Made by a program: the position numbers and the translations under genes. 64,000 nt of DNA from NCBI GenBank assembly GCA_022376465.1, contig JACDTU010000015.1, positions 496,001 to 560,000 on the forward strand, in the 5' to 3' direction. Under the pieces are notes generated by a model. That model did not search any database and was not told the DNA's origin. It saw only the letters and a list, made by a program, of their open reading frames with translations. Below are positions 1-64,000 of this stretch, in pieces. Numbering within the stretch: position 1 is the first letter of the stretch; every line of letters begins with the position of its first letter. This DNA is from Cubamyces lactineus (lineage: Eukaryota > Basidiomycota > Agaricomycetes > Polyporales > Polyporaceae).

Positions 1-299
1 TAGCGGGCGAGCCCCTTCAGCTCCAAACCCGTCGCGGGCGTGGGCGAGTGCGTGGGCGTGCTTGCGGGCGCATCAAGCGTGCGTTATGCGAACGATGCAA
101 TGTTGTATAAGACGTCGTGGCAGGGAGCTGTGGTTGGCTGCAGGACCGCACCACTCTTCTCCTCTGAGTCTAGTGCCAAGGCCATCCGCACTACCCACCA
201 CATCCCTCCCTCCGAGTCCCTCCCTACCCGCTCCGCCCCACTTCTTGTAATATTCTTTCGTTCTGTGATTAAGTGGGCTCGAGCTCTTTCTCTACAATA

Positions 300-1057
300 A
301 TGGTTGCGCCAATGTTCATCCTCACCCGCACTTTCGCGATCTTCGCGATGTTTGTCGGAGGTAAGCCTGCTACACTCTGCAAGCGTGTCTTGGTAACGTC
401 AACTAAACTATACGCGTTTGTAGCATTCACGGTGACGCACGCCGCGCCCGTACCCACCGCTGCAGTCGCCAAGTCCGTCATCTCCCCGAGATGGTGTCGA
501 CAGATGGGCTGCTTGTATGCGCTCCCTGAAGCGAACAGCGGCTCCGCAAACACCTCCGACTCTTCATCGGCAGCAGCGCAAGCTCCCCTTCCATCGGATG
601 GATCCTCTGCGGCGCTGCAGGTCATAGACCTCTTGATATCCGCACTTCAGTCCGTCGCATCCACCATGAGAGAGCAGTCGTCAGACCTCTCGGATCTGCC
701 CTCGAGCAGTCCAGCGGCATTGGACAGCGCGCTACCGCCTGCTGCTGAGTCTTCTGAGTCTGCGCAAGACGAGGTGATCGCTGCAGACGTTGAGGCCATA
801 GCGAAAGCGGTGCAGTCAGAGGCGGTCGATGAGGAGACGCCATCCATCGATTTCGAAGAGGCATCGTCTCCCTCCGCGGTGGCAGTGGATACGCTCTCAA
901 CAGACGTGGAGAGCGAAAGTCAGCCTCCTTCCGTCGAAGTTGTCGGTTACAGTACGGTTGCGAGTACAGACGTACGTCTTTCGCACCAATCTTCATGTCA
1001 TTCCATGTTAACGCGATTCATGCACAGGTGGTCCCGGATTCCTCGTCCTACGTCTGA
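300..1057 (+). CDS. small secreted Ser/Ala-rich protein
   Basis: Model join(300..360,424..971,1028..1057), 212 aa. The ATG at 300 opens a hydrophobic N-terminus (MVAPMFILTRTFAIFAMFVG) that continues, after the first intron, into AFTVTHAAPVP, a typical signal peptide with an Ala-x-Ala cleavage region. Intron 1 (gtaagc...gtag, 63 nt) is a multiple of three and free of stops. Intron 2 (gtacgt...acag, 56 nt) is phase 0, after which the frame closes within 10 codons. The mature part is rich in Ser, Ala, Asp and Glu, with only two Cys visible (CRQMGC); I see no catalytic motif and no known domain. It fits the loose class of fungal small secreted proteins. Function is unknown. An unspliced reading would run on to 1388 through low-complexity sequence, which I consider wrong. 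Confidence 0.5.
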
Positions 1058-2282
1058 TGCACAACCGCCTTCCACGCGTCAACCACCTCCCTCACCGCTC
1101 GTGTACCTACACTCCTTCCTAGCGACACACTCTCTTTGCATCTCCCGAGCCACATCGGCGCCACATCCCTATCGGCACACACATCCTATCTCCACACATC
1201 CTACCCCCACCTCCAATTGCGCACTGGTGCGCTCAAAACAGTTCTCCGGCTCACCGCCGGCCACAAATAAGGCGCGCGCTCCGCCCTATCCGCTCATTAC
1301 TACCATCAATCCACTCTTTCATCTCCGCCCTCTCTCGCCGTTCTGGACACAACGCTTCAAATTTTCCGTGCTGGACTGTTCCATCTGACTGGATTCGAAT
1401 TCGGATTCCGTCACTGTGTGCCTCCGCCCGTGCTGCCCCTTGCGCCTTGTGGCGTTGATACTTCGCCGCGGGCGACCATGGGCGTTATACCTTATGTTTT
1501 CCTTACCCAGGCGTCCCTTCATCTTCTATCTATCTCCGCGCCACCCTTACCACCTTTACCTCCACTCGAGCTTCGTCCTTGTCCTCGCGATCCCTGTCTT
1601 TGTCCTTATTCTCGTCCTTGCGTGCATCCTCGCGCTGACCCCCGTCCCGCTCGTATTCGTATATAGTCATCTATGCTATAGTCATCCATCGTTGTCGCTC
1701 AGTACCGTCGCTCTCGTCGTCGCCCCCGTCTCCGTCTCGTTGTCATGTGTATCACTAGTCGTTCTGGTCACTTGCAGTCGTAGATAGTCTTCGCTTCGTG
1801 TCGTTTTTTGTGTATTAGTAGAGCACCGTTATTCAGCCGTGCGTAAGTCCGGCACCCTCCCAAACTGCCATTCAGTCGGCTTCAAGCTTGTCAAGTTATA
1901 CCAAGTTTAAACTTACTGGTAAGTAGTGTAAGTAAGCGATACTTACTAGGCAAATAGAGCTATTATTATATCATTTGTTAATAACAAGGGTGGTTTTAGG
2001 CGCTCGTTGTGGTTCTCTTGCTGTCGTCAACCCTCACAAACGCAATGGAATCGAGAGCATCCTGGGGGCAATATTCGCAGGTAGACGAAAGGGCAAACGC
2101 CACGGTACCCCATAGATCTGCGCTGGTGACTCGGATTCGCCCATCCATGGTGACCGTGATCGCAGCTTGGCGGTGCAACTCATGCTGAACGACTCCGAGA
2201 ACGATCGACTCGGGGATACATCTCTCTATCACATTCCATCTCAAACTTGACCACCTCCACTCTGCACGCGAAGGACACACAG
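1058..2282. other. intergenic, long pyrimidine-rich tract
   Basis: About 1060-1790 is strongly C/T-rich on the plus strand and gives hydrophobic-looking but low-complexity reading frames. From 1850 to 1990 it becomes AT-rich, with a small palindrome (ACTTAC/GTAAGTA) near 1911-1925. I see no supported gene. Confidence 0.6.
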
Positions 2283-3822
2283 ATGGAACAACCCGCACGT
2301 TCGACAAAGGATACCCTGGTGCAAGTCACGCAAGAGCGCCTGGACATGCTCACCGGGCGGGAAGCGCAATTCGACGCGGTCTCCGACGAGATCGTCGCGT
2401 GGATGAACCTAGGCATACAGCAGCTCGGCGCGAGTGCTATCGACTGCATGCTCGTGCCAATATGCGAGAAGGCGACCAGCAGCGGCCCGGGAGCAGGAGA
2501 CTCGGAGACTCGGACGTACGCGCGCCTGTGCGGGAAGATGATGGAACAGGTCGACCCGAACGTGAAGGACGACAACGTGAAGAAGCCCAATGGTCAACCG
2601 GTTGTTGGCGCGCAGGTACTTCGTAGATACCTCACCGGCTGGTGCAGGGAGGCCGTGCAGCGCCTGTGGCCCGTGCAAAAGACGGAACCCTCGATTTCAG
2701 TTGCGTCGACGGTCGAGGACGCGAACGAGGATCAAGCTTCTCAAGGATTCGGAGAGGCCGAACAGGACAGTCATGCATCTGACTCTCCGCTGCCTTCGGA
2801 TGCGGACCACTCTGCGGTGGAGACGAAGTCGCGGCGACTCAAACTGATCACGTTCCTTTGCGAGCTGTTCAAGCTCGGAGGGGTTACAGAACGCCCGGTG
2901 CACGAGTGTATCAAGGAGATACTCAGCGACGTGGAGACCGCGGAGAGCCCCGACGAAGAGGAAATAGAGGGTTTGTGCAAGCTGTGGACGAGCATCGGCG
3001 AACTCCTGGATACCCCGAAGGCCGCTGCGCATATCAACATGTACATTGGACACATGGCGATGCTGACGAAGAGCCTCAACATATCCTCCCGTATACGACT
3101 CATGCTGCTGGTATGTGCCATGTCTACTCGCGGGCATACGTGACTGAAGGACTTCGTTACCCCAGGATATCATTGACCTGCGCGAACGCAAGTGGATACC
3201 GCACGATGACGCGGCTACATTGACAATGAACAACAATTCAAGCGATCTGGTACGCGTTACTCCTCGCGTGTGCGGCATTATGCGTTACTTACATCCCGTC
3301 GCCGAGATTCAGGCTCGTAAAGAGGCGGTCGCAGAGAAGTACGCAGGTGAATACGCAAATCTCCGTGCGAGCCAGGGGCTCACAAGGCCAAGACGCGTCG
3401 TACAGGACGCTACCTCCTCTACGAGACCAAGTAGCGAGCCGCCTTCGTTGCGGTTGTCACCAGGTCATCCCAGGTGCGGACCGATCTCGAGCCCGCCGCC
3501 GTTCTCCTTGATCAAGTCTACGTCTATATCGACGGGTGGGCACGACGGAGATGATGTCCGTCCTTCCGCGGTGGCCACTGCACACGCGATCCAGGATATC
3601 AGCAGCGTCCAATACCCAGAGGGGATCAAAGGCCCCCAACCGGGACTCAATGACGTAGCCCCGCAAGGCAAGTTCAGGTGCGTACGCGAGATGAGTAACT
3701 GTAGAGGTCCTTCACGGTACTGATACATTATACATTTCTGTAGGTACGACCTGGACTTTCTGCTGCAGTTTCAAGATGTCTGCACTATGAAGCCGGATTC
3801 GCTCCGGCCGCTGTCGGCCTGA
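2283..3822 (+). CDS. eIF4G-derived protein A: MIF4G followed by eIF4E-binding motif
   Basis: Model join(2283..3110,3166..3249,3313..3677,3744..3822), 451 aa. Residues about 15-290 form a MIF4G domain (helical repeat that binds eIF4A/RNA in eIF4G), recognisable from YARLCGKMMEQVDPNVKDD, FLCELFKLGGVTERPVHEC and the final LRERKWIP. After a Ser/Pro linker the frame enters a segment homologous to the region before the eIF4E-binding site of gene B (YPEGIKG, LNDVAPQGKFR), then YDLDFLLQF (Y427, L432, L433), a YxxxxL-hydrophobic 4E-binding motif, and stops 17 residues later. Introns 1 and 4 match gene B in position and phase, and exon 2 is 84 nt in both. Canonical eIF4G has the opposite order and an MA3 domain, absent here. 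The third intron is uncertain: its acceptor could be GAG at 3306 or CAG at 3312, both in frame. Alternative: two adjacent partial copies read through by chance. Confidence 0.55.
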
Positions 3823-4222
3823 AGTGGTTGACTGATGTCCCGGCCCTGACCTATCACCTAGTCTCTTATTCCAAGCGCCCTCCCTCCTGATCTGAATCAA
3901 GCTCCCTTGGCTCTGAACGGTGTGGTTCGGAGGTCCTCAGGCCATTGGCAGAGTTATCGTCAACACAGCCACAAACGGACCTCGACGTGCACCACGTCGC
4001 ACCAAAAGATGCGAAAACTGTCATTGCTCATTGGACCGGCGTAGTAGTTGGTTGTGCAGATCGTCCCACAATTTACTACAGTTGATGCCAGGGTGTCTTG
4101 CCTCGGGCCAAATGACCCACTCCAGTTCGCCGGTGGCATCTTCATTATCATGCAAAACTTAACTTTATTCATCTACCGCAGCACAGCGGTCGAATATTAA
4201 TGCGATCTGTTTGCGTCGCACG
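3823..4222. other. spacer between eIF4G-derived copies A and B
   Basis: No gene supported. The N-terminal low-complexity part expected upstream of the 4E-binding region in a complete eIF4G is not recognisable here. Confidence 0.5.
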
Positions 4223-6765
4223 ATGGATGAGCTCCTTACCAAGTCTCTTACACCCTCTTCCAAGCATACGCAGACACGCCCCCCCCCTACTGACGACAAG
4301 TGTCACCCCGTCCGCCTTCATCTCTCATCTATGGATAACAAAGCCGTCTTCGCGCTTCTCCCATCCGCATTGGCCACGGCGCGTATCATCGAGGATATCG
4401 ACAGCATCAAATATCCCGAGGGCATCAAGAGCCCCAAGCCGGAACTGAACGTGAACGCCAAGCAGGGCAAGTTCAGGTGCGTGGTGGTTTATGTTGGCGT
4501 GTGTGCGTGTGTGACAGCAGGTACTGATCTGAACGCACAGATACGACCGCGATTTCCTGCTGCAGTTCATGGCTGTGTGCAGGGAGAAGCCAGACTCGCT
4601 CCCGCCACTCGACGCGATTGGCCTCGAGCCCGTGGACCAAAGCTTTGCTATGACGCGCGGCGGTTCGCACGGACACGGCCGCCGCTCATCCTCGGTTGCT
4701 ATGCCCCCACCATCCTCCACCACGGCACGCCAGGCATCTGTCGGACTCGGGATCTCCGGTTTCAGCAAGCCCAACGTCAACCCGTTCACGATGGGCCTGT
4801 TCTCAACGCCCAAGTCGAGCGAAGAACGGTTCGCAGCATCAAACCGCTCGACGTCGATGTCCGGAACTGCGGGTATGCCGTTCGGACGCCCGTCGCCCAT
4901 GGTTCGCTCGTCAAGTCAAGGCCGCCCCGGGGGCAGTGGGGGGACAAGGAGTCAGCGCGGCAACACGCGCGACAAGGAACGTCCCGGTGCCGGCCCGTCA
5001 GGCGAGGGCGGCTCGCCGCTCGCCAATTCTATGTCACTCGAACCCAGTTCTCCACTTCAAGTCTCTGAAAATCGCTGGGCGCCCGCAAGTCCGGTCACAA
5101 AGGGCCAGCCTGTGGAGCACTACCCATCGGATACCGTGGACCGCGAGGTTCGGACGCTGCTAGACAAACTGACAATGGAGCGGTTCGACCCGATCTCGGA
5201 CCAGATCATCGCGTGGGCGAACAAGTCGGAGAAGGAGCAGGACGGGCGGACGCTCATCCAGGTCATCCGGCTCGTATTCGAGAAGGCGACGGACGAGGCG
5301 ACTTGGTCGGAGATGTACGCGCGCCTGTGTCGGAAGATGATGGAGCAGATCAGCCCCAATGTGCGTGACGACGGGATCAAGAACGCGGAGGGCAAGCCCA
5401 TCTCTGGCGACCAGCTTTTCCGCAAGCTCCTCCTCAACCGCTGTCAAGAAGACTTCGAGCGTGGATGGGTTGCGAAGGAGGCGGCGGGGGTTCTGGCCGG
5501 GGGAGCCAAGGCTGGGCGGGACGGGGGCGGCGGGGCTGCATTGTATCCGGGCAGGTACTACGCTGCGCAGAAGGCGAAGCGACAGGGCCTTAGTCTGATC
5601 AAGTTCATCGGCGAGCTGTTCAAGCTACAGATGCTTACGGAGCGCATCATGCACGAGTGCGTGAAGAAGCTGCTCGGCAACGTCGAGAACCCCGAGGAGG
5701 AGGAGATCGAGAGCTTGTGCAAGCTCCTGACGACCGTCGGCCAGCTCCTGGATACCCCCAAGGCCCGCGCGCATATGGATGTGTACTTTTCGCGCATGAA
5801 GGAGCTGACGAAGAGCGGCAACGTCAACTCCCGTATGCAATTTATGCTCCTGGTGAGTTACATCTTCGCAGTCATCAAAGCGCTACTCGTCTAACATTGT
5901 GACATAGGATGTGATTGAGCTACGTGAGCGCAAGTGGATTCCTCGCAACCAGTCCGCTGCACCCACTACTATTGCTGCCCTCCGTGAACAGGTGAGTTGC
6001 TCTACGGCGGTACCGTCAAGGGCTGGACCTCAAATTGACATCCGGTACTAGATCGAGAAGGAGAAGATCGCGGAGGAAAAGGATGCGATGAACCGCACTC
6101 TCAGCATGTCTCGCGGTGGCTCAAGACGTGGCGCCGACCGTGGCGAGCAGCAAATCGGTCCAGGTGGCTGGGCCGTGGCTGGTGGAGGCGCCACCCGCCC
6201 TGCCAAGGCCGGCGACCTCTCGCAGTTTGGCAAGATCGCCAAACCGACGCCGATGACCTTCGATTCCAGCTCTGTCTTCCAGAAGGACAAGTCGAAGAGC
6301 ATGGAATCGACGCTTTCTCGGCAGGGCTCGAGCAACATGTTCTCAATGCTCAGCGCCATCCCTGAGATCGCTGTCGAAGTTACCTCTGCCAAGTCGACTC
6401 GTCCACCGAGCATGAAGAGCAGCATCGACTTCGGCCCTGGTGGCGCTCCGGAGGCCCCTCCCCAACCTAAGCCGCAGCAGTTCCTGCCTTGGTCAGTGCC
6501 TCCAGAGGACAAGGCCGGCTCCACTCCTGTTGTACGAACTGCCGGATCCGATGACGAGCAAGATGAGGCTACTAGCGGGGCGACGATTTCTGTCGAAGAC
6601 TCGGAGTCCAAGACGCGGATGGAGAAGTGTTTAAAGGAATTCTACAGCTTCCGCGAACCTAACGAAGCACACCGGTGGTTCCGAAAGCTTCCCGCAGCGC
6701 ACCGGGATCCGCTCATTGAGAAGCTCATCACGAAAGCGGTCGAGTCGAAGAGGGCGGACGCATAG
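4223..6765 (+). CDS. eIF4G-like translation initiation factor B, truncated at both ends
   Basis: Model join(4223..4476,4541..5852,5908..5991,6052..6765), 787 aa. eIF4G is the scaffold linking cap-bound eIF4E, the helicase eIF4A and eIF3. The domains run in canonical order: region YPEGIKSP, then the eIF4E-binding motif YDRDFLLQF (Y86, L91, L92), a Ser/Gly/Pro-rich linker, MIF4G at about 286-550 (FDPISDQIIAW, MYARLCRKMMEQISPNV, FIGELFKLQMLTERIMHEC, LRERKWIP), a second linker, and only the first helices of MA3 (WFRKLPAAHRDPLIEKLI, about 740-787). The frame ends at TAG 6763-6765 inside MA3, and recognisable MA3 sequence follows in the same frame. The long N-terminal region usual in fungal eIF4G is missing, because copy A's end lies only 400 bp upstream. 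It is either a truncated expressed paralogue or a decaying copy. The essential genomic eIF4G is presumably elsewhere. Confidence 0.75.
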
Positions 6766-6885
6766 CTGGTTGAGGAGGTCATCGACGACATTGCGATCGA
6801 TGTGCCGAAGGCATTGAATCCGCTCGTGATCATGATGAAGGGTGCGCACTTGCACGAGGGCGGGGAGCGCCGCGCGCGACCGTGA
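6766..6885 (+). pseudogene. MA3 remnant after the stop codon of eIF4G-like B
   Basis: Directly after TAG the same frame reads LVEEVIDDIAIDVPKAL and PLVIMMKGAHL, which resemble the middle of an eIF4G MA3 domain, then ends at TGA 6883-6885. The stretch between LVEEV and DDIAID is shorter than expected for MA3, pointing to an internal deletion as well as the nonsense codon. Confidence 0.65.
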
Positions 6886-8013
6886 CTCACGAGCAAGTCG
6901 AAGCGAAAAGCTCGTCTCCCTTCTCTCGTGATAGACATTCTGCTCTACTCTTCACCCTACAAAGTTCCCCTGATCGTCATCTTGATCCCCTCTCTCCCTT
7001 CCCCTGACCTACCGCGCACTCCCTGTCCCAGTGGCTAATCTGCGAGTATTGCATGTGTTTTGGCGTCTCATATTCCACGCATACGAGAAATTCTAGACGA
7101 CAGTGGCGTTGACAGGCACGGTCCGAGCGCTACCCATCCTCTTCCGTAACCGTCTCATCGACGGTTTCGTCCCAACGGTGATGGGATGTGGCATATCCGG
7201 CGGAGAGGCAAAACCCGTCTGCATCCTTTTCCGGCGGGTCAAGTTGCGCGTCGATGGCCTATGCAGCCCTGCAACATTGGAAGATGCAGCCGCATCCGTG
7301 ATTCACGATATTGTTGCGAGCAACTTGAACCTGCGAGTTCTGCCACTGTATATCTGACGTTGATGAAGGCTACGGGCCGGCCTGCAGGAAGACACCGCAT
7401 GCATGTCTAGACCGCGGAGTCACCTCATGGCCCAACCTAGAACATTATGAGTAGTGTTCCAGGTATGTGCACTCTGTCACAGTCTCCGACTCGCTATTCT
7501 TGATCCTGATGATACTGATGCTTCATACCCAGGAGCTATCCGTATTCACAAAGTAGGTTTGCGAAGGACGGAGTAATTCACCATGACTCACTGTAGGACA
7601 GCAGGGGCGGTAGTTTCGCCCGGTGTCTCTGAGACTCAGCGTTACCGTAGCACATGGTCGCAGCAACCCCCCCCCCCCCCCCCCCCGACCCCGTCAACCT
7701 CATGGGCTGTCTTTTGTGCGTCCAAGTCCCTCGTGTGCAGTCACACTGCGGCTTTCAGCACTGCAAGACTCTTCTAAAAGATGTAGATGGCGGATCAACC
7801 GTCGAACGTCAACGCGCATGCGTTGCGGCTGTACGATACAGTTATACTCGGGCTGCGGACGCTCCAGCTCGAGGATGCTGCAGCGCTATAGCGCTTACTC
7901 TCCCTCTGTCCGTTATAAGCTCCCTGCAAGATGATGCACGCCCCCAGCCCACACTTTGATCACTTCTAGCTAGTACCCATCTGATACTTTACTCCCTGTA
8001 GAAGCGGTAAATC
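6886..8013. other. intergenic between eIF4G-derived B and C
   Basis: No supported gene. Short open frames occur (for example 7103-7357) but lack ATG starts or homology that I can recognise. A C20 homopolymer lies at 7667-7686. Confidence 0.5.
7667..7686. repeat. homopolymer of 20 C
   Basis: Twenty consecutive C on the plus strand, likely length-variable and prone to assembly error. Confidence 0.9.
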
Positions 8014-9536
8014 ATGCTTGACTCTGCAACGTCCGTCACTACTTCCATGCCGGCACCGCCGTCTCGGACACCTCTACAAGACTCGGATATCACCCTCTCA
8101 ATCACCCAATCGTCGGACACATATGGTGATCAAGGTGAGTCCAACTAGGCAGACTCCGACTTATTCAACTGCTCACTATGATGTTCGCTTGTAATTCAAT
8201 TAGGTAGTCCGCCACGGGAGGAACAGGATATCACACCCGACGACGCCTTCACTGCATCGAAGCGCTTGGACGGCGTCGTTGACCCGCGCTCTGTTATTTC
8301 TACTGGTGCTTGCGACGGGGAAGACTCTCATACCTCTCCTGGTTTCGCGAGCTCCTCCCATGCGGAGCTCAAGGAAGAGCCTTTGTCCAGTCATGAACAC
8401 CGTCCACCGAGAGATGTCACGGCGCGCTACAATGCCAAGATACGCACCTTACTTCACCGTCTCCATAAGGGCAACTACGTCCATACCGCAGACACACTGA
8501 TCAGGATTGTAAACAATGTACCCAACGACGATAGCGGCGGCGCCCTGAGGTCACTCACCACTCGCCTCTGTTACCTCACCATGTTGGGCGAAGGCTACGC
8601 CGACGCGGGGTTATACGCTCAACTTTCTCTGCGGCTGGCGGAGCAGCTGAGCGAGGACGTACAGGATGGACAGGCCAAATGCGGCGACGGGACGTACCTT
8701 GTGGGAGGGAAACTCTTCAAAAGCTACCTGCTCGACACGTGCCATGCAATTTTCGCGATGCGCCTGGATTCCTACGGCATCCTCGAACCTTCTAACGAGC
8801 GACGAGGATCTGACTCCGAGGATACTCAACAATCGCGACTTGACGGGGTAGGTGCCGTCCTACGTTCTACCGCCACTTCCCGCCCGAAAATACCACAAGG
8901 CCCGGGATTCATGAGGTTACTCGGCGAGCTCTTCCTTGTCGGTCTGCTCCCTCTGCGCGTCGTGCATGAGTGTGTGCGCGCGCTCCTCCACGACGTTAAG
9001 GGCGTCGAGGATGCGTGCATTCTGTTGAGCCTCGTGGGCAAGACGCTTGACGGTCGTGATACTCCTGGTCCGGACGCAGGCGCGGAGAGGCAACGGGAGC
9101 ACGTGGACGCCTACTTTGCACGTATGCAGGCGTTGGTGGGCGTGCAGGCGAGCCAGAAAGGGATGTGGAGAGTGAGGGCCAAAGTGCAGGTGAGTGCAGC
9201 CTTGACGGGTTGAGGTCGCGCGTGATGGGCCGTTGTTCTGACACGAGGCTCGGTTGACGCAGGAACTGACCGACTTGTGGGAGCGAGGTTGGACTGCGAA
9301 ATCCGACGTCGCCAGTGCGCACGACAGCAATTGTGAACATCCTGAAGTTGAAGGGAGGACACCGACTCGCCCAGGTCGGGACGGGGGGATGCGCGGGACG
9401 TGGAGTCTCAAGGTAAGCTCCTCGAGTCTACTCTACCTCATCCGGCTAAAGCTCACTTGGGGTATTCTGTTTTCAGCCAGCAGGTGCCGCAGACGAATCA
9501 GCGAGATGGAGAAACCCCGGGTACAGAGCAGCTTAG
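8014..9536 (+). CDS. eIF4G-derived protein C: divergent MIF4G-only protein
   Basis: Model join(8014..8134,8204..9189,9263..9412,9477..9536), 438 aa. All three introns have GT-AG ends and keep one frame. After a Ser/Pro-rich N-terminus, residues about 118-380 match the MIF4G of gene B block by block: KIRTLLHRL, LRLAEQLSEDVQDGQ, GGKLFKSYLLDTC, MRLLGELFLVGLLPLRVVHE, then the exon junction and ELTDLWERGW, which replaces ELRERKWIP. The intron after the MIF4G helices is at the same position as in A and B. There is no 4E-binding motif and no MA3. Divergence is much greater than between A and B, so this is an older or faster-evolving copy. It could act as a free eIF4A/RNA-binding module or interfere with eIF4F; that is speculative. 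Confidence 0.65.
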
Positions 9537-10112
9537 GCTGCAAGTATCACAATGGTGGTGGTCACGGTGCGCGTGCAGGCTGCGCGCCGTGCCTGCACAT
9601 ATGCATGTTCAAGCTAAAGAATAGCTTCCTGCAATACCCGCAGATACGAAGATAGCGCGTTGTATCACCAGGCCTGAGGTCCAGAATCTGAGTCCGTGGA
9701 GATTCTTCGCTAGTGTCAGGTTGCTTAGGTATTGTCCCCGGAGATCGTGATTGGTAGTCACAGTTCCTCATGGTAGAGAACTTCTTGACGTAACCGATGT
9801 CATTGGTTATATAGCGTTCTGTGTTCCTATCAACGTGTTGATACCAGTGGCAGAATTAGCAGACTATCTTATCGATCCATAAACGCAGTCATGCATGCGT
9901 ATATCCACAGCTGCATTGTAATTGCGTCAATGCCATCTTTCCTATACTGTAGTATACATCGTGATCATCTACTTGAGCAGCACCCAGCGAGCATCGCAGG
10001 TACCGCTGAGCCTGTGACGGTACCGCGTTCATTCACAATACCACAATCCTGACAAGGCCGTTTATGCGCGGACGAGAGCCGCCGCAGCACGAATCGTTCG
10101 ATGTGGGGGGCT
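9537..10112. other. intergenic, convergent 3' ends
   Basis: Lies between the stop codons of eIF4G-derived C (+) and thaumatin-like 1 (-). AT-richer from 9780. No gene seen. Confidence 0.6.
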
Positions 10113-11537
10113 TCACGGACAGAAGGTGATGGTGTAGTCCGCGCCACTGCACTGGAAGAGTGAGGTCGGGTCGTCGTATGGGTACGCGTATGCGTTCGGG
10201 CAGTTGCCCTCTGTCATGCACGATCCACCACGGTCAGCATCCACCCATGCGTGTAAGTCAATGCGGGATGTTAGAACGCACTGAAGTAGCTGTAGTACTC
10301 GACGCCCGACGGGGTGCACGTCGTCGGGTTGTTGTAGTAGCCCGTGCAGCAGTTCGGGTTGTTCGCTAAGGGAGTGAGTGTATGATGAATATTTCACTTC
10401 GGAAACGTATGGAGTGTGTATACGCACTGGGGTCGCCGAGGCCAGCCTCGCAGGCACTCTTGCACCCGACGGGGAACCCGGTCGAGTCGTAAGGCCCCTT
10501 GAGTGGGGCAGGGCCTGTCCGTGATCAGGCAGTTAGTGAAGCGTTAGGGTCACATGACGTGCCATGTCATGAATCAGAAGTGAGGTGTCATCGGGTGAGA
10601 GTCGGGAGTCGAGGCGAGATGGCATAAACAAGTGTCAGTGAATACAACTCCAGTGACAGAGATAGGCAGAAAAGGGAACGCACAGTTAGGGCCCAGGTCG
10701 ACAGGGCAGTCGGCCACGTGACAACCCATGTTGTTGCTGATGCGGATGGGCAGGTTGTACCCGTCAACTAGAGAGACTGCGGAACGAACAAGTGCGCATG
10801 AGCATTCTAATTTAGGAATGGAAACGAAGAAAGGCAGGAGAGCGGCATCTCACCATCGTAGTTGTCCGGGTTGCCCAGCGTGAACTCGGCAAGACTCGCG
10901 GGGGGAACACCCTGTCAGAATAGGTCATGCGGCATGAGCGCGTGAACGATTGGCAGGCAGGGGACGTCCGACGTACTGTGCCGGTGTGCGGGTCGCACTC
11001 AAGCCCGCCGTTACACCCTCCATCAAGGCAGGAGTTCGGGCCCGGGTTGACGTCGAAGTTGCAGTCGCGACGAGCCTGCAGACGAGTAGTCATGGTCAGA
11101 TCTTGATCACATAAGGGAATCGATGTATGCGGGGACTTACCCAGATGCGACCCGCCTTCCAGTTGTCGGGGACGTAGAAGCTGACCGTCTGGTACGCGTC
11201 CTGCTGCCATCTGTGCACGACGCGGCAGGTCAGTCATCGGTCATAGTCGTGCACAGCTCTTTGGCACTCACCCAGTGGGCTGGTCGGGGACGGCTGTGCC
11301 GACGTTGAGGTCGGTGAAGATCTGAGGCATTCTCAGAAGTCAGCGTGATCGTGATACGGAGCATCGCGTATGACATACGGCAGGCCTGTTGGGTGTAATC
11401 AGCAACATTCATCAACGGACAAGAGGGGTGGCGGGTGCTCACCAGATGGTGAACGGACACTGATTGTACACAGTGAACGTCCTTGCCGACACCGTCGTGG
11501 CGAGGGCGAGGGCAACGATAGCAGCGAAGCTCTTCAT
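10113..11537 (-). CDS. thaumatin-like protein 1 (secreted)
   Basis: Ten exons: complement(join(10113..10210,10282..10365,10428..10514,10684..10776,10854..10911,10977..11075,11141..11210,11272..11321,11379..11385,11443..11537)), 246 aa. A signal peptide (MKSFAAIVALALATTVSA) precedes TFTVYNQCPFTIW, the start of the thaumatin/GH64 fold. The mature protein has 16 Cys, the canonical number for eight disulfides, plus family landmarks [36 protein letters not shown] and the C-terminal end YTITFCP. Members of this family bind or hydrolyse beta-1,3-glucan and act in the cell wall or outside the cell. Exon 2 is only 7 nt (G-CCT-GCC, encoding Pro-Ala together with the Trp codon split across the junction). 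The same microexon occurs in thaumatin-like 2 at 26-27.5 kb. All intron phases agree between the two genes. Confidence 0.9.
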
Positions 11538-13278
11538 GGTCGGTACTTTGCAGTAGGATGCGTAGCAAGTAAGCTCCTGCTGGGTTCATCCTCCTGCCCC
11601 GTCGTATGCTTTTTGTACCACTCCATGCAGACGCACGCTGTGCTACCAGATGCACTCTGGCGCACATTCAACAGAAATGCGAAGTAGAGGGCACGGCGAT
11701 CGTCCATGTCGTGGGACCGACCCGCATGGCCCGTCTGTCACTCGACGGCCCCAGTCTGGACAGGTGACTCGGCGGAGCTCTCGAGCAGGAGAGAGGCGAC
11801 CAGTAGCCTTTGTCGAGAAAGTGCTAGGGGCGGCGGGGCCGCACTTTACGCACCGTAATGTTGACAGATCTGACTCGCCCCGCGCGGCCGGCAGGGGCGG
11901 TAGAAGTCATACGGGTCGAAGGAGTGCATGGCGCCGTGGCCCAAAGGGCCTAGTATGCAGCGCGGTGGGCGGAAGAACTGCTGCTGGTGCTGCGTCTGAG
12001 TGATGGATGTCCCTAGGGGAAGCGCGGACGAGCTTCGGGCGTGACATCACGAATATCACGAAGGCCAGAAGGGGAAGGATGGGCGAGCTCGTGGTATGAT
12101 ACAACCAGATCTACGGGGCCGCAGCTCGGATTGGGATATCCGATAGCGCCTAGGTGTTGATGGGCAGATGGCAGAGCCCCGAAGAGAACTCCTTGAGAGG
12201 AGGAAGTCTAGATGGCAGGCTAGCGTTTCAACGTTTGAACAGCACAAGGACAGCCTGCGGAGTGACGCAAGGTACCATAACAACTATTGATTACTCGAAC
12301 GGGTGCGCACATGGGGTGTCTTAGACAATAGAATTTCTTCAGATACCTCATCCAATGTCATCTTGAACGAGACACATACCAAAATTCTCCTTTGTGGCGG
12401 TCTTCCATTGCAGGGCGTCTACTAGCTAGCGGGCGGCCGCCCCGCCCTACTTGTGGCGCACAGACTAGACCTCAGCTGAGGGGACATCAGAATCCGATCT
12501 TCTACGTGCTAGAAATGCGGTTATATGGCACGGCACAAACAGGATGAGAATGTGCGACCGTCCACGACCGGAGCGTTTGCGTGCCGGGAGGCCATCCGGT
12601 GCCAGGCACCGCCACGCAGCACATAGAATCAGGCCAGGCGGGAATGACGTTGCTAGTCGGGTGGCGGAGCTAGCAGCTGCTACCGTCGGCATTCAGGAGG
12701 ACGCTGTGCCGTCAAGTTCCATCAACGCGGCCGAATGTATAGAACTATATAGAGTGAATAAGATCAATAGGCGTCTGCGAAAAAGAGGGTGGTCATGACT
12801 CACGAACGAGGCGACGGCGACATGCAGGTAACGCGCAGGGCGTCGCAGAATCCCGGCACGGCGCTCCGTGGGCACTAGGACCGCCAGGTGCGGTCATGAG
12901 GCGGATGTTACGGGCCTTGCATGTCGTTCTTTTTCTCGCGGGGACAAGAGCGTACTCTCCCTACGCTGGGTGCGCGGGGTATACATAGCGTCGCGAAGCC
13001 GACAAGGTTGGACGTCCACCCCTCCACTCTCACCTACATTCCACACCATGAGAACAGGCTGGTCGTAGCCGGTAGCCCGAGTCTCATCAGTCTCTGAGAG
13101 ACTCGCGCGTCGTATAAGACCGCATCGCCTTGTGGGCGTGCGCACGTTCGAACCCATCTGACGTCTGCAACCTGCGGCGCACCCACCGTAGCACCAGCAG
13201 CAGTGTAAGACCACCACTACTACTGGCAGCAGTGACACCACTACTACCACCACCAGTCGCAGCAAGTCATCCATCAGC
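11538..13278. other. intergenic between thaumatin-like 1 and the EthD-like gene
   Basis: Divergent promoters of the two neighbours must lie here. A TATA-like GTATACATA occurs near 12977. Just upstream of the next start codon (about 13187-13265) there is an imperfect CAC/CAG trinucleotide-rich stretch. No gene supported. Confidence 0.5.
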
Positions 13279-14001
13279 ATGACAACCCAATCTGACAAAC
13301 CAGGCCTCCTTTTCGTCTTCGGCGAGCCCGGGACTCTTCTCTCCGATGCCGAGTTCAACGACTGGTACGATAACGAGCATGTCCCCCTCCGCATGGCCAT
13401 CCCAGCCTTCCTCTCCACCTCGCGCTGGGTCGCGATGGACAGCGCGCGCCCGCGCTTCCTCGCGACGTACGACCTCGCGTCTACCGTAGTCCTCGAGCAG
13501 GCGCCGTACAACACGTTCGCGAGCACGCGCAGTCCGCGCGAGGCGGACGTCATCCGGCGCGTGCAGCTGCTGGATCGCAGGACGTACGTCGCGCTTGAAC
13601 CCGAGTTCCCCCCTGTGGCAGGGTACGATGTGTGCGAGCCGGGCTCGTGCCTCGTTACGATGCAGATCTCCATCCGACCAGAGCTCGAGGACGAGCTAAA
13701 TCGGTGGTACGCCGAAGAACACATTGAACTCCTCTCCAAGGTTCCTGGGTGGCGCCGCTCTCGGCGCTTCGTGCTCCAGAGCGCGGGTCCCGCGAAGGGT
13801 ACAGACGCAGCCGCCGTCGCGGAAAAAGGAGCGCCGCCGAAGTATCTGGCAGTGCACGAATGGTATTCGGCGGCGAGCTTCGAGACGGAGGAGTTTAAAC
13901 AGGCGACGAGTACGCCGTGGCGGATGCGGATGTTTGAGAGTGCAGATGTATGGGATGGGAGGCGGTGGGAGCTGATGAGGACGTGGTCGCAGGAGGGATA
14001 A
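13279..14001 (+). CDS. EthD-like dimeric alpha/beta-barrel protein with two repeats
   Basis: Single exon, 240 aa, ATG start. The sequence contains two related ferredoxin-like halves. The first runs from LLFVFGEPG through FNDWYDNEHVPLRMAIP (residues about 8-80). The second runs from CLVTMQISI through LNRWYAEEHIELLSKVPGW (about 125-225). The shared W-Y-x-x-E-H pattern followed by a hydrophobic helix and a strand is characteristic of the EthD/NIPSNAP-like dimeric alpha-beta barrel superfamily; two halves in one chain would form an intramolecular barrel. Members act in degradation of small aromatic or ether compounds or in secondary metabolism, but no substrate can be assigned. No signal peptide, so probably cytosolic. 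Confidence 0.7.
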   Translation: MTTQSDKPGLLFVFGEPGTLLSDAEFNDWYDNEHVPLRMAIPAFLSTSRWVAMDSARPRFLATYDLASTVVLEQAPYNTFASTRSPREADVIRRVQLLDRRTYVALEPEFPPVAGYDVCEPGSCLVTMQISIRPELEDELNRWYAEEHIELLSKVPGWRRSRRFVLQSAGPAKGTDAAAVAEKGAPPKYLAVHEWYSAASFETEEFKQATSTPWRMRMFESADVWDGRRWELMRTWSQEG

Positions 14002-14941
14002 TCAAGATGTCTCAAGAGCGGGTCGCATGAAGCTTCGAGATTCCAGTGTGCCATGTCGTGTGACTAGACTCGCGTCCAGGGTCGTCAAACTGGATCGTTG
14101 TAGTATTTTAGATCCAATTGTGTCGCAGTACAGTATGTACTTGGCCTGGATTGCGCTACTTCGAAGCCGCATCAGTTGCAATGTGAGATAGACAACGAAT
14201 CCCATGCAATAGCATCGAAAGAACCTACCCGAGCAGTTTTCCTGATTTGTATGATGGAATGGCTGACAGGCCTGAGATACACGTGTATTGACTATCTTCA
14301 AGTTCGCCTTCATCTTCGATGCTAGCGGGGCCCAGTGTGGTGTCTTTTCATTCTGGCCTACCAGATGCTATGCTGGGCCCTTCTCGCTGTCAGTATTGTT
14401 ACTAGATGCAGTAGATTGTGGGTTATTGTACGTACAGAATTTCATTGCGTGAGTCTTCGTGGTGGTTTTGGGAGCGTTGACGACCGTTCGGCATTGGCCG
14501 CCCTGAGTCCCTGACACACACTGTGAGCGCCTCTTTGAGGCGCCTATTGAAGCGCTTTCACGTGGAGTCCGAGCAGTGTCGGACATGGACTCTCTCCAGT
14601 CGACGGCTGCATCGTAAAGCGGACCACAAAAACAGTGCAAATCCTGCTCCTGATATGCAGTCGATGATTGGGATCACAACATTATCTATATCGAGCTAGC
14701 AGTTACAGAGATAAAGTGAGGTGCATGTAGGTGAACGAGAGGGGGAAGAGTAGCAGACTTGGGATGAAGATCGACCGAGCCATGCCAGGACGACGAAGAT
14801 TACCCTCCATCACCTAGCCACACTGAAGCTGCGCTCGGATGTGTAAGTGTGTGTGTGTGGGGGGGGGACCCCGAGACTCCGAGACAGAGAAAGTAAGAAT
14901 CGCCAAGACCAGCAGCGATCCTTCGCGTGTCCATCCGCTAA
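14002..14941. other. intergenic, convergent 3' ends
   Basis: Between the EthD-like gene (+) and FunK1 K1 (-). Contains a (GT)n-G9 run at 14847-14867; no gene seen. Confidence 0.6.
14847..14867. repeat. simple repeat (GT)6 followed by G9
   Basis: Alternating GT to 14858, then nine G (14859-14867). Confidence 0.85.
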
Positions 14942-17384
14942 TTAGTCTCGGAGAGCATCCGGGACGCGATCGTCTTGAGGCCAACTCTTCATCTGCTTGT
15001 AATAGCCCAAGAAGAGGTCGACCATGGCGTCATGAGAGGCCAACAGCGCAGCGTCGGATTCCATCTGGGCCCTTTCTGCGGGAGACATAGAGTCCGCTGG
15101 AGAAGAGCGAACGGTCGGAGTTGACGTCCGGTTACCAAGATGTTCTGCAAAGTCCTGTTCCACTGGAAATTTCACATTGGCAGTAGGAGAACGTGTTCGT
15201 CGATGCTCGTGGTCGTAGAGATAGTAATAGGCTTTGAGGGAGACGAGTATATCGTCGAGTAGGTCATTGATTGGATGCAGAACACGGTTTCCTTCTGTGA
15301 ACGGCTGAGGCGTCCCGGGTGCCTGCGGCTCGGGTTCCATGCGCGTCGAAGTCCCAATTGTCATGTGAATAGTAGGTGACGCATCCGCAAGAATCGACGA
15401 GGCTCTGAAAGGCTTTCTAGTCTCAGTAGAGGCGGGCTTCGATCGGTAGAATAGCAAGATTTGCGACCGCGGGTTTGTCAGAAGGCCATTCTTCATAGCT
15501 GCCATCTTCTCTCTGCCGCCATAGTACACACCGCCTTGCTGTTTGTAGGCGTTGAAATACTCGCGGATGAAATCGCGAACGTCGTAGCAATTGCTGGGAA
15601 GGTACCGGATGGCTTGATAGAGAAGTAGATGAAATATAGATTCCATATCATCCTGGACGGTGATCCTCTTATAGGGATGGCTCAAAGCGTTCGCCGACAT
15701 GAACTGCCATGTTCCCTATCAACGTGCAGTGGTCAGCTTGATGACAGAATTGATGTGAAGATAGGACTAAGCGTACGATGTGAATTGGTTGGGTTGTTCC
15801 CTCATCAACTTCGCCAGCATCGTCGACACGCTTCGCTAGCTCCCAGTCAGTGAGTAACGCTACCCGCACGACTCGCATCTCGCCACTGCGCGGGCTCCGC
15901 CTAAGCGTAGGATATATGAGCACGTTTCCTTCACTGATGTCGCGATGGATGAAACCCTTGCGAGTGAATGCTTCGCCATGCGCTGTGTATACGTGCGTAA
16001 GTGTTGGAGCTCGATGAAGATTAGGGGAAGAGCTTCAGTTGCATGAAAACGCACCTTTTATGACGCACATCAACAATCCTACCAGTTCGCAACCACGCTG
16101 GAAATTGCTCAACGGAAGGCCAACCTCGTTGACGACCAGACGGTAGTGATGATAGGTCCTAAGCGGAAAGATGAATCCGGGGTTCGACTGGTGCGTAGTG
16201 TGGGTTTCCTTCCAGAGCCTCTGAGAGAGCGTCTCCTGGTGTTCTACATGGCCATGGCAGCGAACAGTCGGAACGAATGGCACAGGACCGCCGTCGTCCT
16301 GGCTGTTCAGAATCTCGAGAACGCTTCCCTCCTGCTTGAGGCCAACACCGACGATGCGCCATACGTCCTTGAGGTATACGAATGAGCCGTACGGGTCGGC
16401 AGCGTCGATCGCGACATAGGTACGAGACCCGCGTCCAGCGAGTTCCGGAGCGTGGAAATGTGGCTTGCCGACGAGGAAGTAATGCGGCCCCTTCTTGGCG
16501 TCGTCAACTCGCAAACGCCAGAAGACTGCATCTTTGAGTGAGTGTGCAAACGCAGCGCGTGCATGCTCATGAAGGGCGGGAGCATCACCCATATTGACCG
16601 TCGGTGGCTTGGCACGCTCTCTCATAAGCACGTAGTCGGCGCTGCTAGGGAAGACGCGACTGGCAGTAGAGTCATGCCCACGCTGCTCAGGAGACATGCG
16701 AGCGAAACGCCAGATAAAGAGGAGAAGCTTTTGAGGTTCCGAGACGTAGTCGAAGGGCTCTGAGACGACATAACCAACGCGGTCCCAGCGAATGAGGCAA
16801 GCTTTAGTATCGAAGAAAAGGACAGTGAAGAGATGTGTGCGGTGTTGGCTGCTAAAAACGGACGTAGCGTCCGAGAGGATCCGTTGGAGGACGTCTTCTA
16901 ATTCTATACCATCCCCGCCTTCTGCGTCAGATTCGTATCTTCGTCGAATTGATTTCGATTCCCGAGCAAATGGATCGCCAGGCTCGTCAGTTCTATACTC
17001 GATCAGGAGTTCGGCATAGGTCCACTGCGTAGCTCCAGATACTCGCTCTGCTTCAGAACGTCGATACAAACAGGCCAACGCAGCAGTTGCTTGTTTGCGG
17101 ATGACCGGGTCATGGATAGCGACGTCGTTCGGCAAGAGCCACTGTCGGTTGAGGACGGCCAGCTATGATATCGTGTGAGCAATGAACGGAACGTCGCATG
17201 ATCAAAGATGCAACTAACTACGAACCAATTGCTGGAAATTTTCCGCGAGAGTGGTCGATGAGGTTTTGCGTGGCAAATTGAACGCCTCTATCCCGTAATG
17301 AATGCCATCTTCGTTCTCGGCCGGAGCAGGGAGAAAGCAGTCGACGAATCGCTCGTAAGGAACGAAGATTGACTTATGTTCCAT
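14942..17384 (-). CDS. FunK1-type fungal protein kinase K1 (short N-terminus, divergent)
   Basis: Model complement(join(14942..15715,15777..15982,16055..17162,17226..17384)), 748 aa. FunK1 kinases are a eukaryotic-like Ser/Thr kinase family of Agaricomycetes with unknown substrates. The core is present: beta-3 Lys in FVYLKDVWR, helix C Glu in QEGSVLEIL, VVNEVG hinge region, HRDISEGN catalytic loop and TDWELAK (DFG equivalent). Odd features: the segment read as RQPDRT just before GTWQF in its paralogues is TTQPIHI here; the pre-kinase motif reads LLIEYR instead of LSIECK; and the C-terminus ends at DRVPDALRD without the basic NLS-like tail. K1 and K5 share a short first exon and an identical 1,108-nt second exon, so they form one clade. 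The start at 17384 (MEHKS) is chosen because upstream frame extension lacks ATG. Confidence 0.75.
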
Positions 17385-18353
17385 GTCTTGAGATTGCACT
17401 CAGCTATGAGCGATTCTAGATCGATTGGATAGACCAATGATAGAATTACGCACGAAGGAATGGGAGGGGGAGGGGGTGAAGAACCTGCACAAGACACTGA
17501 GAGAGCTTAGCCACCGCCACGGAGACCGGGGGACGCTGAAGCCGTACTCCGCTTACATACTCTCGGCAATCTGCTCATACAAATCTGCTGCCTCTGGTCG
17601 ATTGAGCTATCTCGATGAGGCTTTCAAATAAGGCAGATAACCTTGTGTATATTGTGTTGAATGGCCTGTCAAGCATGATCTTGCGCAAGGCCAGTTCCAG
17701 CTCAAGGGAGAGGTCTCGGAGAGGATACTTCAAGTCACAGATGGAGCATGTCACATTCCCTGTCAGGATTATTCGCTCCCACAGAATATTGTGATGCCGG
17801 ATAACGTGAGATAACGGTGAGACTTCATATAGAGCACGACAAGATAAAGACAGTGGCGATGAGAGACAAGTGCAAGTCTGCGTTGAGCGCTTGGCCGCCG
17901 TGGCGTCAGAAGGGCACAGAATAAAGCACGCGAGAACGACAATGTCTGAGAGCGAAACGACCGCGTCCGAGAATATCGACAGATCGTTGCGAGTGCCCGC
18001 AGGCTGGTCGCGTGAGTTATGCAGCTGCAAGACTGGTGCGAGCGCCTCGCGATTTGGTGCGTCACTCCGCCAGACTCCTTTCGAGTCGATGTCACCATGT
18101 AATTGTGGGCGTTCAACGTCCAGCAAAGATATGATAGGGTAGTACAAGTGGATTGGAGCTATATATGCTGAGGTGCTCGCATTGTCGCGGTAACGGTAAA
18201 AGTAGTAGTATACTAGGGTCTGAGGGAGACGTGAATCAGTCTAGGAGCCTGCGCGCCGCCGAGAAGTTGGGATTCGGACATATTGATTCGAGTTCTGGGC
18301 GCGAAGGGGATCGTTGGTGTGCGACTTCGTACGACAGCAAGCGAACGGCGCAG
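17385..18353. other. upstream region of K1, downstream of K2
   Basis: No supported gene. The shared FunK1 upstream block found at other copies is not recognisable here. Confidence 0.5.
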
Positions 18354-21300
18354 TTAAGGTCCACCACTGCTACTACGGCCGCGCTTCGTATCACGGCCAG
18401 ATGCTTCGAATGTGCTATCCGCGCTGCGTTTCATCCCGGTGTCAATCGTGATGAGCCCCCGTTCGTTCTTTGGCCTGTAGTTGGCAGGGAGCTGATCAGG
18501 GCAACGGTCGTGTGTAGGCCAGTCACTTCTCCAGTAGTAAGCCGTAAATAGCTGCGACAATTTGACGTGGTCGGCCACAGACGCCGCGAGCACCTCCAGT
18601 TCCTCCCGTCTCTCCGGGGTCAATTGTTCGGTGGCGGCATTGCCTGCGGAAGGGTGTTCCAATACCGCCTTCTGCTTGCGAGCCTCCATCCTAGCATGAA
18701 GAGTTTTGCGGCCCTTGGTCCGCGCCTGAGGCATCTTCTTCATGGGCCGCGAGGCTTTGCTCTTTCGTTCCGAAGGGAGATCGGTGTCTTCTGGGACATA
18801 GAGTTTATAGTACGCGCTGAGTCGTTGAAGAAAGTCGCCGAACAGTTTGTTGATCGGGTGAGGTTTACGTGGCAGAGGCTTCTCTTTTTGAAGGTCTGAT
18901 GGCTTCGGAGAACCCGGTGAGGAGACGACGTCGCAGGCAGCAAGTGTGGAAGGAGAACATGACGTAGGAAGCTTCTCATGCTTAGAGGTGGATGGAGACG
19001 TCTTGTGCTTGCCCGTCCGTTTAGCGGGAAGCAAGTAGAAGCGAAGAGGGAGGTCTCCCACGGGCACGGTCAGCTTCCCCAGGCGCATCGTAACGAGCTT
19101 CTTCTCGCCCCCGTAGGTGACTCCATTGTAGTCTTCGTACCCATCGAAATAGAGGTCCATGAATCGACCAACATCAGATAAGTTGTTGGGGAGAAATCGA
19201 ACAGCGTAGTAGAGCAGGAGGTGGAACAACGACTCGATGTCGTCTTGCACAAGGATTCTTTTGTGCGGGTGTCTCAGCGCATTGGCAGACATGAACTGCC
19301 ACGTTCCCTAACTACATGTTAGTACAGGAGCGAAATGACGCAGATCAAGAGGGTTCTTACAGTGCGGTCCGGTTGACGAGGCTTCTCGTCGGGTTCGTCG
19401 ACGCGCTTCGCCAACTCCCAATCGGCTAACAGGGGCAATCGATCTTCCTCGAGTTCTCCGTTCTCTCCCACAGTGACCTTCGGATAGATCAGGACATTCC
19501 CTGCGCTTATATCCCGGTGGATGAGCTTCTTCCGGTTATATGCCTCGCCATGTGCTGGAAAGCATCAGTATGAGACAATGGAATGAAACGTGTGGAGACT
19601 GACTGTCAATGATCATTGAGAACAAGCCGACAAGCTCTTGCATGTTCGTGAACTTGCTCATGGGGATCCCGACCTCGTTGACGACGAGGCGGTAGTGCCG
19701 ATGCGTCTTCAGCGGGCACTCCTCGGATCTGCCTGGATTCTTCAACCGCCAGATCTCCTGTGACCGCGTGATCTGCTTTTCGACGTCGCCATGACAGCGA
19801 ACCGTTGGAACGAAAGGAACAGGGCCACCGTCTTCGTCGCTGTTGAGCCTCTCCAGAATCTTGCCCTCCTGTTCGATACCAACGTGTGCGACGCGCCAAG
19901 CATCCTTCACGTAAACGAAGGGCCCCTGTGGATCTGCCTCGTCGATAGCGATGAACGTTTGTGTCCCGCGTCCCGCGAGTCCAGATGCAATGAAGTGAGG
20001 TCTGCCAACAAGGAAGTATCGAGGACCCTTCTCGACGTCGTCAACTCGCAGCCGCCAACAGATAGCACCTTCTTTGAGCGAGTTGGCAAAGCCTGCACGC
20101 GCGTGGTCTCCAGGAATGCCAGTGGTCTCAACGTCCTCTCCCGCACCGGCCTCGTGAATCTCGCAGTCGATGTCTTCGCCTGTGTGCTGTGATGCTTCTT
20201 CTGAATCTTCAGTCTCCCAATCACTACCGTCCACTGGCTCAACATCCGCCAACTCTGGTATAGAATCGTCATCATTCGGGTCGCCCTCTTCAATGTTGGC
20301 TCTGTTCTCTCCTTCGCTCGTCGTCCCCTCTTCGTCGTCGGCATCGTCTTGTTTCTCATTTGCAACCTTCACAGCGGGGTTGACCGCACGCTCCACCATC
20401 AACCGGAACTGCTCGCTGTCTGCGGAGATACGCGTGGCCGTCGGGTCATGTCCACGCTGCTCGGGAGACATACGACCGAAGCGCCAGATGAACAGACCCA
20501 ACATGTCCGGGTTTTCGACGTAGTCGAACGGCTCTGTCACAACTACACCGGAGCGGTCCCAGCGAAGGATACGAGCATTCTTGCCGAACATTATGAGCAT
20601 GAAGTGATGCATCCGCCGTTGGTTGTCGAAGATGAGGACTGAGTAGCACATGATCTGCCCAAGGATCGCTTTGCGGATGTCGGACTGAGGCTCGTAATTG
20701 CCAGAGGAGTTCTTCTGATCGAATGGATCCTGCTTGACTTCTTCAGTCTTGCACTCGATCGGGAGCTCCATGTAACCCCATCTTGTCTTCTTGCCAACGC
20801 CTGGTGCATCGGAGCGCCGATAGATTCCTGCATCGACAACCTGCTTGTTTTTCGAATTGGGATCGGCCGTAGACGCGTTGGAAATCGCCTTGTCTTCGGG
20901 AAGTAGCCAATCGTGGTTCAACGCGGCCACCTTTGGAGGATTCAGCAAAGACACAAGCAGCTTTGTCGAGGAACATCAAGCATACCAGAGAAGGGTACAT
21001 ATTCGACTCCGGCTTCGTTGCTACCGCCGAGAAGTCGAGAGCCTTGAGTTGAGCAGTGGGCTCTTCCACCCCGAAAGGGGCAGGGACGAACCACTTCATG
21101 AACTCGTCGTACTGCACGATGATCGCCTTTCCAGTCATGCTGAGGCGGGCGATTCGTTGTCGTTCTCTAGCTAGGGGTTTCTGAACGGACGCGAAGCTCT
21201 GGGAGTGGTAGTACGACCTCTTGCCAATAGGGGAAGCGTCGTTAGGAGAGAAAGGCTGAGTAGGAGCAGGAAGAGCACCAGAAGTGGTGGTCGACGCGGA

Positions 21301-21453
21301 AGTTGCACGGGACTCGTTTTCCCGGGTGCTCGAAGAAGGTGGATCGACGTGTGGCTCTCGAATGCGGTCAGGGCTCGGGAGCCGAGGAGGCGGGGCAAAT
21401 GGAAGACGAGTAGCTCGAGGTATACCTGCAGATGAGCCGGAGGGGTCAGACAT
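18354..21453 (-). CDS. FunK1-type fungal protein kinase K2
   Basis: Model complement(join(18354..19307,19361..19554,19604..20930,20987..21453)) with exon 1 ending at 20986, about 980 aa. The N-terminus is Ser/Pro-rich, followed by the pre-kinase module (GYMELPIECK, then ILGQIMCYS) and an acidic insertion rich in Asp/Glu that other copies lack. The kinase core has RGTQTFIAID, FVYKDAWR-type beta-3 (FVYVKDAWR), HRDISAGNVLIYP, LLADWELAK and RQPDRT|GTWQFMSANAL. The C-terminus carries KRSAD...TKRGR, a bipartite basic tail. Exon 3 is 194 nt as in most copies. All catalytic residues are present, so an active kinase is plausible. The TATA-like box of its paralogues is altered upstream (see regulatory entry). 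Confidence 0.85.
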
Positions 21454-21512
21454 GACGGGCAGTCAAGACGAGGTGGTGGTAGTAAGAGAAGACGCACGGG
21501 CGAGCGACGGGA

Positions 21513-21566
21513 GGGTTATGAGTGTCTGCAGCCAACAAGTTAGCCACAGGAAGCGCCGTATGGCTA
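21513..21566 (-). promoter_or_regulatory. core promoter block of K2
   Basis: Contains TTAGCC (21539-21544) and GGCTAA (21561-21566). The TATA-like position (21513-21518) reads ATAACC on the coding strand instead of the ATAAAT seen at five paralogues, and the third half-site is mutated to GGCTGC. Confidence 0.5.
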
Positions 21567-22091
21567 AATCCTGTGATTGATGTTGAACTTTGAGCGCTAG
21601 GACAAAGAGATTTGCGCATAGCCGAGCTCACTCACTGACCAAATTGCAGGACAATGGGAGTCTGGGATAGAAATGAGCGCGGAGGACAGGCGATCGCGGG
21701 GCTCCGGCTCACGCGTGTGACGCTCGATCTGAGACAATTGGTCAGCACTTTGACATCTCCGCTGCTCGCCAAAGCTCAACGGACCTTTGTTGCAGGGTAT
21801 ACTCGCGAACACTCACGAAAGGTGCGTGCGGCGCAAACAGTGGAACGAACGAAATAGACGGGCGCCTACTCTGGTTGCTGGCTTGCATGCGGGAGGAACG
21901 GTCACGTGTGCGTAATACCCCGTCACACTCGCTGCAACTCTCGAGCATTTGGTGGCTGTGCACGCAGTTGCTACCTGGTACTTAAGCGCACCATCGGATA
22001 CGATTGATACGGCCAGAAACTGAAGTTGCGCTTGACTGTCTTAGAACGGCTGTCCAATTAACTGGACGGTGTTCAAGTTGTCATGAGTATT

Positions 22092-22200
22092 GGCATTCGC
22101 ATTCGGGCCGCTGTTCCCTGTGGTACACGCGGTGAGTGCTGTAGGCTTACACCATGACCAGGTTATCGCACAGCAGACGTGCTGAAGTAGCTGTAGTTCA
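22092..22200 (-). pseudogene. thaumatin-like gene relic (end of exon 10/exon 9)
   Basis: Similar to 26230-26335 in thaumatin-like 2: the GCATTCGGxC stretch, the CTGTGGTACACGC acceptor region and the GACGTxCTGAAGTAxCTGTAG exon 9 donor region. Only this small part remains. Confidence 0.6.
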
Positions 22201-22498
22201 GAGCGAACACTTCATATCGCGCAATTTACAAACATGATGATGGCGTACCCCACAAAAGTCCGGAAGAAAAGCATATTCTAGGTGATGCACTGGCACTCAG
22301 TAAGTGCATATGGTCGTCTTTGAGGATTGATTCGTACAGTCCAAGTCAGCTACAATTCGAGATGGTATATACATCAGGCGGGTATGATAGAGCAGGATAC
22401 TTGTATGTGGGCGTGAGAGGGAAGACTACGATCATTGATGGAGAGAGGTATGTGGAGGAGAGTGACGGTCAGGATAGGATGTGTATGAGAGGCCTTCA

Positions 22499-25408
22499 TC
22501 ACTTCCGAGTCCCCGTGGTACAGCTACGTTTCGGAGGACGATCAGACACCTCGAACGTAGGATCTGCCGAGCGCTTTGTGCTAGCAGCAATCCTCCGCTC
22601 ATCTCTTCGGTGGTACTTCTCGGGGAGTTTGTCCGGCACGCGGTCGGTTTCGGGCCATTTGTTCACCTGGAGGTAGTAGCGCAAGAACAGCTTGCCCATG
22701 GCTCGATGATCACCCAATTGCGCAGCATCCGCTTCTGCTTTTGCCTTTGCTGCAGGAGACAGATCGGCTAAAGCAGGGGCCGCAGACGAAGCAGTTTCCA
22801 CGGCTGTGACGTCGTCCAGATCGTCCTCGAAATCTTCTAGGATTCCCATATCGTCGCGAATTGGTGTCGTGGTATCATCGTCCGGTTCCACGCCGGCAGA
22901 AGAAGAGCTGATTAGGGTTTCGGGGACGTAGAGGGTATAGTGGGCCTTGAGACAACGGAGTATGTCGTTAAACAGGTTGTTGATTGGATGCAGAAGAGGG
23001 GTCTCCTTTGTGGACGGCTGAGACGTCCCCTGTGTCGTCGAGTGCGACTCAGCTTCCACGCCCGTAGAAGCGCAAGAGTGGCTTGACGGCCCGTCACCAA
23101 TGGCCGCATGACTCGAGTCAGGCGTGTCTTCGGGTATTGACGAGTCTAGGGCAGTCGTAGTCTCGGAAGGGGTTGGTTCTGACACGTAGAATAGCAAGGG
23201 ACGTGACAGCGGATTCCTCAGGACGCCGTCCCTCATAGCGGTCATCTTCTCCCTGCCGCCATAGTACACGCCATCATCCTGTTCATAGCCGTCGAAGTAC
23301 TGATCGACAAATCGACCGACGTCGGAGCAATTATGTGGCAGGTATCGGATAGCCTGGTAAAGCAGGAGGTGAAAGACGGATTCCATATCGTCTTGAACGA
23401 CGATCCTCTTGGAAGGACAACTCAACGCGCTCGCCGACAGGAACTGCCATGTCCCCTTCCAAAGCGATCAGGTCATTATTCTGGCGAAATAGGTCGCAGA
23501 ACAGGCACAGCATACCGTGCGGTCTGGCTGACGTGGACCTTCATCATCCTCGTCGATGCGCTTTGCCAACTCCCAGTCGGCAAGTAACGCAATCCGTCTT
23601 GCTTGCATTTTCCCGGTCGCCTTGTCCTTCTTCAGCGTAGGATATATGAGCACGTTCCCTGCGCTGATGTCGCGATGGATGAGACCTTTGCGAGTATACG
23701 CTTGGCCATGGGCTACATGGCTGCGGATTAGTGAGGAGACTGTAGTAGGTCGCTCAGAAGCACTTGCCTTGGATGACACACATGAACAATCCAACCAATT
23801 CACTTGCACGCTGGAACTCGCTCAGCGGCAGGCAGACCTCGTTGACAACGAGCCGGTAGTGACGGTGAGTCTTGAGCGGGCAAACTAGCCCTTTGCCGCC
23901 GTACTTCATCTCCCAGACGTCTTGGGAGGCGGTGACTTGCGCCTCAACGTCGCCGTGGCACCGCAACGTCGGCACGTACTTAACAGGACCGCCGCCCTCG
24001 TCACTATTAAGCACTTTCAGGATGTCGCCCTCTTGGTCGATGTTGAGGTGCGCGACGCGCCATGCATCCTTCAAGTAGGCGAACGTCCTGCGCGTTCTGT
24101 GATTGATGTCGAGCGCGACGTACGTCCGGGTACCACGACCGGCCAGACCAGGTGCTTTGAAGTCCGCTTTGCCGACAAGGAAGTATTGAGGTCCCTTCTC
24201 TGGATCGTCAACCCGGAGCTTCCAGCGCGGAGCATCCACCAATGATTTCTCAAACGACTGACGGGCGTGGTCCCCAACAGGTGGTTTTCCAGCCGTCGCC
24301 TTGGGAACTCTGCTCGCGTATTCGTCCATGAGCTTGTATTCCACCGAACCGGGAAGAACGCGGACAGCAGTGGTGTCGTGGCCGCGCTCGGCAGGCGTCA
24401 TCCGCGCGAAGCGCCATAGGAACCGAGCGAGCATCAGGGGATTTCGGACGTAGTTGAACTTCTTCGTTGCGACGACTCCCGAGCGGTCCCAGCGAATGAT
24501 GCGAGCTGAGTCGCCGAGGATCATGAGCGTGTAGTGGTGCGTGCGATGCTGGTTGTCAAAGACGAGGATCGAGTACGTCATGATCTGGCCAAGGATGCTC
24601 CTACGCGCGCCAGCGCTCGGCTCAGGATCGTCTTCCTTGTCTTCATCGAAAGGATCCTGTTGTGCGCCGCTCATCGTCTTGCACTCGATTGATAGCTCGA
24701 TGTAGCCCCAGCCGGTCTCCTGACTTTCCTCGGGGGCATGGTCACGCGGGTAGATGCCGCCGTCGATCTTCTTTCTGCTGTCCGTCGTGGAATCGGCTCG
24801 GTTTGGAGTGGCGACTGCGCGGTCATTGGGCAGAAGCCAGTCTTGGTTCAAAGCAGCCATCTGTTGTATGCGAAGATTAGGCCGAGATCTGAATGCGTCG
24901 CAAAAAGCATAGAGGGAGGACGTACGAGGGGCTTGTACATATCCGCTTCTGGAGTTACCGCAACCGGCTTAAAGTCGAGAGAGGACAAGCGCTCCGTGGG
25001 CTCGACGTCGTGCTCCGGAGCAGGCACGAACAGCTCCATAAACTTGGCATGGTCAATGATGATCATCTTGCCACCCATGCTGAGTCGCGCTCGGTGTCTG
25101 TCTTCCGATGCGTTCGGGTCCTGGACAGAGCAGAAGCGGCCGGACTGATGGTACGTTCTCTTGCCCGCGGGAGACGCGTCGTTGAGAGAGAAAGGCTGCT
25201 TGGGAAGGGGAAGAGTGCCTGAGGCGGTGGTGGAAGGAGGCGCAGAGCGGGATTCCTCTTGCGACTCGCTGGGAGCGGGCGATTCGACGTCTAGCTCGAG
25301 CTGTCGCGGATCGTCGGGGTCAGGTGTGCGACTGGGGGTGCGAGGCGGGGTAACTGGACTAGATTGGAGAGCAGAAGGACCTGCAAGCAAGTCGGAAGTG
25401 TTAGCCAT
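22499..25408 (-). CDS. FunK1-type fungal protein kinase K3
   Basis: Model complement(join(22499..23455,23516..23712,23768..24860,24926..25408)), 909 aa, all junctions in frame. Exon 1 encodes a Pro/Ser-rich N-terminus (MANTSDLLAG). Exon 2 encodes the pre-kinase module, with YPRDHAPEE, ELSIECK and ILGQIMTYS, and the N-lobe with FAYLKDAWR as beta-3. Exon 3 has HRDISAGNVLIYP and LLADWELAK. Exon 4 covers RQPDRT|GTWQFLSASAL, VQDDMESVFHLLLY and the basic tail KRSAD...PKRS. The intron after exon 2 starts with GC (gcaagt at 23767 on the minus strand), as in K6. Exons 1-2 are almost identical to K6 whereas exon 4 is clearly different. Confidence 0.85.
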
Positions 25409-26155
25409 GGTGAGCAGTCAAAGCGAGGTGGTGGTAGTAGAGGAAGACGCACAGATGAGAGATTGGGGGATTTATGTCTGTTAGCCAGCGGGAGGTTAGC
25501 CACAGGAAGCGCCGTATGGCTAAACCCTGTGATCGATGTTGAACTTTGAGCGCTAGCACGAAGAGATTTGCGCTTAGCCGAGCTCACTGACCAAATTGCA
25601 GGACAATGGGAGTCTGGGATAGAAATGAGCACGGAGGACTGGCGATCGCGGGGCCCCGGCTCACACGTGTGACGCTCAATCTGAGACAATTGGTCAGCAC
25701 TCTGACATCTCCACTGCTCGCCATAGCTCAACCGACCTTTGTTGCAGGGTATACTCGCGAGCACTCACGAGAAGTGCGTGCGGCGCAAACAGTGGAACGA
25801 ACGAGGGAAGCGGGCGCCTACTCTGGCTGCTCTGGCTTGCGTGCGGGAGGAACGGTCACGTGTGCGTAACACCCAGTCACACTCGCTGCAACTCTTGAGT
25901 TTTCCGTGGCTGTGCACGCAGTTGCTACCTGGTGCTTACTTGCACAATCGGATACGATCGATACGGCCAGAAACTCAAGCCCGCGCTCAACTGTCTCATC
26001 GACAGCACACTTAAATCGATATTTGAACGATACATTGCTCATGATGTTTACTTCTGCTACAATTCAGACGATGATGCGGCCTGGAACACGGACGGCCGTC
26101 CAAGAAACCGGAACTCAATCATACACGGGCTTGTCTCTCTCGGCTTCCGAGCGAT
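25409..26155. repeat. FunK1 upstream duplicon (K3 copy)
   Basis: Starts at the K3 ATG and runs, nearly collinear with the K4 copy, into the 3' end of thaumatin-like 2. It contains an open frame on the plus strand at 25606-25869 that recurs in the other copies, but its differences are mostly amino-acid changing. Confidence 0.8.
25470..25523 (-). promoter_or_regulatory. core promoter block of K3
   Basis: On the coding strand ATAAAT ends 62 bp before the ATG (plus strand 25470-25475). Half-sites lie at plus strand TTAGCC 25481-25486 and 25496-25501 and GGCTAA 25518-25523. Confidence 0.6.
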
Positions 26156-27523
26156 TCAAGGACAGAATGTAACGGTATAGTCCGCTCCTGAGCACTGAAA
26201 CAGCGACGTGGCGTCGTCGTACGCGTAAGCATACGCATTCGGACAGTTGTTCTCTGTGGTACACGCCGTGAGCGCTCCAGTCGTACGCTACTTGTAGAGA
26301 ATAACGCAGAAGACGTACTGAAGTAACTGTAGTACTGGACACCAGATGAGGGGCAGGTTGCCGGGGTGTTGTGACTCCCGGTGCAACAGTTTGGGTTGTT
26401 CGCTGGCGATCGGCGGGAGATCGTGAGGGATGCTGATCAGAACCCGAAGACGCGCAACGCTCCGTCACTCACCAGGATTGCCACCGAGCCCAGCCTCGCA
26501 GGCGCTCTTGCAGCCGACTGGGAACCCGGTCGAGTCGTACGGACCCTTGAGAGGTCCAGGACCTGATGAACATTCAACAAGGAAGGTATTTCAGCAGGAG
26601 CTCGATCCGCGGCGACTGCTGCATGAAATAGCCGAAAAGCGCGCACAGTTGGGCCCAAGGTCTACAGGGCAGTCGGCGACGTGACAGCCTCTGTTGTTAC
26701 TGATCCTCACGGGGAGATTGTACCCGTCGACGAGAGAGACTGGGAGATACTGAGTGTGAGCGGATACCGAGCGTATTCCCAGCAACTTTGAGAAACTGAC
26801 CATCGTAACTATCGGGGTTGCCTAAGGTAAATTCAGCGAGCGTGGCAGGAGGAACACCCTAGGGTATCGATATAGACATTGTGATCAGTCTTCATCAAGG
26901 GTTGTGCATAATAAGAAACGTACCGTTCCGGTGTGCGGGTCGCACACCAGGCCTCCGTTACAGCCTCCATCGATGCAGGAGTTCGCGCCGGGGTTCGGAA
27001 CATTGAAGTTGCAGTCCCGACGGCCCTGGCGGCGGTATCGTGATTAGTCGGAACTACGATAGAAATTTGACGGGGCAGGGGTCCGTACCCAGATACGGCC
27101 TGCCTTCCAGTTGTCAGGAACGGAGAAGCTGACAGACTGGTAGGCATTCTGCTGCCACCTGAAAGTGACGTGGGACAAGGTGTCAGACAACAAGCTGTTT
27201 GGGATTGGCATGAATGAGAATCCGTACCCATTGGGATGGTTCGGCGCAGCTGAGCCGACGTTGAGGTCAGTGAAGATCTAGGGGCAAATGCATATCATCA
27301 GCATCTGATACTGCAATAAAATACCACCCTGGTAGACGTACAGCGGGCCTGTAGGAAATTCTCACGTTAGTACTAAATTAGTAGGATAAAATGCAGGTGG
27401 AAGCACTTGCCATATGGTGAAGGGACAGTTGTTGTAAACCGTGAAGGTCCTCGCGGCAAGCGCCGAGTCTGCCACCAGAGCGACAGCAACGGTAGCCTGC
27501 ACGAGCATAGTTTTGGTGATCAT
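26156..27523 (-). CDS. thaumatin-like protein 2 (secreted)
   Basis: Ten exons: complement(join(26156..26253,26319..26402,26473..26562,26647..26739,26801..26858,26924..27025,27089..27158,27228..27277,27342..27348,27411..27523)), 254 aa. A signal peptide begins at MITKTMLVQ (a second in-frame ATG at 27508 is possible). The mature chain starts [14 protein letters not shown] and shows [38 protein letters not shown] and a terminal FCP. The architecture is identical to thaumatin-like 1, with exon lengths equal or differing by whole codons, including the 7-nt microexon (G-CCC-GCT, 27342-27348). The first intron uses a GC donor (gcaagt at 27410). It probably acts on cell-wall beta-glucan outside the cell. 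It lies head-on behind the K3 upstream block, and its 3' end is part of the duplicated unit. Confidence 0.9.
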
Positions 27524-28619
27524 GTTGACGAGCTGTACTATGCGGGGAGATTGACGGGGTCAGCGGGCCTCAGCCTCTGTGCTCTCCCCTTAAATACCCA
27601 TAGCTGCTGCTCCCGTGCTATTACGGGCGCATGGATGGAGGGATGACACGAGATGATGTTTCCATCATGAATGCGTCGTAGACCTCACGCTCCGGAGTCG
27701 CCGTTACACAGATGACCTGTCTGAACTGGAGCAGCCGAACAGGCCAGACGCCAAGTGACAGGCTGCGCGCCCGCGCTCCTCTTGTTCGTTGACATCTGTG
27801 ATTCGGTGAGCGGCTGGAGGACAGAGAAGGTATACGATACGTAGAATATACTCACAACGGGTCGGAGGTATGTGCGGGGTAACGAAGCATTCTGATCGTG
27901 GGCGACGCATCGCGCTCCAATTAACGCTGCTCCGTCAGACGTCGTTGGAGTCCTCTCAAGTCGGCCCTAAGAGAAGTCGCCCTTGATCCTAGGAAGTGCT
28001 AGAGCCGGGTCCCCACGATGAATGCACAGTGTGTTGGGAGGAGGGGAGAATGGCCTGCCGCATACGGGTGATGCACTGCTGGTAAGACGCGATGGCCTTA
28101 TAACAACTGCTTACTACTAAACCCGAAGGTGTAGAGTTTCACGAGCGTCTGTAAGTTGCCATTGAAGTCGCTGCTTGCTCAAGCTTCACGCGGACTTACC
28201 GGGTAAGTATTACGTAACTCAAAGAGGCAACACAGCTTCGAGTAACCCACCATGGTGAGCGCTCGCAGCTTCATTCTATCCTCCATGTGCACCTAGCCAT
28301 GATGCTTCGCGGCTGCGGGGCCGTCAAGAATACTTTCAGGGTGGAATTTTTGAATGCAAAATACATCATCTAGCCTCCACGAGCATCTCCCGGACTCCAT
28401 TCGATATCCACACCTGCGTCAAAGAAGGACGCCCGTTATGGGAAAGACGGATCTGTATCCGGAGTCCTCCTAGTGCGCGATGCTGTGATGGTCGACCCAC
28501 AGAACGTGGTCCGACGTGGGCGCGATGATTAGCTTACGTCCACCCGTTTGTACTCAGACTTGCCAAGCCCAGCTGCGACTCCGAGCCCGCCTCCTCCTCC
28601 AGGTTCTCCTCATACCACC
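27524..28619. other. intergenic between thaumatin-like 2 and T1
   Basis: Divergent promoter region. A short palindrome ACTTACC/GGGTAAGT occurs at 28194-28208, resembling one near 1911. No gene supported. Confidence 0.5.
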
Positions 28620-29634
28620 ATGATGTCCTCCAAGTCGCGCGCATTCACGTCCATAGCCCCCGGTGAGTGTCCCATACCCGCAAAGTCACTTAGAGTATCC
28701 TGGTTAGCTAACAATATTATCGCGCAGCTGCGCAGCAACCGCCGGCGACACCGGAGGACGCGATGAAGCAGGCGCTACTTGCCGTCGTCCATGTCTGGCT
28801 CGATAGGCTGCAGTCCATGGCTGTTATCGTGAGTTCGAGTGCATATATGCTACTCGGGACGGCTCGCATTGACCTTCTCCCGCGATAGACGACCTTTTTC
28901 GTCTCCGTGGACAGCCTGCTGTTCTCACTCACCTCCAGTACGCGGAGCTCGGACCTGAGCGCTTGGTCAAACAGGGACAAGGTGGTCAACGCGAGCCTGG
29001 GAGGCTCGATCATCTTCCATGTATGCGCATGTGAGTACCACAAATCCTCCTGCTCGCTCAACTGCGAGATACATGGGTATATGCAGCGATCGTCGCATAC
29101 ATCGGCTCTTTCGTCCTCATTCGGTACCGCCTCAACAGCGCCGAGCAAACCGAGCAGAGCACCGTCGGCCGCTGGAGCACCTCGTCTGCAGGGGACACCT
29201 ACACTCAAAAGCGACCCATGCACCCCTCCTCGCCGCATCGTTCAGCGAAGGAGGCATCGGCGGCGACCGCGACCTCTCCTATGGACACCATGCGCGACTT
29301 CCCCATGGAGATCTTCACGGACCTGCGCTCCCTCGTCAACGTTGACCGCGCAAACCCGTTCTGGTTCCTCCCGTGCGCGACGTACAAGCGCGCGAAGCAG
29401 AAGCAGGACCCAGAGGCGTCTTTGAAGGACACGGCGATCGCGTCGCTGGAGAACATCGTCGATGTGCTCGCGCGTGCGCATACAGTCTGCGCGATGATGG
29501 GCTCTGTGGGCTTTCTGTTGGCCTTGCTGGGTATCCTTACGTACTCTTGGACGGCCGTCCCGACTAGCTTGGGTATATTCGCAAGCGCGTGCATGGGTGT
29601 ATGCGGTCTCGCGGCTTTGGTCGCGTTCTGGTGA
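28620..29634 (+). CDS. three-helix membrane protein T1, unknown function
   Basis: Model join(28620..28662,28728..28828,28889..29030,29087..29634), 277 aa. The ATG at 28620 starts MMSSKSRAF. An amphipathic region (ALLAVVHVWLDRLQSMAVI, about residues 30-48) and a region TTFFVSVDSLLF precede a membrane helix spanning the third junction (IIFHVCASIVAYIGSFVLIRY, about 88-109). A polar domain of about 120 residues then leads to two C-terminal helices (about 233-252 and 258-277) ending at the last residue. I do not recognise the family. T2 at 50.2-51.2 kb is a full-length paralogue with the same four exons, and the third exon is 142 nt in both, which supports the model. Confidence 0.7.
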
Positions 29635-30292
29635 TGCCACCGCTGCTCAATGCACGTAGCGGGCTGCACAGGACTGATAATTCGGTGGCCTCTCGCCGAT
29701 TGTGGCCAGGATTTTGTTGACGACTTGCATGCTTCAAGTTTTTGACGCCTGTTGCTCTGAGCTTTGTTCGATGTAGACCAAGGCCCTTGTACGACTCTGC
29801 ACATCTTTGTATCCACGCCTGTAACGATATCCTTTGACGTCTCCGACGTGCGTGTCCACGATGCTAGCGCTCGTATACACGCACGTGGGTGGTGCCAAAT
29901 AATATCCATGGGTACTGATGATGGCAGGGAGAAGCAACAGCTGTTGCGCTCTTGGTAGCGCATCATCCCCCTCAAGCCTCGACTCTAACGCGCAAGTCAT
30001 CTGTAGGTTTCGGCCTACCGCAGCATCCGCCTGCGGCCCGTAAGGGTATGTCCATGACTCTGTTCCTCAATTAGGGTTCAGGCGTGCTGCAGCATCAGGA
30101 GTTGGAGTTAAAGGCTGCGCGTACGCATGAACGGGGCTTCGCACAGGCCCGCATTCTTCATCCCATTCTTTCGTACTGCATCCTCCATTCTGTTTGTTCG
30201 AAGGCAAGTAATGTCTGCGATCTACTGGAAGGAAAGTAGACTGACGTTGGTTGTCTTCCCTCAGTTCCTGAATCTGCAAACCCTGTCGCACG
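29635..30292. other. intergenic between T1 and the RGG-box gene
   Basis: No gene supported; it must hold the T1 terminator and the promoter of the RGG-box gene. Confidence 0.5.
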
Positions 30293-31999
30293 ATGTCTGT
30301 AAATGGCGGCGAGCAGCGACAACGCCAAGTGATTGCGCATGCTCATGGTCGACTACCGCCGCCATCCCATGCCCACGGAGACAACTCGCCACGATGGGCA
30401 CAGGAGCCGCACTATCGTCCATACTCAACACACGGCGCGCCAGTTGGCGCGGACGGAGCTTATCATGATGTACACCGGGGTATGTGCCAATGCGCGCACT
30501 CTTCGACCTGGAAAGCCCATCGCTAATCGTCCTGTCGTACCTTCATAGACCCGCGCGATCCTCAAGGAGGCGGGCAATCGATGAAAGGGTCGCACAGCGC
30601 CTATGCAAGTCGCGACCCATCGCACACCTCCTACGAAGGCCTGGATTCCTCGCTAGCCCACCACTACACCGGTCCTCTCCCGTACACTGGCACCACCGAC
30701 TTCCTTGAACGTCGCTCTGATCATGTCGGCCTATCGAGGTCATACTCGGACTACAGCCCATCCTTCGGCCCGGCGACGCGGGGATACCTTTACGGCAGGG
30801 GCTACTATCATGGGTCACCGTACACGTACCGTGGGCAATCAGGCTGGCATTACAGAGGACGAGGAGTGTACTACCGCGGCCGTGGCCGTGGTCGTGGGGC
30901 TTATCGAGGCGGCCCGCCAGTGGGCTCAGGCTCGAACTATGCAGGAGAGGAAGACCCGGGGATGGGGAGAGCGTACACGCCGGATCGAGAGGCGTTCGCT
31001 TCTGCTTCCTCTCCAGCAAGCGCGACGGGGACGCAAGGGGACGTGGACCTCGTTCGGTGTATGCAGGATGGATCGTCGCGCGGCGCTATGCCACCTCGCG
31101 TCACAGTCGATGCGCAAAAGGACGGCTCGGACAGCGCCGCGTACGCAAGGCGAGCTGCGGCGTGGGGCGGGCTGGGGAAGGACGACCATGCTAAGTGGGC
31201 TCCAGACGACTCTGGCGCGAGGCAGGGTCCGAGCGTGGAGAGACAAAGTGCAGATGGGGATCGAAGGCATTCACAGGAGACAGCAAACGATGCCAACGGA
31301 CTGAGGGAGCCTGCCTCCGAGGGTGGCGCAGACGTCTTGCGCGTCAAATTGGGTGGTTCCCAGGCTGCGATGGTTCTCTCCGCGAGGGACATCGGGGATG
31401 TAGCCCATCGCGACGCCGAGAAGGTCAAGGCGGCGGCGTCGTCGGCAGCGCTGCCTCTTGCTGACTCGGAGTCGGAGTCGGCGGCGCCCACTCCCATCCA
31501 GCTTGTCGGCGAGGCTGAGGGTGATACCTGCGCATATCGCTCTCAGGCTACCACCTCTCCCATCGACTTGGACAGTTTCACGACTCTAGACTCCATCAGC
31601 CGCTCTGGCTCGAGCGAGGCCAGTACGCACGACGCGCGGGACAAGCAGCTCGAGGCCGATACGCCCACGCCCTCCTCGTATGCGAGCTCGCGATCCGTCT
31701 CAGAACAGTCCTCTCCAGGTCTCTCTCCCAGATCCGTGTTGTCGTCCTTCCTGGACCATACCCGAACAACGTACAACATGACTCCGACGTCCCTAACAAG
31801 TCCTTACTCGTCCACGCCTCGCGGAGCACCCTTTGGTTGCATGAGAGGGCTGGCCCTGGATCAAGTTCGCGAGGCTCGGCTCAAAATTCTCGAAGCCCGC
31901 GTCGTGGCGCTCGCGGCGCAGTTGGATGTTGTTCGGCTTGAGATTGCGGAGCTGCGGATGGAGGAGGGCTCAGAGGTGCCGTTAATTGATGTTGATTGA
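30293..31999 (+). CDS. RGG-box protein with C-terminal coiled coil
   Basis: Model join(30293..30479,30549..31999), 545 aa; the 69-nt intron (gtatgt...catag) joins two frames through a split Asp codon. The N-terminal part is rich in His, Pro, Tyr and Gly. Residues about 164-190 form an Arg/Gly-rich box (GRGVYYRGRGRGRGAYRGG), typical of RNA-binding or condensate-forming proteins. The middle is Ser/Ala/Asp-rich and low complexity. Residues about 497-533 (LDQVREARLKILEARVVALA and onward) form a Leu/Ala heptad pattern suggesting a coiled coil. No folded enzyme domain is seen. A decayed copy of its 3' half lies at 44.0-44.7 kb. Its exact function is unknown; RNA binding is inferred from composition only. 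Confidence 0.65.
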
Positions 32000-32398
32000 T
32001 ATGTAATGTAGCACGCTGAAGTTCGTGTCTGAGCATTTCGACAGATTGTGTCCGTGCGTGTACGAGGGATACGAGGGAACGAGTCGAAGAGAGAAACGCC
32101 AGAGATGTCTTTGAATGTAATCGTACAAACATTGTCGCTACATTGCGTCCATCGGAGACGGAGACGTGAGGAGTAGATATGTACATTGAGCGGAAAGCGA
32201 CGTCCAAGATTATTCTATGCAGACATTGACAATAAATTGTAGATCAATATGAACGTTACAACGAGCGAAGATGTAGGCGTAATCCTGAACCCGAAGCGTT
32301 CGCAATGGTGTTAGAGTAGAGAGATGGTGAGACAACGCAGACGTGGAAGAGGGCCGAGAAACGCGAAACGCGAAACGCGAAACGCGAAACGTGCAGCT
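32000..32398. other. intergenic, convergent 3' ends
   Basis: Between the RGG-box gene and K4; holds a heptamer minisatellite at 32358-32391. Confidence 0.6.
32358..32391. repeat. minisatellite, about 4.9 units of GAAACGC
   Basis: Four perfect 7-bp units and a partial fifth, 7 bp past the end of K4's coding region. Confidence 0.9.
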
Positions 32399-35390
32399 TC
32401 AGCGCATGCTAGCACGGCTACGCTTTGCGCTGTGATCAGATGTCTCCCAGGTGGAATCCGCCCCACGCTTCTTGCTGTCGGCACCCTTCCTGTTGTCGAC
32501 AGGCTGGTAATTTGGTGGGAGCTGGTCTTTACAGCGTTCCTCGGAGGGCCAATCGCCTATCCAGTGTTCGGTGAAGAGCTGTATCATCGCCGAATGATCG
32601 CCTAGCTGAGCGGCTAGTTTTTCGAGCTGAGCCTTAGCTTCAGGTGTGATTTCAGGGGCTGGCTCCGAGTCCGGCGGCAGGGAGAATGTCAACTTGTGCT
32701 TCGATGCCAGAGCCTTTATAGCGAGGCCCTGTCCCTTGCCCATCTTCTTCCTGAGCTTCTCTTCGGCAACAACGGAAGGGGCCGACGGTGTCTTGCTCTT
32801 GTGCTCGACGTAGAGGTTGTAGTGAGCGCTGAGCCTCCGAAGAAACTCCTTGAAGAGTTTGTTGATCGGATGAGGGACAGAGGACTCCGCTGCGGGCGGA
32901 GGTTCGTTTGGTGGAGATGCGGAAGGCATGCCAGGCGCTGGGGCTTTAGGACCGCTGTCGCTGGTTACCGTAGGGGGAGTACACTCCGGACAAGGAATCA
33001 TTCCGGGGGCCGTCATAGAGTCAGAGGGATCCGGCCGGGGTAGATGGAAACAAAGCAGTGTCCCTTCGGGGCGTGTCAGCTGTCCATACTTCATCGTGTT
33101 GAGTTTCTTCTCGCCCCCGTAGATCACCCCATTGAGGTCTTCGTGTCCATCGAAGTACAAGTCCATGAAACGGCCAACGTCGGGGCAATTGTGAGGGAGG
33201 AAGCGGATGGCGTAATATACTAAGAGGTGGAAGAACGATTCCATATCGTCTTGTACGAGAATCCTCTTTGAGGGTTGCGCAAGGGCACTTGCTGACATGA
33301 ACTGCCAAGTTCCCTACGGAGTCCGATTAGCATCAATGTACGCAGAAGGCCGACGGTGTTACGTACAGTACGGTCCGGTTGACGTGCCTTCTCATCGGAC
33401 TCGTTGACTCGCTTCGCCAACTCCCAATCCGCAAGGAGCGGCTTTGCGACCTTCTCCAAGGTGCCATCCTCGTTGCGGACCAGTTCATAACATATGAGGA
33501 TATTGCCAGCGCTGATGTCTCGGTGGATGAGCCCCTTGCGATTGTATGCCTCTCCGTGCGCTACAATGTTGTCAGTGATGTACCGGCTGTAAGGACGACT
33601 AAAGCTCACCACTGATGGAGAAGAGAATCAAACCTACGAGTTCCTCCATATTCTTGAACTCTGAAAGCGACTTCCCGACTTCATTGACGACAAGACGATA
33701 GTGTCGATGCGTCTTCAAAGGACACTCCTCCCCCGGCTTCTCCGTATGCTTTAGCCGCCATATCTCTTGCGAGCACGTTATCTGGTTCTCGACATCGCCA
33801 TGGCAGCGGACCGTTGGTACGTTTGGTACGGGGCCACCATCGTCCTCGCTGTTGAGCTGCTCGAGAATTTTCCCTTCTTGTTCGATTCCAGTATGTGCGA
33901 CACGCCAGGCGTCCTTCAGGTAGACGAACGGGCCGTAAGGGTCGGCCTCGTCGACAGCGACGAAGGTCTGAGTGCCGCGTCCAGCAAGCCCCGATGCACG
34001 GAAGTGAGGTTTGCCGACGAGGAAATACCGGGGGCCGTTCGCATCATCGACCCTTAGTCGCCACCAGATGGTCGCATCCCCCTTCAGTGACTTCTCGAAC
34101 GCAGCGCGGGGATGATCATCAGAGACGTCCAGCTGAGTGGGGACGGTCGTCGGCACCTGAGCGGATGTCGTTTCCGGCTGAGAGCGTGTCGTTATCGACT
34201 GGCGGGGAGACATTGCCGGCTGGGCGGGTGTAGTCGTCGATGGAGTGTCGTTCTTCTGTTCGACGTTGTCAGTGCTAGCATCGGTGCCGGTATCTTGCGA
34301 CTTGGGAGCCTGCGCACGATCCAACATGAGCCTGCCGAGGAAGCTGTCGCGGTCGATACGGGTAGCAGTCGGGTCATGGCCACGCTGAGCCGGCGTCATC
34401 CGTGCGAACCGCCAAATGAAACTCAAGAGCAGTTCCGGGTAAGCGACGTAGTCAAACGGCTTGGTCGCGACGACCCCAGCACGATCCCAGCGGATGATGC
34501 GGACCATCTTGCCAAAGATAATGAGCATGAAGTGATGCGTACGTCGCTGGTTGTCGAAGATATAGCCAGAGTAGCACATGATCTGCCCAAGGATGTCTTT
34601 GCGAACCGCGGACGCATCCTCATGATCGCCTGATGGGTTCGACTCGTCGAACGGATCGTGCTGCACGTCCTCGGTCTTGCATTCGATCGAGAGCTCCATG
34701 TAAGCCCACCTCGTCTTCTTGCCAACCATTGGGACGTCGGAGCGGCGATACAGCCCCGCATCAATCTTGTCGTCCGTATCCGCATCCGGGTCAGGCGTGT
34801 TCGGATTTGAGATCGCCCTGTCGTTCGGGAGGAGCCAGTCTTGATTGAGCGCGGCCACCTGCCACAGTATGACAGTGAGCAGCCAGTATGAGATGGACGT
34901 CTTCGAAAAGAACTCACTAGCGGCTTATACATCTTAGACTCGGGCGTCGTTGCTACGCCCCGGAGATCGACCGCCTTCATCGTGTTGGTGGGTTCTTCCT
35001 CAGCGCAGGGACGAACCAATCCATGAACTCGTCGTATTCAACGATGACAGTTTTGCCACTCATGCTGAGACGAACGTTGCGCCGTTTCTCTTTGATCTCT
35101 GGTTGTTGGACTGAAGCGTACTTTCTCGACTGGTAGTATGACTTCTTGCCAGCGGGAGATGCGTCGTTAGGAGAGAAAGGTTGGTTGGGAACGGGTAGGG
35201 AGCTTTGGGTGGTGTTTGCCGCAGACGTAGTCTGTGAGTCGCTTTCCTTGTTGTAATGCGCAAGCGGATCGACGTGTAGCTCGCAAGAGGCGCTGGGACT
35301 GGGAGTACGAGGGGGAGGGGCGTCCGGGACAGCAGGGGCCTCCTCTAGGGAGGCAGGAGGACCTTTAAGCAGGTTTGCAATGTTATCCAT
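32399..35390 (-). pseudogene. FunK1-type kinase K4, frameshifted in exon 1
   Basis: Exons complement(32399..33313, 33367..33560, 33610..34858, 34918..35390). Exon 1 is 473 nt, not a multiple of three, whereas all paralogous first exons are. The frame breaks near 34998-35012 after DWFVPAL, where K7 reads MKWFVPAPPGEDEP; beyond it the other frame continues correctly as EEEPTNTMKAVDLRGV. Exons 2-4 are intact: SDVPMVGKK, ELSIECK, ILGQIMCYS, FVYLKDAWR, HRDISAGNILI, LLADWELAK, RQPDRT and tail KKRGAD...AKRSR. Most of exons 1-2 is nearly identical to K7. A shorter protein starting in exon 2 cannot be excluded, and neither can a sequencing error at the frameshift. Confidence 0.7.
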
Positions 35391-36120
35391 GGTGCGTATA
35401 CAGGAGAAGATGATGGTAAGAGAGAAGGACGCACAGATGAGAGATTGGGGGATTTATGTCTGTTAGCCAGCTGGAGGTTAGCCACAGCAAGCGCCGTATG
35501 GCTAAATCCTGTGATCGATGTTGAACTTTGAGCGCTAGGACAAAGAGATTTGCGCATAGCCGAGCTCGCTCACTGACCAAATTGCAGGACAATGGGAGTC
35601 TGGGATAGAAATGAGCGCGGAGGACTGGCGATCGCGGGGCTCCGGTTCACACGTGTGACGCTCGATCTGAGACAATTGGTCAGCACTTTGACATCTCCAC
35701 TGCTCGCTATAGCTCAACGGACCTTTGTTGCAGGGTATACTCGCGAACACTCACGAGAGGTGCGTGCGGCGCAAACAGCGGAACGAACGAGGAGAGCGGG
35801 CGCCTACTCTGGTGGCTCTGGCTTGCATGCGGGAGGAACGGTCACGTGTGCGTAACACCCTGTCACACTCGCTGCAACTCTTGAGTATTCGGTGGCTGTG
35901 CACGCAGTTGCTACCTGGTACTTACGCGCACAATCGGATACGATCGATACGGCCAGAAACTCAAGCCTGCGCTCAACTGTCCCATCGATAGCACACTTCA
36001 ATCGATATTTGAACGATACATTGCACATTATGCATACTTCTGCCTCAACTCAGACGATCGCGCGGCCTTCAACGGTGGTCTGAGAGATCAATTATGCACG
36101 GGCTTGTCTCCTTGTTTTTC
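35391..36120. repeat. FunK1 upstream duplicon (K4 copy)
   Basis: Collinear with the K3 copy through AATCGATATTTGAACGATAC (35999-36018), then continues directly into a thaumatin relic. Confidence 0.8.
35452..35505 (-). promoter_or_regulatory. core promoter block of K4
   Basis: Coding-strand ATAAAT (plus 35452-35457) ends 62 bp before the ATG. Half-sites TTAGCC 35463-35468 and 35478-35483, GGCTAA 35500-35505 (plus strand). Confidence 0.6.
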
Positions 36121-36335
36121 GGACAATTCACGGACAGAACGTAACTGTGTAGTCCGCTCCTAAGCATTGGAACAGAGATATTGCGTCGTTGTACGCGTAA
36201 GCATGCGCATTCGAACAGTTGTTCTCTGTGGTACACGCCGTGAGCGCTCCAGTCCTACGCTATGCTAAGGCTTAGAGTATCACGCAGGAGACGTACTGAA
36301 GCAGCTGTAGTGATGGACACCAGACGGGGAGCAAG
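36121..36335 (-). pseudogene. thaumatin-like gene relic (exons 9-10)
   Basis: Matches the 3' end of thaumatin-like 2: the region around its stop codon, the GTAGTCCGCTCC stretch, GTACGCGTAAGCATxCGCATTC, the CTCTGTGGTACACGCCGTGA acceptor and the exon 9 donor side. Upstream exons are absent and similarity ends near 36335. Confidence 0.75.
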
Positions 36336-36631
36336 TTACCGCGAGCGTAATAAAGAACAGAGAAGGCAATAGGCTCGGTTAGCTAACGCTAACATACATG
36401 TGAGAGAAGGAAGACATGCATATGGTGTCATTAGGAATGTCTCATAACTCTGCAATGATAATTGGAGATATTAGGGGCTCGAGACGAAGCGACGCCGCCA
36501 TGGCCTTGCCCTGCTCCAACGGAGGCACAGAAACCCTCGCAAACGCGAGGGAGATGACTGGTAGTGTGTATGAATGGCGCGAGTCTGAAAGCCATGCGAA
36601 AGTCGAGGTCGTAGTCGTCCACAACCCTCTA
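36336..36631. other. 3' flank of K5
   Basis: No feature seen; short open frames here are not supported. Confidence 0.5.
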
Positions 36632-39146
36632 TCAAACCCCGCTGATGCGGCTGCGCCCAGCTTGGTGCACTGACGTACCGAACGCAGATCCAGCGGGACG
36701 CTTCGAGCCCACGGTGACAAACGCCCTATCGTAATCCGGCTTGTAGTCCTCCGGGAGTTGATCTGGGCATCGATCTTCATCAGGCCAATCTCCCTCCTCG
36801 TAGTGCTCCGCAAAGAGGTCGATCATCTCAGAGTGATCGGCCAACTTGGAAGCGAGGATCTCCAGTTCGGCTCGCTCAGCAGGGGAAAGCACCTTCAAGG
36901 GTTGCTTTACGGGAGGCTCCCGCTTCTTTCGGAGAGACGTCACCGCCGAATCGACGTCTGTAGCCTTCTTTACAAGGGACAGCTTGTGAGAGCTAGAGTC
37001 GGTGGACTTCTGGGTCACATATAGGGAGTAGTGAGCTTTGAGGCGAAGGAGGAAGTCTTCGAGGAGCTTGGTAACAGGGTGAACAACACGTCGATGGCTG
37101 TCCGATGCGTTCTCCCTGTTCGTCGTCGGGTTCGAGCGCAGTGTTTGTGGCGGGGGGTGGGAGGTAGCGTCGGAAGAGTGGGCGATCGAGAGAGCTGTCG
37201 GTAAAGGCACCATCGTGGAGGAACTGGGAGGGCTCTCGATCGCTTCTTCAGTCACGTGAAAGAAAAGGGGAATCCCGCGTGGTGTCGTCAGTTCCCCATT
37301 CACCATCGAATTGAACTTATCGAAGCCTCCGTAGTAAATGCCGTTTTCTTCTACGTGTCCGTCGAAGTACATCTCCATGAAGTTGCCAACATTGAGGCAG
37401 TTGTGAGGGATGAACCGGATGGCATAATAGAGTACAAGGTGGAAGAACGATTCAACGTCGTCTTGAACAATGATTCTCTTGGATGGCTGGCTCAATGCGC
37501 TGGCGGACATGAATTGCCATGTTCCCTATAGTTGGTTGATCAGTATTAGTTTAAGAATGTGGGCACGTTGCAACTCACAGTACGGTCTAGCTGACGTGGC
37601 GCCTCCTTGGAATCGTCGATACGTTTTGCCATGTCCCAATCAGCCAGAAGAGGTTTCAGTTTCTCTGTCACGACGCCGTTCGCACCACAGACATATTCTG
37701 GATAGATGAGCACGTTCCCTGCACTGATGTCCTGGTGAATCAGCTTCTTACGAGTGTAGGCTTCCCCATGTGCTACGAAATGGCTAGTGATCAGCATGTG
37801 ACGACAGCATCACGAAAGGGTATAGCTTACCTTGAAGGCAGAGAGTGACAAGGCCGATTAGTCCCTTCATGTTCTTGAAGAGCGAAAGTGGCCTCCCGAT
37901 CTCATTGACTACGAGGCGGTAGTGCCGATGGATGTTCGACGGGCACTGATATTTCTTTCTATCCTTATCCTGCTCCAATCTCACCGCATGAGACCATGTC
38001 ACCTGGTTCTCTACATCTCCATGGAAGCGGACTGTTGGAACGTAGGGGACGGGGCCACCGTTGTCATCGCTGTTCAGGTGCTCAAGGATCTTGCCTTCCT
38101 GCTCAACTCCAGTATGAACCACGCGCCACACATCCTTCAGATAGACTAAGGGACCATACGGATCCTGCGCATCGACCGCTACAAAGGTCCGAGTCCCGCG
38201 ACCAGCAAGCCCAGGAGCGCAGTAGTGAGGCATGCCGACGAGGAAGTACCGTGACCCCTTTTGTGTGTCGTCCACTCTTACCCGCCAGCACGTATCGTTG
38301 CGCACCGAGTTCTCGAAAAGGACCTGTGCATGGTCGCCTGGAACGGCTGTTCGGCCTTCCATGGCATCTTTCGGAGGCATAGCTCGTTTTTTAAGGAGCT
38401 CGTAATCTGCGCTGCCGTGGGGAATGCGGGTGACGGTCGTGTCGTGACCACGTTGCTCAGAAGACATGCGAGCGAAGCACCAGAGGAAGAGGATGAGTTT
38501 CCACGGCTCGGATGTGTAGTCAAATGGCTCTGAGACAACATAGCCAGCACGGTCCCAGCAGATGAAGCGAGCCGTAGTGCTAAAGATGAGGAGCGTGAAG
38601 AGGTGGGTGCGGTGCTGGCTGTTAAAGACGGCGGTGGCATCAGAGAGGATGCACTCGACGATGTCTTCTGGCTCGACATGATCTTCTTCTTCCAGGCCCG
38701 AGTCCGAGTCGCATCTCCGTCGCGGAGGTCTTGGCTCCTGAGCGAAAGGATCCTCTGAGCTGTCGGTTGTATATTCAATCAAGAGATCCACGTATGACCA
38801 TTGCGTGTACTTAGACACCCGCTTCGCCTCTGAACGACGATACAGGCCAGCCAGCGCCGGGGTCCGTTGGTAAATGAGGGTTTGATGCACAATAGCGATG
38901 TCGTCGGGGAGGAGCCAGCTTTGGTTGAGAAATGCCAGCTATGGTAGTGGGTTAGCAATAAACGGAGAGTATAGGATAGTAACCGCACACCAGATTCTGA
39001 AACGTTCCTGTAGGAGGCGTAGGTGTCAGTCGAGTAGCAAGGCCGGCCGTGGCTACTTCATCCTGGAGGTCTCTCTCGGACGGAGCGCCAGCCAAGAAGA
39101 AGTCGATAAAATCGTCGTAAGAAACGAGGCTCAAATTCGCTCTCAT
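36632..39146 (-). CDS. FunK1-type kinase K5 (short N-terminus; HQD catalytic loop)
   Basis: Model complement(join(36632..37525,37579..37772,37831..38938,38991..39146)), 783 aa. Same layout as K1: a short first exon (from MRANLSLVSYDDF) and a 1,108-nt exon 2. Core features: LVYLKDVWR, QEGKILEHL, VVNEIG, then IHQDISAGNVLIYP where Arg of HRD is replaced by Gln, and LLADWDMAK. The activation region reads RQLDRT. The pre-kinase motif is DLLIEYTTD, so the ExK pattern of other copies is lost. The tail is weakly basic (GSKRPAG...GRSR). HRD Arg normally contacts the phosphorylated activation loop, so regulation may differ. The catalytic Asp is kept, so activity is possible. Upstream frame extends to 39233 without an ATG. 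Confidence 0.75.
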
Positions 39147-39514
39147 AATCTGTGGCGATGAAGCCCTGATGGTGTTGCTTCTCTTGAGACACAACTGCAA
39201 GTGATGGTAAGAAGGAAGAGCAAGCTTAGCCACCGATCATAGGCTAGGTGCGAGGCGCCGGTACCAAGAAAGCCAGACAGGCGCTGCGCTTGCATCGGCG
39301 ATCCAGTGCTACTCTCATCTGTATACCGTCAGCTACTTCGTTTTATAATCACTCTTTCCGTACTGCTTTAGGCGTAGAGGTGAAGCTTAGGTATATATAC
39401 ATGTGCATTAGGATGATATTAGCGAGTTGAATACATGCCATGTAGGAGGGTTGGGACGAGAGGAGATCCAGTAACGACTACAAAAATAATGACAAGAACT
39501 TTAAACTACGCTCA
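39147..39514. other. upstream region of K5 and 3' flank of K6
   Basis: AT-rich around 39330-39420; the shared FunK1 upstream block is not recognisable. No gene seen. Confidence 0.5.
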
Positions 39515-42500
39515 TCACCGCCCCCCAGTACAACTGCGCTTTAGCGCACGGTCAGACATGGGGAATGTAAGATCGGCCGAACGCTTTGAGCCAGCGGCTA
39601 TCTGCCTCTCATTCGGCGGATGGTAATGCTTCGGAAGTTTGTCTGGGACGCGGTCCGCCTTGGGCCAAGCCTTCCCAGTGTGACGATTGAATAGCTTGAC
39701 CATCGCACTGTGGGAAGCTAACTGCGCGGCATCAGCTACTAGTTGAACCCTTTCCGCAGATGAAGGTTCTGGTCGAGAGGAGGATGGCGCCACAATGAAG
39801 CCCTCGTCATCGTCATCCTTGATCAACTGATTCATGAGATTGGATCGCTGGACCATCGGCTCTGTATCAGCACTTGGAGATCCTCCTCGCTCCTCTAACG
39901 CCTCCTCTGGTACGTAGAGTCGATAGTGAGCTTTGATAGGGCAGAGGATATCGGATATCAGGTCGTTGATGGGATGGGGGATGGGATCCACGACAGAAGA
40001 GGACTTCGGATCCTCAGACGGTCCGGAAGGAGACTCTGGGATTGAGTCCACAGGAGTAAGGGCGAACTGCGCAGACATCCCTCCGGCGACGTTCGGGCGT
40101 TGGCTGGACGTGACTTTGGAGATCAGCGGCCGTGGAACGGGAGGTTCGGATTTGTAGAACATCAAGGGTTTCGAGAGGGGTGTCTTGAGGGCGCCGTTCC
40201 GCATGGACTCCAACTTCAATCTCCCGCCGTAGTACACCCCGCCTTGCTCCTTGTAGTCGTCAAAGTATTCGTGTATGAAATCGCCAACGTCGAAGCAGTT
40301 GTGCGGGAGGTACCGGATAGCTTCGTAAAGCAACACGTGGAAGATAGACTCGATGTCGTCTTGGACGACGATCCTCGACGTAGGTTTGGCGAGGGCGTTC
40401 GCTGACATGAACTGCCACGTTCCCTAGAAGGTGCGCGGCCAGTGGTAAATAAAGAGCGCAGTTGCGCGAGAAACAAGTACGTACGGTACGATCAGGCTGA
40501 CGCGGGCCTTCGTCGGCTTCATCGATTCGTTTTGCCAACTCCCAGTCGGCGAGCAGCGCTATCCGCACCTCCTCGACCTTCCCGGCGTTGTTACGCATCG
40601 GCTTCGGATATATGAGGATGTTGCCAGCACTGATATCGCGGTGAATGAGACCCTTTCGGTTGTATGCCTGACCGTGGGCTGCAGTCAATTGAGAACATCA
40701 GTCTTCGCTCACTCGCTCTTTCAAGGAAACAAACTTGCCTTTGATACAAAGGATGAGAATGCAGACGAGCTCATCGGCGTTGCGGAACTCCTTCAGCGGG
40801 AGGCCCACCTCGTTTACGACGATGCGGTAGTGGCGGTGTGTTTTCAATGGGCACTCCAACCCCTGGGTGCCATACTTCATCTCCCACACGTCCTGGGACG
40901 CAGTCACTTGCGCTTCGACATCGCCGTGGCACCGCAACGTCGGAACGAAGTCGACGGGTCCTCCCTTGTCCGCGCTGTTCAGCTCCTTTAGGATCTCGCC
41001 CTCTTGATCGATGTTGAGGTGCGCGACGCGCCATGCATCCTTCAAGTAGGCGAACGTCCTGCGCGTTCTGTGATTGATGTCCAGCGCGACGTACGTCCGG
41101 GTACCACGACCGGCCAGACCAGGTGCTTTGAAGTCAGCTTTGCCGACCAGGAAGTATTGAGGTCCCTTCTCTGCATCGTCAACCCGGAGCTTCCAGCGCG
41201 GGGCGTCGACTAAGGACTTTGCGAACAACTGACGGGCGTGATCACCGACGTACGGCTGGCCAGGCGTGGCCTTGGGAATCTTGCTCGCGTATTCGTCCAT
41301 GAGCTTGTATTCCACCGAACCGGGAAGGACGCGGACGGCGGTGGTGTCGTGGCAGTGTTGCAAGAGTCTGCGGACTGTCAGCGCGGTTGCCCGGTCTGCG
41401 TGACTTGGCGCACCGTCCGCAAAGTCAGCGAATGACTTTCCCACGACCGATGACCCACACCCGTACGTTGGCGCTCAACAGTCTGCGGGTGGGCGATGTC
41501 CGAGCGTCCTCTCGAAACTCTGGTATCGCGCGAGTAATATGTTGTAAGAAAGAATAAATACAGGCCTATTATGATATGACATATTACATGGCCATGATGG
41601 AATAGACAGAAGACGAACTTCCGGTCGAACTGGGGCATGCAGACAACTCCATGACAGCAGGGCAGGTGCATTGATAGTGGCGGGTATGTACATCGGAAGG
41701 GATGGCTAAACTACTGGTAGCCGCCGCGACGGTCGCATACGTCGAGGAAGGCATGAGCCTGGGTACAGGCGTTGAAGTCATAACAGTGTCCCCGTGCGCG
41801 CGGCGGGGCGAGAGGGTCATGCATTCGTGTTCCTGTCGTGCGCACTCGCGGTATTCTTGGTCCTGTAGCTCGCAGTCGCGAATGCAGACCAGCATCTCCA
41901 AGGGTGTGGGCCCGGATCCAATGTAGATTCCCGGCATTCGTCTTGGGCTGTGCCCATACTACAGCAGAGAACTCAATAGGTGTAGTAAACCGGTGGTATA
42001 ATACACTAATACTAATGCCATCTCGCGCACCGGAAGCCCACTGAAGGTGCCTGCACACTGCTCGTCGAGGACGTGCAGCCGTGCTTCTCGAAGCAATGCT
42101 TGCACCAAACCTTGACCTTGTCGCTATTCATAGCTTCAGGCTTTTCGTTCCAAGCGACCCAGGTGGTCGTAGAACAGACACCTGTACCAGATTCGCTCAG
42201 AAACCAAGTCTGTTGTTGTCATCCTGCAGTGTATGCATTGAGCGTAGACATGGCGGTGGGTATCAGTGGAAATAGGCGCTCATAATACCAGTCACGAGAG
42301 CGTGCTAGTCACATGTCACTAATCAACCAATCAGACGCCGTGCCTGAAGGTCACCCAGGCCTGGGAAAGTCATTCGCGGACAGTCTGCAACGAGTCTGCT
42401 TGCAGACAGTCTGCAAGTCAGCAACAGTCATCGTAGACCTAGCGCTGACCCTTGCAACACTGTGTCGTGGCCGCGCTCGGCAGGCGTCATCCGTGCGAAG

Positions 42501-43485
42501 CGCCATAGGAACCGAGCGAGCATCAGGGGGTTCTTCACGTAGTTGAACTTCTTCGTTGCGACGACTCCCGAGCGGTCCCAGCGAATGATGCGAGCTGAGT
42601 CGCCGAGGATCATGAGCGTGTAGTGGTGCGTGCGATGCTGGTTGTCAAAGACGAGGATCGAGTACGTCATGATCTGGCCAAGGATGCTCCTACGCGTGCC
42701 AGCGGTCGGCTCAGGATCGTCTTCCTTGTCTTCATCGAAGGGATCCTGTTGTGCGCCACTCATCATCTTGCACTCTATTGATAGCTCGATATAGCCCCAG
42801 CCGGTCTCCTGAGATTCCTCGGGGGCATGGTCACGCGGGTAGATGCCGCCGTCGATCTTCTTTCTGCTGTCCGTCGTGGAATCGGCTCGGTTTGGAGTGG
42901 CGACTGCGCGGTCATTGGGCAGAAGCCAGTCTTGGTTCAAAGCAGCCATCTGTCGTATGCGAAGGTTATGCCGAGATCTGAATGCGTCGCAAAAAGCATA
43001 GATGGAGGACGTACGAGGGGCTTGTACATATCCGCTTCTGGAGTTACCGCAACCGACTTAAAGTCGAGAGAGGACAAGCGCTCCGTGGGCTCGACTTCGT
43101 GCTCCGGAGCAGGCACGAACAGCTCCATAAACTTGGCATGGTCAATGATGATCATCTTGCCACCCATGCTGAGTCGCGCTCGGTGTCTGTCTTCCGATGC
43201 GTTCGGGTCCTGGACAGAGCAGAAGCGGCCGGACTGATGGTACGTTCTCTTGCCCGCGGGAGACGCGTCGTTGAGAAAGAAAGGCTGCTTGGGAAGGGGA
43301 AGAGTGCCTGAGGCGGTGGTGGAAGGAGGCGCAGAGCGGGGTACCTCTTGAGACTCGCTGGGAGCGGGCGATTCGACGTCTAGCTCGAGCTGTCGCGAAT
43401 CGTCAGGGTCAGGGGTGCGAGGCGGGGTAGCTGCACTAGAGTGGAGAGCAGAAGGACCTGCAATCAAGTCGGAAGTGTTAGCCAT
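39515..43485 (-). pseudogene. FunK1-type kinase K6, interrupted by a hAT-like element
   Basis: Exons complement(39515..40423, 40485..40678, 40739..41352 plus 42471..42949, 43015..43485). Exon 2 is split at codons reading ERGHDT by the element at 41353-42462. Counting one copy of the 8-bp target duplication, the two exon 2 parts sum to 1,093 nt, exactly the length of exon 2 in K3. Everything else is intact: MANTSDLIAG start, ELSIECK, ILGQIMTYS, FAYLKDAWR, HRDISAGNILIYP, LLADWELAK, RQPDRT, tail KRSAD...LKRS. The intron after exon 2 has a GC donor (40738). As it stands the reading frame stops soon after entering the element, so the allele should be null unless the element is spliced out or excises. 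Confidence 0.85.
41353..42462. mobile_element. hAT-like non-autonomous transposon, 1,110 bp
   Basis: Ends CAGTGTTGCAAG...CTTGCAACACTG are inverted repeats. The element is flanked by TGTCGTGG at 41345-41352 and 42463-42470, a perfect 8-bp target-site duplication as made by hAT transposases. A second inverted repeat, GCGAATGACTTTCCCA, lies at 41428-41443 and in reverse at 42362-42377. Between these and the ends are several GTCTGC/GCAGAC motifs, like the subterminal transposase-binding repeats of hAT elements. No transposase-like frame is seen, so it is a MITE or deletion derivative needing an autonomous partner. The empty site is visible in paralogue K3 (around 24370-24380). Confidence 0.85.
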
Positions 43486-44020
43486 GGGGAGCAGTCAAAG
43501 CGAGGTGGTGGTAGTAGAGGAAGACGCACAGGCGAGCGACGGGGGGATTTATGAGTGTCTTTAGCCAACAAGTTAGCCACTGTAAGCGCCGTATGGCTAA
43601 ATCCTGTGATCGATGTTGAACTTTGAGCGCTAGGACAAAGAGATTTGCGCATAGCCGAGCTCGCTCACTGACCAAATTGCAGGACAATGGGAGTCTGGGA
43701 TAGAAATGAGCGCGGAGGACTGGCGATCGCGGGGCTCCGGTTCACACGTGTGACGCTCGATCTGAGACAATTGGTCAGCACTTTGACATCTCCGCTGCTC
43801 GCAATAGCTCAACGGACCTTTGTTGCAGGGTATACTCGCGAGCACTCACGAGAAGTGCGTGCGGCGCAAACAGTGGAACGAACGAGGGAAGCGGGCGCCT
43901 ACTCTGGCTGCTCTGGCTTGCGTGCGGGAGGAACGGTCACGTGTGCGTAACACCCAGTCACACTCGCTGCAACTCTTGAGTATTCGGTGGCTGTGCATGC
44001 AGTTGCTACCCTTATAGTAC
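43486..44020. repeat. FunK1 upstream duplicon (K6 copy)
   Basis: Similar to the K3/K4 copies up to GGCTGTGCATGCAGTTGCTA (43988-44007), then switches abruptly to an RGG-box pseudogene. Confidence 0.8.
43547..43600 (-). promoter_or_regulatory. core promoter block of K6
   Basis: Coding-strand ATAAAT (plus 43547-43552) ends 62 bp before the ATG. Half-sites TTAGCC 43561-43566 and 43573-43578, GGCTAA 43595-43600. Confidence 0.6.
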
Positions 44021-44024
44021 GCGT

Positions 44025-44690
44025 ACGATCAGCCGACGTCTTGCGTTTCGTGTTGATTGGGTCTTAGCCTTCCTACGAGGGACACCGGGGTTGTGGCACA
44101 TGGCGACTCCCAGAACGCGACCATGGCTGTTGCAGCATCGTCAGTACTTACTGCCTCGTGCTGACTCCGAATTGATTGCGTCCGCTCCCATTCAGATCGG
44201 TAGCGAAGCTGATGGTGGTACCTGTCTGTATCGCTCTCAGACTACGGTCTCTCAATTTATCCGAGAAGCCGACGCATTTAGACTCTATTAACAGATTTGT
44301 ACTCGATTGATGCTAGTACCTACCCACGACAAACGGGACAAGCCACTGGCAGGGGCCGGGACGCCACTGCCCTCCCTGCATGCGAGCTCACGTCACGGTT
44401 CGGTTTCAGAACATTACTCTCGAGGAGTTCCATTTAGATTTTAACTTGGTCTTTTTCTAGAGCTTGATTGTACCGGAACAGCATACAATATGACCCTGAC
44501 GCCTTAGAGGTGCTCTTTCTCGTCCACATCACGCGGTAAACGTAATGGCCTCCTCAGAGAGCCGAAATCGGCGGTCCTGATGTGCCATAACGAGGAGAGT
44601 GTCATGACAGTAGAGGCGCACGTTGCCGCAAAGTTGAGCGGTATTCGACTTGAGATTGCGGGACTTGGAGGTTCCGTTGATTGATACGCC
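44025..44690 (+). pseudogene. RGG-box gene relic (3' half)
   Basis: Decayed copy of 31330-31999. Landmarks: GACGTCTTGCG near the start, GTCTGTATCGCTCTCAGACTAC (compare the CGCATATCGCTCTCAGGCTAC stretch of the intact gene), and near the end CGACTTGAGATTGCGGGACT followed by GGTTCCGTTGATTGAT. Multiple stops and indels; the Arg/Gly box half is absent. Confidence 0.75.
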
Positions 44691-45419
44691 GTAACATAAT
44701 GTGCTCACTACTGAGATACGATCATATGTAGCCTCAGAATCTCTATCTGTTACCTCGCCTTTTGTTGTTGATTGACTGGCGGAAGGAGAACGAGCTTCCG
44801 GGAATATGAGATGTAGCCCAATATCTAGCAGACGAGCAAAAGCCATCGTGGTACCGGCGAAGTTGCAAGTAAAGCGGCGCAAACCGTACGGCTGGATAGG
44901 GTATTGATCCAAGAGGAGTACCGTACCGTCATCGTAGGAAAACGGCTCGTCCTCGGGCTTTCAAAAGTTGACACTGACGCTCTTGCTTCGCTGGTCCATG
45001 CTCATGACACTTAAGGCATCAGGGTCTAATCTGACTCGGAGCAACACTGATTGATTGGTAGACGGATCCGTGGTGATCTGAACATGTACTGGTATAGTAG
45101 AACGGAGAGGTGCGTGAAGGTAAGCAGAGTTCAGACCCGGCCCATATCGTACACTAGTCTATTTGCGAACACTTCCGATAGTTCGGACCGGTGGCACGGC
45201 GAGCTTAGAGCGATCAGGATAGGGACATAGGGTAAACAATGCCTACAGCCAAATGAAGCCGCTGCTATAGCTCGACCAAGGGCATAGTGCCGACGGTGGG
45301 ACACCAGGAGGGGAGGGGGAACATCACAGCCATACTATGATCGAAGAGGAGTAGAGTCGAAGATGGTAGGGCAGGGAGAATGGGGAGACGCAGGAGGACG
45401 TAGCAGCTAACAGCCTCCA
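44691..45419. other. intergenic, convergent with K7
   Basis: No gene supported; mirrors the RGG-K4 spacer but is longer. Confidence 0.5.
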
Positions 45420-48252
45420 TCATACACCACTCGCGCGGCTGCGTTTCGGCTCGTGTGCGGACGTCTCGAAGGTAGCGTCCGCAGCACGCTTCTTCTTGCC
45501 AGTGCCCATCATACCGGTGTTTGGCTGGTAATTCGGTGGAAGCTGATCGCGGCAGCGATCGTTGAGAGGCCACGGTTTCTTCCAGTGCCTCGACAAGAAC
45601 GCAAGGATGTCTTTGTGGCTCGCCAGCTCCGCAGCCAGTAGCTCCAGCTCGGCGCGTTGTTCAAGTGTAATTTCGCGCTTCGGGGGTGCCTTGGAATCAG
45701 AGGTTGACTCGAAGATATCCGTGATCTCGGATTCGAGGAAGAGGTCCTCGACAGCTCCATCAGTGGATGTGGACCCGGAGGATGTCGATGTCACGTCGGC
45801 TTTGTGTTTGACGTAGAGCAGGTAGTGAGCCTGGAGGCGTCGTAGAAAGTCTTCGAATAGGTTGTTGATAGGGTGGGCTTGGGGAAGCTCCCTAGAGATA
45901 TCAGAGGAAGAGAGTTGCGATGAAGGCTGAGTGTCCTTGCTGGCGCTCGGAGGAGACGTGGTCGTGAGTTCTTCAGGCACGTAGAAACACAAAGCCAGTC
46001 CACGTGACGTGGTCAACTCCCCGTTCCACATGGTTTCGAACTTCTCTTTGCCGACGTAACAGACGCCATCTTCCTCTGTGTGACCATCGAAGTAGGCATC
46101 CATGAACTGTCCAACGTTGCGGCAGTTATGCGGGATGAATCGGATGGCATGATAGAGCAGTAGGTGAAAAAACGATTCCATGTCGTCTTGCACCAGGATC
46201 CTCTTGGAAGGCGTATTCAAGGCGCTAGCGGACATGAATTGCCATGTTCCCTGGATACAGCACGTTAGCTATCCGAAAAGGGTGTTATAGGAGACTGAAG
46301 GACTCACCGTACGGTCCGGCTGGCGAGGGCCCTCCTCAGGAGCGTCAATACGCTTGGCTAACTCCCAATCAGCAAGAAGCGGTTTCATCTCCTCTCTAAT
46401 GACACCGTCTCGCTCAACCACTACTGGGTGGATGAGTACGTTCCCTGCACTGATGTCTCGATGAATCAGGCGTTTGCGATTGTACGCCTCCCCGTGCGCT
46501 AGGAGATACTCAGTGAAATGCCGGAAATCGGGTGAAAAGCCGCATGCTCACCTCGAATACAGAGGATGACCAAGCCAACAAGTTGCTTCATATTGCGAAA
46601 TGTGGTCAATGGCTTCCCAACCTCGTTGACGACGAGACGGTAGTGTCGATGTGTCTTCAAAGGGCAATCCTCCTCGGTCCTGTCCTTGTTATTCAGACGC
46701 CAGATCTCCTGAGACCGCGTCGTCTGGTCTTCCACGTCGCCGTGGCACCGCACCGTTGGGACGAATGGAACGGGGCCGCCGTCGTCATCGCTGTTGAGTC
46801 TCTCCAAGATCTTGCCCTCCTGCTCAATACCGGTATGTGCGACACGCCATGCATCCTTTAGGTAGACGAGCGGGCCGTAAGGATCAGCCTCATCGACAGC
46901 AACAAACGTCTGAGTACCACGCCCAGCAATTCCAGATGCGCGGAAGTGAGTCTTGCCGACGAGGAAGTACCGGGGCCCCTTGGCATCATCGACCCTCAGT
47001 CGCCACCAGATGGTCCCGTCACCCTTCAATGACTTCTCAAACGCAGCGCGGGGATGATCACCAGGGATGGTAGGCTGAGCGGGCGCAGTCGTCGCTTCCT
47101 GCGCTTCCTTACGCTGGGCGTTGTCAGTGCCCACATCGGTGCCGGTATCTTGCAACTTGGGAGCCCGTGCACGATCCAACATGAGCCGGCCTAGGGGGCT
47201 TTCGCGGGCGATACGAGTAGCAGTCGGGTCATGGCCACGCTGAGCCGGCGTCATCCGTGCGAACCGCCAAATGAAACTCAAGAGCAGCTCCGGGTAAGCG
47301 ACGTAGTCAAACGGCTTGGTCGCGACGACCCCAGCACGATCCCAGCGGATGATGCGGACCATCTTGCCAAAGATAATGAGCATGAAGTGATGCGTACGTC
47401 GTTGGTTGTCGAAGATATAGCCAGAGTAGCACATGATCTGCCCCAGGATGTCTTGGCGTGTTGCGGACGCATCCTCATGATCGCCTGATGGGTTCGACTC
47501 GTCGAACGGGTCGTGCTGCACGTCCTCGGTCTTGCATTCGATCGAGAGCTCCATGTAAGCCCACCTCGTCTTCTTGCCAACCATTGGGACGTCGGAGCGG
47601 CGATACAGCCCCGCATCGATCTTGTCGTCCGTATCCGCATCCGGGTCAGGCGTGTTCGGATTCGAGATCGCCCTGTCATTCGGAAGGAGCCACTCTTGAT
47701 TAAGCGCATCCACCTGCCATAGCACGGTAGTGAGCAATCAGTGTAAGACGGATGCTCATCAAAAGAACGCACCAGTGGCTTATACATCTTATGCTCGGGC
47801 GTCGTTGCTACGCCTTGGAGATCGACCGCCTCCATCACGTCGGTGGGTTCGTCCTCTCCGGGTGGCGCGGGGACGAACCATTTCATGAACTCGTCGTATT
47901 CGACGATGATAGTCTTTCCACTCATACTGAGACGGAGCTTGCGCCGTTTTTCTTTGACGTCTGGTTGTTGCACTGAAGCGTAGTTTCTCGACTGGTAGTA
48001 TGACTTCTTGCCAGCGGGAGATGCGTCGTTAGGAGAGAAGGGTTCGTTGGGAACGGGGAGTGTGTCTTGGGCGTTGTTTGCCCCCGGCGTAGCCTGTGAG
48101 TCGTTGGGCTGGCTGCTATTGGCAGGCGGATCGGCGTGTAGTTCTCGAAGGCCGTTGGGACTGGGTGTACGAGGTGGTGGAGTACGAGGGACTGCGGCAG
48201 GATTCTCGTTAGGAACGGGGGGACCTGTAGGCAGGCCGGAAGTGTTAGCCAT
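45420..48252 (-). CDS. FunK1-type fungal protein kinase K7
   Basis: Model complement(join(45420..46250,46308..46498,46552..47713,47773..48252)), 887 aa, fully in frame. N-terminus MANTSGLPTG with PRTPPPRTPSP; pre-kinase module SDVPMVGKK, ELSIECK, ILGQIMCYS; kinase N-lobe LVYLKDAWR and QEGKILERL; HRDISAGNVLIHP; LLADWELAK; RQPDRT|GTWQFMSASAL; tail KKKRAAD...PKRSRASGV. Near-identical to K4 through exon 1 and the first part of exon 2, but differing strongly in exon 4, which suggests mosaic ancestry. The intact frame here shows what K4 has lost. A 201-bp MITE lies 0.47 kb upstream of the start. Confidence 0.85.
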
Positions 48253-48313
48253 GGTGTGCAGGCAAGAGGAGGTCGTGGTAGTAAAGAGAGACGTACGAGT
48301 GAGAGACTGGGGG

Positions 48314-48367
48314 ATTTATGTCAGTTAGCCAGCGAGAGGTTAGCCACAGCAAGCGCCGTATGGCTAA
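48314..48367 (-). promoter_or_regulatory. core promoter block of K7
   Basis: Coding-strand ATAAAT (plus 48314-48319) ends 62 bp before the ATG. Half-sites TTAGCC 48325-48330 and 48340-48345, GGCTAA 48362-48367. Confidence 0.6.
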
Positions 48368-48718
48368 AACCTGTGACGGATGTTGAACTTTGAGCGCTAG
48401 GACAAAGGAATTCACGCGCAACCGAGCTGACTTACTGGCCAAGTTGCAGGACAATGGGAGTCTGGGATAGAAATGAGCGCGGAGGACAGGCGACCGCGGG
48501 GCCCCGGCTCACACGTGTGACGCTCGATCTGAGACAATTGGTCAGCCCTTTGACATCTCCGCTGCTCGCCATAGCTCAACGGACCTTTTTCGCAGGGTAT
48601 ACTCGCGAACGCTTGCGAGAGGTGCGTGCAGCGCAGACAGCGGAACGAACAAGGTGAGCGGGCGCCTACTCTGATTGCTCTGGCTTGCGTGCGGGAGGAA
48701 CGGTCACGTGTGCGTAAC

Positions 48719-48919
48719 CAGTGTTGTCATTGACCCCGGACCCCGGAAAACGGCAGCGTAATCCAACACTGTCTGTCAGAACTGTGGAGTTAGCTTCGCG
48801 GTCTCCCTTCTGGTTTTGACCCGTTCTACAATGCCTGAAGGTCTCACCCGATTCTCTGAAGATTTGACGGAGTTCACACGCCATTGACCGGGTGGCATCA
48901 GTCCATTTTGACAACACTG
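48719..48919. mobile_element. hAT-like MITE, 201 bp
   Basis: Terminal inverted repeats CAGTGTTGTCA...TGACAACACTG. Flanked by TGCGTAAC at 48711-48718 and 48920-48927, an 8-bp target duplication. The uninterrupted site is seen in the K3, K4 and K6 upstream blocks (GTGTGCGTAACACCC). Its first eight bases match those of the 1,110-bp element, suggesting one transposase family. Confidence 0.85.
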
Positions 48920-49040
48920 TGCGTAACATCCGTCACACTCGCTGCAACCCTTGAGGTTTCGGTGGCTGTGCACGCAGTTGCTACCTGGTGCTTACTTGCA
49001 CAATCGGATACGATCAGATACTCAAGCCCGGCGCGCCCAA

Positions 49041-49635
49041 TCGTCTAATCGATACGACTGAGAATGGCTGGGGTTCTCAGTATTGCTCTTGGTTCGGACA
49101 CACAGGCCAGCCAACGACGGCTGTCCAAAGAATCTGGTCAAGGCTCCGGCAATCGCATCGCATCCGAGTCAAACAAAGAGTCCGACCACTGACATCCTGG
49201 CGGAACTCCCTTGTATGACCGGGCAAGGTCGAAGTCCAAGCCGGAACACTGCATTGCAGTGCTTTCAACACCTAAGCTACTCGAGACACGAATGTGTGGA
49301 CGGCGACAATGTTGCCGGATTGGGCGGTACTGCTTCATTTGTAAGAGTACATGAATACACATCGCACGACCATACCGAATGCTTTGTACAGGAACACTTG
49401 ACAGAGGAATCGTTAGGCGTGAGAAGACCCGTACAGTATAAGTTGTTGTGCGCCACTAGTACACACGCCCTTCGCCTGGTGATGGAGCCCCTACCCTGTA
49501 CCCGTAGATTCCACTCTCTATCTCCTGCGAGACTTGTCAGGAACTCGATCCTTCTCTGGACAACCCCCCTCGCATACTCTCCCATGAGGGGATCGGTCAT
49601 GGCCTCGTGCGAAGCGAAGTCGGCAGCCAACGCAC
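49041..49635. other. spacer between K7 upstream block and FunK1 fragment
   Basis: An open frame (49083-49685, plus) exists but lacks recognisable homology; I see no supported gene. Confidence 0.4.
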
Positions 49636-50140
49636 GAGCTTACGAGCGTTCTCAAAGTCGTCAAGCGGCAAGCGAACCTCATTGACAACGAGCCGATAGT
49701 GCGCATATGTCTTGGATGGTGACTTCAGCCTCTTTCCGGTGTTCTTCTCCCAAAGGTCTTGACACTGAGTGATCTGACATCGGACATCGCCATGACACCG
49801 GAGCGTTGGGACGAACGGAACAGGGCCGCCATCGTCCTCACTATTCAAATGCGCCAGAATCTTGCCCAATAGCTCGAGCCCGATCTCTGTGATGCGCCAC
49901 ACGTCCTCGAGATAGACGAAGCGTCCTTGCGGGTCGGCCTCGTCGATGGCTATGAACGTCTGGATTCCGCGGCGCACGATCCCGTATGCGACGTAGTGGG
50001 GCATGCCAACCAGGAAGTATTGAGTTCCATTCTCTGCGTCGTCCACCCTGAGCCGCCAGCAGACCGCGTCGCCTTTCAGCGACTTGGCGAACGCTGCGCG
50101 CGCGTGGTCGCCAATGATACCTGGCACAATATGGTCGTCA
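49636..50140 (-). pseudogene. FunK1 kinase fragment (N-lobe part of exon 2)
   Basis: Reads IVPGIIGDHARAAFAKSL, LRVDDAENGTQYFLVGMPHY, FVYLEDVWR, GGPVPFVPTLRCHGDV and YRLVVNEVRLPL, then breaks at ENARKLV. The beta-3 Lys of YLKD is Glu here. The pre-kinase module, catalytic loop and C-lobe are missing. Closest in motif order to K8. It sits only 70 bp from the end of T2. Confidence 0.8.
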
Positions 50141-50208
50141 TTTTCAGTTGTTTTGGGCCACCACTACCTCTGCCATACGACCGCGCACATAAATACAAAA
50201 GATGGTGC

Positions 50209-51167
50209 CTACATGATCGCATACGTGCCTGCAATCATCGATACACCTAGACAAGCACTCGCGAAGCTACTCAACGCGATAGGCAAGGACGTCCAGAAGT
50301 ATGTGATGGTACCGATGAGGGCGAGGACGAAGCCAATCGTAGACATGGCACCCACGACGGTATGGCAGCGCGTGAGTGTCTGGATCATGGACCGCAGCAT
50401 GCGGAGAGCGCCACTGTCCTCGGATCCTGGCGTTTCTGGGCTGAGCTTCGCAGTGCAGGATCCCCCGGACACGAATGCGAACGGTTTGACCTGGTAGACG
50501 GTAACGAGCGAGCGGAAGTCTCGAGGCGTAATGGTAGACGTAGCACCGACGCGCTCAGAGACGTGCTGCTTGTTGCCGACGGACGGTCGCTGCGATGGGA
50601 TTTGGCGTAGAGGGGTGCTACCGCCAGATTCATCCGCGTGCTCTGCAGCTTGTACTTGTTCTTCGGCGTCCTCGAGGCGGTAGCGGATGAGGACGAAAGA
50701 TGCCAGGTACGCCAATATAGCTGAGGATGACATGAGTAAACATTTTGTCAATATAACCGCGCGTGCTACGCACATGCACACACGTGCAGAATGATCGCAC
50801 CGCCCAACGTTGCGGACTTAAGGACGTCTACACTCGACCATAGACTGATGTCCTGAGGTAGGGCAACCGTTGCGTAACCGTACAACATGCTGTCAATAGA
50901 CACGAAGAAGGTTGTCTGTTGATGTGAGTCGGGCCGACGTCAGTTGGCCGGCCAAGTTTCATATGAGCTATGTTACGCACAATGACCGCCATGGTCTGCA
51001 ACCTATCTAGCCACACCTGCACCACGGCCAACAGCGCATCTTTCGTCGCATCATCCGTCGTAGGTGGCACTGACCGTGATGGAGATGTTAAAGATCAAGT
51101 ACTTGAGCACGAACGGCTGGCCAGACTCACCAGTGCTCTGCAATCTGGATACGAGCGATCTGAACAT
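50209..51167 (-). CDS. three-helix membrane protein T2, paralogue of T1
   Basis: Model complement(join(50209..50720,50774..50915,50981..51069,51131..51167)), 259 aa. Exon 1 starts at MFRSLVSRLQST; the same intron phases as T1 and an identical 142-nt exon 3 support it. Shared landmarks: ALLAVVQVWLDRLQTMAVI, TTFFVSIDSMLY, IILHVCASILAYLASFVLIRY (first helix) and two C-terminal helices (GFVLALIGTITYFW and IALSSFASACLGVSMIAG). The central polar domain is divergent and shorter in part. Probably a membrane protein; function unknown. Confidence 0.7.
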
Positions 51168-52194
51168 GGAGCCAGCTCACGCTTGGCTTGGTTCGTGAGA
51201 GGAGAGAAGAGTCGAAGGCAACGGTTCCCAAGTGCTTCCTTGTACAGAAGCCTCCCGGAGAGTGCTGCCTGATGATCCGAACAAGGGCATCTCGGAGGCC
51301 GTCGCACTCACGTCCACCTGCCCGACGAGCGCTTCGTTCTACGAAGCACACTCTTTTTGACAACGACACTGTGGTATGTGTTTCAACAATGCAGCAGAGG
51401 AATCATAGTCCATCTATGGTGGTAGGAGCAAGCCGTCAAGCTGGGCGAGTTACTACAAGTAGACTGGGTGTTAACTTGTGAGAGCTAGAACCCCTCGGTG
51501 GCGCATCAGAACCGTGGGAGCTAGCATAGCGCCCATATTTTGACGAGGACCCCAGTCTGCATCGTCTGACTTTTGAAGCTCTTTTGTGCCCTCTTGCTCC
51601 CTAAACTTTTCTTTCTGACTGCGAGTCGAGAACGTTACGCTACAGATGAACTTGGATTGGCGCGTGTCCTATAGAAAGAGCGGAAATGGAAGCGCGTTTC
51701 CTGGATTTGGCTACCTCAGTGGGCTGTAGACGTGCTGGGTCCTGTTGGTGGTAAGTACCTCGATTCCTGCAGATTCATGTGGCCTGGCTTCTGTCCATGC
51801 AGCCTGGATGAAAATACCGTATCGCTGCGTTCTATCTGACGAGGGGTCGCGTGTCTTCTCGGACATGCGGCGCTCTTGCATGATTCGCCCCTCATGGGGC
51901 GTTATCTTCTCTCTGAGCTTCACTTGAGTTTTATAGATCGTATTCGATATTCACAGCTTACAATGCGCTTTCTAGGCTACCCCCGCAGAACAAAAAACGT
52001 AAACCCTGCTCTTCTCTGATACAACACATTGCTGCTCTCGTGCCTGCAAATGGTCATCTCTGTCCGACGCGAGGGAGAGTGTGCGAATCGGCCGTGGCGC
52101 GCGTGATTCTGTATAATCTGCACCACAAGTAAAAGGTGAGCATTTACTCGTAGATTGTGCGCCCGACACGCCCGTACCCCTACACATGTAAGGG
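51168..52194. other. intergenic
   Basis: No gene supported. It separates the start of T2 from the end of the eIF4E-binding-motif gene. Confidence 0.5.
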
Positions 52195-52857
52195 TTATTG
52201 TTTAGAGGCTTCGAGTTGCCCGGGCTGTTCTCCTCGCGAGATAGGGGCAGTTGTGTTGGCCTCGTCGAGTGCTAATGGGTCTCCGGCTCCTTTTCTCTTG
52301 CGTCGTGCTCTAGCACGCGCCTTCGCACCACTCTTTGAGAGGGCGAGGTCGGCTTGTATGGGTCCGGCTGTGCTGTGCTGGTGCTCTGATTTTCCAATGG
52401 CTTCGTTGGGTTTCAGTAGGCGCTGTCCGCGTGTCCCTCGCTTGTGACCTCCTGCGGCATTGTTGAGCAGCTCCGAGGGTTCCAATCCGTAATGAGCGAG
52501 GGGAAGTACAATGTTGGGTTTATCCACGCAGACGTGCTGGAATTGCAGAAGGAACTCGCGATTGTATCTGACCACCGTATCCGTGTTCAGTCAACCAGCC
52601 TAGAGAGATGAACTGGCAGCACACCTGTACTTCCCCGGCGGTGCAACATCATTTAGACAGGGCAGTGGGCCAGACACGCCAGCGGGATATGGGACTTTCT
52701 TCAGGTCTTTCACGAATCGTGCTCTGGCGAGTGCTTCGCAGAAGCTGTCCGGTTCCGCGGTGGGAGAGCCGGTAGCAGTGTTCGTCGCCCGACTATCCTT
52801 GCGCTCTTCTGCAGCGATCTCGCCCTCAGGCGACGCTTTATGAGCTGTTTGATCCAT
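52195..52857 (-). CDS. free-standing eIF4E-binding-motif protein derived from eIF4G
   Basis: Model complement(join(52195..52567,52625..52857)), 201 aa. ATG start MDQTAHKASPEG. The segment VPYPAGVSGPLPCLNDVAP ending in PGKYR, then the intron in the same phase-2 position as eIF4G-derived A and B, then YNREFLLQFQHVC (Y79, L84, L85), correspond to the eIF4E-binding region of eIF4G. After it come DKPNIVLPLAHYGLEPSE, also eIF4G-like, and a basic tail (AKARARARRKRKG). There is no room for MIF4G or MA3. By analogy with 4E-BPs, such a protein could compete with eIF4G for eIF4E and repress cap-dependent translation; this is inference. Alternatively it is a decaying 5' fragment, although the open, spliced frame argues for some constraint. 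Confidence 0.65.
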
Positions 52858-53884
52858 CCTGATGGTGAGATGTGCGATCCCGTCAAGACGACCAGCTGTT
52901 AAACGCCCTGATCATTCTAGATTAACGCTGATTCATCGTGTTTGAATAGCATCCGCTCACCCACTCGGTAACCAATGCCTCGACGGTCAAGATTCCCGTC
53001 CGGACGGCGACTGTACGCTAATCGGTTGCTAATTCACGACGCGCGGATGCAGCGCCCTTGTATAGGTGGCTGCTGCGGCCGCAAAGAACTCGGACGGTAA
53101 TGCAAAACACGTTTTTGCGGTATAAGGACCGCAGTACCCGCACGTCGTAGCTTCTATCAGCGATTCAAAGGGTTCTCAGAGCGATGTGGCCTGCGGTAGG
53201 CCACGCCTTTGTCTTCGAGAAACCTTAACCGCATTGACATAACGAACTTCACAGGGTCGCTCAAATGTAGTTATGGGCAGATCGATAGGCCACGGTTGGG
53301 TACGTCAAAGGTTTTCATTCTTAAACACACTCTAGCCGGGCGAGCTTGTTAGAGCGATCAACATGTCCGATCCCACCAATTCGCTACGCCCGATGTCAGG
53401 ATGTTCGGTCTCTGAACTACGGATGCCCACAGTCCACCTTCTTTTCCCCTGCGCGTCCGGTGCACAGCGGCTGACGCTTGTGTCAGAACCCGAGTCATGT
53501 GCCCCTGCGGTAGCGAGAAATATAATACAAAATGCTGTAAGTCCGACTCATATTCCATCGGCCTACTTGAGCGTATGCATGGATAGCTGCGCCAGCAGCC
53601 TTAACGCACCGCGCTGAGTCGATAATGAGATCGGGAAGAAAACCTTCGTGTGAACTCGCCGGGGAGTCAAATCATCGGCATCATCGCACCGGAATCATGG
53701 GAGGAGATACGCGTTGTGGTCGCCTGGGAACGCATCTGCCAAACTCAATCGCGGGTACGCGTCTGCCCCGGAGCGCAGCTCCTGCAGTGATGGAACAGCT
53801 GGACATGTATATGAACCGACCTCTAGAGTGGGCTGTGCGGCACCGCACTTCCTCTACTCCCTCACGTTGCAGCCCTCTGCTACC
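52858..53884. other. intergenic, divergent promoters
   Basis: Between the 4E-motif gene (-) and acetyltransferase G1 (+). No gene supported. Confidence 0.5.
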
Positions 53885-55135
53885 ATGGATGCCTCGGGGG
53901 ATGATACCAAGACCGTCATCCAGGTCCAAACGGACACTACGGAGCTTGCTTTCGACTTGGAGGACAGCCGCGTCCATGAGAGTGCTCTGCTCACTGCATG
54001 GGATGAACTCCTGCCCCTCTCCGTGGAAGCTACGGTCGCCAATAGGCCGAACATGTACGAGTTCGCCAACACCCATAGCCTTCTCTTTGCTGCGGTGCTT
54101 GTGCAAGTCGTTCAAATCGTCGTAGGCCCACCTGTCGACTCGACCCCTAAATCTGCGATCAGCCTGCAGCCCGATGCTTCTTCACCTGATGCGGTGAGCG
54201 AAGAATTCGCATACGCTAAGTTGTGGACTTGGTGCTCATATACACCTTTGTAGAATGAAACGCAGCCCACAGTTGAGCCACCGTCGGACGGAACGGATGA
54301 CCCTGCGCGGGTCATCGAACGTCGCACCGTCTGGAATACGGCAGGACTCATCTATGTCTCCCAATCTCCGATACCTCAACAAGTCCATATCGGCGTCGGC
54401 ATCCTGCCCAACTTCCGAACCAAAGGTGTGGCGAGACAGGCATGCACCATAGCGCTCGACTGGGCTGTGAATGCTCTGCAAGCGCATCGCGTTCAGGCGC
54501 GCATCATCTCTTCTCCTCATATCAACCGCACGCGCAGCTTGTTCGCCTCCCTCGGCTTCTCCTACGAAGGCGTCCACCGCCGCATCGTAGCGAACGCCGC
54601 CGGCGAGTGGGCCGATGTGATGCACATGGGCATTCTCGACACCGATTGGTGCATCCGCACCAGGCTCGCGTCCGCCCCGAAGAGCTTATGGGACGAGCTG
54701 TTGGGACGACATCAGCGCGAGGTTGAAGAGCTTCTAAGGGATGAGGCGCGCCGGGATGCGCTTCGCAAGACGAATAGCATGGAGACCATCCGCGTCGCTC
54801 TTGAGCCCCAGGACGTGGGATTCGACCGTCAAGGCCGGGCGGCTCGTTCTCCTTCCCCTCTCTCTGCTGTATCGTCTGCTATGTCCTCTAGGTCGTCGTC
54901 TGTGGCACCGGAATCTGCATATGGCTCTTGTGAGGAGCGCGAGATGACTCCGTTCGACGCTGAGGCGGAACATAACTGGGTCCGAATCGTGGACGGTATC
55001 CAGAGCGCTGAAAGCCATACTTCCACCCTCGACCAGTACACGAGACCTCCCTCCACTACCAGTTTCTCTTCGTATGGCACCTTGGGGACGTCGTTCACCA
55101 TCTCGTCAGGAGTACGAAGCATGGACGACAACTAG
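53885..55135 (+). CDS. GNAT-family N-acetyltransferase-like protein G1
   Basis: Model join(53885..54193,54254..55135), 396 aa. The N-terminal part (LEDSRVHESALLTAWDELLP) is shared with G2. Residues about 148-230 carry the GNAT core: the acetyl-CoA loop in HIGVGILPNFRTKGVARQA (R/Q-x-x-G-x-G/A type), helix, then IISSPHINRTRSLFASLGFS and EGVHRRIV, ending in ADVMHMGILDTDW, the last strands of the fold. A long Ser-rich, probably disordered tail follows to residue 396. It would transfer acetyl from acetyl-CoA to an unknown amine. An open upstream extension in frame exists, but 53885 is chosen by comparison with G2. Confidence 0.75.
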
Positions 55136-55638
55136 ATCACGAACACTTCTCTTCCCTATCAATGATGGTTTGTCACAGCATGTAGTGTATGATCACGACT
55201 AGGCCCAGGATTGAAACATGTATGAATCACAGCCTCAGACGTATCTAAGCCATTAGCCATTCACTTTCTCCTATCTTCTGATACCAATTGTGAATGTCAA
55301 TGCCTCGCCACGGGCCAATATCAGGGTCAAGAAAGGTATGATCCCGCCGATGATCGCTTGGACCTCGAGGTACTGCTTGTATCTGTCAATTATGTGGCAC
55401 GCGTCACTTGTACTACTTACGTGGTATTAATATTGCTAGAAGTGCTGGAAATAAGACGTGTCATGGCGTAGTGTCCACCTACCTCCAGCATCAGCCTACA
55501 GATACTGCGGTTGCAGCTGATGTCCCTGCTGCGGCATCACCCAGCCACGTATATCAACTGGTCCTCTGCGCTTGGAACCTGAGCTACTAACGGTTCCTCC
55601 ATCGCTCTTAGGCCTTCCCGCTATATCCCTCCACTGCC
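55136..55638. other. spacer between G1 and G2
   Basis: Promoter of G2 expected here; no gene seen. Confidence 0.6.
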
Positions 55639-56762
55639 ATGAATAATTCTCCGACAAAGCCCACGGCCGAGATGCAGTACAACCGTCACGTCACAGACTT
55701 GGTTGAACTTTCGTTCGAGCTAGACGACAGTCGCGTCGACCAATGCGCTCTGCTTACGGCATGGGACGAACTTTTACCGTTCTCTGTAGAGGCTGCAATC
55801 GTTAACAGGCCTAGCCTGTTCGAGTTTGCAAGTACACACAGCCTTCTCTTCGCCGCTGTGCTGGTCCCACTTGTCGAGTTCGAAGACCTTCCTCCCGCTC
55901 CTCCGCGCAGAGGCAGACCCAATCGGAACGGCATACACGCCAAAAGTTCTAAACCATCCGAGGTGAGCGAGGACCTATGAGATTGAGTAGATATCGTACA
56001 AATATATTGCATACCTAGCAGAAAGGAGACCAATTCAAGCAGCCCGACGGCACGGACGATGCCGAGCAAGTCGTTAGACGTGGCAATCGCCTGAAGACGG
56101 CGGGCGTTGTGTATGTTTCGCAATCTGCAATCCCTCAGCAGGCTTACATCGGCATCGGCATCCTACCCACCTTCCGAGGAAAAGGCATAGCACGGCGCGC
56201 GTGTGACCTGATGCTCGAGAGGGCCTTCGACGCGCTCCAGACCCATCATATTCAGGCGCGCATCATGTCTTCTCCCTATATCGCCCGCGCTCGCAGTCTG
56301 TTCGTGGCGGCTGGTTTTACCTTCGAAGGCGTACAGCGCCGTGTTGTGACCAACGCGGCTGGCGAGTGGGCCGACGTGATGCACATGGGTATCCTCGATA
56401 CGGCCTGGTGTATCCACACCAATCACGTGTCCACTACGAATGGCCCATGGGACGAACTCCTGGAGAGACATCAGCGCGAGGCAGAAGAGCTTCTGTTGGA
56501 GGAAACGCGCCGGAAATCAAAGGCGGGTACGCTCCGCCAGACGGACAGCATGGAGGCCATCCGCGTCATTGTTGAGCCACAAGGATGGGATTCCGACTAT
56601 CGCGACCGCAAGACTCGCTCACCTTCCCCTCTGTCTGCCACACCAACTGCATCTCCTTCCAGATCTCCATCAAGGGCGTCAGAATCGTCCACAGACGACT
56701 CTAGTGACGAGAACATAACGCCACACGATACAAACTCGGAGGACAACAAGGCGCAGCCTTAG
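55639..56762 (+). CDS. GNAT-family N-acetyltransferase-like protein G2
   Basis: Model join(55639..55962,56022..56762), 354 aa. Tandem paralogue of G1 in the same orientation with the intron at the same place. Shared: LDDSRVDQCALLTAWDELLP, YEFA-like FEFASTHSLLFAAVLV, and the GNAT acetyl-CoA loop YIGIGILPTFRGKGIARRA (about 150-169), then IMSSPYIARARSLFVAAGFT and ADVMHMGILDTAW. The Ser-rich tail is shorter than in G1. Substrate unknown; no signal peptide. Confidence 0.75.
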
Positions 56763-57144
56763 GCAACATCCAGGTTGAGGAGAACCACAGAACCACTCCT
56801 GACCGACTGTTGTAAGCTCCTTCCGCTTCCATTTTATCAGTAGGGCACGGCGGGGAGATTGCTCACCAGATTGATTGTGAAGACCGGTGCGAACGTGATG
56901 CATGTAGTACAATTACTAGACAACGCGAGTCCGCTTTGTGACCTTACTACCCCTCCGTAGTAATTTTGTTGGTTTTGGAGTATCCTTACGATGTATAGGC
57001 GAAGAACGGGATATGAACAGGAGCAATTGCATGGTGGCCGTGGATCATCATACCGTCGCATTGACTCCGCGCCAAAGGTGCACGGTGTGCCGCACCAGCA
57101 AAAGCCCAAACGATTATACGTACTAGGGCTCTCTGTCCTGTCAA
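56763..57144. other. spacer between G2 and tRNA-Ala
   Basis: No gene seen. Confidence 0.6.
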
Positions 57145-57218
57145 GGGCATGTGGTGTAGTTGGTTATCACGCTCGCTTAGCATGCGAGAGGGGTCCGGTT
57201 CAATCCCGGACATGTCCA
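57145..57218 (+). tRNA. tRNA-Ala (AGC)
   Basis: Full cloverleaf: acceptor GGGCATG/CATGTCC with one G-U pair, D arm GTGTAGTTGGTTATCAC, anticodon stem CTCGC/GCGAG around loop TTAGCAT (anticodon AGC), 5-nt variable loop, T arm TCCGG-TTCAATC-CCGGA, discriminator A. No intron. The D arm and T arm supply the internal A and B boxes, and TTTTT follows at 57221 as a Pol III terminator. Confidence 0.93.
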
Positions 57219-58009
57219 ATTTTTGCTTTGAATGCGTGAAATCCACTCACAGTATTCAGGGTGTCCTAGTCTACCGTATGTAGGCATCTCAACACAAGGT
57301 GACACTCACGTTACTAGCATAATTCTATATGTCCATGATGATAACTTGTGTTAGGACTGTGCTGCCCCGATGATGTGTCCAATCCACCTGTAAGGGAAGC
57401 GCGTCGCCCTTGAAGTGTCAGACTCCGAAGATGTGCATATGCTCGTAGTAAGGAATGGGCAACACGATGGGCATTACGCGGTTACCTTTGGTAGAAAACT
57501 CGACGAAAAAGCGAAGTCGTTTGTTACCTGCCTAGTACGTTTTCCGGGATAGGTCATGTGTGCGGACCTTTTGAATGCCTTTTCCCTTTTGAATGCCTTT
57601 TCGACGGTTTTTAGTAGATCTGGAGCGCAGGTAACCACCGACGATGCTTTCTTGTTGCGTTTTCCGCCAAAGATAACAGGGTAATGCCCGTCGTGCAAGA
57701 ACTGTCAAGAACGACACAGCCACAGAAAAATCGGGCGGTGTGCAGAGCGTGACAACATGTGTTCATGGTTTACGCGTCACTCACGCGACACGGTAGGCGC
57801 TCACCCACTTCGTCCATTCATCTCGTCCAGCGAGGGGTAGCATACCTTAAGCATACCGCATAGACCTCTTCAGGCCAACATCAAACTGAGAAGAATACAC
57901 GGCTCTGGCTGCTGAGGTGGAAATCGATCCCTAGACAGGAACGGGTGCCAGCGAACAAGGACCGACAACCGCCTGTGACCAGCGTCGAGCGAATACGATC
58001 TCATCAATT
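57219..58009. other. intergenic
   Basis: Contains a small 17-bp tandem duplication at 57567-57601; no gene seen. Confidence 0.5.
57567..57601. repeat. two copies of a 17-bp unit
   Basis: CCTTTTGAATGCCTTTT occurs at 57567-57583 and again at 57585-57601, separated by one base. Confidence 0.85.
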
Positions 58010-58227
58010 CAACTCCCGCTCCCCATTGTCCTACGTTCTCGGTCAGTCAGCCAAGTCGGCTACGCGCATAACCCTTTGTCCTAGCGCGCAAAACTCAACA
58101 TCCATCACAGGTTTTAGCCATACGGCGCTTGCTGTGGCTAACTTCTCGCTGGCTAACTACATAAATCCCCCAGTCTCTCACTCGTACGTCTCTCTTTACT
58201 ACCACGACCTCCTCTTGCCTACACACC
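58010..58227. repeat. FunK1 upstream duplicon (K8 copy, inverted)
   Basis: Same upstream block as the minus-strand copies but in plus orientation and shorter: it includes the AACTCAACATCCATCACAG region and the promoter half-sites, with similarity lost further upstream. Confidence 0.75.
58114..58166 (+). promoter_or_regulatory. core promoter block of K8
   Basis: TTAGCC 58114-58119, GGCTAA 58136-58141 and 58151-58156, ATAAAT 58161-58166; the last begins 67 and ends 62 bp before the ATG, the same spacing as in four minus-strand copies. Confidence 0.6.
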
Positions 58228-61200
58228 ATGGCTAACACTTCAGGCCTACCTACAGGTCCTCCTGCTCCTACACAGGAGCCTGCTCCTGTTCCTCACATCC
58301 CTCCCCCTCGCACTCCTAGCCCTCACGGCCCTGCCCCTCGCACTCCTAGTCCTAACGGCTCTCGGGAGCTACGTGTCGATCCACCTGCCCCCAGTGATCA
58401 GCAAAGCGAGTCTGACGCAGCGCCTGCTACCAATACTTCTCAAGGCGCCCTCCCTGTCCCTAAACACCCTTTCTCTCTCAACGACGCTTCGCCCGCCGGG
58501 AAGAAGACATACTTCCAGTCCGGGAAATTTTCCTCCGTCCAAAACCCCTTAGTGGAAGAAAGGCGCCAGAACGTTCGCAATAGCATGAGTAGCAAGTCGA
58601 TCATCGTGGAATACAATGAGTTCATGGAATGGTTTGTTCCTGCTCCTCATGGCGTGGAAGAGCCCACCACCCAGCTCAAGGCTCTCGACTTCAAGAAGGT
58701 AGCGACGAAACCAGAACTGAATATGTACCAGCCTCTCGTATGTTGATCATATCTCCCTCCTTCAAGAGGACCCTCAGTCTGACTAACGCAATTGTAGGTG
58801 GACGCGCTCAATCCTGACTGGCTCCTCCCGGGCGATGAGGCGATTTCGAATGCGTACACGCCCGATCCCAATGAGAAGAGCAAGTTGGCGGCCGACGCGG
58901 GGATATACCGCCGCGATGATGCCGCGAGAGTTGGGAAGCACACCAAGTGGGCTTACATGGAACTCTCGATCGAATGCAAGACCGAGGACGTGCAACATGA
59001 TCCCTTCGAGGACTCGGGCTCATGGGACGACAACGAGCCAGACTCTGATCGCCGCAAAGACGTACTGGGACAGATCATGTGCTACTCGGTCCTCATCTTC
59101 GACAACCAACGACGGACGCATCACTTCATGCTGATGATCCTTGGCAAGATGGCTCGCATCATCCGCTGGGATCGTTCTGGGCTGGTTGCGACGAAGAAGT
59201 TCAACTACGTCTCACAGCCTGAGTTGATGGGGCGATTCATCTGGCGGTTTGCACGGATGTCGGCTGCCCAGCGCGGACACGACACGACGGCAACTCGCAT
59301 CTCCCCTGACAGCGCCGAGTATCGGCTGATGAAGATGCGTGCCAAGGCTCCGAAGGTGGCTACTCAGGCCGGCGAGGGGCGCGACGAGCAGGCGAACACA
59401 ACCGCGATACCTGGAGGCGTAGTTGGGGGCACGGAAGCTACTGGTGGGGGAACGGGCGAGGCGATAGTCATCGAGAAGGAGGATGAGGAGGTCGTGCCAG
59501 GTGTTATCGGCGACCACGCACGCGCGGCGTTTGCCAAATCGTTGCGGGCCGATCCTATCTGCTGGCGACTCAGGGTCGACGACGCTCAGAAGGGGGCGCG
59601 ATACTTCCTCGTCGGCAGGCCTCACTTCATCGCATCCGGGCTCGTTGGCCGGGGCACTCAGACGTTCATCGCCGTCGATGAGGCCGATCCGCAGGGTCCC
59701 CTTGTCTATCTCAAGGACGCTTGGCGCGTCGCACACACCGGCATCAAGCAAGAGGGCGAGATCTTGGAGAAGCTAAATAGCAAGGACGACGGTGGCCCTG
59801 TTCCCTTCATCCCGACTGTCAGATATCATGGCGATGTCGATAATCAAGCGACGCGGTCTCAGGAGATCTGGGAAAAGAAGAACGGAGGCCAATCAGACAA
59901 GGAGTGCCCGCTGAAGACTCATAGGCATTACCGTCTCGTCGTTAACGAGGTTGGACTTCCGCTCGATACGTTCCAGAATGCCTTTGAGCTCGTCGGAGTT
60001 GTGATTGACTGTATCCAAGGTACGCGTGGTGTCCAGGTGGTCGTCGGAGATACATTGTTCTTACCTCCGAACCTCTGTTAGCACACGGACACGCCTATAA
60101 CCGAAAGCGCCTCATTCATCGAGATATCAGTGCAGGGAACGTGCTCATATACCCCAAGCCAGTTACTGACAAGAACGGAAGCGTGCGCGAAGTGCGAGTC
60201 GGATTGCTGGCCGATTGGGAGCTCGCGAAGTGTATAGACGACCACGACGACGGACCCCGGCAGCCTGATCGCACGGTACGTTTTAGTGCTTCTGTATATT
60301 ATTGCGCATGTCGCTAATGTTCCTTATTGCACAGGGAACGTGGCAGTTCTTGTCAGCGAACGCTTTGAGCCACCCTTCGAGGAGGATCATGGTGCAAGAC
60401 GATATGGAGTCGCTGTTCCACCTCCTGCTCTATGAAGCCATTCGGTACCTCCCAAACAACTGCTTCAATGTTGGCATGTTCATCGACAAGTACTTCGATG
60501 GCTATGACGAAGACCGTGACGGCGTGTACGTCGGGGGCGAGAAGAAGATGGCTACTATGAGGACTGGCACTCTAATGGTCACATCATCCACAGCCTTAGC
60601 GTTCTATCTTCCCAAATCGGCACCAACAGCTGCAGCGGCCTTGGTCACTCCATCCTTGCCCATCTCCAATTTTGGCCGAAGCGAATCGCACGCTAAACCC
60701 GCTGCAGTCTCCGGCACATCGCCCGCCTCGGAGTTTCCCGCACAAGAAAGCTCCGATGATCTACATCCCATCAACAAGTTGTTCTCCGACCTCCAGGAGT
60801 TGTTCAAAGCTCACTACGCGCTTAATGTGCCGAATAATAATCCGCCCAAAAAGCCAACTAGCGGTTCCACGGCTAAAGCGACCCAGGAGCCGGAAATCGA
60901 CTTCATAATGGCGACCCGCTTGTCTATGCTTCAGGAGACCGGGTTCGAGTACGATTGGTCTGCTTCTGCGGAGCCGGCTCCCGATCTCCCACCGTCGATC
61001 TCACCCGAGGAGCAGGCCAAGATGGAGGCCCTGGCTGCGAAACTTGCCTCCCACAAGGCTTTGACTAAGGTCATTGTGGGCCGGTATGGCAGAGAGAAGT
61101 GGCCGGAAGAGGATCGTGTTCCAGACCAGCTTCCGGCGAATTACAGGCGTACGAACGGGAAGAAGCGCGCTGCAGACTCTACATGGCAGACGTCGGGATC

Positions 61201-61243
61201 CCAGCCGAAGCGCAGCCGCGCCAGCGGCAAGCCTCCAGTCTGA
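58228..61243 (+). CDS. FunK1-type fungal protein kinase K8
   Basis: Model join(58228..58737,58798..60019,60082..60275,60335..61243), 944 aa; all junctions are GT-AG and in frame. Best intact example in the window. Residues 1-170: Pro/Ser-rich with a duplicated PRTPSP unit. 200-300: pre-kinase module with D210, ELSIECK (E229, K231) and GQIMCYS (Q262, Y266). Kinase core: GRGTQTFIAVD, LVYLKDAWR (beta-3 K476), KQEGEILEKL (helix C), LVVNEVG, HRDISAGNVLIYP (HRD 590-592), LLADWELAK (D622), RQPDRT|GTWQFLSANAL, VQDDMESLFHLLLY. C-terminus: KKR 918-920 and KRSR 934-937, a bipartite NLS-like tail. Probably a nuclear protein kinase; substrates unknown. Confidence 0.88.
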
Positions 61244-62083
61244 AGCTCCTCCCTTCTCGCGTCGCAGGTACCACTGGAAGCCATTGATCACTATGCCCCC
61301 TTATCCCATCCCCTCTGCCGTTGCATACCGATATATTTTCTCTCCCTTCATTGTATTTTGTATCTCAATTCGCGCTCACACACACACACGCATACATCCT
61401 CCTCTACTCCAGCATACTATACCAATTTCTATGCATGTATATACCCAGTCACAAGCAGATTGATCGGAGTTCATGACACGGCGACGCGACTGATCCTAGG
61501 CCGTGATCTGTCGTGCAGCAAGCGTATAGTACATCATACTTTACTTAGTGCCAGGTTTACCTATGCCTTGCGTGACGCTAGAGATGGGCAGCATAGAATT
61601 GAAAATACTGGACAAGAGTGGCGATCGATGCGAGTCGGAACAGGCTGCTACGCTTCGCCGGCCCAAGTGAGAGGCATTTTCGTTCACCAAGCATCTGTTG
61701 ATGCGATATTTAGTCTATTTATTTGGTTCATTCGAAACAATGAATCCGCAATGCGCTGGCCACACGACGTCTAGAGAAAGAGAGCGGCACGTAGCGGAGT
61801 GCAGAATGAGTGCAGAATGTGACGATTTACCGTGACAGCCCGGGATGCGTGACTCACGCGAAAAGAGGAACCCTCCCTTTTCGTCAAGCCAAGTTCGTCA
61901 CCCCAGTCCTTGAAGTCCCCGTTGCACTCACTGCACCATCAGTACATTGAATCGGCCTCTATAAGTAGGCTCCGGAGCCTAACAAATTTTAACCCCATTC
62001 TTAGCCCCAGATAGCTACTTATAGGCAGAACGCGGCCGTGCCAGCCATAAAGGATTCAATAACTTGGACAACCACCTAGGCCT
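61244..62083. other. spacer between K8 and K9
   Basis: Holds a short CA repeat at 61377-61389. The FunK1 upstream block is not recognisable before K9. No gene seen. Confidence 0.5.
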
Positions 62084-64000
62084 GTGACCAACGACACGTC
62101 GACCCTCCCAGCCCTAGTAAGCAGACGTCTCACACGAAGCTCGAGTCCGACGATACCTCCGGCAATCTTCCTATTCCAAAGCGTTAACATACAACTTTTG
62201 ACCCTTCTGCCTCCGGGAATAAGACGTACGGCCAGTGCAAGAACCAGCCGACCATTCTGTCCTAACGACGCTTCTCCCGCTGGCAACAAGACATATCATC
62301 GATCCGGGACATACGCATCTGTCCAGCAACCCCCAGTTGAAGGAAAGCGACGGAAGGCTCGCCTCAGTATGGATGGAAAGCTTCTCATCATGGATTACGC
62401 CGAGTTTATGGAGTGGTTCGTTCCTGCTCCGGAGGGTGAGGTTGAGCCCACAGAGCGCTTGTCGTCTCTCGACTTCCAGTCAATCGCGGTTACCCCAGAA
62501 CCAGACATGTACGAACCTCTGGTACGCATTTCATCAGTCAACCTACTACCCTCCTGAGCTCCGGCCTGATCTTTGCGAGTACCAGATGTCCGCGTTGAAT
62601 CAAGATTGGCTTCTCCCGCATGACCGATGTGTCGCGACCCCCCACAAACGCGATCCGAAGTCTGGTACGAGTGAGAAGATTGATGGTGGCCTCTATCCAC
62701 TTCAGTATGCCCCCGAGGAAACGCAAGAGACACGATGGAGTTTCATAGAACTATCGATCGAGTGCAAGACGAAGGACGTGCAGCATGATCCATTCGACGA
62801 AGCGAAAGATGTCCCTGAGCCCGTCTCTGACATTCGCAGAAGTATCCTAGGCCGGATCATGACTTACTCCATCCTCGTCTTCGGAAATCAGCACCGCACG
62901 CACCACTACACTCTGATGATCCTCGGCAACTCGGCTCGCATCATTCGCTGGGACCGCTCGGGAGTCGTCGCCACGAAGAAGTTCAAGTACGTGCAGAATC
63001 CCCTGATGCTCGCGCAGTTCCTATGGCGCTTCGCACGGATGACTCCCGCCGAGCGCGGCCACGACACCACCGCCGTCCGCGTCCTCCCCGGTTCCGCGGT
63101 CTACAAGATCATGCAGGCCTGCAAGACAGCGCCCAAGGCAACCTCTGGCAAGCCAGTGATCGGTGACCACGCCCGTCAGCTCTTCGTGGAAAGTCTAGAT
63201 GATAACCAGTGCTGGCGGATCCGCGTTGACGATGAGGAGAAGGGTCCTCAGTACTTTCTCGTTGGAAAGCCTCACTTTCAAGCCTCCGGTCTCGCTGGAC
63301 GGGGAACTCGAACCTACGTCGCCCTCGACGTCACCCACCGCACCCGCAGGACATTTGCCTACTTGAAAGATGCGTGGCGTGTCGCCCACCTCAAGATCGA
63401 CCAGGAGGGCAAAATCTTGCAAGAGCTGAACAGCGCGGACAAGGGTGGACCTGTCAGCAATGTACCGACATTACGGTGCCATGGTGACGTTGAAGACCAA
63501 GTGACCGCATCCCAGGATGTTTGGGAGATGAAGTTCGGTGGAAAGGGGTTGGAGTGCCCGTTGAAGACACACCGTCACTACCGGCTCGTCGTGAACGAGG
63601 TCGGCCTACCGCTGAACAGGTTCGAGAGTGCCTGTGAGCTTGTCGGGCTATTTGTGTATTGCCTAGAAGGTACGTGTACTTGCATTACATGAGACACGCG
63701 CATCAGTCTCATTGGACGTGGCGCCTCTTAGCCCATGGCGAAGCATACAAACGCAAAGGCCTCATACACCGCGACATCAGCGCGGGGAATATTCTGATAT
63801 ACCCCAAGCCGATGCCAACCCAGGGCGGGCAAGCTCGCGAAGTACGAGTGGCGCTACTTGCTGATTGGGAATTGGCCAAACGTGTCGACGACGACGATGA
63901 TGGGCCACGTCAACCTGACCGTACCGTATGTTTCTCATCTCTCATGGCCGAGTTATCGTCTGTTGATGAGTATCACGTGTACAGGGAACATGGCAGTTCC
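62084..64000 (+). CDS. FunK1-type kinase K9, partial at window end, start unclear
   Basis: Exons (62084)..62521, 62586..63669, 63732..63925 and 63985 onward past the window end. No ATG opens exon 1: the frame begins at a GTG, and the MANTS start of paralogues is missing. The first in-frame ATG is near 62371 (MDGKLLIMDY). From PNDASPAGNKTY on, the protein aligns with K3/K6. Kinase residues are present: FAYLKDAWR, HRDISAGNILIYP, LLADWELAK, RPDRT-type RQPDRT. In the pre-kinase module the Asp is lost (YPLQYAPEE) and QxxxY is changed to RIMTY, while ELSIECK remains. A missing upstream exon or 5' truncation are both possible. Confidence 0.65.

What the first reader, a model, noticed from the sequence alone, without database searches (positions are those of the whole stretch)
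2283..3822. eIF4G-derived gene with reversed domain order (MIF4G then eIF4E-binding motif)
A single spliced frame runs from a MIF4G domain through a linker into YPEGIKG...LNDVAPQGKFR and YDLDFLLQF, then stops. In eIF4G the 4E-binding motif precedes MIF4G. Intron positions and phases on both parts match those of the neighbouring eIF4G-like gene B. If expressed as one protein, its domain order is unlike the eIF4G proteins I know and could tether eIF4E and eIF4A differently or act as a dominant regulator. It probably arose by deletion between tandem copies.
Basis: partly seen in the sequence, partly recalled or inferred. Interest (0 to 1): 0.75.

Follow-up and report, generated by a model that had tools for sequence, protein, structure and literature searches.

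The report
Conserved back-to-front eIF4G-like gene
A wood-decay fungus carries an intact, fast-evolving relative of the translation scaffold eIF4G whose two main parts sit in the opposite order, and the same odd protein is found in sister species, so it looks like a real gene (probably a regulator of protein synthesis) and not a broken duplicate.

Summary
Confirmed. At 2283-3822 a four-exon gene (451 aa) encodes a MIF4G domain followed by an eIF4G-type eIF4E-binding region with motif YDLDFLLQF (77.9 and 66.9 bits). Its three GT-AG introns match canonical eIF4G. The organism is Cubamyces lactineus; an identical protein is deposited. Full-length permuted counterparts occur in C. menziesii (453 aa) and Cubamyces sp. 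BRFM 1775 (449 aa), both 69% identical, so these are not two broken fragments. The gene evolves very fast: MIF4G 162/210 identical between C. lactineus and C. menziesii, against 263/264 in canonical eIF4G. Yet frame, linker, domains and motif persist; neutral simulation left 0 of 2000 intact trios. The eIF4A-contact helix is rewritten, with an acidic residue where acidic mutants of human eIF4G lose eIF4A (register uncertain). Best reading: an eIF4G-derived, eIF4E-binding competitor or regulator with weak eIF4A coupling; function and expression untested. It sits among other eIF4G duplicates (B, C, D). A paper passage read places eIF4E binding N-terminal in all other known eIF4Gs, so this is a new variant of a known kind.

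The parts
2283..3110 (+). Gene A exon 1: start codon, MIF4G first part, acidic insert, MIF4G second part (aa 1-276)
   Evidence: identical to deposited protein P0001
3166..3249 (+). Gene A exon 2 (aa 277-304, end of MIF4G)
   Evidence: same intron positions and phases as canonical eIF4G
3313..3677 (+). Gene A exon 3: post-MIF4G linker fused in one exon to the upstream half of the eIF4E-binding region (the permutation junction)
   Evidence: linker alignable in three Cubamyces proteins
3744..3822 (+). Gene A exon 4: eIF4E-binding motif, C-terminus and stop
2364..3201 (+). MIF4G/HEAT-1 domain (aa 28-288, interrupted by intron 3111-3165)
3568..3798 (+). eIF4G-type eIF4E-binding region PF12152 (aa 390-444, interrupted by intron 3678-3743)
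   Evidence: 66.9 bits; aligns with eIF4G chains 6fbz_B and 1rf8_B
3745..3771 (+). eIF4E-binding motif YDLDFLLQF (Y-x4-L-hydrophobic), identical in the three Cubamyces proteins
   Evidence: short helix 429-439 in the model
2310..2336 (+). Asp10 to Glu18: stretch holding the acidic residue at the position of human eIF4GI S767 (Asp10 in the MAFFT register; Glu18 if the model's helix borders are used)
   Evidence: the Glu18 register is my reading
4223..6765 (+). Gene B: recent partial duplicate of canonical eIF4G in normal order, ending at TAG 6763-6765 in the MA3-like region (deposited as P0005, 787 aa)
8014..9536 (+). Gene C: very divergent MIF4G-only paralog, predicted 434 aa, four exons
   Evidence: MIF4G 49.7 bits; gene model
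52195..52857 (-). Gene D: predicted 201-aa stand-alone eIF4E-binding-region protein with the same phase-2 intron

Best explanation
Gene A is a genuine protein-coding gene of the genus Cubamyces: a shortened, permuted eIF4G paralog (MIF4G - linker - eIF4E-binding region) that arose by DNA-level duplication and rearrangement of eIF4G and has been kept through at least three species while diverging rapidly (shown by sequence). It most likely binds eIF4E through its C-terminal motif and so competes with full-length eIF4G for the cap-binding factor. Its MIF4G keeps the HEAT fold in a model but has probably lost normal eIF4A coupling, and the protein lacks the long N-terminal region and the MA3 region of canonical eIF4G. 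The net effect would be repression, or re-direction of a subset of eIF4E-bound mRNAs (inferred; no binding or expression data).
Against: No transcript or protein evidence. Among the three Cubamyces proteins the eIF4E region is not better kept than MIF4G: 48/59, 46/59 and 42/59 against 162/210, 166/210 and 154/210. The register of the first MIF4G helix is ambiguous (Asp10 or Glu18). Position 767 is not a fixed Ser in canonical eIF4G (Ala in C. lactineus), and gene B too has lost the basic 764 (Glu). Other listed contacts are partly kept: T773 in 4 of 4 in the MAFFT register, 783 as in yeast (Glu), D982 in 2 of 3 spliced rows. The eIF4E region is disordered in the model apart from a short helix and the model is of modest confidence (mean pLDDT 61.7). 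A lacks the GLEP segment that follows the motif in canonical eIF4G.
Confidence: 0.5

Rival explanations
1. A working alternative scaffold: the permuted protein binds eIF4E together with eIF4A, another DEAD-box helicase or eIF3, and drives translation of particular mRNAs; domain order does not matter because the linker is flexible.
For: HEAT fold kept in the model, best match the eIF4A-bound yeast domain; T773 equivalent in 4 of 4 and D982 in 2 of 3 spliced rows; MIF4G kept as well as the eIF4E region among the three species; disordered linker; matches to the eIF4E family at three places in the genome; many other DEAD-box genes (28 matches), one inspected with Thr and Ser at the 265 and 268 columns (L022), could be partners.
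Against: No basic 764 and Asp at 767 in 4 of 4, while the two closest eIF4A-like genes keep an acidic partner; lacks the N-terminal region and MA3; MIF4G further from canonical than the eIF4E region.
Confidence: 0.3
2. A decaying duplicate: two eIF4G fragments that happen to be read through, with no function.
For: Fast divergence; sits in a cluster of partial eIF4G duplicates, one of which (B) ends early in the MA3-like region.
Against: Intact full-length permuted counterparts in two other named species; 0 of 2000 neutral trios without stops (conditional on databases holding intact models); domain-versus-linker contrast in all three pairs.
Confidence: 0.08
3. Two separate genes fused by annotation: a MIF4G-only gene and a small eIF4E-binding gene, like neighbours C and D.
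For: Stand-alone MIF4G (C) and eIF4E-binding (D) paralogs are predicted in the same window.
Against: The join is inside one open exon (3313-3677); three deposited proteins of 451, 453 and 449 aa share an alignable linker.
Confidence: 0.06

Closest known systems
Canonical fungal eIF4G (here L010 4025-8848, 1550 aa)
   Same: MIF4G/HEAT-1 domain, PF12152 eIF4E-binding region with Y-x4-L-hydrophobic motif, three shared introns
   Different: Domain order reversed; no long N-terminal region, no MA3; 451 against 1550 aa; eIF4A-contact helix altered; evolves far faster
DAP5/eIF4G2 and Paip1 (shortened eIF4G relatives)
   Different: DAP5 lacks eIF4E binding (start of abstract of PMC6076257 seen in the listing; for Paip1 recalled); gene A keeps an eIF4E region, at the C-terminus
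4E-BPs (for example yeast p20 and Eap1, metazoan 4E-BP)
   Same: Proposed mode of action: occupy eIF4E through the shared motif and compete with eIF4G (start of abstract of PMC4164784 seen in listings; yeast cases from passages of PMC7139794)
   Different: Gene A has a full eIF4G-type eIF4E region and a MIF4G domain and descends from eIF4G
Mimivirus vIF4G
   Different: Its motif lies near the N-terminus (PMC12621921, passages read), so the order is conventional
eIF4G-like proteins of other Agaricomycetes with repeated units (Athelia P0036, Pleurotus P0043, Tricholomella P0035)
   Same: Contain a MIF4G followed by an eIF4E-binding region
   Different: Further MIF4G copies follow; may be annotation fusions of tandem genes; not short permuted proteins

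Membership tests
eIF4G | MIF4G/HEAT-1 domain | tested here: met
eIF4G | eIF4E-binding region of eIF4G type (PF12152, Y-x4-L-hydrophobic) | tested here: met
   66.9 bits against cut-off 27; aligned with eIF4G chains 6fbz_B and 1rf8_B
eIF4G | eIF4E-binding region N-terminal to MIF4G | tested here: not met
   MIF4G aa 77-285, PF12152 aa 390-444; [quoted passage not shown]
eIF4G | Binding of eIF4A through HEAT-1 | tested here: inconclusive
   Contact positions mapped: no basic 764 and Asp 767 in 4/4, T773 in 4/4, D982 in 2/3 spliced rows; binding itself not testable
eIF4G | C-terminal MA3 region, as in the canonical basidiomycete genes here | tested here: not met
   Protein ends at aa 451 just after the eIF4E motif; only MIF4G and eIF_4G1 matched at E up to 10
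4E-BP (mode of action) | Competes with eIF4G for eIF4E and represses translation | not testable with these tools
   Only the motif and surrounding region could be compared

The most novel reading that the evidence does not exclude
Cubamyces has evolved, from duplicated eIF4G, a dedicated decoy scaffold: a permuted protein that holds eIF4E through an intact eIF4G-type region while its MIF4G has been charge-altered to exclude eIF4A, evolving tens of times faster than eIF4G, perhaps in conflict with mycoviruses or other selfish elements, alongside a stand-alone eIF4E-binding paralog (D) and a MIF4G-only paralog (C).
Probability: 0.28. Interest if true: 0.82.

Novelty: new variant of a known kind. 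Interest (0 to 1): 0.62.

Why it matters
One paper passage read describes the eIF4E site as N-terminal in all other known eIF4Gs. A naturally permuted version, kept in several species, makes testable whether order and geometry matter for joining cap recognition to the helicase, or whether uncoupling the two yields a repressor. It also points to lineage-specific expansion of translation-initiation factors in mushrooms, in which a core factor is copied, cut and rearranged near the original gene.

Tried and rejected
Two broken fragments or pseudogene: rejected as main reading because of intact permuted counterparts and neutral simulations.

eIF4E region as the better-kept part: true only in comparison with canonical eIF4G; among the three Cubamyces proteins both domains are kept about equally. 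On rechecking this I lowered the best explanation from 0.55 to 0.5, raised the scaffold rival from 0.27 to 0.3, and lowered the novel case from 0.3 to 0.28.

Origin of the linker: local alignments of three linkers gave no consistent support; 18, 39 and 122 of 300 shuffles as good against the canonical tail; 42, 157 and 45 of 300 against its N-terminal part; 176, 185 and 110 of 500 against the start of the tail; 103, 243 and 194 of 500 against the segment before the eIF4E site. The first 48 residues of gene B gave 5, 0 and 162 of 500, prompted by a match of A 315-428 to window 4178-4483; low-complexity sequence, left open.

Second copies of gene A: a whole-genome search gave 12 matches, which fall on A, the canonical gene, B, C and D (only best candidates are scored).

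Dating the duplication: gene A's place among canonical eIF4Gs is unresolved. Its stem is about 2 changes per site; holding it with the Cubamyces canonical genes and B (p-AU 0.65) or with a Trametes-group set (p-AU 0.45) is not rejected. One search put it by Trametes/Cubamyces with weak support (85/63), other long branches present; bootstraps had not settled in either tree.

A compensating eIF4A with reversed charge at residue 268: not seen in the four loci inspected (L021 and L027 are one gene, L029, L022) out of 28 matches; L022 has Ser there and may be another helicase (Dhh1-like by recall). The remaining matches were not examined.

Literature: no permuted eIF4G was noticed in the titles and abstract starts listed (19 of 19 papers; 15 of 2159; 15 of 38; 10 of 70; 10 of 1072); subscription papers are mostly absent, and searches returned off-topic papers. 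(10 of 455) served the eIF4A contacts. Passages of PMC10948362 gave no residue contacts. One DOI was not held. No RNA evidence for C. lactineus was seen (11 of 11 listed).

Rows and limits: one search scored only proteins of 0.55-1.75 times the query length; one search scored 7995 candidates and found 13 proteins, all already; one search listed 120 of 1956 matches, so the domain-order scan covers 136 proteins. One search aligned 13 of the 16 proteins then held. Tree one search used 37 rows (E did not match and dropped out; a second Pleurotus domain was left out); one search used 30 rows. Absence of gene A from other Trametes-clade genomes was not tested by DNA. Linker and eIF4E part of the model were not folded alone.

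Full report
What is there. The window is contig C7, 496001-560000, of a 36.3-Mb genome; a deposited protein identical over 451 aa, on a contig of the same length, names the organism as Cubamyces lactineus (P0001). Gene A has exons 2283-3110, 3166-3249, 3313-3677 and 3744-3822 with GT-AG introns of 55, 63 and 66 nt in phases 0, 0 and 2. Pfam finds MIF4G at aa 77-285 (77.9 bits) and then the eIF4G eIF4E-binding family PF12152 at aa 390-444 (66.9 bits). The order is the reverse of eIF4G.

Relation to eIF4G. The canonical gene starts about 42 kb right of the window (L010 4025-8848, 1550 aa; N-terminal region, 4E region, MIF4G, MA3-like region). Gene A aligns with it as two blocks in swapped order, and its three introns match in place and phase, so it arose from genomic DNA, not from a processed mRNA. 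Neighbour B (4223-6765) is a recent partial duplicate (86% DNA identity, dS 0.17) in normal order, ending at a TAG in the MA3-like region. Gene C (8014-9536) is a divergent MIF4G-only relative. Gene D (52857-52195, minus strand) is a predicted 201-aa protein with the eIF4E region alone and the same phase-2 intron. Gene E at C7 about 836 kb is a further MIF4G relative, below the Pfam cut-off exon by exon. A and D share LND and other residues in the eIF4E region that canonical eIF4G lacks.

Is it a real gene? A protein search with gene A (16 hits of 5560 candidates) found full-length permuted counterparts in C. menziesii (P0002, 453 aa) and Cubamyces sp. BRFM 1775 (P0003, 449 aa), both 69% identical, and a partial one (P0004, 286 aa, 73%) whose reading runs on where intron 1 begins. 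An alignment-based search found 13 proteins, none new. Of 136 proteins scanned for order, only P0001-P0003 are simply MIF4G then 4E. P0035 is MIF-4E-MIF-MIF; P0036 and P0043 are 4E-MIF-4E-MIF (the last MIF4G of P0043 in two pieces); P0019, P0029, P0037, P0061 and P0097 are 4E-MIF-MIF; P0066 is MIF-MIF. Those layouts may be annotation fusions of tandem genes, and show how a permuted piece could be cut from a tandem array.

Rate and constraint. Between C. lactineus and C. menziesii the gene-A MIF4G (insert left out) has 162 of 210 residues identical, against 263 of 264 for canonical MIF4G (p 1e-17); the eIF4E region has 48/59 against 68/71. Within gene A, domains are better kept than insert plus linker in all three species pairs (p 1.6e-6 to 1.6e-4), but the eIF4E region is not better kept than MIF4G (48, 46 and 42 of 59 against 162, 166 and 154 of 210). 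Neutral simulation of one pair to 69-77% identity left an intact frame in 0 to 1.25% of 400 runs, and of a trio in 0 of 2000; this is conditional on databases holding intact models. Against canonical eIF4G, dN/dS is 0.17 in the eIF4E region and 0.45 in MIF4G, with dS 1.3 and 0.9, near saturation; since canonical eIF4G is itself strongly constrained, the value on the gene-A branch is higher than these. Whether the speed reflects relaxed constraint or positive selection cannot be told without relatives' DNA. Trees join the four gene-A rows with full support but do not fix their place among canonical genes.

Comparison with what is known. [quoted passage not shown] The minimal mimivirus vIF4G has its motif near the N-terminus (PMC12621921, passages read). 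The listings showed no permuted eIF4G. Gene A meets the domain content of eIF4G but not its order, so it is best called a permuted eIF4G-derived paralog.

Verdict. The single-gene interpretation is supported; the tandem-deletion origin is plausible but unshown; the regulatory role is inferred.

Noticed in passing
window 52195-52857 (-): Predicted 201-aa protein made of the eIF4G eIF4E-binding region alone (YNREFLLQF), with the eIF4G phase-2 intron: a possible eIF4G-derived 4E-BP.
   Followed up: partly
window 8014-9536 (+): Very divergent MIF4G-only paralog whose later introns fall at the eIF4G positions by my reading; extremely long branch in the tree.
   Followed up: partly
window 4223-6765 (+): Recent duplicate of the 3' part of eIF4G (86% DNA identity, dS 0.17, dN/dS 0.37) with a TAG in the MA3-like region; deposited as a 787-aa protein.
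   Followed up: partly
L011 4007-4714 and 4767 onward (contig C7 about 836 kb): Another divergent MIF4G relative, predicted 463 aa, with an intron where canonical MIF4G has one (my reading); not placed in a tree.
   Followed up: no
proteins P0012 (MIF4G) and P0016 (eIF4E-binding region): Proteins listed with protein-kinase domains plus eIF4G parts; may be real fusions or annotation joins.
   Followed up: no
proteins P0019, P0029, P0035, P0036, P0037, P0043, P0061, P0066, P0097: eIF4G-like proteins of other mushrooms with repeated MIF4G or repeated 4E-MIF units, hinting at repeated eIF4G expansion in Agaricomycetes.
   Followed up: partly
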